This document shows, in pieces, positions 1-64,000 of a DNA stretch of 64,000 nt. The first letter of the stretch is position 1. The number at the start of each line of letters is the position of its first letter. Source of the stretch: Branchiostoma floridae (lineage: Eukaryota > Chordata > Leptocardii > Amphioxiformes > Branchiostomatidae); contig NC_049985.1 in assembly GCF_000003815.2 (NCBI RefSeq), forward strand, positions 9,896,543 to 9,960,542, written 5' to 3'. Under the pieces are notes generated by a model. The model saw only the letters and a program-made list of their open reading frames with translations, was not told the DNA's origin and searched no databases. The position numbers and the translations under genes are program-made.

Positions 1-293
1 TAGACAGAGATCTGCAAGAAAGAAAAAATAGTTGAGTGCTGCTGTCATGTGGACAAATGGACACTCAATCTATTTACCTATTTCACCTTACATATTCACT
101 AAATTTTCATGTGTTATTTGAAAAAATGAGCCTTACTACACAATGGCATCTTTATTTCTTATTCCTACCTTTTAATTTTTATACATGCCTTCAAGCTAAT
201 CAGATCCTTGCAATTCCCAATGTACTTCTAAATCTACTTCTAAGCATGTGTAAGTGTGTGTGTGCATATATGCATACAAATATCATAACATAC

Positions 294-3200
294 TGTGGAT
301 GTAGTTCAGGAGACTTTGCCGTGGCTCGTTCCTTCTCCACCTGCAGCAGCATTCCTCCCTCCGCTCCCCTCCCAACAGTGTCAAACGCGCTCGTCCTTCC
401 TCCTGTTGCCATGGCGCCCCCGGTCCGGTCCTGGCCGGTCTGTGTACCCGACAGCCTCACCTCCTGGCCGGGCCGCGTACCCATCAGCTTGTCGATGATC
501 TCCGAGTTGCTAGGCGACACGGCAATGCGTACGGCCCTGGGACTGGGGATGAAGATGTGCGGGTCCTTACCGGAGGGGGAGGAGCGGATCTGTACGTAGC
601 TCTGTCCTACAGGACTGGTGCGCAGGCTGGAGCCTTCTGTGGACTTCTTCACTTCACCTTGCAGACGTCTGGAAGGTCAGATAGTAGTGTAGCATGAAGG
701 TAGGCAATGTAATGCAATACATATTAAGTTCACACTAATCTGAGAATCAAAGGTAGCAGGTCTATCCCTTTTGGTTTGGAAGTCATTTTCCAGTCCCACC
801 TACATTTTGTGTACATCACTTCTGAATCACTCCATCTTACCATACCTGCAAACTCACATACTGGTTGCCCTGTTGCTAAGCAACAAGCTTCCATGATAGC
901 GTATGGGACACAACAGGATACAATAAAACATTGGTTGCTAAAAACATATGAGTCACATTTCTGCATATAAAGTGGATAGAAAATGCTTACTTGAGTTCGG
1001 AGAGGGAGCCCTGACTTGCAGCGTTAGAAGCTCTGGTGGTCGCTACAGGATCCGGTCCTGCCTGGAGTGGTCAATAATTAATGACATGTGTTAACGAGGT
1101 ACCCTGACTGACGAGATAGAGAGGGTCACAATGCTTCACAATTTCAGGCCACATCAATTTGATTTTTTGGTTCTCCGTCAAAAAGAGTAAATCATGCTGA
1201 ACTGGATTAAGAGAGTCTGAAGAAAAAGTCTACCTCGGTATACACTGTTTCAGGAGATGAATGTAGTCAGATTCAAGTTTTTTTCATTTTGGCAAGGTTT
1301 AGTTGATGAAGGTCAGACATCCAGGTAATAAGATATGCTGAATGATACTTACTCAAGCAACTGGATTTGATCCCCTTGCTTACTTGGCTAACTATTATTA
1401 ATTGGCATATTCTTAAGTGTTTGAAAACCAAGGAAATAACTTGGTGTGGCCTGAGGACTACACAAGTGACAATTCCCCAGAGATACTGTCATTGATCCAT
1501 CACTCTTTTGTTGAGAGAATAATTCAGGATGGATGAATTTGTACTGAATGACATCATCAATAATTCATCAATTTTCCAAATCTGAGGGGGCAGAAAAACA
1601 CTTAGGAAAAACAAAAGACAAGTTTTGATAACAGATTTGTCCCTTTCTTGACTCAAGCTCTAGGTTTATTTCTTTTAACAAAGACTGCCATGATAGCCAC
1701 TGTACTTAGTTCAGTCAAAAAATAGAGACCTGATATTATGCAAGGATATCAAATCAAAATATGCGTAAATCTGCTGGGATTCCATTCTATCAGTGGTAAA
1801 TTTTACCCTTTGCACCTTCATTGGATGCTTTTACATTTGTTCTGAGTTATGGTATTATTAACTATTTCACTTAGTTCAATTCTTCTTACTAGTATGACAT
1901 TTATTGCTCTTCATTGTCAAAATCCCATTTCAGCTAATCCCTATCTTGTACATCTACATCGTAGTTGGGGTCTTCAGATGATATCATTGTAGGATTAGCT
2001 TGTTAAGGAGACACTGCACGACAAGCAGCAGCACCCAGGAAAGGAACTACCTCTGATGCCCGCAGCTCTGCTTTGATACTGTTGACCTCATACGACTTCA
2101 CCTTCAGCTGGTCCTGGAACTTTTGCAGCAGCTCCACCTAGAGGTGAGGTGTGGTAGGGCAGGGACAGGATGGTACAGGGGCAGGGTAGGTAGTATTGGG
2201 AGATTGTGGCAGTTTAGGGGGGTATGGAGAAGAGTGGCCAAATGAGATAAGGATAATATGATCAATGTATTCCATTCATTTCTTTGGTTCATGTACTTAC
2301 ACTAGTTTAACAATGACAGTGACAAAGGCGGCAAAGGAAGGAATGGTTATTGAGGGAGCAAATTTTGGCAGTATAGCATGAATTGGGCACATTATCAAGG
2401 TGACAGACAGACAACAAGCAGTTGTGAACAGTTTGTCTACAAATTCACTTTAAGAAGTAAGTACTACATGTATTAAAACTATTATGAAGTAGTTTGTATC
2501 ATTAGTGAAGAGAGAGCTCATCTGATTACAAACTGTAGTTGTTGGCAGGTTTGTCATTGTTAAAGACAGTTTCCAAGAGAACAAAAAACAAATTATAGTA
2601 TCAATAGGTATCAAGTACATCAAGCATTTTTATGTAAATCACAGAAGGTAAATGTAGCCTTTGTACATGTATCTATACGACTAGTAGTTGTCTACAGAGT
2701 TACAGAAGAAAACCATTTCATCTACTGATGGTAAAGAATGGAGAGTATTTTCATGAAGAATTTTGGTGTCAAGTGTCAATCAACATCATCCTACCAACAA
2801 TTTCATATGTGATGTGTGATGGCTATTATCAGAAAGATCTATTGCAATTAGAGAGACATTCAAAACAGTCTACTCCTGAAGAATTCTGGCAACCTAACCT
2901 GATAGTGCTAAAACATTACTAGGACTTGTTACAAACAAAACAGGGGGAGAGTGCATGTACTTGAAACTTAGCCTACCTGTTTCTGCATGTGTTGTTTTAC
3001 ACTGTCCACTTCTGTCTGGAGGGCTCGGATTGATGTTGGTGGACCTGGAAAAAGATTAGGGAAAAAAACTCTTGTATAATTAAAATACAAAAAATGTACT
3101 TACTGGATATGCTTTTTCAATTCAACTGCAGGAGCTATATTTGGAACTGAGGTGTCTCTTTAAGATGGTAGATACGATAAAACATCAAGATGATTCCTTA

Positions 3201-4968
3201 CTGTGGCAGGAAACAATGCTGGCTTCCTCAAGAACAAGAGACAAGGAGTGTTTCCTACAGTTCAGCTCTGTTTTCTCTGTGGCCATCTCTGCTGGACTAA
3301 TGATAAACTGGGAAGCGTCTGTGCCACTTATACCGGGTTTATGACCAAACCAGCGTGTGTAATTATCAGTCCTGAACTGGGACAACAACTCGTCTGGGCC
3401 TCTTATGTTAGGAAAGGTGTCAAAATGTGTCTTGATTCAAACAAACAATGATGACAGCAACAAGACCTAATCATCCCAATCAAACTGGTAATCTACAAAC
3501 TTAATACATGTACTTGAGTTTCATCAGCTGCAAGTATCTATGATACACTGAAAAATAAACACGTCACTTCTATATACTAGTACCGATATCACTTTTGTAA
3601 AGCGGCTAAAGCCCACAATTAAGCCTGCATTTCATACTGCTAATAATGAAGAATTAAACTAACTTATCACTAACATCATGGATTAATGATTTTTTTATAA
3701 AGTTTTTCAATTTTCAAGCTCCAAAGACTAGATCATAACATTGATCATAATTCTTCTTGCACATAATCGATCAAACATTTATGTAGTAACTTGATCAACT
3801 ACTGGTATGTTACATTATCAGGGCAATATTGGTATGGTGTGCATGTAACAAGTAAACATACTACTGGGTTGTACCACCACATGTAGTTACAAACGCCATG
3901 TAATTACAGGGCTCGACTACCAGCAGGTGGGCTTTTCAGTCGTAAACTTTCATTAAGAGATTGTAATGAGTATGTTAACTGCACTTAAGACCACAATTGC
4001 ACATAAGTGCTCCTATGCACACCACTAGTTATCTGCTGAGGACCGTGCAATTGTGCCTTCATGCATAAAATGTTTCTGTATCTGTACAAATCAAATGGTA
4101 TAACTGCACTTAAACATAACACACTGGCCTCTAAGGCATCTTATCAACAAATGTGAGCCACTGATACTTGCATTTAGTAAGAGGAATAGATTTTACTGTA
4201 GGACACATATATCAGATACATTGTAAGGCAAACAGGCCATGACAACTGGAGGTACATGTAACTTGTGCTGACCTACTAATCTTAAAGTTGCTCTTACATG
4301 CCCCACATTCATATAATGTACTGTTGTTTAAATTGTAAGTGTAATCATGAGAAATCATGAAATGTGTGGACTTCTAATTTGCTTTTCATGTAATATAGGT
4401 AGGTAGGTAGGTAATATGGTGTTGAACAATGATTAGGTTGAGATTGTCACATTACCTGCTGAAGTGACCGATGCGGAAGAGTATGGTGTCGTTGTGTCCA
4501 GACTGAGACCAGGCACCTCCGGTCGGCTGGATGACCTGCTGGCCGGCAGGCTCTGAGGACCCAGCCCCGCCCCCAGCCGCACCCCCTCCAGCTCCAACCT
4601 AATCACCACAAAACACAAGGAAAGTGATACGGCCAACATTTATCCTTGTTTGGGAGAATAAGGTTTAAAGTTCATGGTTTTTTTTCTAATGATTAGCATT
4701 AAGAAGGCTCTAACTAGTCTAAGGAATCAAAAAGTGCAAAGCTCACTATTTCTTTTTAAGATGCAAATGCCCGATCTTCTGTGACTCAGCCTGTCTGTGA
4801 GGTCTTGACACAGTGCTCTATAGATACACATGAAGATTGAAAGGAAACGTTATGTTTTTAGAGTCGTGATTAGACCAACCTTCGTATTTCCTCGTCGTAG
4901 TCTGAACTGGTGCGTAGACTCTGTGACCGCTGTCTGCTTAGTCTGAGCACATCCTCCAGTGAAGCCAT
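294..4968 (-). CDS. Unrecognised coiled-coil / low-complexity protein, N-terminal six exons (gene continues off the left edge)
   Basis: I do not recognise the family. Exons read on the minus strand: 4968-4880 (start, MASLEDVLRLSRQRSQSLRT...), 4598-4456, 3044-2977, 2137-2051, 1061-991 and 668-294, each bounded by AG/GT. Phases agree at every junction and give 277 codons before a phase-2 donor (GTATGT) at 293. The start is the first ATG of an in-frame exon with no coding sequence before it. The protein opens with a charged, Ser/Arg-rich segment, then a Gly/Ser/Pro-rich linker. Around residues 80-130 comes a helical, heptad-like stretch (ALQTEVDSVKQHMQKQVELL, then QKFQDQLKVKSYEVNSIKAE) typical of a coiled coil. 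A Ser/Gly/Thr-rich, probably disordered segment follows. A cytoskeletal, centrosomal or adaptor role is possible but is only inference. Confidence 0.72.
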
Positions 4969-6880
4969 GTCATCTCCCCATCACTGCTCCTACCCACTAA
5001 CTACATGTACCCCCACCTGCTGTGATGTGCTGAAAAATTCACACATGATTGATGAGCTAATGAACAAAACTGGAATATAGCGCATTACCTACTGGGATTC
5101 ATGGTTGTGACACAATGCAGACCACTCAGGATTGCCCAGCATCTGTCTTTACGTCATTTGATACAAGACGGTAAAATGATGACAAATTTCGTACCTTGAC
5201 AGAATTGGAGTGCCCACTAAAGCTTAAAATTAGGTCAAGACTCATATGATGTCCTGAGTTCAAATACGTGAAAAAAGGACAAAAAATAGCTGCAATGTAT
5301 ACTGCTTACACTAAAAAACCCAACTGTGCTAGGAGTAGATAGACCTGGTTGCCTGACTTGATTCTTACTTCCAGAAGTGTCACCGTGACTGTGTCACCTT
5401 GACATTTAATGTTTCATACAGACACGTCAGCTGCTATTTTTGTTCTAAGGTATCATAACCAGGAGAGGACTTCATGCTTTGAAAGTTATTCTCGATAGAC
5501 CAAAGTATGTTCAATAATTCACTTGCTGAAACAGAAGGGCCTGGTCTATGGGGAAAACTACAGTAATCAGACCTGAATTTATGCCTTTGTGAATGAGTGG
5601 AATGACAGCTAGAATTACTGGTGTATTGAAATATTTAGCACTTCATGAATCATAGAAAGGTGCTAAATTTGGCTACTCCCATTGACAAGTTCACACAAGA
5701 TCAATATCAGAAGACAAATCAACGTTTTTGCAGGTTGACCAAAAGAGGAATATGCTATAATTACTGAAGTATCATCAACTATCATTTCTAGTCAATTTCC
5801 CCCTGTGATATCAAATTTTAATAACATACCAGACGTCATGTGAATTGATAATTTGATTAAAATCGCCAAAATTAATAAGACGTTTCTAGCATCTGTTGCA
5901 AGATAATCAAGTGAACGAAAAGTTAAGGAGATGTATCATCTGAAGGATTTCTCAGTTGCATAAATATTGCTGCACACGTCTGAGATAGCGGAAGTTGGGG
6001 GGAGGGGGGCGGTGGCACATCGAGCAACTTAGGTTCGCTCCGACTTCCAAAGGGTGATTTCATACCCCTGCACAATGTTACGCCCAGATTGGTATTTGTG
6101 TCATACAGAAAACTCTAAATCATCACAAAGGAAGATGGAGACCAACAAATCCCCCGATCTATGAGAACCAAAATATAATAGACGTCGGACACAGCTGCAC
6201 AGCAGACTACAAAACTGTTCCCAAATTCAATTTTCCCGGGTCGGAATGCACTGGGTTAGGATCATCGTCAAAACTCAGAATCAAGGGACATCTACCTGTG
6301 TGAAGCGGTTCCAAGAAGGTTCAAGATGCCCCGGTAGTCACATGTTTGCAACCGTCATCACGGTTAAGTTGAGGACACCAGAGAAAACCAAATTATTGGC
6401 AACTGACGAGGATTCTTTTCACAACAAGCACGCCATTTTATTTCCCGTCGGCCACTGCGGCGGAATACTCCATTTCCGTAAACAAATGGAAAATAGGGGT
6501 GATTGGTTTGGAAAGAAATCAAAGCCGTGACATTATTTTGTGGTGAGAGAATTACGTTACGTTTATACGTTACGTACTTCAAGTTGTCTCAGTCTGTGTG
6601 TGTGTCAACGAAATGGGAGAACACGGATGATATGAAGATGCCCCCCACGACATTTGGATGATTTGGATCTCCAACCAAAATAGATAACGTTGAATGGGAA
6701 TAATCGGAGTGGATAGCCTTTTTTTTTTATTGCACGTCAATGCCCTATCTCGGTTTAAGCAAGGAGGTTATCTTATATAACCTCATTTATGTAAGTGCAG
6801 GCATACAAATACTAGTATAAAAGTCGTAATGAATTACATAACAGTTACAGTGTCAGGACTTTTAATACTCATATATAATA
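4969..6880. other. Intergenic / 5' flank of the coiled-coil gene
   Basis: No exon with coding character was found here. A G-rich, CpG-containing stretch lies around 5990-6480 and may hold the promoter or a non-coding first exon of the minus-strand gene. A 94-codon open frame (6246-6530, plus) covers this stretch but has no recognisable domain. A T-run lies near 6720. Confidence 0.4.
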
Positions 6881-7975
6881 CTAGAAAGGCCGACATTTGC
6901 TTAGGAGCAAATACAGCATATTGCAATCCATCTTCATCCTTGAAAAAATCCCCAAATTCAACAATTTGAAGTAATGTTTGCTCAAAGGGAAAATGAAGTA
7001 CTGTGGGCACTTGTCCTACACACCTTCATGCCGAATTTTAGGTCATTTGGTTTCAATATAAGGGCATAGGAGCCAAAAATATACATTTTTTAGTTTAGAA
7101 TGGCTAAAAATCCCAAAATAACTCATTTTATAAGTGCTCTATGAAGAAAGTGTTGATGGGGTCCTGTTGTGATATGTCCAATTTACCTTTGTACCAAATT
7201 TCTGGTTATTTTGTTTACATACAAGGGCATAGAAGCCAAAAATATACATTTTTAGTCAAAAATGACTGAAAACCCCAAAATAACTAATTTTTGAAGTGAT
7301 CTATGAAGAAAGTGTCAATGGGACCCTGTGAGCATATGTGCAATGCACCTCTGTACCAAATTACAGGTCACTTGGTTTCTATACAAGGGCATAGGAGCAT
7401 AAAATATACATTTTTAGTCAAAAATGGCCCAAAACCCTAAAATAACTCATTTTTGGAGTAAACAATGAATAAAGCGTTGATGGGGTTCTGTGGTCATATG
7501 TCAAACGCACCCATGTACCAAATTTCAGGTCATTTGGTTTTAATACAAGGGCATAGGAGCCAAAAATATACATTTTTAGTCAAAAATGGCCAAAACCCCT
7601 AAAATAACTCATTTTTGAAGTGATCTATGAACAAAGTGTTGATGGTTTTCTGTGCTCATATGTCCAATGCACCTCTGTACCAAATTTTAGGTCATTAGCT
7701 TGTAATACCAGGGCACAGGGACCCAAAATATACATATTTTGTCTAAAAATGACCAAAAACCCTAAATATCATAAATTCTAAGGCCTCTATCAAAAAAGTG
7801 AAAAAAACACCTGGGGGTATTTGCTATCCCTAACTCCATGCCAAATTTCAGCTCATTTGGCCCAAAAATGAAAAAGTTGAATCAATTTGAAGATTTGACA
7901 GGAGAAGAAGAAGAAGAAACCGAGGAAAAACAATATATTGCAATCCCATACTATGTATGGATTGCAATATAATGA
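6881..7975 (+). mobile_element. Repeat element 1: ~162-bp internal tandem units, terminal hairpin, co-varying end tag
   Basis: The left end begins CTAGAAAGGCCGACATTT, followed by a small hairpin (ATTTGCT / AGCAAAT) and the tag ATATTGCAATCCAT (6918-6931). The body holds about five diverged direct repeats of about 162 bp. The phrase AGGGCATAGGAGCC recurs near 7062, 7224, 7387, 7549 and, decayed, 7710. Near the right end is a GAA-rich run (about 7900-7920), then a hairpin: arm ATATTGCAATC (7935-7945), bulged C, CATAC, loop TAT, GTATG, arm GATTGCAATAT (7960-7970). The right tag ATGGATTGCAATAT (7957-7970) is the exact reverse complement of the left tag. A second element at 19234-22603 shares the outer left end and this architecture but has a different tag. 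No convincing protein is encoded. The mobility class is unknown to me. Confidence 0.72.
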
Positions 7976-9515
7976 TAATAGAGGCACCTGGATGCAAATA
8001 CCTGCCTGGATGCCAGACTGTTTCCAGGACATAATACCGCCCATCTCATTGGTTCTAGGGCCAGCATGCCCTCAAGGAAATTCTGCAGCAGGCCCCCCTG
8101 AGTAAGACCTGACCGTGCACGATAGATATGCAGGCTACCTCCAGGTGTAAGGGGTATCTCCTTCAACATTCTGCCACGTTACAACAACACTGCAACCTAG
8201 CATACTGGCGACGTTGAGTTTGCAGAATATTGTATATCAATATATTAACGTCACTAACAACATTAAACAATAGTTGTTCGGATACTAGTTTTATTGTGTA
8301 ATTCCTTCACATTATCAAACTTAACCTGCAACCGTCTATGCCGGACGTCAGTGAACATTTCTGTCGTGCCGGAGGGGTAAATACCAAAGTACCGACAGTT
8401 CAAAATAAAGATTCATATTTGTCGGTAAATAACGCTATAGAAGGCAAATTTATTTTCCAACACAACTTTCGGCAAAACATTCTCAAGAAGTTCTGTCGAA
8501 AACTTACGGTATTGGATAATTAACTAAAAACTTTAGAAGGTATTAAACGTTAGCAGCCCAAGCAAAGGAAGCCAATAAGACTAGGGATTTGCCCCATTTC
8601 ACAGAGCGAACTGTCTGAGCAACTGAATGGCAACAGAACAAAAATGTCAAAAATGTTCTCTTTGCTCAGACTCACTGGCCCTGATATTTAAGGTCATTCA
8701 AACCTGTCCAGAATTATTGCTCTGACAGAGAGGTAGTTCACAATAAAGGAGTGGTTGATCACGTTAACTACTTTATTTGATCAGACTAATTGTATTTCAT
8801 ATATATTTTATTTTGAACCACATCTCACACTCCAAGTGCGGTTTGCGGTTGTTTTATCCACAGTTTTTCGCGACACTGCCGACACCGGAGCACAGATGTT
8901 GGGACGACTTTATATGCATCAACAGGAGGACTCATTGTGTACATCACGATAGGACTAAATAAAGCTATGAGCCAGAGAGCATGCAATTTGTTTCCTGACT
9001 GAACCCAGATTTCCCGATGTCGGGATATCAACATGTCTCCGACTCTGGAGTTGTCGGGGACACACGATGAGGTGTCGGGCGAATATGTACATGTATTCCT
9101 GACTTGTCGGGCAAGCCCTGTCCCGACATCTTGACTATGACCATAAAATTCCCTTTTAGACGCTGAAAAAAGGCCGTCGCCGACCGGATGTCGACAGTGC
9201 CGACATATAGAAAAACATGCATAAATTGGGTCACGTCGCAGGTTACGACAGGTAAACGTTACAGGTGGGTGGTTCTTTCAGGTGGGCGGGTCACGTACAA
9301 GTAAAAGGCGTTTGAACAACAACTTGACCTCTGACGCGATTCGTATTTCAGTGATAGACAAAAGAGTGTCTGGTTAGAGTACGTCGACGCCCAGAACACC
9401 TCAGGCACCAATAAGGGCACGACACGAGTTAGGGAGTAGGCCGGGTGACTATTAAACCCTCCAGCCTGGCAGCTTGAGAGATTTACACGTGGTGGCAACA
9501 CGGTTTAATCCAGTC
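7976..9515. other. Intergenic region upstream of the HHIP-like gene
   Basis: No gene found. Open frames here (for example 8338-8523 and 8951-9501) have no domain-like sequence. A cluster of CCGAC/GTCGG words, some in the palindrome CCCGATGTCGGG, lies at about 8870-9210. The stretch from about 9250 to 9515 is the likely promoter and 5' UTR of the gene starting at 9516. Confidence 0.4.
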
Positions 9516-12500
9516 ATGTACATATACGCTGTGCTGTTCTTCCTTGTGGCCTGTAGTCACGTCACGTTAGGAGCTAAGGACTGTTCTACAAGTGCGACAA
9601 GTGAGACGCCAGGCTGCCTATGTCTCCAAGAGGTCGTGGGCGGGTTGAAGAACCCAGTGGCCATGTTGCAGCCAGATGACGATGCAGGAAGGTTCTTCAT
9701 TGTTGAGCAGATCGGACTGATACGCGTTACCGACTCCAGCGGGCGGCTGCTAGACCAGTCTTTCCTGAACATCACGTCCAAAGTGTTGACGTCTGACAGT
9801 CCCGGGGACGAGCGAGGCTTGCTCGGCGCGGTTCTGGACCCACAGTTCCGCCAGAACGGATATTTCTACGTGTACTACAGCACCAGGGAAGGCAATGGCG
9901 GGGGCGGGCACAAATCTGTGTTGGCGAGGCTGCAGGCATCAAATGACAGGAACCAGGTGGGAAGTAAATAATTGGGTCATGCAAGGACGTTATATAACGT
10001 CTTTGGGTCATGCATGCAACCGTTGTGTAACTGAGGTTGGCTGGACGTATCCCCAAGCAGAGGTTTGGAGGGAGGATAGGAACATTTACTTACTGACCCG
10101 TTTGTCCATCGGTAAACCCTTCACGTGGAAATTAATGTTACGATCTTTTCACCCAGCGTCTGTTTGGAAATTAATAAGCTGCATTTACTGACCAAGGTCA
10201 AGTTATGCGCTCCTAAAAGCAACGGTAAAGTCAGGTTCAAAAGCAACGGTAAGTTTTTAAGCCTGCACCACTCGAACAGTATCCCGTAACTATGTAATCA
10301 CATTCCTGGCTCGCGGCCAAGGATGACAGTCAATGCTAGTACATGTACTAGTATATCATATGCTTCTACTCGACTTCTTTTTTTCGGTGTCGACCTTCGG
10401 GAGCGGGCTACGATTAAGTCGTTATAAGGTAAAAATTGTTATTCACTCTTCTATTTTATAACATTTACTGGGCTCATAATTTAGCGGACTTAAGCGCCCA
10501 AGACTGGACTCCAGGCTAGGCCTTCAAGTTCAGTTAGCTCCAATGGCTCGCTCCCCACATGTTCATTCCGACAGGGAGCGAACTGCGCGAAGTAGTAGTG
10601 GCCATGGAGCTTCTGAAAGACTGGAAGAAAAAAGTACAAAACCCTAGTGAGACTCGGAGTTGTGTTGAAGACCCAATTTATGCATGTACAAGCAGGCGGA
10701 AAGTGAAGTTGTAATATAGCCGCTAGACTGTTCAACGGCAGGTTTTGAAGGTATGATATACACATGTATCAGCTCTAAAAAAGCCACATGCGGCAGTCGC
10801 TACTGGTAATTGGCGAATCGTGCGAATACCTTAATCGCCGCAGCTGTGATTAAACCCGTACTTGTGCATTATTGAGTAGCCCACAAAGCACAACAAAGAC
10901 TGAGCAAACTCATTATACTTCCAGAAACTGCTTCTTAGTAACAGTAGCAGTAGATTGGGTCATAAACACCGGTAGTGTTGACCGCAACAACCCATCAATG
11001 GTACTATGACAGGGGAGTAGTGAGCAGTGTAACAGGTGCACAGATAACAGAAAATAAAGCAAACTCCCAGGTGATAGTTAGTCTACAACTTTACAACAAA
11101 GCAATGGCAATAGTAGTTCCTGACTATTTGTAAATGAAAATGCGTTTTTCTCATTTTGTTTTTCTTCATGCTGTTATCCGCGCTGTGTCTCCTAGGCTGA
11201 CCCGGGTTCCGAGCGAGTGGTGATGGAGATAGCGCAGCCGGGAGACCGTAACAACGGCGGCCAGCTGCTGTTCGGGGCTGACGGGTACCTGTACGTCAGC
11301 GTGGGGGACGGGGGAGCAGGCGCGCACACCGCCGGGAACACGTAAGGGCGCAAACCGTTTAAATTTCCTAGCTTTATATTAGATGTTGAGCGACTTGTTT
11401 GTCCTATTACTTAGGCCGTTTTTGACGACTTTCCAGACAGTGGTGCCGGTGTGCGTTTTCTTCCTGGTCATATGAGATAAATGCGTGCGTGAGAGACGTC
11501 CAAACCCTTGAAACGACGTAATGGAAATAATCCGGAAACAATTATACAATGTATTCTTAATTGTAATATAATCTTACGGGCATCATAGTTGGTAGAAAAC
11601 GCAAATATAAGAACCAGAAAGGTGCCGGTTTTGGGCAAGCGCAGGGTATTTACTCCAATGACTTCATAGTAGACCTTTAAACTTGACATCATGACAACAT
11701 GGAGGTACTGGTGACAGCCCTTCTCTGTCTAGAGACCTGTCTAGTGTGTACCAACGCCGAGGCCCCGCATCACTGTTTCATTCCAGGTCATCCCTCCTTG
11801 GAAAGATTCTGCGCATCAATGTGACTACAGCGGACTCGGGACCGCCCTACAACATTCCCCAGGACAACCCGTTTGTTGGACAGGCCAACGCACGACCGGA
11901 GGTGTTTGCTTACGGCTTCAAGAACCCCTGGCGTTGTTCAGTTGATAAAGGAGACAAGGAAGGTGGGTCTTCGATTCATCCAATAGGACTGTACTGATTT
12001 ATTTTCTTGCTTCGTGGACATTTGAACGTAACAATCCAACTAGAGGCCAAAATGAACTCAGAGCTCCACTGAGGAAAATGTGAGTCTGACCATATTCATT
12101 CACTGAAATTGTTGCACCAAGCTACAGACTTTTCTCTCAAGTAAAGATGATTTACTCCTTACAGCACACCATTATATGCAAATATCAAAAACAAAGTAAA
12201 TTCTACATATGGCGGCATATCATGCACATAACTATCTGCTTAACAAGATATTTAGCAGGTTGACAAATGTGGACCTCGTACTGCGAGGATGAACTAAACG
12301 TCAGACGGTCAAAACTGAAGTCGCAAATATCAAAGAACTACCGAAGGAGAAAGTTTTCTTCACATCTAATGATAGTCAGTCCGTCGGCAGGTGTTGGCCG
12401 TGGGCGAGTGTTCTGTGGGGACGTGGGGAACTCCAGCTACGAGGAGATCAGCATCATCAGCAGGGGCGGGAACCACGGCTGGCCGGACAGGGAGGGGCAC

Positions 12501-14441
12501 ACCTGCCAGGACCCCAGCGGGTGTGACGATGGTGGGTGTGTTCTGATGATGGAACTTAAGAAAAAGGATGGCTAGATTGATTCAGTGTTAGCTCACAGAA
12601 AAGGTGATCAACCACCTGTTGCAGGAAATATAAAAAAAGGCCAGTATAACTTATTCTCAGTCACGCATTCACTGGTCTTGACCGAAAAGGGAGAAATAAT
12701 GTCTTATCTAAAACTTTACAGATGTCAAGGAGCAGATTGCTGTCTTTTGCATGTAATGTTGTAAACCATGGTTCACTGTCAAGTGTTCAGAACTTTAAAA
12801 GAGCAGGACCTGGTGCATTGAACTTGTACATGTATATGTATATAGCGTTTGTATCTTTTGGTCCTTCTGTTAAAACCAGTGGGAGAGTTGCTTTTCATCA
12901 GAGGTAAAAACCTTACGGTGACATCATTTCAGATCACGTCCCACCCATCCACGTGTACTCCCATGATGAGGGTATTGCAGTGATAGGAGGCCCCGTGTAC
13001 CGGGGATGTTACATACCCAGCCTCAGGGGGAAGTACCTGTATGCTGACTACACAGGGTATGTGACATTCAGCGCTATGTGCTAAAAATGTTCACACAGAA
13101 CTGAACAGTGTGATGAATAAATACTACTGTAGGTTACAATCCCTGAAGATCCAAACATTTTCGGACAGCCGAACTTAGCAATGGCTAGGCACATATTGAA
13201 GGGACATGGAGAATATAGCTACTGAAAACAGGTGTAATGAAAAAAAAGTATGTTTGTTGTTTCTCCTGTAATCCCTCTGGTATACTTCCTATGTTAGAGA
13301 AGAACAGACCTTTTAGGTTTGTAACAAGGAGGAATGACGTTTGGTTTGTAACTAGGGCTGGGTATCGGTACAGCATACCGGTACAAAACCGGTTTTTCTT
13401 ATTGGACCGGTCCAGAAAAACCGGACCTGAAAAAATTAGGCGGACTGGATGTTGGACCAATTAGAAAATTAACAGATTATTTCATAAGGCATTCACACGT
13501 TTTGGCGCTTGCAGTGGAAGAAAAGAAAACAAGAGTGAAGTAGAGTAGAGTTTATAGTAATTTCAACCAAGTTTTACAGACATCGTACTGGTGCAGTTAG
13601 CGTTGTAGGATTTTAAAACGCCAGTGTAGGTCTAATACTCCACCAAACAGATTTCTTTGTAGTGAAATGGACCATTGGTATGAGTCATACTGAATCAGGT
13701 CCAGGTTCAGGTCCGGACCTGGACCTGATCCTTTGGACCTGAACCGGACCTGGATTTTCTGTACCGGTACCCAGCCCTATTTGTAACTATAAAAAAATCT
13801 ATATTTCAAGAGTTCATATTTATACAGTTGCATTTTCCTTTTATCTTCCCCACAGAAAGCTGTTTTACCTGAAGGAACAACAGAATGGTTCATGGACGAA
13901 TGCAGCCCTCTGCGTTGGGGACAACAGTGTGTGTAAAACCAGCAGTCAGCAGTCCTGGGGAGCTGCTAACTACTTCATCCTCGGGTTCGGACAGGATGTC
14001 TCAGGTCGGAATAAATGTTTACTTACATTGTGATAAAGATAATTTTTGTTCCATCACTTCCTGAAGAAAATTGAGGCTGGCAACACCATTCCAAACTTGA
14101 CCCTGGAGGTGTGGAGACCTGCAAGTTTTGCCCAGTATGAAATTGACAATTGACCTCAACGAATTGACTCCAAATACAATGTACCTTTTATCATCATATA
14201 TCAAAAATTCATCTTTGTCTTATCTTCTGATGGACGGGAAGGACATTAACATTTCTTCTTGTTTTGTTGCCGTACAGGTGAGACATACCTGTTGACTACC
14301 CTCAACCCAAGTGCGTCTCAGCCCCTTGGGAAGGTCTTTAAGATTGTGGACCCAAAGTCTCCAGTCAGTGTTGCACCTGCGCTGCAGCTGTCTGCCTTAC
14401 TGCTGCTCATCACACTTCTTTTCCTGAAGGATTTCATCTAG
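9516..14441 (+). CDS. HHIP-like protein: single glucose/sorbosone-dehydrogenase-type beta-propeller domain
   Basis: Seven exons: 9516-9956, 11196-11341, 11787-11962, 12391-12531, 12933-13056, 13856-14004 and 14278-14441. They sum to 1341 nt (446 aa) with all phases matching. The start at 9516 gives a signal peptide ([20 protein letters not shown]). An upstream in-frame ATG at 9474 would bury it. Family motifs follow in order: [77 protein letters not shown] and [14 protein letters not shown]. The protein ends in a hydrophobic tail ([13 protein letters not shown]) like a GPI-attachment signal or a terminal membrane helix. HHIP binds Hedgehog ligands through such a propeller, but HHIP/HHIPL proteins also carry an N-terminal cysteine-rich Fz/folate-receptor-like domain and, in HHIP, EGF repeats. 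Both are absent here, so Hedgehog binding is not implied. Several N-glycosylation sequons are present (NIT, NVT, NSS, NGS). Intron 1 carries an ultra-short palindromic insertion and intron 5 a hAT-type MITE. Confidence 0.92.
9974..10013. mobile_element. Ultra-short palindromic insertion, copy 1, with 9-bp direct repeats
   Basis: A 22-bp near-palindrome (9983-10004), starting AAGGACGTTATA and ending TAACGTCTTT, is flanked by perfect 9-bp direct repeats GGGTCATGC (9974-9982 and 10005-10013). One base spoils the symmetry (CTTT for CCTT). It sits 26 bp downstream of the exon-1 boundary of the HHIP-like gene. Related copies lie at 57012-57030 and 62658-62677. Confidence 0.8.
13345..13787. mobile_element. 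hAT-type MITE in intron 5 of the HHIP-like gene
   Basis: The 427-bp element (13353-13779) begins TAGGGCTGGGTATCGGTACAG-like and ends with the inverted form CTGTACCGGTACCCAGCCC-TA. It is flanked by perfect 8-bp direct repeats TTTGTAAC (13345-13352 and 13780-13787). TAG-starting inverted repeats with 8-bp target duplications are diagnostic of the hAT superfamily. The interior is rich in ACCGG and GGACCTG words near both ends and has no transposase frame, so it is non-autonomous. Confidence 0.88.
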
Positions 14442-16077
14442 AAAGGAGTTTTAGATAATACAGCAAGAGATTTGTTGCTACATGACAAAACCTAGACACA
14501 AGAGCTTTTATGATGATAGATCTATCTAGTTGTCAATAAATGTTGTGTAAAAGTGCCCCTAAAATAGTACATGTATTATGATTTGTCTCATTTGTTGCAG
14601 ATGTAACCAAGGAAATATTGCATAAATCTATCCTTTCATGTTCTTGTCACTTATAATTTCTGCATGTAACATTAAGATCATGTTTATATTTGAGCCATAG
14701 AATTTTTTCTATGACCATTCAATGCTATGTTGTAGTGTGCTACAAAAGACACACAAGCAGAGGGTGATTTTCATGCTGTGAATTCTCTTTAACAATACAT
14801 CATATAAAAGGAAATGGCAATATTGATATTGCACAAGTTCTGTCAACATGTTCTTTTTTTTGCTACAAACACATTGTATTGAAAAGCCATCTTCCATTAC
14901 ATCTTGAAATGTCTTTATAGTACATGTAATATGTTCCTTACACAGGAAGTTTTCCTTTCCACATACATTTTCCAATGTGAATGTGATCATAGTAATTTGG
15001 ACTAAATAAAAGGATTTTGTGACTGTTTGTATCTTTAACAGTTGTTTTTTGTTGTCCACTTACTTATGATCACCCTGAAAAACATGATGAAAATCATACC
15101 AGATGCAACTACTGTTGAGGTGCAAACATTATGCCACATGTCAACTTTGTTCCAATTATCAATCTGGCATTAATTTGGCATCAGAAACTTCTCTTTGAGG
15201 TAAAGAAATGCTTTTAGAGATTATCAGTCTGTTTAATATTCAGAGGGTTGCATGACAATTATCACAGCATTTGACTGGTTATTAAGATGCATGACAAGTG
15301 TAATACTGGATGATATCATATATGACAGAACATTCAATATACATGCAACATTCACCTCCCTGTAGAAAGGGCTCTCCATATGGCAGTGTAATTCAAAGTT
15401 TAACAGTCAGGGATGTATTAATGATCACAACGTAATCACTACCATTGTAGCACCATTATTACAACAATATAATTTGGAATGTTATCACCGACATCTTCAT
15501 CTTACAAACATTTCAAACAACCCAGAATTAATTTTGAACATTTTGTGCAGGTTTTACAACAAACTTTTGAACTGATACAGAAAAGCGAAAGGAAAGTCAG
15601 GATACCACCACTATCCAGGCCTTTCTTGATATTCATAAAAAGGCACAACCACTGGCACCACAATAAATCTTCTAAGTACTATTTATAAAATTTGATATAA
15701 ATCTGTACAGACATCTGTTGGTTAATATGGTATTGACTGCTATACTCTTTAGAAGTCAATCCTTTAGCACAATGTGTTAATTTTACCAGATTAAAAGACT
15801 CAATGTGTAACATAATATTTTTCTATATCAAACAATAAAATCTTTCTAGATGTACAATAAAATTGTACATGTTGGCCAGATTTGTCTCAGCAGCTTGAAA
15901 CTTTACCTGGGTCCCTGTAATGAATGTCTTCATATCAACATTTTACTGACCTACAAAAATACAGACTGGTAATTTCACCACATAGAGTTCAAATCAACAT
16001 GATTGGGAGATCTAGAAAATGTCTAATAGGACTCTGACCCTACCAATATGAAACATTATACAAAACAAGGAAATACA
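14442..16077. other. 3' UTRs / intergenic between the HHIP-like and SLC36 genes
   Basis: AATAAA signals at 14535 and 15005 (plus strand) are candidate poly(A) sites for the HHIP-like gene. The remainder is AT-rich, shows no coding signal, and probably includes the 3' UTR of the convergent minus-strand transporter. Confidence 0.45.
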
Positions 16078-27093
<11,016 letters not shown>

Positions 27094-27476
27094 CCACTGC
27101 GATCAGGCCCGCTAAACCCGCTATAAAGGGCCTCACAGCTCGATCACGAGCTCATGTGAACAAACAACCTCATAATATTCTGGACATGTCAGCTGATGAG
27201 GTCATTCTGAGTAACACAGTGTGGGTCAATAAACCCGGAAATGGTCTAAACCATATGAAGGTAGGGGTTTAAGTTCTGTAGATAGGCTAAAAAGGCATAG
27301 GAATTACTTATTTTTGTCAAAAATCCCCTTATATAATGAAATTAGCATAACATGTACATGTAATAACAACTAATATTTATTTTGATAGTAATTCAATCTT
27401 TTAATTTTTCCAGAGGAATGTTGCATCTAAAAGTTTAACCCCTATATCAAAATGTCATTTAGAAAGACCCACCAAC
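27094..27476. promoter_or_regulatory. Shared divergent promoter region, SLC36 gene (minus) / REP gene (plus)
   Basis: Only 383 bp separate the two start codons. No TATA box is obvious. The REP start codon lies in CAACATGGCGGACG, a YY1-like word overlapping the ATG. Bidirectional transcription is inferred from geometry alone. Confidence 0.55.
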
Positions 27477-30400
27477 ATGGCGGACGAGCTGCCTTCCGAA
27501 TTTGATGCGATTGTTTTGGGCACTGGTAAGCCGTAGATTTATGACTATTTCTCCTGTTTTCGAAAGCAGAAGTAGAAGGAGTAGCCCAGAATCTGAAATA
27601 CCATGTTTTATGGCCGATGTTTCCTTAATTTCGGAAACTAACGAGAATGAAATCTACTCTACTCTATCTACTCTTTTCCCTTCTACCCTTGTCCCCACCC
27701 AAAAATTGTGTGCTTGTGGTATTATAATAAACTATAGAAAATTCTTTGGTTTGTGTATATGATTTTATTGTTATTCTTAGGAGCTAGCTATATGTCAAAT
27801 TGCAATTTTTTAAAGTTGTATATTTGCGTATGTATCTTGTACATGCATCATTATGAATTCATTGCAGTGTGACAATTTTGACCAATAATTTGTTGTTGAA
27901 GAAATCATATTATCGGATACGACATTTGTTTTAAAGGTGTGAATATTCACCCTGTATAGATTTGAACACATTTTGTATTTATGATGATTTATTTTTTCAG
28001 GGATGGCAGAGTCCATCCTAGCTGCTGCCCTGGCCCGCTGTGGACAGAAAGTGCTGCATTTAGACAGGTGGGTGGGCATAGATTTCATCATTCAACCATA
28101 TTGATGAAAATCAATGTAATATATATGTAACCATGCTTGATGAATCAGTTAGAATACTGACTTTAATATTGATCAGGGATTTCAGATGCGCAACATCAAG
28201 GATTGAACTATGAAATATAATGTAGAAGCCAGTTAATTGCACACCGGATAATCGCACACTTCTGTTAATTGCACGAAATCCCCAAATCCCATGGTGGTAA
28301 GGTTCAGCTTAATAACTTCGCTTTGTTGCACCATTTGGATAATTGCACGAAATACACTGGCAAATGGGGTGTGCAATTAAGCGGCTTCCACTGTACTGTA
28401 AATGCAGAAAGGTTCGCGGTGGTTTTATGTTCGCAGTTTTCTAAATTGAAACCACCTTGAATATTTTTCCTTGGCAGTAAAAGACTACAGTGCATGGTGC
28501 TACTGCAAAATTAAAACCACTGCAATTGTCAAACAGTCCTTTTTCCCGCTACTGCAAAATTAAATCCACGCAAACTTAAATGCATTTACAGTATCGCATC
28601 TATATTTTTCTGATAGTTATAATGAAATTGGGTTTGTTCTCTTGCAGAAATGATTACTACAGTGGGGGCTGGGCCACCTTCAACTGGGATGGCCTACAGC
28701 GCTGGATCACCAGACAGACAGTGGGTTCCATGGTTATACACTCTAAGTCTTATACTATGATCCTGACATACTGCTACTTTCATTCATGATACCATGTCCA
28801 GACTGCTCATGATAGTAATACTCAGGCACTCTATTAATAAAAGTCCAGGAAATATTTTAATAAATGATAGTATGTCAATGTAGGAAGTATAACGCTACAT
28901 TTTGTCAGAACTGTAGCTATTCATCTTTCAACTTAGATGGTTGAAATGAAGGAATAATGATCAAAGTCTTCACTGAATTTGTGTCAATGTTCAGTCTCCA
29001 ATGTTATTCTCATTGTTAGATTTTGGGCTTCTTTGAGGCTTCTTTTTTTATTGCAACTTTTCATTTATGTACTAATTAATCTTCAGACCACTGGGTAGCC
29101 TTTAGCTTTTTGTGCTTTATTATAGTACTATGACATGATAATGTGATTGCGTATATGTTGCATTGGATTACTAGTAATTCAATTTGACCCCTGTCCTTTC
29201 CAGCACCCAGCTGTTCAAGCAATGAATGAGGCAGAAGGGACCAAACCTGTGGAATGTTCCAAGTTGGAGGAGGGGGAGTCAGCTCTGTCAGTCCCTCAGC
29301 AGGCAAATACCATCTCCAACTTAGAGATGTTTACTTATGTCAGGTAAGAATAATGCACCCTCTCACAAGTTGTCTCAAAGTGTAGGGATGACATCCTATT
29401 GCAGTCACATAAGCCTTCCTTCGTTTGACAATCATGCACCAATTGGCCATTGTAGGCTCTTAGATCATGTAATTTGGCCTCAATATAGAGTAAAGAAAGC
29501 TTTCTTTCAGTTAGTAATATGCATTCTCATTTAATGCCTCTTCTAGAGAAAAAGCAGAAGAACCCCCACCTGAAGAGAAAGAAGCACAGGAGGTAGTGAC
29601 TGACAAAGAAGAGGGACAGACATCAGGAGCAGAGGAAATCCAGCAGCAAATTCATACTACAGAAGATTCAGAACAAGCTACAGGTTTAGGTGAATCCCCA
29701 GCTGATGCTACACCTGAAGAATTGGCTAAAGAAACTGAAAGTGATGACAAAAGTGATGACAGGTGTGATGAAAAAAAGGAAGACAGCCCAGAAGAAAAGA
29801 AACAACAGGAAAAACAAGATGGCCTGGAGGAAGAGAAGCAAGATAGCCAAGAAAAAGGAACACTTGAGAGCCCAGCACCAGCTAGCAGTGTTGTTCAACA
29901 GGAAAAGGTTCAAGAAAAATCAGAGCCTCCAAAGAAAATGGAACCTAAGAAATGGAGCATGGATGACATTCACAAGGAGTGGAGGAGGTTCAACATCGAC
30001 CTCTCTCCTAAGGTCAGTAAATTAACATTGTTATTGCCAGCAGGGCACAAAATTTTCTTTATGTTGCCTACCATAATGCAAGCCCTTACAAACTTACCTG
30101 CTATTTTTGAAGCATTTCTTTGAATACTCAAGCCAATCTTCCTGCCTTGAAGTCTACTTGATTGTTGTGCATAGCATTTTATGGTTGACAGCATGAGGTG
30201 AATTAAAGAGCAAAGCATAACTTTACAACAAATTAAACATAACCATCAAACAGGGCTAAATTTCCCTCATTCCCATTCTTATCATACATGTATAAGACAG
30301 CTATTTGTTTCTCCATTCCCCAGATGTTGTTTGGGCGAGGTTCCCTGGTGGAGCTGCTCATCACCTCCAACATCAGTCGGTACTGTGAGTTCAAGGCTGT

Positions 30401-33400
30401 TAGCAGGATCCTGACTCTGCTGAATGGGCAACTGGAACAGGTGAGACAATTGGGAACCACAAAATGTGCAAATGCTGCACTTCTGATAAATCATCTCCGA
30501 AACAAGGATGGATAGTTTTGCCATTGGTTTGTGAAAGTGTTGTAAAGTGTGAATAATGGGAACGCAGTAGTGTTAAGTACAGATAACGCAAATACACAGC
30601 CGTACATGACGTACATGACGAGTACTAGACAGTCATCTGATTTGATTTCCCCAGGTGCCGTGTTCGCGAGCGGATGTGTTCAGCAGTAAGTTTGTGACCG
30701 TGCTGGAGAAGCGGATGCTGATGAAGTTCCTGACCTTCTGTGTGGAGTATGAACAGCATCCAGAGGAGTACCAGGGTAAGTCTTATCAAGTTACGCTACA
30801 TGAATCAAATTTGTTTGTTATCATCTTTAAAAGAAATATGGACTAGAAAAGTAACAGGAAAGCAGAGACAGTATCTGATTTTCAGAAATAATGTATCTGT
30901 CCTTCTAGCAGCATTACTGGCTAGCCATGAGTCAATACATTTGCTGGTAATGGTAACTTTTTCTCCCACAACACATGGTGTCAGAAGTGTTAGTTGTTAC
31001 AGTACCCTATTCTCCATACTCCAGGCTGGGAGGAGAAGCCTTTCTCAGAGTACCTGCAGTCCCGACAGCTGACTCCAAACCTGCAGCACTTCATCTTCCA
31101 TGCCATCGCCATGGCAACAAGAGATGCCACAACTCTGGAGGTAATACAATGTTATTAAGTTTGATGTACAACTGTCCAAACTATTTTTTTGTTATTTGAT
31201 TTTAAAAGGATTTTACCAGTATACTCCCAAACACAGTAATTTGAATTCATTTACCCATACATGCATTTTCATGAGGATGGTTAACCACTTGACTTTAGAA
31301 GAAAGGAGGTTTTCACAGTGCATTAAGTTTGCAGTTGAAACAATACTCAGATTCACTAATTATACAATGGGAACATATTTTCACTGTCATGGTTACAGTA
31401 ACCAAGATAGAGTAGATTTTAATGTGTGTCTTGTTTTCCTGCAGGGTTTGAAGTCCACCCAGAGGTTTTTGCGGTCCCTTGGTCGCTATGGCAACACACC
31501 ATTCCTGTGGCCTCTGTACGGACCAGGAGAGCTACCTCAGTGCTTCTGCAGGTCAATATTTAACCTTTAGCCTTTCCCCCATCAGTTTATCTCTAGGCAG
31601 ATATTGGGGGATAAGTCATACCCCTTCCAATCAATTTTCTTTGTCAGAAAAACAGGGCACCCAGAACCATATCAATTTACAGTCTCAACATCTGCTTGGA
31701 AATTGATTTCAGTCCCCAGTGACAGCTTTTGACCTGCAGAGTAGCAATTTTTGTAGGTTACAGTGCAGTCATATTTGTTGTAGATCACCATGCAATTTTG
31801 AAATCACAGAATTTTTAAGCAGGCTGTGACAGAAACAACCACCAAAAAGGATCTAAAACAGTGTTTTCCATAACAAGACAGCAGAATTTTACAGGACATA
31901 TGCAGAGTTATCCACAAGTTACCTTCAATTTGCTATAGTATGACATATGTGACCAGGCCCTTAGTCAAACTAACCTGCTCCTTCTACAGGATGTGTGCTG
32001 TGTTTGCTGGTATCTACTGTCTCCGAAGAGCTGCCAGGGAGTTGATCATCGACAAGGATAGTAACAAGTAAGACATTTGTTTGTCGTCCCTCTCTATTTA
32101 TTCAATTTTGGTCGAAGATTTCTGTGATTCTTTGGTGAAATATGTGTTCAATGTTGTTTTATTGTGTTCTAGGTGTAAGGGTATTGTCTGCACAGAAGGA
32201 CAAAGGATCAGCTGTAGGTGAGTCAACTAACATCACATATATAGAAACTATATATGACTAGATGACTGACTGATATGACTAGACTAGCAGCTTAAGATAA
32301 GCCTTGAACAGCACATTGGTGTAGGGTTACCAGTACATTGAAAGAATATCATCAGCGTCCACGGAAATGCAACACAGTGTCAAATCGCCAAATTGTTTGC
32401 TACCTCAAGCTGTGGATAAATTGCCCAGTACTTTAGTGAGGACACAGGGCATAACTTGTGGGTTTACAGCTGAAAATTTTCCATCCTTTCAGGTGGATGG
32501 TGATGCAAGGCAGTTACGTGCCCCACATGTGCAGAAAACCTGATCCTCCTGTTGGGTAAGTCACAGTTCAGTTCAGCAATATTGACCATGATCTGTCTTC
32601 CAGTGCATATGTACATTGTGAATTTGAGGTACCGGTAGTAAGCCTGTACAAACTGTATCAAATGCCACTGTGACTTTGGCTTATTTACAGAACTATTTTT
32701 GTTTGTACTTGTTATGATTTAGCCAGAGTATTATATCAAAGAACTATCTGCACTATTCAACCAGTATGATTACTCTTCAACATAACACACCAGATTCTCA
32801 GAAATGCTTTAGTTGCTTGTCTTATGATATGGAACAAATTCCCACACCTATCATTTCATGTCTACATGCAACTTCTAGAGTTTTGATGGCGACTGTCTGA
32901 CTTTTGTGTCTCAGGTCTGTATCCAGAGGCATCTTCTTTACAGACAGATCCCTGAAGGCTTCAGAGAACGAGCAGGTACTGAACACATCTTTGTGATTAT
33001 CAAATCCATTTTATATTTGTTTCTTGAAGATGAATTTTTGTAATGTACCTGGACAGGGTAACAGTCTAAATGCCTCTCCATTTACAGACTCTTTGCACTC
33101 TGAGAATGGCAAATTAGTATGTAATAATAATCCATTTTTGTCTACATGTGGATGAAATGTTTTGATCAACATTTGAAGGGCACGTCTTGTTGTATTGGTG
33201 ATTTCATGTATGGATTTAATTGTTGTTTGTCACAGATCACCCTGCTGTCCATTCCACCAGTAGAGGGCAGCAACTTCCCAGTCAGAGCTGTGGAACTGGG
33301 AAATGGGGCCTCAGCCTGTCCTAAGGGCATGTGTAAGTACAGTGTACATGTAACTCTGCATGGGAGTGTGTGTGTGTGTGTGCGTACTTTGCACGGGTAT

Positions 33401-34857
33401 CACTTGAGACTGTCCATCAATGAACAATGACAACTTGACTCCATGACTTTGTTTTGTGTGTGTGTTTGTGTGCCTGTTTGTAAAATGACAATTTGGTAGT
33501 CTAAAAACCTTTTTTTCTGTACATGTTGGTAAATACTGCTCATGCCTCTCACAGTTGTTGTTCACCTGACAAGTCAAGGCACTGGTTCTGCCAAAGCTGA
33601 CCTCCAGCCCGCAGCTGAGAAGTTGTTCCAGCCTCTGGATGGTGGTAGGTTTTCTAACCTGTGTCCCCAGTTGATGAGCTTTTGCCACATTCATAGATTG
33701 CCAGAAGGTCACCGAATGAGATATTGCCAGGGACTGGAACATATTTGTCACCTGAAAATCTACCCATCACATTGGATGGGTCTTGAGGACCTGTGAACTC
33801 TAAAAATTACGTAATGACTGAGAGAACACCAGGCATATTACTGCCAAAAATGTCACTTAAAGCTGGCAGACTGATCGGCTAATCAATTTCCTTTACTTCA
33901 GCTTGAACATTTTGTTAATCCACTTGTTAATTTCACTTGTCAAATTGTTTCAAAGAAAAGTATGCTGAGCAACCTCAATTTCAAGCACTGTTTGCAGTCT
34001 GTACACTGTAGAGCATACATTCTATGATGGTAACACATTGATTTTCTTTTTGTCCACACAGAAGATGCAGACACAGAGTCAGACAGACCCAAAGTGCTGT
34101 GGTGTGTGTACTTCAACCAGCTGGACACCACAGACTGCGATCCCAGCAGCCTCTACACAGGGCTGCCTGAGAACATTGTGGTCACATCTGGGCCAGGCGT
34201 GGATCTGGGGTACGAGCAGGCAGTACAACAGGTAAAACAATGATTTTAATATTTATGTACCAGTTTGATATTTGTCCACTGTGAACTGTTTACTCAATAA
34301 AGTGTGTTACATGTACTAGAGAAGATTAAAAAAAATGCAGTACAACAGGTATATTTTGTCAAGAAACACTACATTTTTAGGAGTTTAGTAAACCTCTTTG
34401 CCTTCTTTGTTGTACAGGAATGCTGTTTAGCTGTCTATAGTGGTAACATCCAATACAAATGGTTTGTGATGCATGCTTATTTCCTCTGTTTGTTTCTGAC
34501 CAGGCAAGAAGCCTGTTTGAGCAGATGTGTCCAGGGGAAGAGTTTCTCCCCGCAGCCCCTAACCCTGAGGACATCATCTATGAGGACGATGATGGTTACA
34601 AGTCCGGCGAGGCCCCCAGCAGCTCCGACAACTCCGAGGAAAATGGGAACGACAGCGAGTGGAAACCCGACCAGGAGAAGCTGGACGAAGGAGTCGCGGG
34701 CGCTAGTAATGAAGTATCCCAGGATGCAGCAGGAGAGGGAGCTCAGGGTGGGGATGAGGGGCTGCCACAGGGAGGGGGCGAGGAAGTCCCCCAGGGTGGG
34801 GAGGGTACAGGTGATGCAGAGGCAGCAGCAAAGGATACACAGGAGGCTGAAATGTAA
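27477..34857 (+). CDS. CHM: Rab escort protein (REP; component A of Rab geranylgeranyl transferase)
   Basis: Seventeen exons: 27477-27525, 28001-28067, 28648-28720, 29204-29343, 29547-30012, 30324-30440, 30655-30775, 31025-31140, 31445-31551, 31990-32067, 32173-32217, 32493-32555, 32915-32975, 33236-33332, 33555-33644, 34062-34231 and 34504-34857. They total 2214 nt (737 aa). REP presents newly made Rab GTPases to the geranylgeranyl transferase and delivers them to membranes. It belongs to the GDI/REP superfamily. Family motifs seen: [79 protein letters not shown] and the C-terminal [20 protein letters not shown]. It is longer than vertebrate REPs (about 650 aa) because exon 5 adds an acidic, Lys/Glu-rich disordered insert of about 130 residues, and the tail is Glu/Gly-rich. 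No CaaX box is seen, as expected for REP. A poly(A) signal is near 35570. Confidence 0.95.
28218..28395. mobile_element. Tc1/mariner-pogo-like MITE in intron 2 of REP (first of two)
   Basis: The 174-bp element (28220-28393) has imperfect inverted ends: GAAGCCAGTTAATTGCACACC on the left and, inverted, GAAGCCGCTTAATTGCACACC on the right. It is flanked by TA (28218-28219 and 28394-28395). ATTGCACGA words recur inside. TA duplications and CAGTGGAAGCC-like ends suit Tc1/mariner/pogo. Confidence 0.7.
28394..28593. mobile_element. Tc1/mariner-like MITE in intron 2 of REP (second, abutting)
   Basis: The 196-bp element (28396-28591) begins CTGTAAATGCAG and ends TGCATTTACAG, between TA dinucleotides. 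The left TA is shared with the neighbouring element at 28220. Subterminal words GCGGTGGTTTTA and TAAATCCACGC mirror each other. The same family recurs in the last intron of PWP2 (about 50959-51163). Confidence 0.72.
31745..31965. repeat. Dispersed repeat, copy in intron 9 of REP
   Basis: Shares AAGCAGGCTGTGACAGAA (here) with AAGCAGGTTGTGACAGAA at 57281-57298, and TATGTGACCAGGCC with TATGTGACCAGACC at 57406-57419, in the same order and spacing class. Likely a diverged MITE family. I cannot define its ends here. Confidence 0.5.
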
Positions 34858-37800
34858 AATTGCAAGGACGAATGCTATAATTCAGCCCCTGAGGTCCATC
34901 CTCATGGGTAAAAATTTTGGCAACTTATTCAATAGGAGTTACTTCAGAATAATTGTCTAGAGTAAAGGGGAGGGGGGGGAGGACATTCCCCAAGATTGAT
35001 AGGGTACAGGCAATGTAGAGGCATCACCAAAGGACAGAAAGGGTCAGGCTGAAATGTAGGATTAGAAGGACACTTGTACTGGATAAGGTCAGTAAATTGG
35101 CGAATCTGTGATGTCATGCCAAAATGTTGGCAACATGATTAGTATGTATTACTTTAAAAAAGGTATTATTGTCTAAAGAAAAGTTAAGTTGGAAGCCAAA
35201 AATTTAAAATTTGTTGATTCCCACATTGAAAAATCTGCAGGACAGTACCTCAGAATCCTCTGTATGCTTGCACTGTTAAACAATACAAACAATGCAATAC
35301 TGCATATTCCATATAAGGTATTGACCATATTTAATGTAGCCTTCTATTCAGAGGAACCTTTGAAGTGTTGGCACCTTTTAGGATAGTGAAGGAGGTAACA
35401 TTGTAGACTTTGCCTTTTCAAGAACACAATGAATAGGACTAGATTGATAATCATCTTGCCTCAAGCTTTTTTGATGGTTTATCAAGATCTTGATATTGAA
35501 GTTCATTTGAATTATGTTTTCATATTTGTTGTAAATGTTTACTTGTACATGTTGTTTCTCTTCTCTCTAATAAAAAGCTGGGCAAGGCTGAAATACAAGA
35601 TATTTCCACTCTGTAGTCTGTAATGGACATTGATAAGCAAAGTATAGAATTTGAAAATCATTCCCACTATAGAGTCTTTACAAATTACTGAACATTTTAT
35701 AGGAAGTTAGATCGAAAATTGCTTTCTACCAAACTTTTGGCTGTAGATTATGTCAGCAATGTAAGGTGCAGTTTGCTTCTGAAAAATCCAAACTTAACTC
35801 TAAGATCATGTTATTGATCGATACAGATGAGTATTCAAGTTGAGCTATATTTAAAGCTGTAACATATTTTGTTGTTGGTCATCACCAATTAACTACATTT
35901 CAGTCATGATAAGACTGTTGTTAGAAATATGCACAAAGACTATCATTTATTAAATGTCATGATATTAGCTTAGCAGGTTCCGTATGTCTTTGTTAAAACA
36001 TATGTTGATTAGAAAAGAAACAAACACAGAGTTTTACACATACCACATTTATTGGCTGCTTGGAACAGGTGACATGACAGAGTTTTTACAAAGCCGTTTG
36101 AGAGATATTCAATGCTACTTAACCCTTTGTTCACTGCCTTGCACTTTACCCAACCAGATGTAAGAGTTTGTCAAATTTGTCCCTTTGTTGCAAATATTTG
36201 ACAGTTAAAGCTGTTATGATGCCTATTATAAGAGATCCTGCTAGCCAAGCTGGTTATTGGCATGGTTATTTGTATCTTGCTATGAACAGCAAATATACAT
36301 TTTACACAGAGCAATTGTAGTATCCTCCCATGTCACACTGGTGTGAGCGTATATCATCTGCAGCATATATACATCCTACGTTTTATCATAATCTTCTGTA
36401 ATGTCATCCCTTAGATTTGTTTCTAAATTATCCTACAGTCTACAGCTATCATTGCAGTTCACATGGAGACGTGCAGACCACTACGAACACTGCCACGGCA
36501 TGCTCCGATGTTACACATTTACAATAGTTCTCTTGATCTGTTCCTACTACCTTTTTTTACCTTCACTATTTCTTAACAATATTTTCCTGACATCAAGTCT
36601 AAATCCCACCTACTACATTGCCATTACCTCACAGATTTAGGAGAAACAATATCTTGAACCCGATAGGTTTCCGTTTGCCTTGGAACAGAGGCAGGACCAA
36701 CAAGTCGAGCCAATGTTGTTTGCAAACACCAAACTTCCAAAGTGACCACCAATCTACCCCACTAAACATTAGATACTATATCCACGATAAATACATCTGT
36801 GACATCGATCAAAGTGTCTCATCTTATCTGTTTCCTTTTGGATACTCAGAATTACCCTTTTCATTGGGGAAAAACACATTCTTCACGATAACTACTCCTT
36901 TCGGATACACAAAGATAGAACAAGGTTTCACAGATATTAAAATTGATAATTCATCCAACTCAAGTTTTGTGCAGCTTTAACTTCACTAATACCTGTTTTA
37001 CAGATTTACCTTCAGTACAAAACAAAAAATTTATACCACTGATAACAAAGCTTCACCCTATCTACTGTTGCCCATGACATTAGGCTTACATAAGAGAGAT
37101 CTGGGATCACCAGGGTATTGAGCAACATCTTAAGACAATGGGCGGCCAACTGGGCTTGACTTCCAACCTTGAAGTGGTCGTCATCTTGGCTTTTCATCTG
37201 TTCTTTTCTTTGTGCATCAGTTATCAACTGGAGGGAGACTTTTATATTCAAGGAGATTGAAAGTTTGGAATGCTAACTACAGCAATATCATGTTGCTCTC
37301 CCAAGTAAGTGTTTTTAAGGGAACTGTATTTTTACTCTGAAGCAGGATTTTAATTGTAATTTCCAACATGGTTAACACAATCACAGTAAAAATCCTGCTT
37401 CAGAATGACAGCAACCAACAAACATTTAGAGTATCATATATTTTCTCCACAGTGGACTAGCAGCTTTAGATATGAGGGTCAAGTGGAATGTTCTTAAAAT
37501 TTTGGAAGCCGACAGATCGTGCACAGGTTTATTTTGCAATTGATCTATTTGATAAATATCTATACAACATGTTTGTTATATCTGATCTATCACCAACACT
37601 GATACTGTTCTGGCTTAAGAGTCCTCTTAAGAATCCCCCCATTCCTTATTATATGAAGATTTGAGAATCCAGCAAAATTTACCTTAAAGCCAAGGTGTCA
37701 ACTAGATAATTTTCATATGGTTTTTAATTCTTTTCATCTGATTGCTTCTAAAAATTGAATGATTTTCTCAATGAACAAAAAAAACTGTCTTTAGACCCCT

Positions 37801-37924
37801 GTTTTTATTGACTTGTTTGTTTGCTTGAACTCAAGCTGTCAGTTGGCCCACCCATTGCCCTGCCTAGTCCAGGTCTGAGTTAAGTAGAGGTTGGCAGAGT
37901 TCCCATCGAACGCCAGCGAAGCAT
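34858..37924. other. 3' UTRs between convergent REP and V-ATPase c genes
   Basis: REP 3' UTR includes a partial, decayed re-run of the coding tail (34960-35060, again with AGGGTACAGG and CAGGCTGAAATGTA words), suggesting a local duplication of the last exon's end. AATAAA at about 35570 is a likely REP poly(A) signal. On the minus strand, AATAAA at about 36045-36050 could end a long V-ATPase c 3' UTR. A perfect 16-bp inverted repeat TCTGAAGCAGGATTTT lies at 37336-37351, with its partner ending at 37404. No coding signal was seen. Confidence 0.5.
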
Positions 37925-40900
37925 TTACGACTTCTTGGTGGAGAGAATAAGAGCCACGATCAGCCCATACAGACCCAGCACCTCTGCAAAGATCAGGATC
38001 AGGACCATACCTGCAAAAACACAATGGTTCAAACATCAACTTGGCAGTAAAACAAACTTCTTACGTCTTTACTGCACAAAAAAGGTCAATGTTTGTTACC
38101 CTTCCTACATACTATCGAGGTGTACCTTTTACAATGTACATAAATTAAACATGTGGTAAGAAAGAGCCAAGCTAACTGATGTTCAAGTTAAAATTTTTCC
38201 ATTCTGACTGAAAGCTCTGCATTTTGAAGGCTGAAGTCACTCACATTTTTCAAATGAATGTCTTGTCTACCTTGACATGTTTGACAATAATGTTTTCATG
38301 TGTTACTGTGAACTTACCGACAAATAGTCGAGGCTGTTGGGCAGTTCCTCGCACGCCTGCATCACCCACGATCCCCACAGCAAATCCAGCAGCAAGTCCG
38401 CTCAAACCCACGCTCAACCCTGCACCCAGGTGTAGGAAGCTCCTGCAAGGTGGGGAACAATACATGTACAACGTAAGCAACATGCAGAAAATACACAGCA
38501 CATGTAAGCCACAAGGGGAATACCAGCCTTGTCAAAACAAGGCAGCAGGCGGCGATTTTAGCCGCCTACTAGTACTTACATTCTTCCAGCCGGCTACTTT
38601 GAGGTAGAATTTCAAAAAATAAAAGTTTAAATCCAGTGCTCCCCACTCCAAAATCCCCCAGCAATTTGTTTTGATAAACCTCTGGCAGTTTTCTGATAGT
38701 TGGCCCACGGTTAGGGGTCATAGCGGGAAACCTATGCCAATTTTTTTTTTAAATTCAGGATTTTTTTGTCAATTCAAAGTTTAAAGATAACAATAAAAGT
38801 TACCCAAAATACACCCCCAAACCATATCTAGGGGTCTAGATTTTAAAAAAAAAATTCTCGGGGGAGGCCCCCCCAGACAGGACTGGGGGACACCCCCCTC
38901 CCGTACCTACCCCCTGCTTGTCACTTTGTGGCTTGCCGCAAGCTGCTACGTGCCTTGCCTGCTACTTTCATATATTAGCCCCCTACTCTAAAAATTTGTG
39001 ACAAGGCTGGGAATACTAACTTTTTCAGTCAGAAACCCACATGACTAAAGTATTGCACCACAAATGTTAGTGGGATAAAACCATTACTGCACAGCAAAAT
39101 GGCAGGCTATGTACTACTGCATGTTTCCCAATGCAAGAATTGGTACACTGTATATTTTGTGGCTAAGAGAACAATTATTACAATGAAGTTAATTCAGATG
39201 CAGCCAATGTTCATTTCTGTACTATATATCCATGTGACAAAGCTATATTATTGATGCTTCACTAGTTCTGTTGTGTGACAAAGTACAGTAAGTATTTGAT
39301 ATTCTGCACCATACTGCAGCGGCACCCTTTATGAATTGATGAATGAATGAGGGCGTTATTCCCGATGGGAAACTGCCCTGACTGAACAGCTTAATGTTAA
39401 TCACCACTGTTCATCAGTGCATGCCTTTCATGTAACCTTGAAACGAATTACCGAATTACCGTACTACCAATGACCAAAGCATATTCCATTTCAAAGGGCG
39501 CTAACTCTTGGAGAAAACAGAGAAATGGCAATGTAAACTACACTCATATGCCTGGTAAGTTTGGTAACCTCTCTTTCTGATGGTATACTTCAACATTACT
39601 TATCATGGAAAATCATCAAATTATCATAGGCTTTGCATAAGTAAAGAAATTTGAAATTGAGAATTAACTAATCAAAAAAGCCCTACCAGCGAAGGATCTT
39701 TCCAAATCATTACAAGCGGAGATGTACACTAGCTATTAAGACATTACCCTACGTCAAAACAATTTGTCACAGATTCAATATGCACCATAAGATAAGAAGT
39801 GTTCGTTGATATTCTTCGCACATCCATCAGAACCTCTAAAAGGTTAACTGGAAAAGGTAATCAGATTTCCTGAATTCCCAGTGTATTTTCTGTGCTAAGT
39901 ACATTTGTTTTACCTCCAGTGTGGAGGTATTGATAACATTTGATTATCTTCACATGCATGCTATGTTGGCTAATGTAGCCATCCATGTTGTCAGTGCTAC
40001 GACAGATCAAAACACTGACCATAAAAGTGGCTTACATCTTATTCTTAAGATCATTAGTTTTTTCATTACATTTTCTCAATCCCAATCTCTCCAAATTTAA
40101 TTTGACCATTATTTAGTTTACCAATTAGTACTTTACATGCTCATGTTGTGTAAACACATGTGTTGCCCATGTTTCTGAATCTGACCATCAGAACAGACCA
40201 GCGAACACTTCCAAATCAAAATTGAATATTGTTCAGACCATCATAAAACATGATCTGATCTTCACCTGTATGTTGTGTAGGCGTCCGTGTTGTCCATGTT
40301 GCTGCCGATCAGTACAGCAACCACCAGACCGTAGATGGCGATGATACCCGCCATGACAACGGGAAGGATGGACTTCATAATAAGCTCCGGCCGCATCACG
40401 CTCATCGCCGCGATGCCCATTCCGCTCTTGGCCGTGCCATAGGCGGCTCCAAAAGCTATAGGTTGACATGAAAAAACATGAGTATTCACAAATATATCTG
40501 TATTAATGAGCTAGCATCACACAAAGCCAGGTTTGTTTATCTGTCTGCTCCAACCATTGCTAGTTTGTTTGCATCTGTGGTTAGTTATCAGACAACTTGC
40601 CTTCAGCTTACCAAATCCCTGCATGTTTGTACTGTACAGCTATCAAATGAAGAAGCCCCTAACATTCTTTTCTGATAAAAGGCTTCATTTTACATAATTC
40701 ATTCTATAAACATCTTGAAGCTGCTGTTGCAAGACAAGGATTAGTTTAATAGGAGTAATAATGTGTCATGCATTATAAGTTAGCATCTACATTCCAGAGT
40801 CACAACATTGGATATAATCAAAAACAATTTGATAAACATTTACTGATTCTTACTCTTACACAATCACAGTTCTGTATAGGAGACTATCTCTACCTTGCCT

Positions 40901-42037
40901 TGTCATTGTTTACTTATTGATTTTTTGTTGACAAAGTGGCACATGACCAATACCTCTCATGGCAGGGTGTCATGAAGCATGTGATTATTTTGTAATCCAA
41001 TACACAAATGTACACCGATCAGTTACACAAGTGCAAATTTTGAAAATACATTGTGACATTTACTTTCTCTCAGTATTACAGTCGTGCATGTGGAATAACT
41101 GGATGTAAAATTTGAAATGCTTCATTGAAATTAATTGAAGCAAAATTTGATTAGAATTTCCAGTTTTCCATTTGCATTATATTGAAACAAATCGCTGACT
41201 ACTGGTAGTAGAAATAGCTTCGACAATCAAAAAGATTATAGTCTTATCATAGTAATCACGCTATACATTAAGATCATGTTTTATGACTCCTATTCACAAT
41301 GTATTTTGAAATGCTGTTTCTGCATCGTCTAACAAAAAATATAAAATCAGAATCAATATAAAATCATGCGCAATCTTGATCTCTAAAATTAGAGGCTTGG
41401 CAGTACAAAAGAAGAAGAAAATCATGCTCTTTGACATTTGCTCCGACCTCTCCATTGATGCTACATTCCCAAGGACACCTGAACAGATGGGACATCCCTT
41501 GACGCCCACCGCACGACCTGGCTGTTGCATAATTCATCCCATTCAAAGGATGGTTTTTAAAAAATTGCTGTACGTGAAAAGTAGACGTGTACTCTTGTAT
41601 ATGGTCGAATAAAGGGTACATTTTACCTGGGCGCAAAGCCGTGGATGCTCTTACCTGGCCTCTGGTATCCGCCCATATCCGTCATCAATTTGGGACACCT
41701 CAAATTTTCATAAAATCGCTTCTCCGACACAAAAATACTCCATAAACAACTTATTACACGTATTTAAGATGTAAATTTTACCTGAAAGCTAATTCAGCTC
41801 TAAGGAGTATAGAATTACGGCCATAAAATGACCTGAAATCATTACCCATTTCTTTCTTTCATGTGTTTTCCAGCCCGGCGAGGCTAGGCCCATCATGTCC
41901 ATGCGATTTTGCTCATGTGATAATCGTCACAAATTTCCCCAGGAAAAATCACGCTTACCGCTAAAAACGATGGCTGAGGTGGCTCCCATCACGCCAAAGA
42001 AGTGCACGTACTCTGGTGGGCCGGCGTCAGACGACAT
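37925..42037 (-). CDS. ATP6V0C: V-type proton ATPase 16-kDa proteolipid subunit c
   Basis: Minus-strand exons: 42037-41959, 40455-40266, 38442-38318 and 38010-37925, totalling 480 nt (159 aa, near the usual 155). This is the rotor-ring subunit of the membrane V0 sector, which carries protons across endosomal, lysosomal and other acidic membranes. Four hydrophobic segments are visible. They include [55 protein letters not shown] and the last helix [20 protein letters not shown], whose glutamate (about residue 141) is the essential proton-binding acid. The protein ends STKKS. Intron 2 (38443-40265) has no insert that I can define, while intron 3 starts within 80 bp of a hAT-like MITE at 38524. 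The gene is divergent from PWP2 and convergent with REP. Confidence 0.96.
38517..39016. mobile_element. hAT-like MITE in the V-ATPase c gene
   Basis: The 486-bp element (38524-39009) begins CAGCCTTGTCA and ends TGACAAGGCTG, flanked by 7-bp direct repeats GGAATAC (38517-38523, 39010-39016). Eight base pairs would be canonical for hAT. It lies between exons 2 and 3 (intron 2, upstream of exon 3 in gene direction). The interior has an AT-rich part and a short C-rich part near 38870-38900, and no transposase frame. Confidence 0.75.
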
Positions 42038-42503
42038 TGTGGTGATTTTTTTTCGGTGATTATGGCTTGGAAAACCGGTTGAAACTCGGACACTACCTTC
42101 CTTTCGGGCGCTGTCAGACAAGATGGAGGAAAGGTGGCGGTCATGTGATACTGTCGTAAGGTACTGACGTCATTTACTGACGGAAAAACAACACATTTCT
42201 TTTCAAAATATAACGTTAGCATATAAAAAGCTATTTTTTAAAATAACTTCAGCATAGTTGTGCTATTTTACGATAAAGATTTCGTATATATTTTCAAAGT
42301 TGTGAAAGATCGACACTGTTGGGGTCAACTGTGTGTCAAAGGTGAAAGGTTGTATCCCGCACCACATGTGAGAAATGTTCAGACATATAGTTGATCAACG
42401 CGATTGATGCCGTTTTTCTACCTTCAGAAGTATGATAAACTAAAAACTTTGCTGTTCTACATTTGTAGCAACTGTGCTCTTTAAGTACAAGATAACTCCG
42501 ATC
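42038..42503. promoter_or_regulatory. Divergent promoter region, ATP6V0C (minus) / PWP2 (plus)
   Basis: 466 bp separate the two start codons. An AAGATGG word (YY1-like) lies near 42120. No TATA box is evident at a suitable place. A shared promoter for two housekeeping genes is inferred from position only. Confidence 0.55.
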
Positions 42504-45500
42504 ATGAAGTTTTCGTACAAGGTGAGTTTGACGGTTCTAATTTGTATTGATTTGTTGGGGCTTTCTTTCTGAAACTGCTGCCATAATTTGCTGTGACTGA
42601 ATTAAGACACATGGAATCTCCTTGATTTTAGGCCTTAACATTCAACTTGTAACTCAATGTATACTAGTATGCACAGACAAATTTACCTGTCATTGGTTGA
42701 AATAACAAGCCTTCTTCTGTTGAATGATTAAGACATGTGGATTATAATTTATATAAAAGCTCCTTGATTATAATAACAAAATAATTTGTGTGTTAGTTTT
42801 CCAACCTGCTGGGTTCAGTGTACAGGAGAGGGAATGTCAGCTTCACACCTGATGGCAACTCCATCATCAGCCCTGTGGGCAACAGGGTCAGCATCTTCGA
42901 CCTCAAAAAGTGAGTTGGACCTACATGAATTATGGTTATGTCATAAATACTAAAAATAGGTTTTCCGTAAACCCTCATAAATATGATTAGCCAGAGTGAC
43001 GTCCTAGTTACTAGTAGCTTACCGTAGGCTCCCATACAAATGTAAGTTGGTGGTCGGTAAGGGGCGAATATACAGACTTTTTATGGACGTCATACTAATC
43101 ATAATTTAAATCCTCCAACGACCATGTTGGCGGGTAATTGAATTAAGCAGTAGCAACTTCATGTAGTTTACACACCTACGCTGTAATCTAACATGGCACA
43201 AATGACGTCAAATGAAAAGCCTGACAGTGTATAGGAATCCTGATGAACTACTGTAACTTGGATGGCAACCAGGCTAAAATATAATATAATATTATAATTG
43301 TTAATAATCCACAAAACAGTTGTGTCAAAAGTTAGACAAGTATGATCCCACTAGATACCAAAGCTGTAAGTGTAACATCTAATCTTAAATCATTACAGTC
43401 TCATGTTAGAACATTCACATTGTTTAATGTTTTGATCCCCTGCAGTAACAAGTCAGAGACACTGCCAGTGGAGGCCCAGATGAACATTGTATGTGTTGCA
43501 CAGTCTCCTGATGGAAGCACTGCTATTCTGGTGGATGAAGGTAAGTGACACTGATAGAGAGGACTGGTCCGGCTACATGTGGTTTGAATTTGTCAGAAAT
43601 TGAAACCTTCATTTATTACAGATCTTACATGATTTTCTTGATCTTATTTTTTGTATCATTTCTTGGCTTCCAGCTGGGGCAGCACTACTGGTGAGCCTTG
43701 TGAGTAAGTCTGTCCTGCATCACTACCACTTCCACAAACCTGTGCACACGGTCAAGTTCAGCCCAGACGGAAGGTGGATGTTATTCTCTTTATGTTTGTC
43801 TGAAGTATTACATTTGTTACTATTTGGTACACCTGTAGTTGAACATTCTAAACAAGTGTAGGTATGGAGGCATTCCCATTTCTGTCCAGAATCAATTTTA
43901 TGGCATTTTTGTATATGTGTATGTGTGTACATTTGTATTTGAAAAACTTGGCGTTTTGCTTTAGGTCAAAAGTAATTACAGGAGCTGGTGTGTTACGCTG
44001 AACGGCAGTTATACCGGCTATATAGATACAGATTACAGATTTTTACAGGTGAATGAAGGTGAATTTGGATGCCTTTTTTCTTAGCATGGCAATTGCAGTT
44101 TCCCGCAATACTGCTACATCTTGCTAGAGGTCACTAACATAATTGTTGGTTAACAGGAAGTTTGCAGTGACTCGTGAGAATCACACACTGGTGTACCACG
44201 CTCCTGGAAAGACACATGACTTCAACCCCTTCCGTCTGTACCGGAGTTACCACGGACCTTACGATGATGCCACATGTATCGACTGGACAGATGACTCCAG
44301 GTAACAACTCAATTCTGATGTCATTTTCTTTTGAAAACTTTGATTTAGGCATATTCATTTTAAAAAATGGCTATGGCAGAAGAGATGTAAGTTTTAAGAC
44401 ATCATAAAGGTTACATACTACACATGCAGATTTCTGCAATATGTGTGTCTATCATATAAATGCAGACTTTCAGTGGTACTGGATGATGGTATGTTGAGTA
44501 CTGAAAGGTATGTTTACAATAGGCCACTCTGGACTGATTGTCATGCTTTGCATATTGTGTATCTCTGCTGGTGGTATGGTGAAAATTTGAAAGATTATAC
44601 ATGTTAATGTCCACAGAGCCTTTGCAGTAGGCAGTAAGGACATGAACACACGTGTGCACGCTGCGACAGCCCTACAGAACCTGGCAGTCTACAGTTTTGG
44701 TGGTCACAAGGATGCCATTGTGGGCTGCTTCTTTGAGCACAAGTCTTTGGATGTATCCTTAATTAATGAGTGATTGTATTGACACTTAGTATTTGTTACT
44801 GCTTTTGATAGTCCAACTTAGGAAAGACTTTAGTTTTTAGTTAAGTACTGATGACAATGATATACGTACAAGTACATGTACCAAGAGCATTTGTACAATG
44901 TAGAAGGATGCATGCTTTTTTATTGACACATGGCCTTGTATTGCACATTAAACCACATGTTGAAATGCAAGAACAAATACCAATTAAATTTTCCGAATCC
45001 TCAATGTTCATTCAACTTGAAAGTCACCAGCAATAACAGAGGTCAGATAAATGCAATGTATAGATGTTGTCTTGAGTATGTAAAGACAACTCTAAATGCT
45101 TGTTTAATTTTTAGCTGCTTGCCCAAATGTAGTTGTGATGGCTAGCAATTTTTTTTATACATGTGACCCTTGACCTGCCCATTCAGTTGTACACAATCAG
45201 TCGGGATGGTACCTTGGTGATCTGGGAATGTGATACTGACCTGGATGGTCTTGTTCCCGGGTCAGCACGACCCAAAAAGGAGAAGGAAACAGAAGAAAAG
45301 GTCAAAGATGACTCTGAAGGTTAGATAAATGTACCCTTGATCATTAATGTACATTTTTTGTGCAATTATTCATGAAATTCTGTTTGGCAGATTTGTAACA
45401 TTTTCATCTTTGATATAATATCCTTACTGTTTCATCTATGCAATTTTTCATTTAACTTTTCTGGTATGAACTGGATTCACAGAAAGTGAGGAAGAGGAAG

Positions 45501-48500
45501 ACAAAGACAAGCAGGAAAAGATTCTGTACAAGAAAGTTTCAAAGTAAGTGTACCATTGACAACTTGATCAATTGAAACTGTTGTATTTTGTAAGACAAAG
45601 TTTTAAAATGCTTCTTTGAGAATACTAATGTCTCTCTGTTCTTTTGACTTCCAGGCATTACTTCAACAAGGAAGGTGACTTCAACACCCTGACATCATGT
45701 GACTACCACAAACGGACCCACTTCCTGGTGACAGGTTTTGCTTCAGGAATCTTCCACCTACATGAGCTACCTGACTTCAACCTCATCCACTCTCTCAGGT
45801 GTGGTGTTGTAAATCTGGTGTAAATTGGTGCTGCATTTATTATAGAAGTGAATTTATTGTCATCAAATACAGTATAGGCGCAACACTTATCTGTAAACAA
45901 TGATACAAGTATTTAGGTATGAAAAGTTTCATGTTATAAACACAGCCACCACTTGCTTATAGAGCTGGTTCCTATCCTAGGCCTAATGCTAAAGGACAGT
46001 TAAAAAAAGGTCATCCACAGCATTTGCCATTGCTTATGGCATATGCATGGCCAAGATCAATATGTCCATCACAGCAATGAGCATATTTGGTTATGCAGCA
46101 TAGATGCAGATTTGGAACAGTGCAAGATATGTGTAAATGTTGATAACACTTTGTATTGTCCCTACAGTATTTCGGACCAGAGAATAGCATCAGTATCCTT
46201 CAACTCTACCGGAGACTGGATTGCACTGGCCTGTTCCGGTTTGGGCCAGCTGCTAGTTTGGGAGTGGCAGAGCGAATCGTACGTCCTGAAACAACAGGGA
46301 CACTTCAACAACATGTCCTCATTAGCATATTCACCAGATGGGCAGTATATTGTCACAGGAGGGGAGGATGGCAAGGTAACATTCTCTCCTTAGAAATAGT
46401 TTAACCTTAAACAACCATTTGCACAAAATTTCAAAGATAACTTTGGTTTTTCTGATTTTAATGTAAAGTTGATTTTTCTACTGTATTTGAATCTTGCTGG
46501 ATCATGAATTTGAGTAATGTAGCGCAGTATGTTAAGGATGAGGAAACTTACAATTTGAATTTTTGATTTGATATAAAGATGGACTTAATTAGATATCTGC
46601 CTGTGCCTATAGCTTCGTTCCTTATGACTTTGAATATGTGACTCAGTAATTTGTCGAAGGTGCCTTACTTAATATTACACAGTGTCTTGGTTGACTCCTA
46701 TTTGAAATACATAAACTGTTCCCCTTTTCAATTCTTCCATCAGGTGAAAGTCTGGAACACAGGCAGTGGTTTCTGTTTTGTGACCTTTACGGAACACACG
46801 GCAGCCATCGCTGGAACCATCTTCACCTCCAACGGTCATGTGGTGATCAGTGCTTCTCTGGACGGCACAGCAAGGGCATTTGACTTGCACAGGTAGTGTA
46901 GAGCACCTATTGTTATTTTACTATTGTCTTTTGTTACATGCTACCCTGCATAACCTGCAAAGCCAGCCTTTTCAGAGACAGTAGAAAATACAAAGTAATT
47001 GCTTTTCTAGAGATCCTTACTTTTCTTTGTTTTGCATTTGACCAGAAGTTTTCTTTATCATTGGTTCATCATTTGAAGGTTGGTAGATGACTCAAGATGT
47101 AGTGTTAGCTGTCTCTAAGGCACAGCAAAGTGATACTTAATTTCTGAATTTTGCCCCGTTTGTTCCCCAGATACCGTAATTTCCGTACGTTCACGTCACC
47201 GCGCCCGGCACAGTTCTCGTGCCTGGCCGTGGATCACAGCGGGGACCTAGTGTGCTGCGGGGCGCAGGACATGTTCGAGATCTTTGTGTGGTCCATGCAG
47301 ACTGGAAGACTGCTGGAGGTCAGCAACTGTTCTTTGAAATAGACTTTTTATAAATTTATTTATCATTTATTTTTCTTTGTGACGATTTAATCATTCCTTT
47401 AGAGTTTAGTATTCATAATGTGACTTTCAATAAAAAGTTGCTGCAACAAAATTTAGGGCTTAAGAAAATGTGGATAAATAAACTACATTGTATTTTATTG
47501 TTCTTGTAGGTTCTGGCTGGCCATGAAGGTCCTGTTGCCAGCCTAAGTTTCAGCCCAGCAGATGCCATTTTGGCCAGTGCATCCTGGGACAAGACAGTAA
47601 GGGTCTGGGACATCTTCGAGCGCAAAGGGTGTCGTGAGACTCTGCAACTGGGGTCAGATGGTATGTGATAGTTGTAGAATGTGTCTATCAATTTTGCACT
47701 GTTTGTATCAAGAAGAACAGAAGCTATTTGTACAGTTTCATTGCATAATGGAAATATATCCTTGTAACTTTTTTTTGACTTAACATGTGTCATATGTAAT
47801 TTATGACCCCATTCACACTCAGAAAAATGATTCGGATAAAACATTTATCATGATAACATGTTTTATTCGAATCGTTTTTCTGAGTGTGAATGGGGTCTAT
47901 GTTAGCGCTGGCCATTCTAGATTTGGGAAGACAAATAGAAATACAGGATCTCAAATTTCAAAATCAAAATGATATCTAACATTATGTGTCTTCTTTAGCC
48001 CTGGCTGTTACATTCCGCCCTGATGGAAAAGAGGTTGCCATAGCAATGCTGAGTGGTGAGATTCAGTTCTGGGATCCACACAACGCCACGCAGACCGGCA
48101 GCATCGAAGGTCGGCATGACCTTGGAGCAGGGAGGAAGGAAACTGACAAGATCACTGCCAAGACATCTGCTGCTGGGAAGTGAGTTTGGGTCAAAGTCGT
48201 GTCCAGGATGTCAACATAAACTCATTGCAGGGCAGGTGCCGCAGATACAGCAAGAATGCGGCAATTACATTTGTATTTTAAAGTTTAATTTGCAGGTCAT
48301 TATACAACCGGTGCAATGGCCTAGTGGGTAGAGTGTTCGCCTTGCATTCGGTAGGTCGTGAGTTCGATCCCTGGCCGAGTCATACCAAAGACTTCAAAAA
48401 TGGTGCATGCTTCTTTCTCTGCTTAGCACTCAGCATTCGGGAAAGAGTATGGAAGTTGAACACACACCACTACCAGTGGACTAGCCCCCTGCTGTAGTAA

Positions 48501-51393
48501 TTGCGTTGTGTGGCCCAAGGGCTATTGAAACGGAGATGGGCGCCGCCCTATGCGCCATCAGGCGCGGGAAGGACTTTAACCCTTTAACTATACAACCAGT
48601 GGGGCTAACTCATCAAGCAACGATATGGTGAATGAATATAGAAATGCTCCATTTAATGTAGTCTGAGGGATACTGTCAACCTATTTAGGTTGTTGAGTAG
48701 GTTATGAATGTCTCGTAGGGACTATAAAAATGTTATCTCATAGGTGGATGTAACACTTGTTGTTGCCAGGTCCTTCTCCTCCCTGTGCTACACAGCAGAT
48801 GGCACCTGTATCCTGGCAGGGGGGAGGAGTAAGAACATTTGTATCTACCATGTGGCAGAACAGCTGCTCATCAAGAAGTTTGAGATCTCCTGTAATCTCA
48901 GCTTTGATGCAATGGAGGTGGGTTTACAACATGTTACTTTTGTTCATACAGTTTGATGTACTCATTCAGGGCCTCTCTCATCCTCTTGACAATGACAACT
49001 AATGGTAGTACATGTACAAAGCTTGAAAGTTCATTTGTGTTGGTATACTTGTATATAGCTATCTCTTCAAGATTATAAATAGGAGATTGTATAGTACGTG
49101 ACAGGATATAGGCTGAGGTTTTTGCCCAATCTTTTTTCTTTTATGAGATTATACGCCAAAGGTTAGAATATACTTTTTCTTCAATTCCATATTTTAAACA
49201 AGGTTAACAATTGTCCTGGTTTCCCATTTTTTCAGGAATACCTGGACAGGAGAAAGATGACGGAGTGGGGCAGCCTGGCATTGGTGGATGAAGGACAGGA
49301 GGAGGGGGAGGGGGGCACAGCCATCAGCTTACCTGGGGTCAGGAAAGGTCAGTTAGGAACATTTTTTATACCTGAAGGCATGTTTTTGAAGTGTTTCTTT
49401 GATAACAGGATGAATGAAACAAATGAGATTTGATAGATTTTTAAATGATAATAGGCTAGTTGGTAACAATGATCTTGTATCTTGTCTTACTGCAGGTGAC
49501 ATGGCGTCTCGGCACTGGAAGCCAGAGGTCAGGGTATCGTGTGTGCAGTTTTCTCCTACAGGTATTGCAGACATTTCTACATTTAAGACCAAAAAAATTC
49601 TGATTGAAAATCATATCTCTTAGTTGACAAAGTTTAGGTTTTTCCTTCATCTATTTCAGTTAGGTTTGTATCGTGTTTTTTTCTGTCTTTCTCCCAAGGT
49701 CGTGCCTTTGCCACCACCACCACCGAGGGCCTCATGGTCTACTCCCTGGACAACAGTTTGACCTTTGATCCATTTGACCTCGACATGGACATCACCCCAG
49801 CGACCATCAGGAGGATGCTGGGAAGGAAAGAGTATGCCACAGCCCTGATGATGTCATTCCGGCTGAACGAGGGAGCTGTGATACAGGAGGTGGTAGAGAC
49901 CATTCCACACACAGAAGGTAGGGACAGCTTGATTTTTAGAAAATAATTAGTTTGACTGACATGGAAACACAATTAGTGATAGGCTATTACTAAGGGAGGT
50001 CTTATGTGTTTAAAACTGGTAGATTTTGGCTATCAGGTTCCAAAAACTGCTCACATTGTACATCCATAAGTTCATCAATCAGGTTAGTTAACTTGAAGGA
50101 GACAAGATTTGGTGAGTCTTCTTTAGTGTGTTGGAAACTATTTCCACCTTTTCCATAAGGCATATCAGGATATTCTCAGTAGGGTCTTAATTGTGCTGAA
50201 GATGTGGCTGTCTTTAAACCTGGACTAACTTCTTGCCTGTTCATCTGTTGTACAGTTTCCCACGTGAGCCAGACATTACCAGACACATACGTTGATCGAA
50301 TGTTGCTGTTTGTGGCCAGTCAGTTGGAGACGTCACGTCACCTGGAGTTCTACCTCACCTGGTGCCAGACACTCCTGATGTTACATGGACAAAGACTGAA
50401 GAACAGGTGTGTGTGTGTGTGTTAGCATATTTATCTATATAAACGTGTGTGCAAATTTGTCTCTTGTGAAATGTAAATGTCTGGACACCAGTTCTACTTC
50501 ACCTGACACTACAGTACAAAGGCTGAATAATTGGTAGGTGTGTGTGTGTGTGTGTGCGTGCGTGCGTGCGTGTGTGAGAATTTCTTCAACATGTGCTTGT
50601 GTGCGCACCTACATACATAAAACAATGTTTGTCAATTTTTCTACAGATCTATGTCAGTTTTGGCCATGTTGAGAGCACTGCAGAAGAGCGTTACAAGGAG
50701 ATATGAAGACATCAGCAAATTGTGAGTAAAGCAGTACTGATAGCTTGAGATTAAGACGACTCAGTGTGTACCTGTAGTACTGTGCAAGTATGCATATGGC
50801 GTGTTATTCATGCGGTTATATCTGCAGGCACTATATTCTGACCTAACCACAAGTGTATTTTCTCTGTACATCCTCTCAGTGGCCCAACAGAAAGCTGATG
50901 TTTGATCATCAGTTGTTGGGCTGATTGACAGAATTTTTCAATCCTCCAAGGTTACTTACTGTAAATGTTGAAACTTTTGCAGTGGTTTTATTTTCTAGCT
51001 TTTTGGGGTCCCTTTCCACTGTGAATTCATGACACACAAATCCAATGTACCACTGCTATTGTACAAAAGTGTTTCACCTACGAATAAAAAAAAAAATACA
51101 CAGAAACCTCCTTTTCCCTCCCACTGCCAAATAAAACCACTGTAGAAGCAAATGAAGTTACTGTATTATCCATATGCATGTAGTCTAATGTACTCTGTAT
51201 GTTTTCTCCCAGGTGTGACAGTAACAGGTACAGTCTGCAGTACATCCTCTCAGTAGCACAGCAGGATGGCAGCAGGAAACGGAAGGCAGGAGGGGAGGAG
51301 GAGGAGGAGGGAGAGATGGAGGAACTTGGAGAAGAGGACTCCTCCGTACAGATGTCTGAAGACGATCTCCCCATGAAATCACACCACATCTGA
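42504..51393 (+). CDS. PWP2: Periodic tryptophan protein 2 (PWP2/UTP1), UTP-B subunit of the small-subunit processome
   Basis: Twenty-one exons: 42504-42521, 42797-42909, 43446-43540, 43674-43773, 44157-44300, 44617-44752, 45187-45319, 45483-45543, 45655-45798, 46168-46375, 46744-46892, 47171-47318, 47510-47660, 47999-48179, 48770-48917, 49236-49347, 49496-49561, 49699-49917, 50256-50406, 50647-50721 and 51213-51393. They total 2733 nt (910 aa; about 919 in human). PWP2 helps assemble the nucleolar complex that processes pre-18S rRNA. It starts [20 protein letters not shown], followed by two WD40 propellers' worth of repeats, for example [20 protein letters not shown] and [20 protein letters not shown]. 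The Utp12-type C-terminal helical domain ([20 protein letters not shown]) and an acidic tail follow. A short acidic insert sits in exons 7-8. The exon-4 donor is weak (GTGGAT). A poly(A) signal AATAAA lies near 51423. Introns carry a hairpin MITE and a SINE. Confidence 0.97.
42979..43108. repeat. Imperfect inverted repeat in PWP2 intron 2
   Basis: The left arm around TATGATTAGCCAGAGTGACG and the right arm GGACGTCATACTAATCATAA are imperfect reverse complements about 75 bp apart. A MITE is possible. No target duplication was identified. Confidence 0.4.
47802..47900. mobile_element. 93-bp hairpin MITE in PWP2 intron 13
   Basis: Almost the whole element (47805-47897) folds on itself. The left arm GACCCCATTCACACTCAGAA is mirrored by TTCTGAGTGTGAATGGGGTC, and pairing continues inward with few mismatches to a centre near 47850. 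A TAT trinucleotide flanks both sides (47802-47804, 47898-47900). Confidence 0.75.
48301..48597 (+). mobile_element. tRNA-derived SINE in PWP2 intron 14, with target-site duplication
   Basis: The SINE (48310-48588) opens GGTGCAATGGCCTAGTGGGT, containing an RNA polymerase III A box (TGGCCTAGTGG). The B box (GTTCGATCC) lies about 45 bp further on, in the expected tRNA arrangement. A conserved-looking body (about 48400-48575, including GGCGCCGCCCTATGCGCC) follows. Perfect 9-bp duplications TATACAACC flank it (48301-48309, 48589-48597), as left by LINE-type reverse transcription. Confidence 0.88.
50957..51165. mobile_element. Tc1/mariner-like MITE in the last intron of PWP2
   Basis: Begins CTGTAAATGTTGAAAC after a TA, with GCAGTGGTTTTATTTTC. 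The right end carries the inverted AAATAAAACCACTG, then GTTACTG and TA. It is the same family as 28396-28591, more diverged at its right end. Confidence 0.65.
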
Positions 51394-51737
51394 CAGATTT
51401 CTTAAACGTTTTAATTTCTGACAAATAAACTCCATACATTCTGCTCTGAAGTTGTTTTCTGACATCTTATTGGTGGATGGAATAGCTATTTTGAGATATT
51501 GTAATATTACATGGATAAGGCCTACAGCGTAACCATCAGCCTCAGGGCATATGCTTCTGTACAAGGTGTCATATCACTTTTAACGCATGATCACTTAGGG
51601 GATAGTTTCAGTGAGCTTGTTTACTAAGATGGGTCCTGGTTTTCAAAATATTTGATACAACCAAGACTTGAAGCCCAGCCCACAAGTCCTAAAGGCTCTT
51701 CTGCAATCTGAGTCCTAAGATTTACACCATTGAGTTA

Positions 51738-54206
51738 TCATAATCCCATTTGGATCGTCCGTTTCCTCAAACTCGCCATGTAGTCGCTTGCCTTGTCATA
51801 CCCTGTTGGATCACGTTTCTTGGGCGGAGGCGGGCCCTCTTCTAGCCTCACCAGGTAATGGCAGTATCCGCAGTGCATGATGCCAAAGTATCCGCGGCCA
51901 TGGTAACGAATTGCCTGAGTATGGCGACCCTTCAACGCCAGAGACTCCGCTATGAAGGGAAACAGATCACACATGTTGAAGACACTGCAAGGATATTCAA
52001 GCTATAAGATCAAGCCATAAGATCAAAAGCTAATAGAAATTCGAAAGGTTACCTTCTAGTGGTAATTAGTTATTGCTGATATCCTGGGTTGTTTCACTTT
52101 TCCCCATTGCACTTAGAAGTTCTAATAGACCATTAAATGACCATAAAAAGTGGCAACTCTGCATGTAAAAGTATTAAGTACAGAAGATGACATGATATAT
52201 TACCCAATGATAAGATACATAGACTTTAAATCTAATACACTCTAAACCCAGGCCTTGTCTAATCTTTGCCTATTTTGGGACGCAATATTGTTAACAAGGC
52301 AACTTACCGATCCACAGGTTTGACTTGTATTCAACATTACACTCCTTGACTGCTTTTTCCTGTGCTTCCAACAATACCTCCTCGATGAGACGTGCACCTT
52401 TTTTGGAGATAGCCTGGAGCTGAACCAGAGCCTCATCAATACTCATTCCTCTCACCTGGAAAAGAGTAGAATTAGAATTAGAACTGTTGAGATACTGAAC
52501 ATGCCAAAAGTTATATAAATTGTAGGCTGTCTTCTGGTGTCTTTAGCCTGTTAGTTTAACACCACTATTATTATAGTTATGAAATGAAAATCAGGAGAGA
52601 ACCTACCATGGTGGCAAGGTACCACAGTTTGTGGTGGCTGTACTTGAAATTCCTTCTGCTTACCCAGATGGACTGCAAGACATGGAACACATGTTAACTT
52701 GTTATAAACATGAAGTCTACATACACAAGGCCCTACCTAAAAATGAGTGATGTACATCTAATACAGTAGGGTCCTCTTCAATAGGTAGTTTTAAATAACC
52801 TTTCCCTTGTCAGTCCTAGTTTTCATGTTGACCAGTTCTGCAGTACTTTGGACTGTTAAAATTTGATAAGACGTTTCACAGAGATCAGAATGCATGTGCG
52901 GTGACAGGAATTCTAGGTAATATGTCAAAGGCAAAGTTCTCGGAAAAGATAACAGTCCTTGTCTCGACCATTGTTTCGATTTACATAACAATGTCCAGAC
53001 AGCTTTTTTCTTTTCTTTTTCAGGGCCTCTACCATTGACATACCGGTATTACCTAGAAGTCCTATTGCCGCATATGCCTTCTGGTCTCTGTGAAAGGGTT
53101 TATTGCTTAATATTGGTGTGGCCTAAATGGTATGCGATAGGATATCAGTATACAGCTCTTACTGCAGGGTTTCTGGGTTCCCCTGGAGCCTGGGGCGGCA
53201 ACACTTTGCGGTTCTTTGTGTCCCAGCGCCTTTTTCCATCCCGATCCTCCTGATCTCGTGCTCTGGCGACAGTGGTGGTGTGTAGGCAGCGGGCTAGGGA
53301 CTGATGTACAGCTGGGGAACAGCTGGCTGACAGTTGGGCAGCAGCTATTCTGTTGGTGACAGCAGCTGTACCATATAACCTTGGTGAGAAAAGGATAGAG
53401 GATGATCTTGTATATTCTGTATTGTGCAAAACAGAGAGCAAAAACCCCTAACCTTCACATGCATAAAACATGTATTTAGGGACAGCGGCTATTCTGTTGG
53501 TGACAGCAGCTACATACCCTGTAACCTTGGTGTCAAAAGAATTGAGAATGATCTTGTAATCTGGATTACATATTCTGTATTATACAAAAACTATCAAAGC
53601 ATAAGCCTCTAACCTTTAACATATATAACGTTATGTATAAAACATGTACAAAGTATTTAGTCTGAGAGGAAATTTGAAAAGAAGATGTAAGGGGACATGG
53701 CAAATATTTTCAAGAAAGTGACTTCCTTACCTTGTTGCACTGGCAACATTTTGAGACAGCACTATAGCTAGTCTCTGCAGACCTGAAATCGACAGTGTCA
53801 TAATTTGGCGTTTAGTATTTTGGTACCTAGCTAGCAATGTACAAAAACAATGTATATGCTGATTCCATACGCATAACTTGATTTAACAAAATTATATAAG
53901 CTTGATTCGGTAATTTCATGTTTGATTCGTAGATGAAAAAGAGCGATCAGGGGCTAAACAAAACGCAGATTTCTAGGGCGTAACGTTACGTGATCCAAGA
54001 AAAAAAAGATGGGGAGGGGGGCGAGTTTAAAGATGTCATCTTTCCTTTCCACCATAGTGATACTGAAAACAGATATCTAACAGGTTAACAATCGGAAAAC
54101 AGAGATTAAACACGTTAAAAATCTTCTATCCTACGAATATCTGTCGGATCATACGAGGTAAACTAACAAATATTTTCCACGCACCTTTCGACAAGGACGC
54201 TGCCAT
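51738..54206 (-). CDS. MRPL22: Mitochondrial large-subunit ribosomal protein L22 (uL22m)
   Basis: Minus-strand exons: 54206-54185, 53782-53731, 53379-53163, 52672-52607, 52455-52308 and 51949-51738, totalling 717 nt (238 aa; about 206 in human). uL22m lines the exit tunnel of the mitochondrial 39S subunit. Conserved stretches: [60 protein letters not shown] and [14 protein letters not shown], the last matching the proline run typical of the animal protein. The first ~60 residues are Ala/Arg/Ser-rich with few acids, as expected of a mitochondrial import signal, and are longer than usual. The start codon lies in AAGATGGCAGC, a YY1-like element common at mitochondrial ribosomal protein promoters. 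A MITE begins about 30 bp upstream of the ATG. Convergent with PWP2, with 344 bp between stop codons. Confidence 0.96.
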
Positions 54207-54234
54207 CTTTGCCGCAAATCGTCACCAGTTGACG

Positions 54235-54465
54235 TAAACCAGTCGGTATATGTCACTCTCCAAGAAGAGGTTAGGCTAGGCTGGTTTTTTTTTGGGGGGG
54301 GGGGGGGTATGCGTTTTTTATAGGGCTTTCTCTTTGTACCGTTTTGTTTGTCTAAAGCGACACAGTAAGAACGCATAAAAACGGCAAAAAAAAAGATAGC
54401 CGGAGCCTAACCTCTGCTTGGAGAGAAACATAATTAACGTTATAATTAACGTTACCGACTGGTTA
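54235..54465. mobile_element. MITE in the MRPL22 promoter / 5' flank
   Basis: Outer inverted ends AACCAGTCGGTA (54237-54248) and TACCGACTGGTT (54453-54464) enclose a second inverted pair, CTCCAAGAAGAGGTTAGGCT and AGCCTAACCTCTGCTTGGAG. A T-run plus a G-run (about 54280-54307) and an A-run lie between them. TA at the left end and near-TA at the right suggest a Tc1/mariner-type insertion, but the exact ends are uncertain. Confidence 0.68.
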
Positions 54466-55859
54466 TGGCTATTCCATCTGATTCGGGATTTGAGGGGGCC
54501 GGGTAACAAAAATGATTTAAAAATGTGACTTGTTTTTCTACCTTTGCTTCAACAAACTTTGGGTATAAGGTATCTTAAATGCATGAGGCAAGGGCTCTTC
54601 TCTCTCATTCTTTCCCTCTTCCTCCATTTCTACGGTAAAAAGTCTACCATGCTTCCTGTTCTGCTCCTTCGAATCCTGTCATCGATAACTTGCTACTTAC
54701 AAACTAGCATATCTACCATTTCCTATCTCCCCATTCAGGAGCAGAAACAGGGCGAAACTTTGGAACTATGAACTCTAACAGGCCTCCTACTAGTCTGGCC
54801 CATAAAGGGAGGGCCGGCTCCATAGTGTCATAGACACACATTAGTTGTGTACTTTTCCATCACTTAACAGTTGAATTTTGCGACGCATCCTTGACTATCT
54901 GACTTGAGAATACATAGACCATGGTACCATGATCGGTCCTCTGTCACAGACCTGCCGTGCGGAGCCCTATAACCTTACGATGAGAACTTTGGACCAATTC
55001 TGTCTGGGACATGTGTTCGAACTGATGATTGATCGACCAAAACGTATGAAATTTCAGCCATCAACTTTCCACAAGTCTACAAAGGTGTTCAACCGAAGTA
55101 AAACAGTATTTGAACGGCATCAGCACGGACGATTTGGGTTCCCTCACTGAATAAATTAACGGTTAGCTTCGCTTGATAGCTACATTGGATTTCACCATAG
55201 TAACATTTATGCGGAAGGAATTGCTCTAAATCATACTAAGAAATTAGTCCAAATATAATACGTTAAAATATGTAACGTTACGGGGTAGGCCACACACGAG
55301 AGCTAAATCTCAAACGTTTTGAAAAGAGACGATGCATACGTTTGTAGGGAGTGTCGTAACGTTTTTACTGCCCCATGACACATTTTGACAAAGCAGTTGG
55401 CCATGAAAGCCTGGTTCGCCGCCCGCCAAAGCGAGCCGGGAGAAAAGACGCCAAGGTAAGGAATGACTGCTGAATGAGCCCCGTGTCTGTGGTATAATAG
55501 TGGGCGGGGAGACAGGTGGAATTTTGGCGGGTTGCCTGGAGTCGGCCACGGTCATGACGACAGTGGATTCCTTTGAACTTACGAGCAGATCGTCTCTTCA
55601 CATTGCCGTAGGGTTTTGGGTAGGAAGGTTTTTGCCTGCCTTGCACTGCGACATTTCAGTGAAGCTAGAAACCGGAATTAGTCGTTTAATCGTAAAGTTA
55701 TCATCCACGTCAATCTTTCTTTCTTTCTGAACGTCTAACCGGGAAAGCCTTTCAATCCGATAAAGTAGCGTCTTGCAGACCCAACAAGTGGTTGTAGCTA
55801 GCTACATATTAGGCTACCCGCCTATCAAGTAGAACCTTTGAGCGCACGACAACGGCGCC
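54466..55859. other. Intergenic region between MRPL22 and the kringle gene
   Basis: No recognisable exon was found. Open frames up to 93 codons (55365-55646, minus) lack domain character. The last few hundred bases probably hold the promoter and 5' UTR of the kringle gene starting at 55860. Confidence 0.45.
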
Positions 55860-58628
55860 ATGCGCCGGTCTAGACTGTCAAGACGACCCCCGACAAGCCG
55901 GGGCGAGAGAAGCCCGTGGGTGGAGGTAGTTTGGACCGTCACTCTCCTGATCGCTGTCGCTTCAGTTGGCAAGGGTAAGCTCGTACAAGTTTGTGAATTT
56001 CTTTTGGTAACCAACATTATGTTTTGTTTGATCCTCTAATGTGGTACATGTAATGTTATCAATTATTGATCAAAGATGTAAACTTTACCTTTACCCAGGG
56101 CACATTTCCCACGATGAATATTGACACACGATTTGACCCGATGTATATTTGCTGAAGTTACTTTACCATTTAACAAAATAAGTATGCACTCCGTAATCAA
56201 TACACCCACGTGTACTTATACCTAATGGTGGAATGAATCATAGTGTATTTGTTCAGCGAAAAGAATAGTAAAAGTTGTCAAAAAAGACTAAATAATCAGC
56301 TTTTCGGCAACCTGGGTCTTCTCAGGCTGCATAGTTCCTCTTAAACATTCTTATCCTACTTGGCCAACCTCTTTTTTGCTATTTTCTCAGTCATTAAATC
56401 GGTCTTGTGCATGTGGAAATCAGAATAATCGCACACAAACTCTCAAGATCGTACGGTCGATATAACGATCGTATTAGGCACATGTTCGTGTGGCTACTCT
56501 GATCGATACACTGCTCCAAGCAGATCCTACGGTAGCATAAGATAGTATCAAAAGCTGCCAGAGGAGTGAAGCCGGCCTAGGAGTAGGAGTGTGTTTGGCT
56601 ACCGCTGGCTGATGACCCCCTTTGGTCAACTGTACTCTTAGCCAGCTTTGATACTATCTTATGCCACTGTTAAGATTGACACCTGAAGATTAACACCGCT
56701 CTTGTCTCAGGGGAAGATAACGTCGACTGCTACACGGCGGAAGACAAAGGTGCGAGTTACATCGGCACGGTCAACGTCACCGTCAACGGGCTGGTGTGCC
56801 AGCGGTGGGACCAGCAGGCACCCTGGGTCAGTACAACAGCCGTAACTATGGCGACGGGAGCGACACACTATCGATTTTGTCATGTTGTTGTTGTATAAAT
56901 ATTGGCCTATGTGTACAAGTCCAAATATCATACAGAATTAGTCATGTCCCGAAATGGACTAAAGTGACTCATTCCATTTACACGATAGTGGAAGAAATAT
57001 CAGAAAATACCAAGGACGTTATATATCCTTGAAAATACCTAGCCTGGAATCCAGCCGAATCATAGCTCCTGAGTCTCTTCTGTTCTCACACCCCAAGGGC
57101 AGAAGCACTGTGGGACAGAAGAGACTTGGGAGCTATAATAAGGCTGGGTACCAGGCTAGAAAATACCGTATTGTCACCCTGATGACATTGTCCTGTAAAG
57201 TCCGTATGGTCACAGTCTTCTCATGTAACCGCTCGGTCACATGTGCCGTAGGTCGTCTATTTTGGTGTCCTAAAATTTTCAAGCAGGTTGTGACAGAACC
57301 AACTGCCGACAAGGGTCCAAGGCAGCCTTGTCCGTAAAAAGACAGATGAGGTATATACGACACATGCAAGAATGTCTTCACGTTCGCACGACAATTGCAC
57401 GACGTATGTGACCAGACCATTACTAGTACATTATTTTGGCAATCTCAAAATAGCAAGATGTATGCATTTCATGAAATAGACGTATCACTTCATCACAATA
57501 AAAGAAATGTAAGCTTTTGCCTTTACCTATATGAATGGGCCGATGTAACTTCAGAAATAAGATTGAATCATGGCCGGCTGTCAGAAAAGACCAGCAATCA
57601 GCGACGCAGTACAAAAAGAAATGGCCAGCAAAAGTGCCAAAAAGGCCATAGAGAGCCTGCTATGGAGGCTAGATGTAACTACCCTACGGGATAATACACC
57701 GGCTTCGGTACCGTAGCCTATTGTATTACATATACATACACGGTGACATTCTGTACATCTAACTAACTGTATAACGGATACACTATATACCTAACGAAGG
57801 CGCTCAAAATCACTCTGTCTCTCTTCCTCCCCCTGTAGACCCACCGGTGGAATCCGTCCAATCATCCGGATAAGAATCTGGCCAGTAACTACTGCCGCAA
57901 CCCTGACAACGGATCCGGGCCCTGGTGTTACACCACCAACCCAGATGTCAGCTTTGAGTACTGTAATGTCTCTGTCTGTCCGAATGGTGAGTACTGTAAC
58001 ATATCTGTCTGTCCGAATGGTGAGTACTGTAACATCTCTGTCTGGTGAGTACTATAACATCTCTGTCTGGTGAGTACTATAACATCTCTGTATGTCTGTC
58101 CGAACGGTGAGTATTGTAACATCTCTTTCTGGTGAGTACTAATATTGTGACATCTCTGTCCGAATGGTGAGTACTGTAATATCTCTGTCTGTCCGTATAG
58201 TGAATACTGTCAATTCATTTGAGTGAACGGTTATGTAGCATTATGTAGCATTTTGATTTTAAACGATTAGAATGTTGGCTCTGGATAATAAACAAAATGA
58301 TATGAAATGAAGAGTACATTTAACTACTGTACATTCAATTACCCCCCTTTACCGTGTAAGTGAATGCTGTTCATAAGCCGTGCACAATGTTATACGACAG
58401 TGACTACTGCCGTCCCCACAACGACCACATTGGCGACAACGACCACAACAGCAACGACCACAACGGCAACAACAACCACAATGCCAACAACAACCACGGC
58501 AACTACCACAACGGCGACAACGACCAAATTGGCAACAACAACCACATTGGCAACAACAACCAGGGCAGCAACAACGTCCCTGTCAGGAGCAACTGTCGTG
58601 ACCACAGCAACAGCAGCGGCAAACTCAG
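55860..58628 (+). CDS. Single-kringle protein with Thr-rich mucin-like segment (3' end uncertain)
   Basis: Exons: 55860-55974 (Arg-rich start, then the hydrophobic segment VVWTVTLLIAVASVG, a signal peptide or anchor), an exon from about 56711 to 56826, and 57839-57986. The last two together encode a complete kringle. Its six cysteines sit in CYTAED, LVCQRW, NYCRNP, PWCYTT, FEYC and SVC, and the hallmark NPDNGSGPWCYT is present. A likely fourth exon, 58401-58628, is phase 1-1 (228 nt) and encodes about 76 residues of Thr/Ala repeats (VPTTTTLATTTTTATTTT), a mucin-like stalk for O-glycosylation. A possible terminal exon at 58970-59118 is in phase and reaches a stop, but its sequence is not convincing. 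Kringles bind proteins or lysine-bearing ligands and are extracellular. This protein's partner is unknown. The donor after the kringle is duplicated in a minisatellite. Confidence 0.8.
56531..56668. repeat. Inverted repeat in intron 1 of the kringle gene
   Basis: Left GCATAAGATAGTATCAAAAG and right CTTTGATACTATCTTATGCC are near-perfect inverted copies about 80 bp apart. Probably a MITE. No target duplication was found. Confidence 0.6.
57003..57039. mobile_element. Ultra-short palindromic insertion, copy 2, with 9-bp direct repeats
   Basis: AAGGACGTTATATATCCTT (57012-57030, 19 bp, three bases shorter than copy 1) lies between perfect 9-bp direct repeats GAAAATACC (57003-57011, 57031-57039). 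Confidence 0.8.
57031..57167. mobile_element. 119-bp MITE abutting the short palindrome, with 9-bp direct repeats
   Basis: The element (57040-57158) has inverted ends TAGCCTGGAATCCAGCC and, inverted from the right, TAGCCTGGTACCCAGCC. The arms pair over about 44 bp with mismatches. It is flanked by GAAAATACC at 57031-57039 and 57159-57167, the same 9-mer that flanks the short palindrome on its left. Confidence 0.8.
57225..57425. repeat. Dispersed repeat, copy in intron 2 of the kringle gene
   Basis: Shares ordered blocks with 31745-31965 (AAGCAGGTTGTGACAGAA; TATGTGACCAGACC). Ends carry GGTCACATGTG and CGTATGTGACCAGACC, roughly inverted, so a MITE is likely. Confidence 0.5.
57954..58210 (+). 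repeat. Minisatellite built from the kringle exon end and its splice donor
   Basis: Units of 33 bp (some shortened to 25) contain GAGTACTGTAAC, ATCTCTGTCTGTCCGAAT and the donor GGTGAGT. Exon/donor boundaries fall at 57986, 58019, 58044, 58069, 58106, 58131 and 58166, each followed by GTGAG. The next unit (about 58200) has lost its GT. The first two units are in frame (11 codons, GEYCNISVCPN). Reading through the third gives a TGA at once. Confidence 0.9.
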
Positions 58629-61600
58629 GTTTAGTAGTGCACTGATGATAGGAGTAACCAGAGTGGCACCATCAGGGGTACCTTCAAATGAAAAATACAA
58701 CGTTACTTCTGAAAGAAATGTTTCTCTATCGAACGTTCGGCAAAAGTTATGTCAACATTTTCCTGAAATTGATGAAATGTCAGTCTGCTCCGGTTATACC
58801 TGTCAATTGTTGATGTAGACTTATTTCATGGTTGAATGAATCTGTTGAATGAGTGAGCATGGCTGTTGGTGGAGTGAGAGTGAAGATGATGATCCCTTCT
58901 TGTCTGTTGTACCTGTACCACGCACACGCACGCACACACACGCACGCACGCACACACATATCTTTGCAGGTCGAGACCTACCAGCTGCAGTCTCTCCTGC
59001 TGGAGTACGAAACCACACAACTTTGCTGTTATTGCAACCTCTGAGATGGACTCAACCACCTCCAGTTGCCATGCCAACAGATGAACGGATACTGGACTGC
59101 AGAGAAGACACCAGCTGAAGCTGACCACGCCTGCTCCTTCTGTCGTATATTACCTATTGAGGCACTAGTTAGTTGCTGAAAATCATGAGGGCGCAAGAAT
59201 ATCAATCTCCAAGCAGATGTTTGGCTTAGCCTTGACTTTCCACGTTGTCACTTAACTTTTACATCTTTCGATTTCTTATTTCCTCGGCTACCTCGCATTC
59301 TGATGAAGGGAGGGGAAAAGTTTACTCGAAAGGTATTCAAAATGAGAGGTAAAAGCTAAGGAAAACAGGCTGAAGCTATATTGAGTGTCTCGGAGATTGC
59401 ATGGACATTGTCAACTGAACGAACTGCGGACAAGATTTTAAGTGTGTTTTGACTCGCGAAACTGACCTCGATGTTTATTCTATCTCACGGGTCGATATGT
59501 GTCCTATGCGGAGGGACTGTCTGAAACACTCACAGTCATGTTCGATTGACGTTTAACGTTTTGGCTTACCTGCAAAAGAAATTTTTGTGTGGCAGGGGCC
59601 ATAGGTGACACCTGTACATACGACCAGTTAAAGGAAACGCGCCGTGGGGCATGACAGGGGCTGATGTAACGTCAGAACGTCATACAGTGTATTTAAAGCT
59701 ACATGGGGTTAATGTGTATGTACTTCAACCATGTCATAACGTTCAGTCTAAGCTTTTAAATTCAACAAAAGATCCTTTGATAATCTCAGCAACACCTCTT
59801 AGTTATGTCGTTATTTACCTAGTCGCCTGAAAGTGATTTATTGAACAAAAGCAAGTAACTCAACACTTAAGTTGTTCCAGTCGAACTTAAAGAAAATTCT
59901 TGAACAAGAAAGTTGGCCCTTTGCAGTATTGCCAGTCTGAAAGACAAGCTTTGTTTTGTTTTCAAAAGTTTGTTTGAATAGACAAGCATTCCTGCAATGC
60001 CGATGGATTGATGTGAAGACAAGCCAAACTCAACATTGCATGGTACGTTAAGATATAAAGGAATACACGTTTTGTGTCGAACTCTCCTTTGTCCTTTTTA
60101 TTTGCTTAGCTATATATAGGACATTGCAAAATCAATAGATATCAAAAGATATATTTATTTTCTTTCTAGTCGCATTGAAATGATCGTGTCTTTCTATTTT
60201 GAAATTAAAATACGACAGTTTTGGACAGAAAAATGAACAAAGGTGTTTGGAGACTGAAGTGCGTCTTTACAATGTCCCCAGCTTCGAATTTAGAAAGTCA
60301 ATTGGGTATGAACACCAATTCTTCAAACAACAAGTATGTTAGTGCGCTTCTTTTGTTGGCTACGGCCCCCAGTCAACTAGACGGTGATGGTGCTGGGACC
60401 TTCACTATACTTTTGGCAATGAAAGGAAGTTCAGTCGAGACGAACAGACGCCTGCAGACAAATATGTCACTTTCACCTGCGTCATGTGTTACTGTACTAA
60501 CACTAACGCTGATACCGACCGACGTACTTGGCACATGAGCACTGTCTACGACTATCGCACGTGAATAGTGGCCAATGGGAAACGTTATTGTCACACAACA
60601 ATTATTGACCCATGAGGAGTTATAAAAAAGGTGTGATACAGATCTATTACAGACAGCAACGTGTGACAGGAAATAATGGCGCCATGTAGACGTGAAAACC
60701 CGTAAAAGTTCGATATCATAGACAGGTACTAGGTATCTGTACCAGAAAGTCACTCTGCAAAGAGTGGCGACATAACCTCTAGGTTCCTTCCGGACGATAA
60801 AGTTAAAAATAGAATAAGACGCATATAGAAATTAATGTTTACCAGTGTACCTTTTGATGTACACATGTAAAGAATGCGCACAGTTACATGATCAGAGACG
60901 AAACAGCATAGCATGTTAAGATATCACACATGAGCATAGTTTTAGTAGAGGTGTAACAAGAAGATTGTGATCACTTGCAGATACTATGACTGGACTATCA
61001 CTGTGTTGAAATAATAGCAGGATGGGTCATAATTTGTTTATATTGGTCACATTTCCAAACCGGGGCCCGGCCGGGCAGCTTTCGGGAACGAAAAGTACGA
61101 TACCAAAACACCAAGCTACACAAGACGTAAAGAGAATAGTCGTTGGCAAAGTTGGTGTATATTTCTACGAAGACATTTTTATTGTTCGTTTCCACAAACA
61201 CTGCAACAGCCCGGCCGGGCCTGTTTGGAAATGTGACGTTAGCCTACTGGCATGTCCACCTGGGCCAATATAGACATAATGCTATCCAAAAGAGAAGTAG
61301 TGTTTTAACGATGTGAAATACACTATGCCGCCACATTTTCTATTATGTTAGATAAGTATGCTGATGTAGACAGTTTGTAGTTGTTAGTAATACGTGATAT
61401 CTGCCATACATTGTACCTGATGCAATCGTTGTGCAATAAACTTGACTTGACTTGTAACTGAGACATACGGGCGCGCCCTATTGTTCTATTCTTCGTGGTG
61501 CGCACGTGGGCTTTTGTGTCCTTGTCCGGATGAGACGTAATATTTGCTAATTTTTCAAACATTATGTATGATTAATGATGTGATAGAACACATGCCGTTT

Positions 61601-62313
61601 CTCTCATGTTATCATGCATGCGTTTCTGACAGCCATCATATTGCCATCGTTACAGTCCTAGTCGACTAGACGTTCCTTGATGAAAGGATGTTTACATTAG
61701 CTATGATAACAACATATGATATTTGGCGTATGAGAATATGGCATATGGTTAAGTACTCAGTGATTAGTACTCAGAACTCGAGAGGAAATATGATTACTTA
61801 AGTGTTCGATTTCATTCGTATTAAAACAATAATTCAAACATTCAGCATTAATCTGTCATGCAAAATTGATATTTTCAACAAAGTGTACACAAGCAATGCT
61901 TTACTTTATTTGGTGTCAGAAGGGGCCATTTAAAATCATATTCTGTACATTTTATTCAATGGCTAAAGGTGATCAAAGTTAAATGCGTTATCACCCATCA
62001 GAAATTAAATCTTTGGCGATTACTTTGGAATTTTAATTCTCCTTTACATGTGACAGTCGACGTGAATCAAACAGATAACAGGTTACTAAGCGTATTTGCA
62101 TTCTTTTAACTTTAAACTATTATCATATACTATTATAACGTCACCCCTGTTACTGTGTTGCTTCTGCCCTATGTACTTTATATTGGTCCCCCGCACAGAA
62201 CTTTGCACAGGAAACTTTGTACTTGAGTTCCGTCCACAGCGACAGAGGAACATATCGCCATATCGACCGTGAGGGAATCAGACTGTTCCAAATTTAGCTA
62301 ACAACTAAACGCG
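58629..62313. other. Kringle gene 3' region and intergenic sequence
   Basis: An alternating (CACGCA)n tract spans about 58920-58959. An in-phase candidate terminal exon is 58970-59118, low confidence. Between 59119 and 61020 I see no gene. An inverted repeat lies at 61046-61237 (ends GTCACATTTCCAAAC and GTTTGGAAATGTGAC, each next to CCCGGCCGGGC), with a further outer pair TATATTGG/CCAATATA at about 61039-61072 and 61265-61272. At 61434-61452, AATAAACTTGACTTGACTTG-like sequence resembles the tail of a retroposon, but its body is not recognisable to me. Confidence 0.5.
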
Positions 62314-63934
62314 ATGGAACTTTTGGCTACAGTGCTGTTTCTCCTGGTTCCCACAGCGCTGGCACAGGGTAAGTTAAGTTTTCTTTCGGACAGTTGTACG
62401 TGGTCACGTCTGTTGTTAGTAACGTCTCAGCAACCATATTACATTAACATATGGACGCCAGACAGAGTCGCCAAGAAAGGGTAAAAAGAGCAGATAGAGT
62501 TTCCTTACCTCCAAGTAGATCTTTTGTCTTTGGTTCGTTTTATACTTTATTTTGTAGTTGTCTTTTACATGTGTCTGTTTCATCGATTTGATGAAGACCG
62601 CTGTCAGAAACGGACCACCTCCAAAAACTTCCCAAACGAACAGGGGACGTACGAACCAAGGACGTTATAACGTCCTTGTACGAACTAACCAAAACCGGCA
62701 CATACTTTGGAAATCAGAATTTTTTTTTACGATGACACCGGTCTTCATCCGCAAACATTTATGTATCTTACTAAACAAAGAAACGGATTTGTCTAAAGCT
62801 GTGCGAGAACCATGTCAATCAATGTATTGATTACCGATAGACCAATCCGTATAACACAAATGTGAAAGTGACGGAGGTCTTTAATTTCGTTGTGCGTTTG
62901 ATATCTTGGAATAAGTGGAGCAACTCATAAGAGTATCATAGATACGCTCCAGTGTGAGTTGATCACACCAATCAGTCTCTTTGTGAGCATCATGAAATTT
63001 CCAAAAGTGTGATATACTACGAGAACATTTACCGATTATGTGATACCAATTAAATGGTGTAGAAGTGTAGATATATATAAAAAGTTCATAGAATTTATTT
63101 CCACACAGCAAAAATGTTTAAGAAGTCATACCGACATTTCATGCTCGACGAACTGTTGAGCTTCCAAGTTTATGATGAATATTTTCCCCAGGCCAGTGCA
63201 TGAACCTGTCCCCGCTGTGCGGCCAGAGTCCAGGCTGGCCCGACCCCGCCCTGTGTACCACCCACTACGTCAGCTCCAACTGTCAGGAGTTCTGCGGAGG
63301 GTGCTGTAAGTCATGATCCTCTCCTTATCTCCGCAGAGACGCCAAGGATAGCATCAAACATTGTTTAGGCATGGCGAGGAGGCAAATGAAAATGTTGCAC
63401 CATGTACCATTGAAAGAATGTTACATATGCATACCTAAGTTTTCTTCAAATTTTGATTGGCGTATGTTTTCCTCTCTTCAATTTGCCAGTTCTTGGTAAA
63501 CCTAACGTTCGTATTCGCCATTTGACCGGAGAGGATATATAACACAGAAAGGACAGTGTTTGTGAGTTGACCATGGTACCAAGAAACGACGCAAACCATT
63601 TGACGACAGAAAACATAACGTAGTTAGAGAAATTAAATGGACTTTCATAAGCTTGACTAGAATAAACTTATTTGCCACTGTATTGTCCCCGCCTTTTGTA
63701 TGTAAGGTTCTGTCCTAGTATGATATGATACAATCAGATTTGCATTGTAATTGATGTGTGGATCGAAGTAATTAGTAAACATGGCCTAAAACCTCATCCC
63801 CCGCCTAGCCTGTGACACGGACCCGCGCGGGCCATGCCAGAACGGCGGCACGAGAGGAGGGAACCCGGCCAATTACGGATCCTTCACCTGCGACTGTAAC
63901 TGTCCCGCACCATGGACGGGGGATCTGTGTGAAG
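62314..63934 (+). CDS. Secreted ShKT-like + EGF-like protein (5' three exons; continues off the right edge)
   Basis: Exons: 62314-62368, 63192-63305 and 63809-63934, joined in phase 1 each time and ending at a GT donor. Exon 1 is a textbook signal peptide (MELLATVLFLLVPTALAQG). Exon 2 encodes a cysteine-rich module, CMNLSPLC...LCTTHYVSSNCQEFCGGC, whose spacing resembles the ShKT (SXC) fold. Exon 3 encodes an EGF-like domain: CDTDPRGPCQNGGT, then GSFTCDCNCPAPWTGDLCE. One module per exon with phase-1 borders is typical of shuffled extracellular proteins. Function is unknown. A protease or lectin partner domain could lie beyond the window. Confidence 0.82.
62649..62686. mobile_element. Ultra-short palindromic insertion, copy 3, with 9-bp direct repeats
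   Basis: A perfect 20-bp palindrome AAGGACGTTATAACGTCCTT (62658-62677) lies between GTACGAACC (62649-62657) and GTACGAACT (62678-62686), 8 of 9 identical. It is in intron 1 of the ShKT/EGF gene. Confidence 0.8.
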
Positions 63935-64000
63935 GTCAGCATTTTTGTTTGTTTGTTTGTTTGTTTCGTGTACTCTCCTCCAGGCATAGCACACCAATTT
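63935..64000. repeat. (GTTT)n microsatellite at intron start
   Basis: About six TTTG/GTTT units (63943-63966) follow the exon-3 donor of the ShKT/EGF gene. The window ends within this intron. Confidence 0.85.

Follow-up and report, generated by a model that had tools for sequence, protein, structure and literature searches.

Our study of three short inserts in the genome of the lancelet Branchiostoma floridae indicates that each of these palindromes very probably marks the spot from which a cut-and-paste DNA transposon, operating in the manner of the P element, was excised. The inserts lie in a window of 64,000 nucleotides, the whole stretch of DNA that was analysed (C7:9896543-9960542, in an assembly of 513,431,437 bases and 431 contigs). 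A preliminary description of this window had offered stereotyped excision scars that keep both tips as one of two explanations, and this explanation has good support. Real elements carry a 27-bp terminal inverted repeat whose outermost part is the tip; in the scars the tip is seldom retained beyond 18 nt, and the joints resemble those made by end joining.

All three reported sequences were found where the preliminary description had placed them (Table 1), and the half-site was in excess in the window, with 9 matches at ≤1 mismatch against 2.92 expected and none of 100 shuffles reaching 9. The inserts had been described as near-palindromes; the second is not a full palindrome, its right half being cut to TATATCCTTG. 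The 9-bp direct repeats reported around them can be read in the sequence, yet only 7 bp are truly duplicated, exactly so in all three cases; nine bases had been counted because the outer C and G, which are the ends of the insert, were included. Among the first 15 loci, C preceded the palindrome in 14 and G followed it in 13. A scan of the window with a model of two tips and a 7-bp repeat returned exactly the three reported cases, and the same model gave a mean of 0.1 and a maximum of 1 over 20 runs on Markov controls. At window 9456-10005, scar 1 follows an open stretch with a match to glucose/sorbosone dehydrogenase (PF07995), and a GT just past this match, noted by eye, suggests an intron that begins where the scar is located.

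Table 1. Positions, within the window, of the three scars with their duplications, a paralogous empty site and a possible scar of a sister family.
Feature	Window position	Strand	Details
Possible sister-family scar, CAAGGAGGTTAT...ATAACCTC	6760..6788	+	Tip by search; right end and duplication by eye
Scar 1, left 7-bp target site duplication GGTCATG	9975..9981	.	
Scar 1, 24 bp	9982..10005	.	Two 14-nt tips with 4 bp (ATAT) common to both; right tip with one C-to-T change
Scar 1, right duplication GGTCATG	10006..10012	.	
Paralogous empty site, single GACCATG in a repeat copy	43120..43126	+	Relative at L058 holds a 24-bp scar between two GACCATG
Scar 2, left duplication AAAATAC	57004..57010	.	
Scar 2, 21 bp, asymmetric	57011..57031	+	Left tip intact, right tip shortened
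Scar 2, right duplication AAAATAC	57032..57038	.	
Scar 3, left duplication TACGAAC	62650..62656	.	
Scar 3, 22-bp palindrome	62657..62678	.	
Scar 3, right duplication TACGAAC	62679..62685	.	

The excess of flanking repeats over shuffled flanks, put forward as a check on the inserts, was pronounced. An exact 7-bp repeat flanks 75 of 133 anchored tips, against 1.3 with shuffled flanks (both orientations), and 94 of the 133 have one within ≤1 mismatch, against 13.4. In the 75 exact cases the base beyond the 7 bp matches 19 and 20 times in the two orientations, and a 9-bp duplication is ruled out, since this eighth base agrees only at the level of chance. Mutator-like elements make a duplication of about 9 bp (8-11 bp), and the proposal of a Mutator-like enzyme finds no support in one of 7 bp. 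That the palindromes arose by insertion was upheld, as the duplication differs from site to site and the same kind of scar has a paralogous empty site. At this site, the joined flanks of L058 align with window 43117 and cross the junction without a break; a gap of 14 bases follows 26 bases beyond it. Weaker empty sites were found for L079 and L012, where the joined flanks align with another part of the locus itself, in inverted orientation (40 bp at 85 % and 34 bp at 82 %, respectively), and L048 was set aside as an empty site because it lies within a tandem repeat.

Genome-wide, a palindrome search of the kind that had been proposed, here with AAGGACGTTA-N0-6-TAACGTCCTT matched exactly, returned 116 copies and none for the reversed control. 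The 13-nt tip CAAGGACGTTATAH occurs 1438 times in the 513-Mb host genome, against 7 for its control. One hundred listed rows of this tip, all on contig C1, represent 87 sites, fewer than the rows because a single scar may contribute both its tips as neighbouring rows; extrapolated from these rows, and if they are typical, the genome holds ~1250 tip sites. An unselected sample was drawn from 70 rows of the same listing, again all on C1, made up of 30 loci together with 40 short pieces from other listed places; a small number of the listed positions were omitted for want of letters, and the removal of 5 duplicates left 65 distinct sites. The 7-bp duplication is exact in 28 of the 65 and within 1 mismatch in 40 (shuffled flanks, 0.7 and 5.5). 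Several of the remaining 25, which have no 7-bp duplication within 1 mismatch, look by eye like eroded or over-trimmed scars. None of the 65 sampled sites continues as positions 19-27 of the repeat (≥7/9 match). Within the same contig, L039/L040 (C1:6523846-6523890) hold two scar-like inserts in inverted orientation on either side of a small palindrome rich in AT, which may reflect the inverted duplication of one scar.

Longer elements with the same termini, a search for which had been suggested, do exist, but a copy encoding a transposase was not found among them. Their 27-bp terminal inverted repeat, CAAGGACGTTAYATSAGRAGGACTGAG, starts with the scar tip, its first bases being CAAGG, and has matches at 36 places with ≤3 mismatches, 28 of them with ≤2. 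By coordinates, eight pairs of ends face each other, of which seven span 1538-1577 bp and one 2604 bp (C13:767630-770233); six of the eight pairs, and the single ends other than L069, are known from coordinates alone. Two elements were read as sequence, both without a long reading frame. One of them (L008:1063-2635) is a 1573-bp element with 27-bp inverted repeats, the duplication ATATCTG and a longest open stretch of 96 aa. The other (L069:1210-1516) is a 307-bp relative with the duplication GTCTTAG, a left end shortened to the tip and a right end matched at 14 places genome-wide. Ends separated by 350-380 bp were also sought by pattern, which gave a single place, and this holds neighbouring scars. 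Paired and single ends together make about twenty recognised elements, mostly by coordinates, and the surprise lies in the excess of scars, with ~1250 tip sites set against these twenty or so.

The joints were analysed in 74 distinct scars with a duplication, 58 of them exact. The longest kept tip is exactly 18 nt in 19 of the 74 and longer in 4 (24 nt in L093). Positions 12, 15, 17 and 18 of the tip model each allow two bases, which eases matching there, and the drop after 18 nt is independent of these ambiguity codes. The 18-mer CAAGGACGTTATATSAGA occurs 168 times genome-wide (control, 0), and 160 of these tips do not continue as the 27-bp repeat, although some may run on for a few bases. 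The other 8 are among the matches to the repeat within 3 mismatches; 4 are exact, and 4 match the repeat only at 3 mismatches and so may be long-tipped scars. At least 3 nt of the right tip are kept in 50 of the 74 scars, where the two tips overlap by 1-4 bp (23 scars), abut (8) or carry filler (19), and the right tip is almost wholly lost in the other 24. Insert lengths in the 50 scars range from 16 to 55 bp, most commonly 24 bp (9/50) and 22 bp (8/50). With their microhomology, filler and one-sided loss, the joints look like products of end joining. The retained tip seldom exceeds 18 nt, an indirect sign of where the second strand may have been cut. The available parts of the published accounts describe a P transposase that cuts 17 bp inside the inverted repeat (PMC7776569), and Drosophila P excision with 17-nt 3′ overhangs which are repaired by end joining, through microhomology or with inserted bases (PMC5466332).

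A mechanism of this kind would account for the forms observed. The transposase would cut one strand at the end of the element and the opposite strand some 18 nt further in, so that both flanks would keep 3′ overhangs that carry the outer sequence of the repeat, and end joining would then seal the gap. Because the overhang would include a self-complementary ATAT (positions 11-14), its pairing would yield the frequent 24-bp palindrome, CAAGGACGTTATATAACGTCCTTG, and other pairings, filler or trimming would produce the remaining forms. The element would be reinserted elsewhere, in which case each scar would stand for one past jump.

Our data also indicate that the scars are inherited. L003 and L075 were rejected as independent scars at one site, being one substitution apart in a duplicated region, and are a single scar in two diverged copies of it. 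Furthermore, the exact palindrome at C3:31734938 lies, by coordinates, inside the C3 element (31733830-31735399), a copy known from coordinates alone. By subtraction of coordinates, its position in that element agrees to a few bases with that of the scar nested in the C1 element, both elements being 1.57 kb. Taken together, the L003/L075 copies and the nested palindromes on C1 and C3 argue that scars pass through the germline and are not solely somatic events in the sequenced animal. The same one-sided tip was also seen in several copies of one repeat (L026/L027, L105 and L123), where the scar seems to have been amplified together with its host repeat.

The other explanation in the preliminary description, that of a mobile palindrome, was not supported and appears very improbable. 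The insert would then be a minimal element in its own right, mobilised in trans by a transposase for which the tips suffice. This reading could draw on the exact duplications at many sites and on the recurrence of the 24-bp form and a 31-bp form (L099, L109 and L117) at different targets, yet these recurring forms would be those that annealing of the tips predicts. A mobile unit is, moreover, hard to reconcile with inserts of such varied length, with the fillers and one-sided losses, or with tips that fall off beyond 18 nt although the repeat has 27 bp, for which it gives no evident reason. We consider it very improbable that the inserts are internal-deletion derivatives made by abortive gap repair, in the manner of ultra-short MITEs. 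Gap-repair deletions are known for P elements and the 307-bp element at L069 is such a derivative, but it is the sole one noticed. Gap repair should often retain more than 18 nt on one side, whereas the 18-nt tips overwhelmingly stop without continuing as the repeat and longer tips were kept in only 4 of the 74 scars. Chance palindromes or binding sites can practically be dismissed: palindromes are a common shape for binding sites in general, and we found no other point in favour, whereas the tip counts far above control, the exact duplications far above shuffled flanks and the empty site all stand against this reading.

Excision scars of a transposon superfamily other than P are unlikely, although this alternative merits some weight. 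The elements yielded no transposase, and the target flank is unlike the P-superfamily motifs in the available part of the published comparison (PMC4168063). Set against this, the 7-bp GT...AC duplications match Galileo, and a 17-nt staggered cut distinguishes P from other characterised cut-and-paste elements, as far as the available part of the source states (PMC7776569). Dada, with duplications of 6 and 7 bases, is described in the accessible part of its report as lacking terminal inverted repeats and inserting in small RNA genes (PMC3706591), whereas the parent elements here have 27-bp inverted repeats and the window, which holds three scars, gave no tRNA match and no Rfam match at gathering score.

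Excision scars of a P-like transposon are, in addition, apparently not restricted to one family, the tips of candidate scar families being CAAGGACGTT, CAAGGAGGTT and CAAGGAGCTTTT. A sister tip, CAAGGAGGTTA, occurs 5674 times genome-wide (control, 160), and among 100 listed rows its neighbour pairs within 50 bp comprised 14 facing, 1 diverging and 1 in the same direction. Loci longer than 2.5 kb contain 6 scars outside the bait sites in 239,742 bases, a base count that includes the bait sites, and 2 of the 6 are in L019, a locus fetched for its two tips. Extrapolated, the total would be of the order of ten thousand scars, an approximate number given how few events underlie it. The possible sister-family scar in the window has a poor duplication (GTTTAAG / ATGTAAG, 2 mismatches, by eye) and is absent from the model scan. 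A third tip type, about CAAGGAGCTTTTATC, was observed at L033:1925-1951, where it has a 7-bp repeat, TTCTGGC/TTCTGAC, and also in L080 near 790; it is possibly another scar family.

A sister-type tip, CAAGGAGGTTATGG, was also seen at L083:117-132 (C11, about 17078666), inside an open stretch with the start of a P-like protein. The remainder of this gene is in another frame, and a relative on C19 has both parts in one frame. The C11 gene was considered as a source of the family by virtue of the CAAGGAGGTTA tip near its start and was not upheld, as the tip is within the open stretch that carries the protein start and the relative on C19 can be aligned to either side of it. No other end for this tip was found on C11 among the 0-1-mismatch matches listed, and from its sequence context it looks like a sister scar within a gene. 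The P-like genes on C19 and C11 share a TNP-like RNase H domain (PF21787) and resemble each other over a number of segments, and a third, partial match is on C6. These two best matches are genes without ends of the palindrome family as far as read, and none of the best 22 P-like protein matches falls within the paired elements, so that membership of the P superfamily stays inferential.

We also observed several repeats of other kinds in the window. An inverted repeat of foldback type at 18454-19087 has 204-nt arms that are 92 % complementary, 226 nt apart and contain 42-bp tandem units. Tandem arrays at 7034-7766 and 21809-22388 are related to each other and have unit lengths of 162 and 164 bp, and a 65-bp sequence stands twice in tandem, with zero differences, at 20003-20132.

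Cut-and-paste jumps are hard to detect once the element has departed. Because a long cut leaves a readable scar, past jumps become countable from a genome, and the scars reveal cut position, target motif, repair outcomes and transposon families that are almost gone. Scars of 20-40 bp would very likely escape repeat annotation. It is conceivable, though we hold it to be very improbable, that the excess reflects sustained removal rather than random jumping, with a P-type transposase having cut elements from the germline thousands of times and the host having end-joined the gaps. If so, one of the host P-like genes on C11 and C19 possibly acts in trans, and whole families are now known almost solely by their scars.

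The preliminary description knew of no family like this, which is right in so far as the numbers and the host are unusual and too strong in so far as a P-type 17-nt cut would leave such scars. No paper on such scars in lancelets or genome-wide was recognised by title or the start of its abstract, which does not prove absence, and none of 10 papers printing the string AAGGACGTTA concerned transposons, judged by title. In summary, a known P mechanism is here made visible on an unusual scale, and the scar sequences suggest that animals other than flies, too, have a long staggered cut resembling that of Drosophila P.

Membership of the P superfamily is likely: the duplication, the target, the bases at the ends and the length of the putative cut all point that way. 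The superfamily has 7- or 8-bp duplications and short terminal inverted repeats beginning with CA, and we found a 7-bp duplication and a 27-bp repeat that begins so. In 59 scars with exact duplications, both tip types pooled, the target motif is palindromic, TNNGTNNNACNNA, with T at -3 in 71 %, G as the first duplicated base in 42 % and T as the second in 64 %; since the count took in both strands, the opposite side shows the mirror image. The target is thus a palindromic GT...AC reaching beyond the duplication, and its flanking base (T at -3) is unlike the published motifs of P, 1360 and Galileo.

The ends of Drosophila P begin with CA, as here. The accessible parts of the literature show that Drosophila P further shares a long stagger, with one cut 17 nt into the inverted repeat (PMC7776569), repair by end joining that involves microhomologies or insertions (PMC5466332) and a target motif with GT...AC (PMC4168063). 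It differs in its 8-bp duplication and 17 nt, against 7 bp and about 18 nt retained here, and the lancelet family differs in that its scars far outnumber its recognised elements and its transposase was not found. Galileo, of the P superfamily, has in the portions of its accounts available 7-bp duplications that start with GT and end with AC, prefers GTAGTAC or GTANTAC and has a target palindrome wider than the duplication (PMC2775673, PMC4168063), whereas its inverted repeats are long and internally repetitive, against 27 bp here, and its flanking target bases differ. Zebrafish Pdre2 / THAP9 is likewise a chordate P-like element with short inverted repeats beginning with CA (CATACCTGTCAAC), but with 8-bp duplications and another repeat sequence, and the part of its description available mentions no scar population (PMC10983969). 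The P-MITEs of Anopheles gambiae, where P elements have 27-31 bp repeats, are non-autonomous with P-type ends, but according to the available part of the source they are longer, repeat their interior in full among copies and have 8-bp duplications (PMC1562414). In contrast to MITEs, whose copies have a conserved interior in common, the palindromes described here have no interior, and the inserts in the scars read consist of tip, filler and tip.
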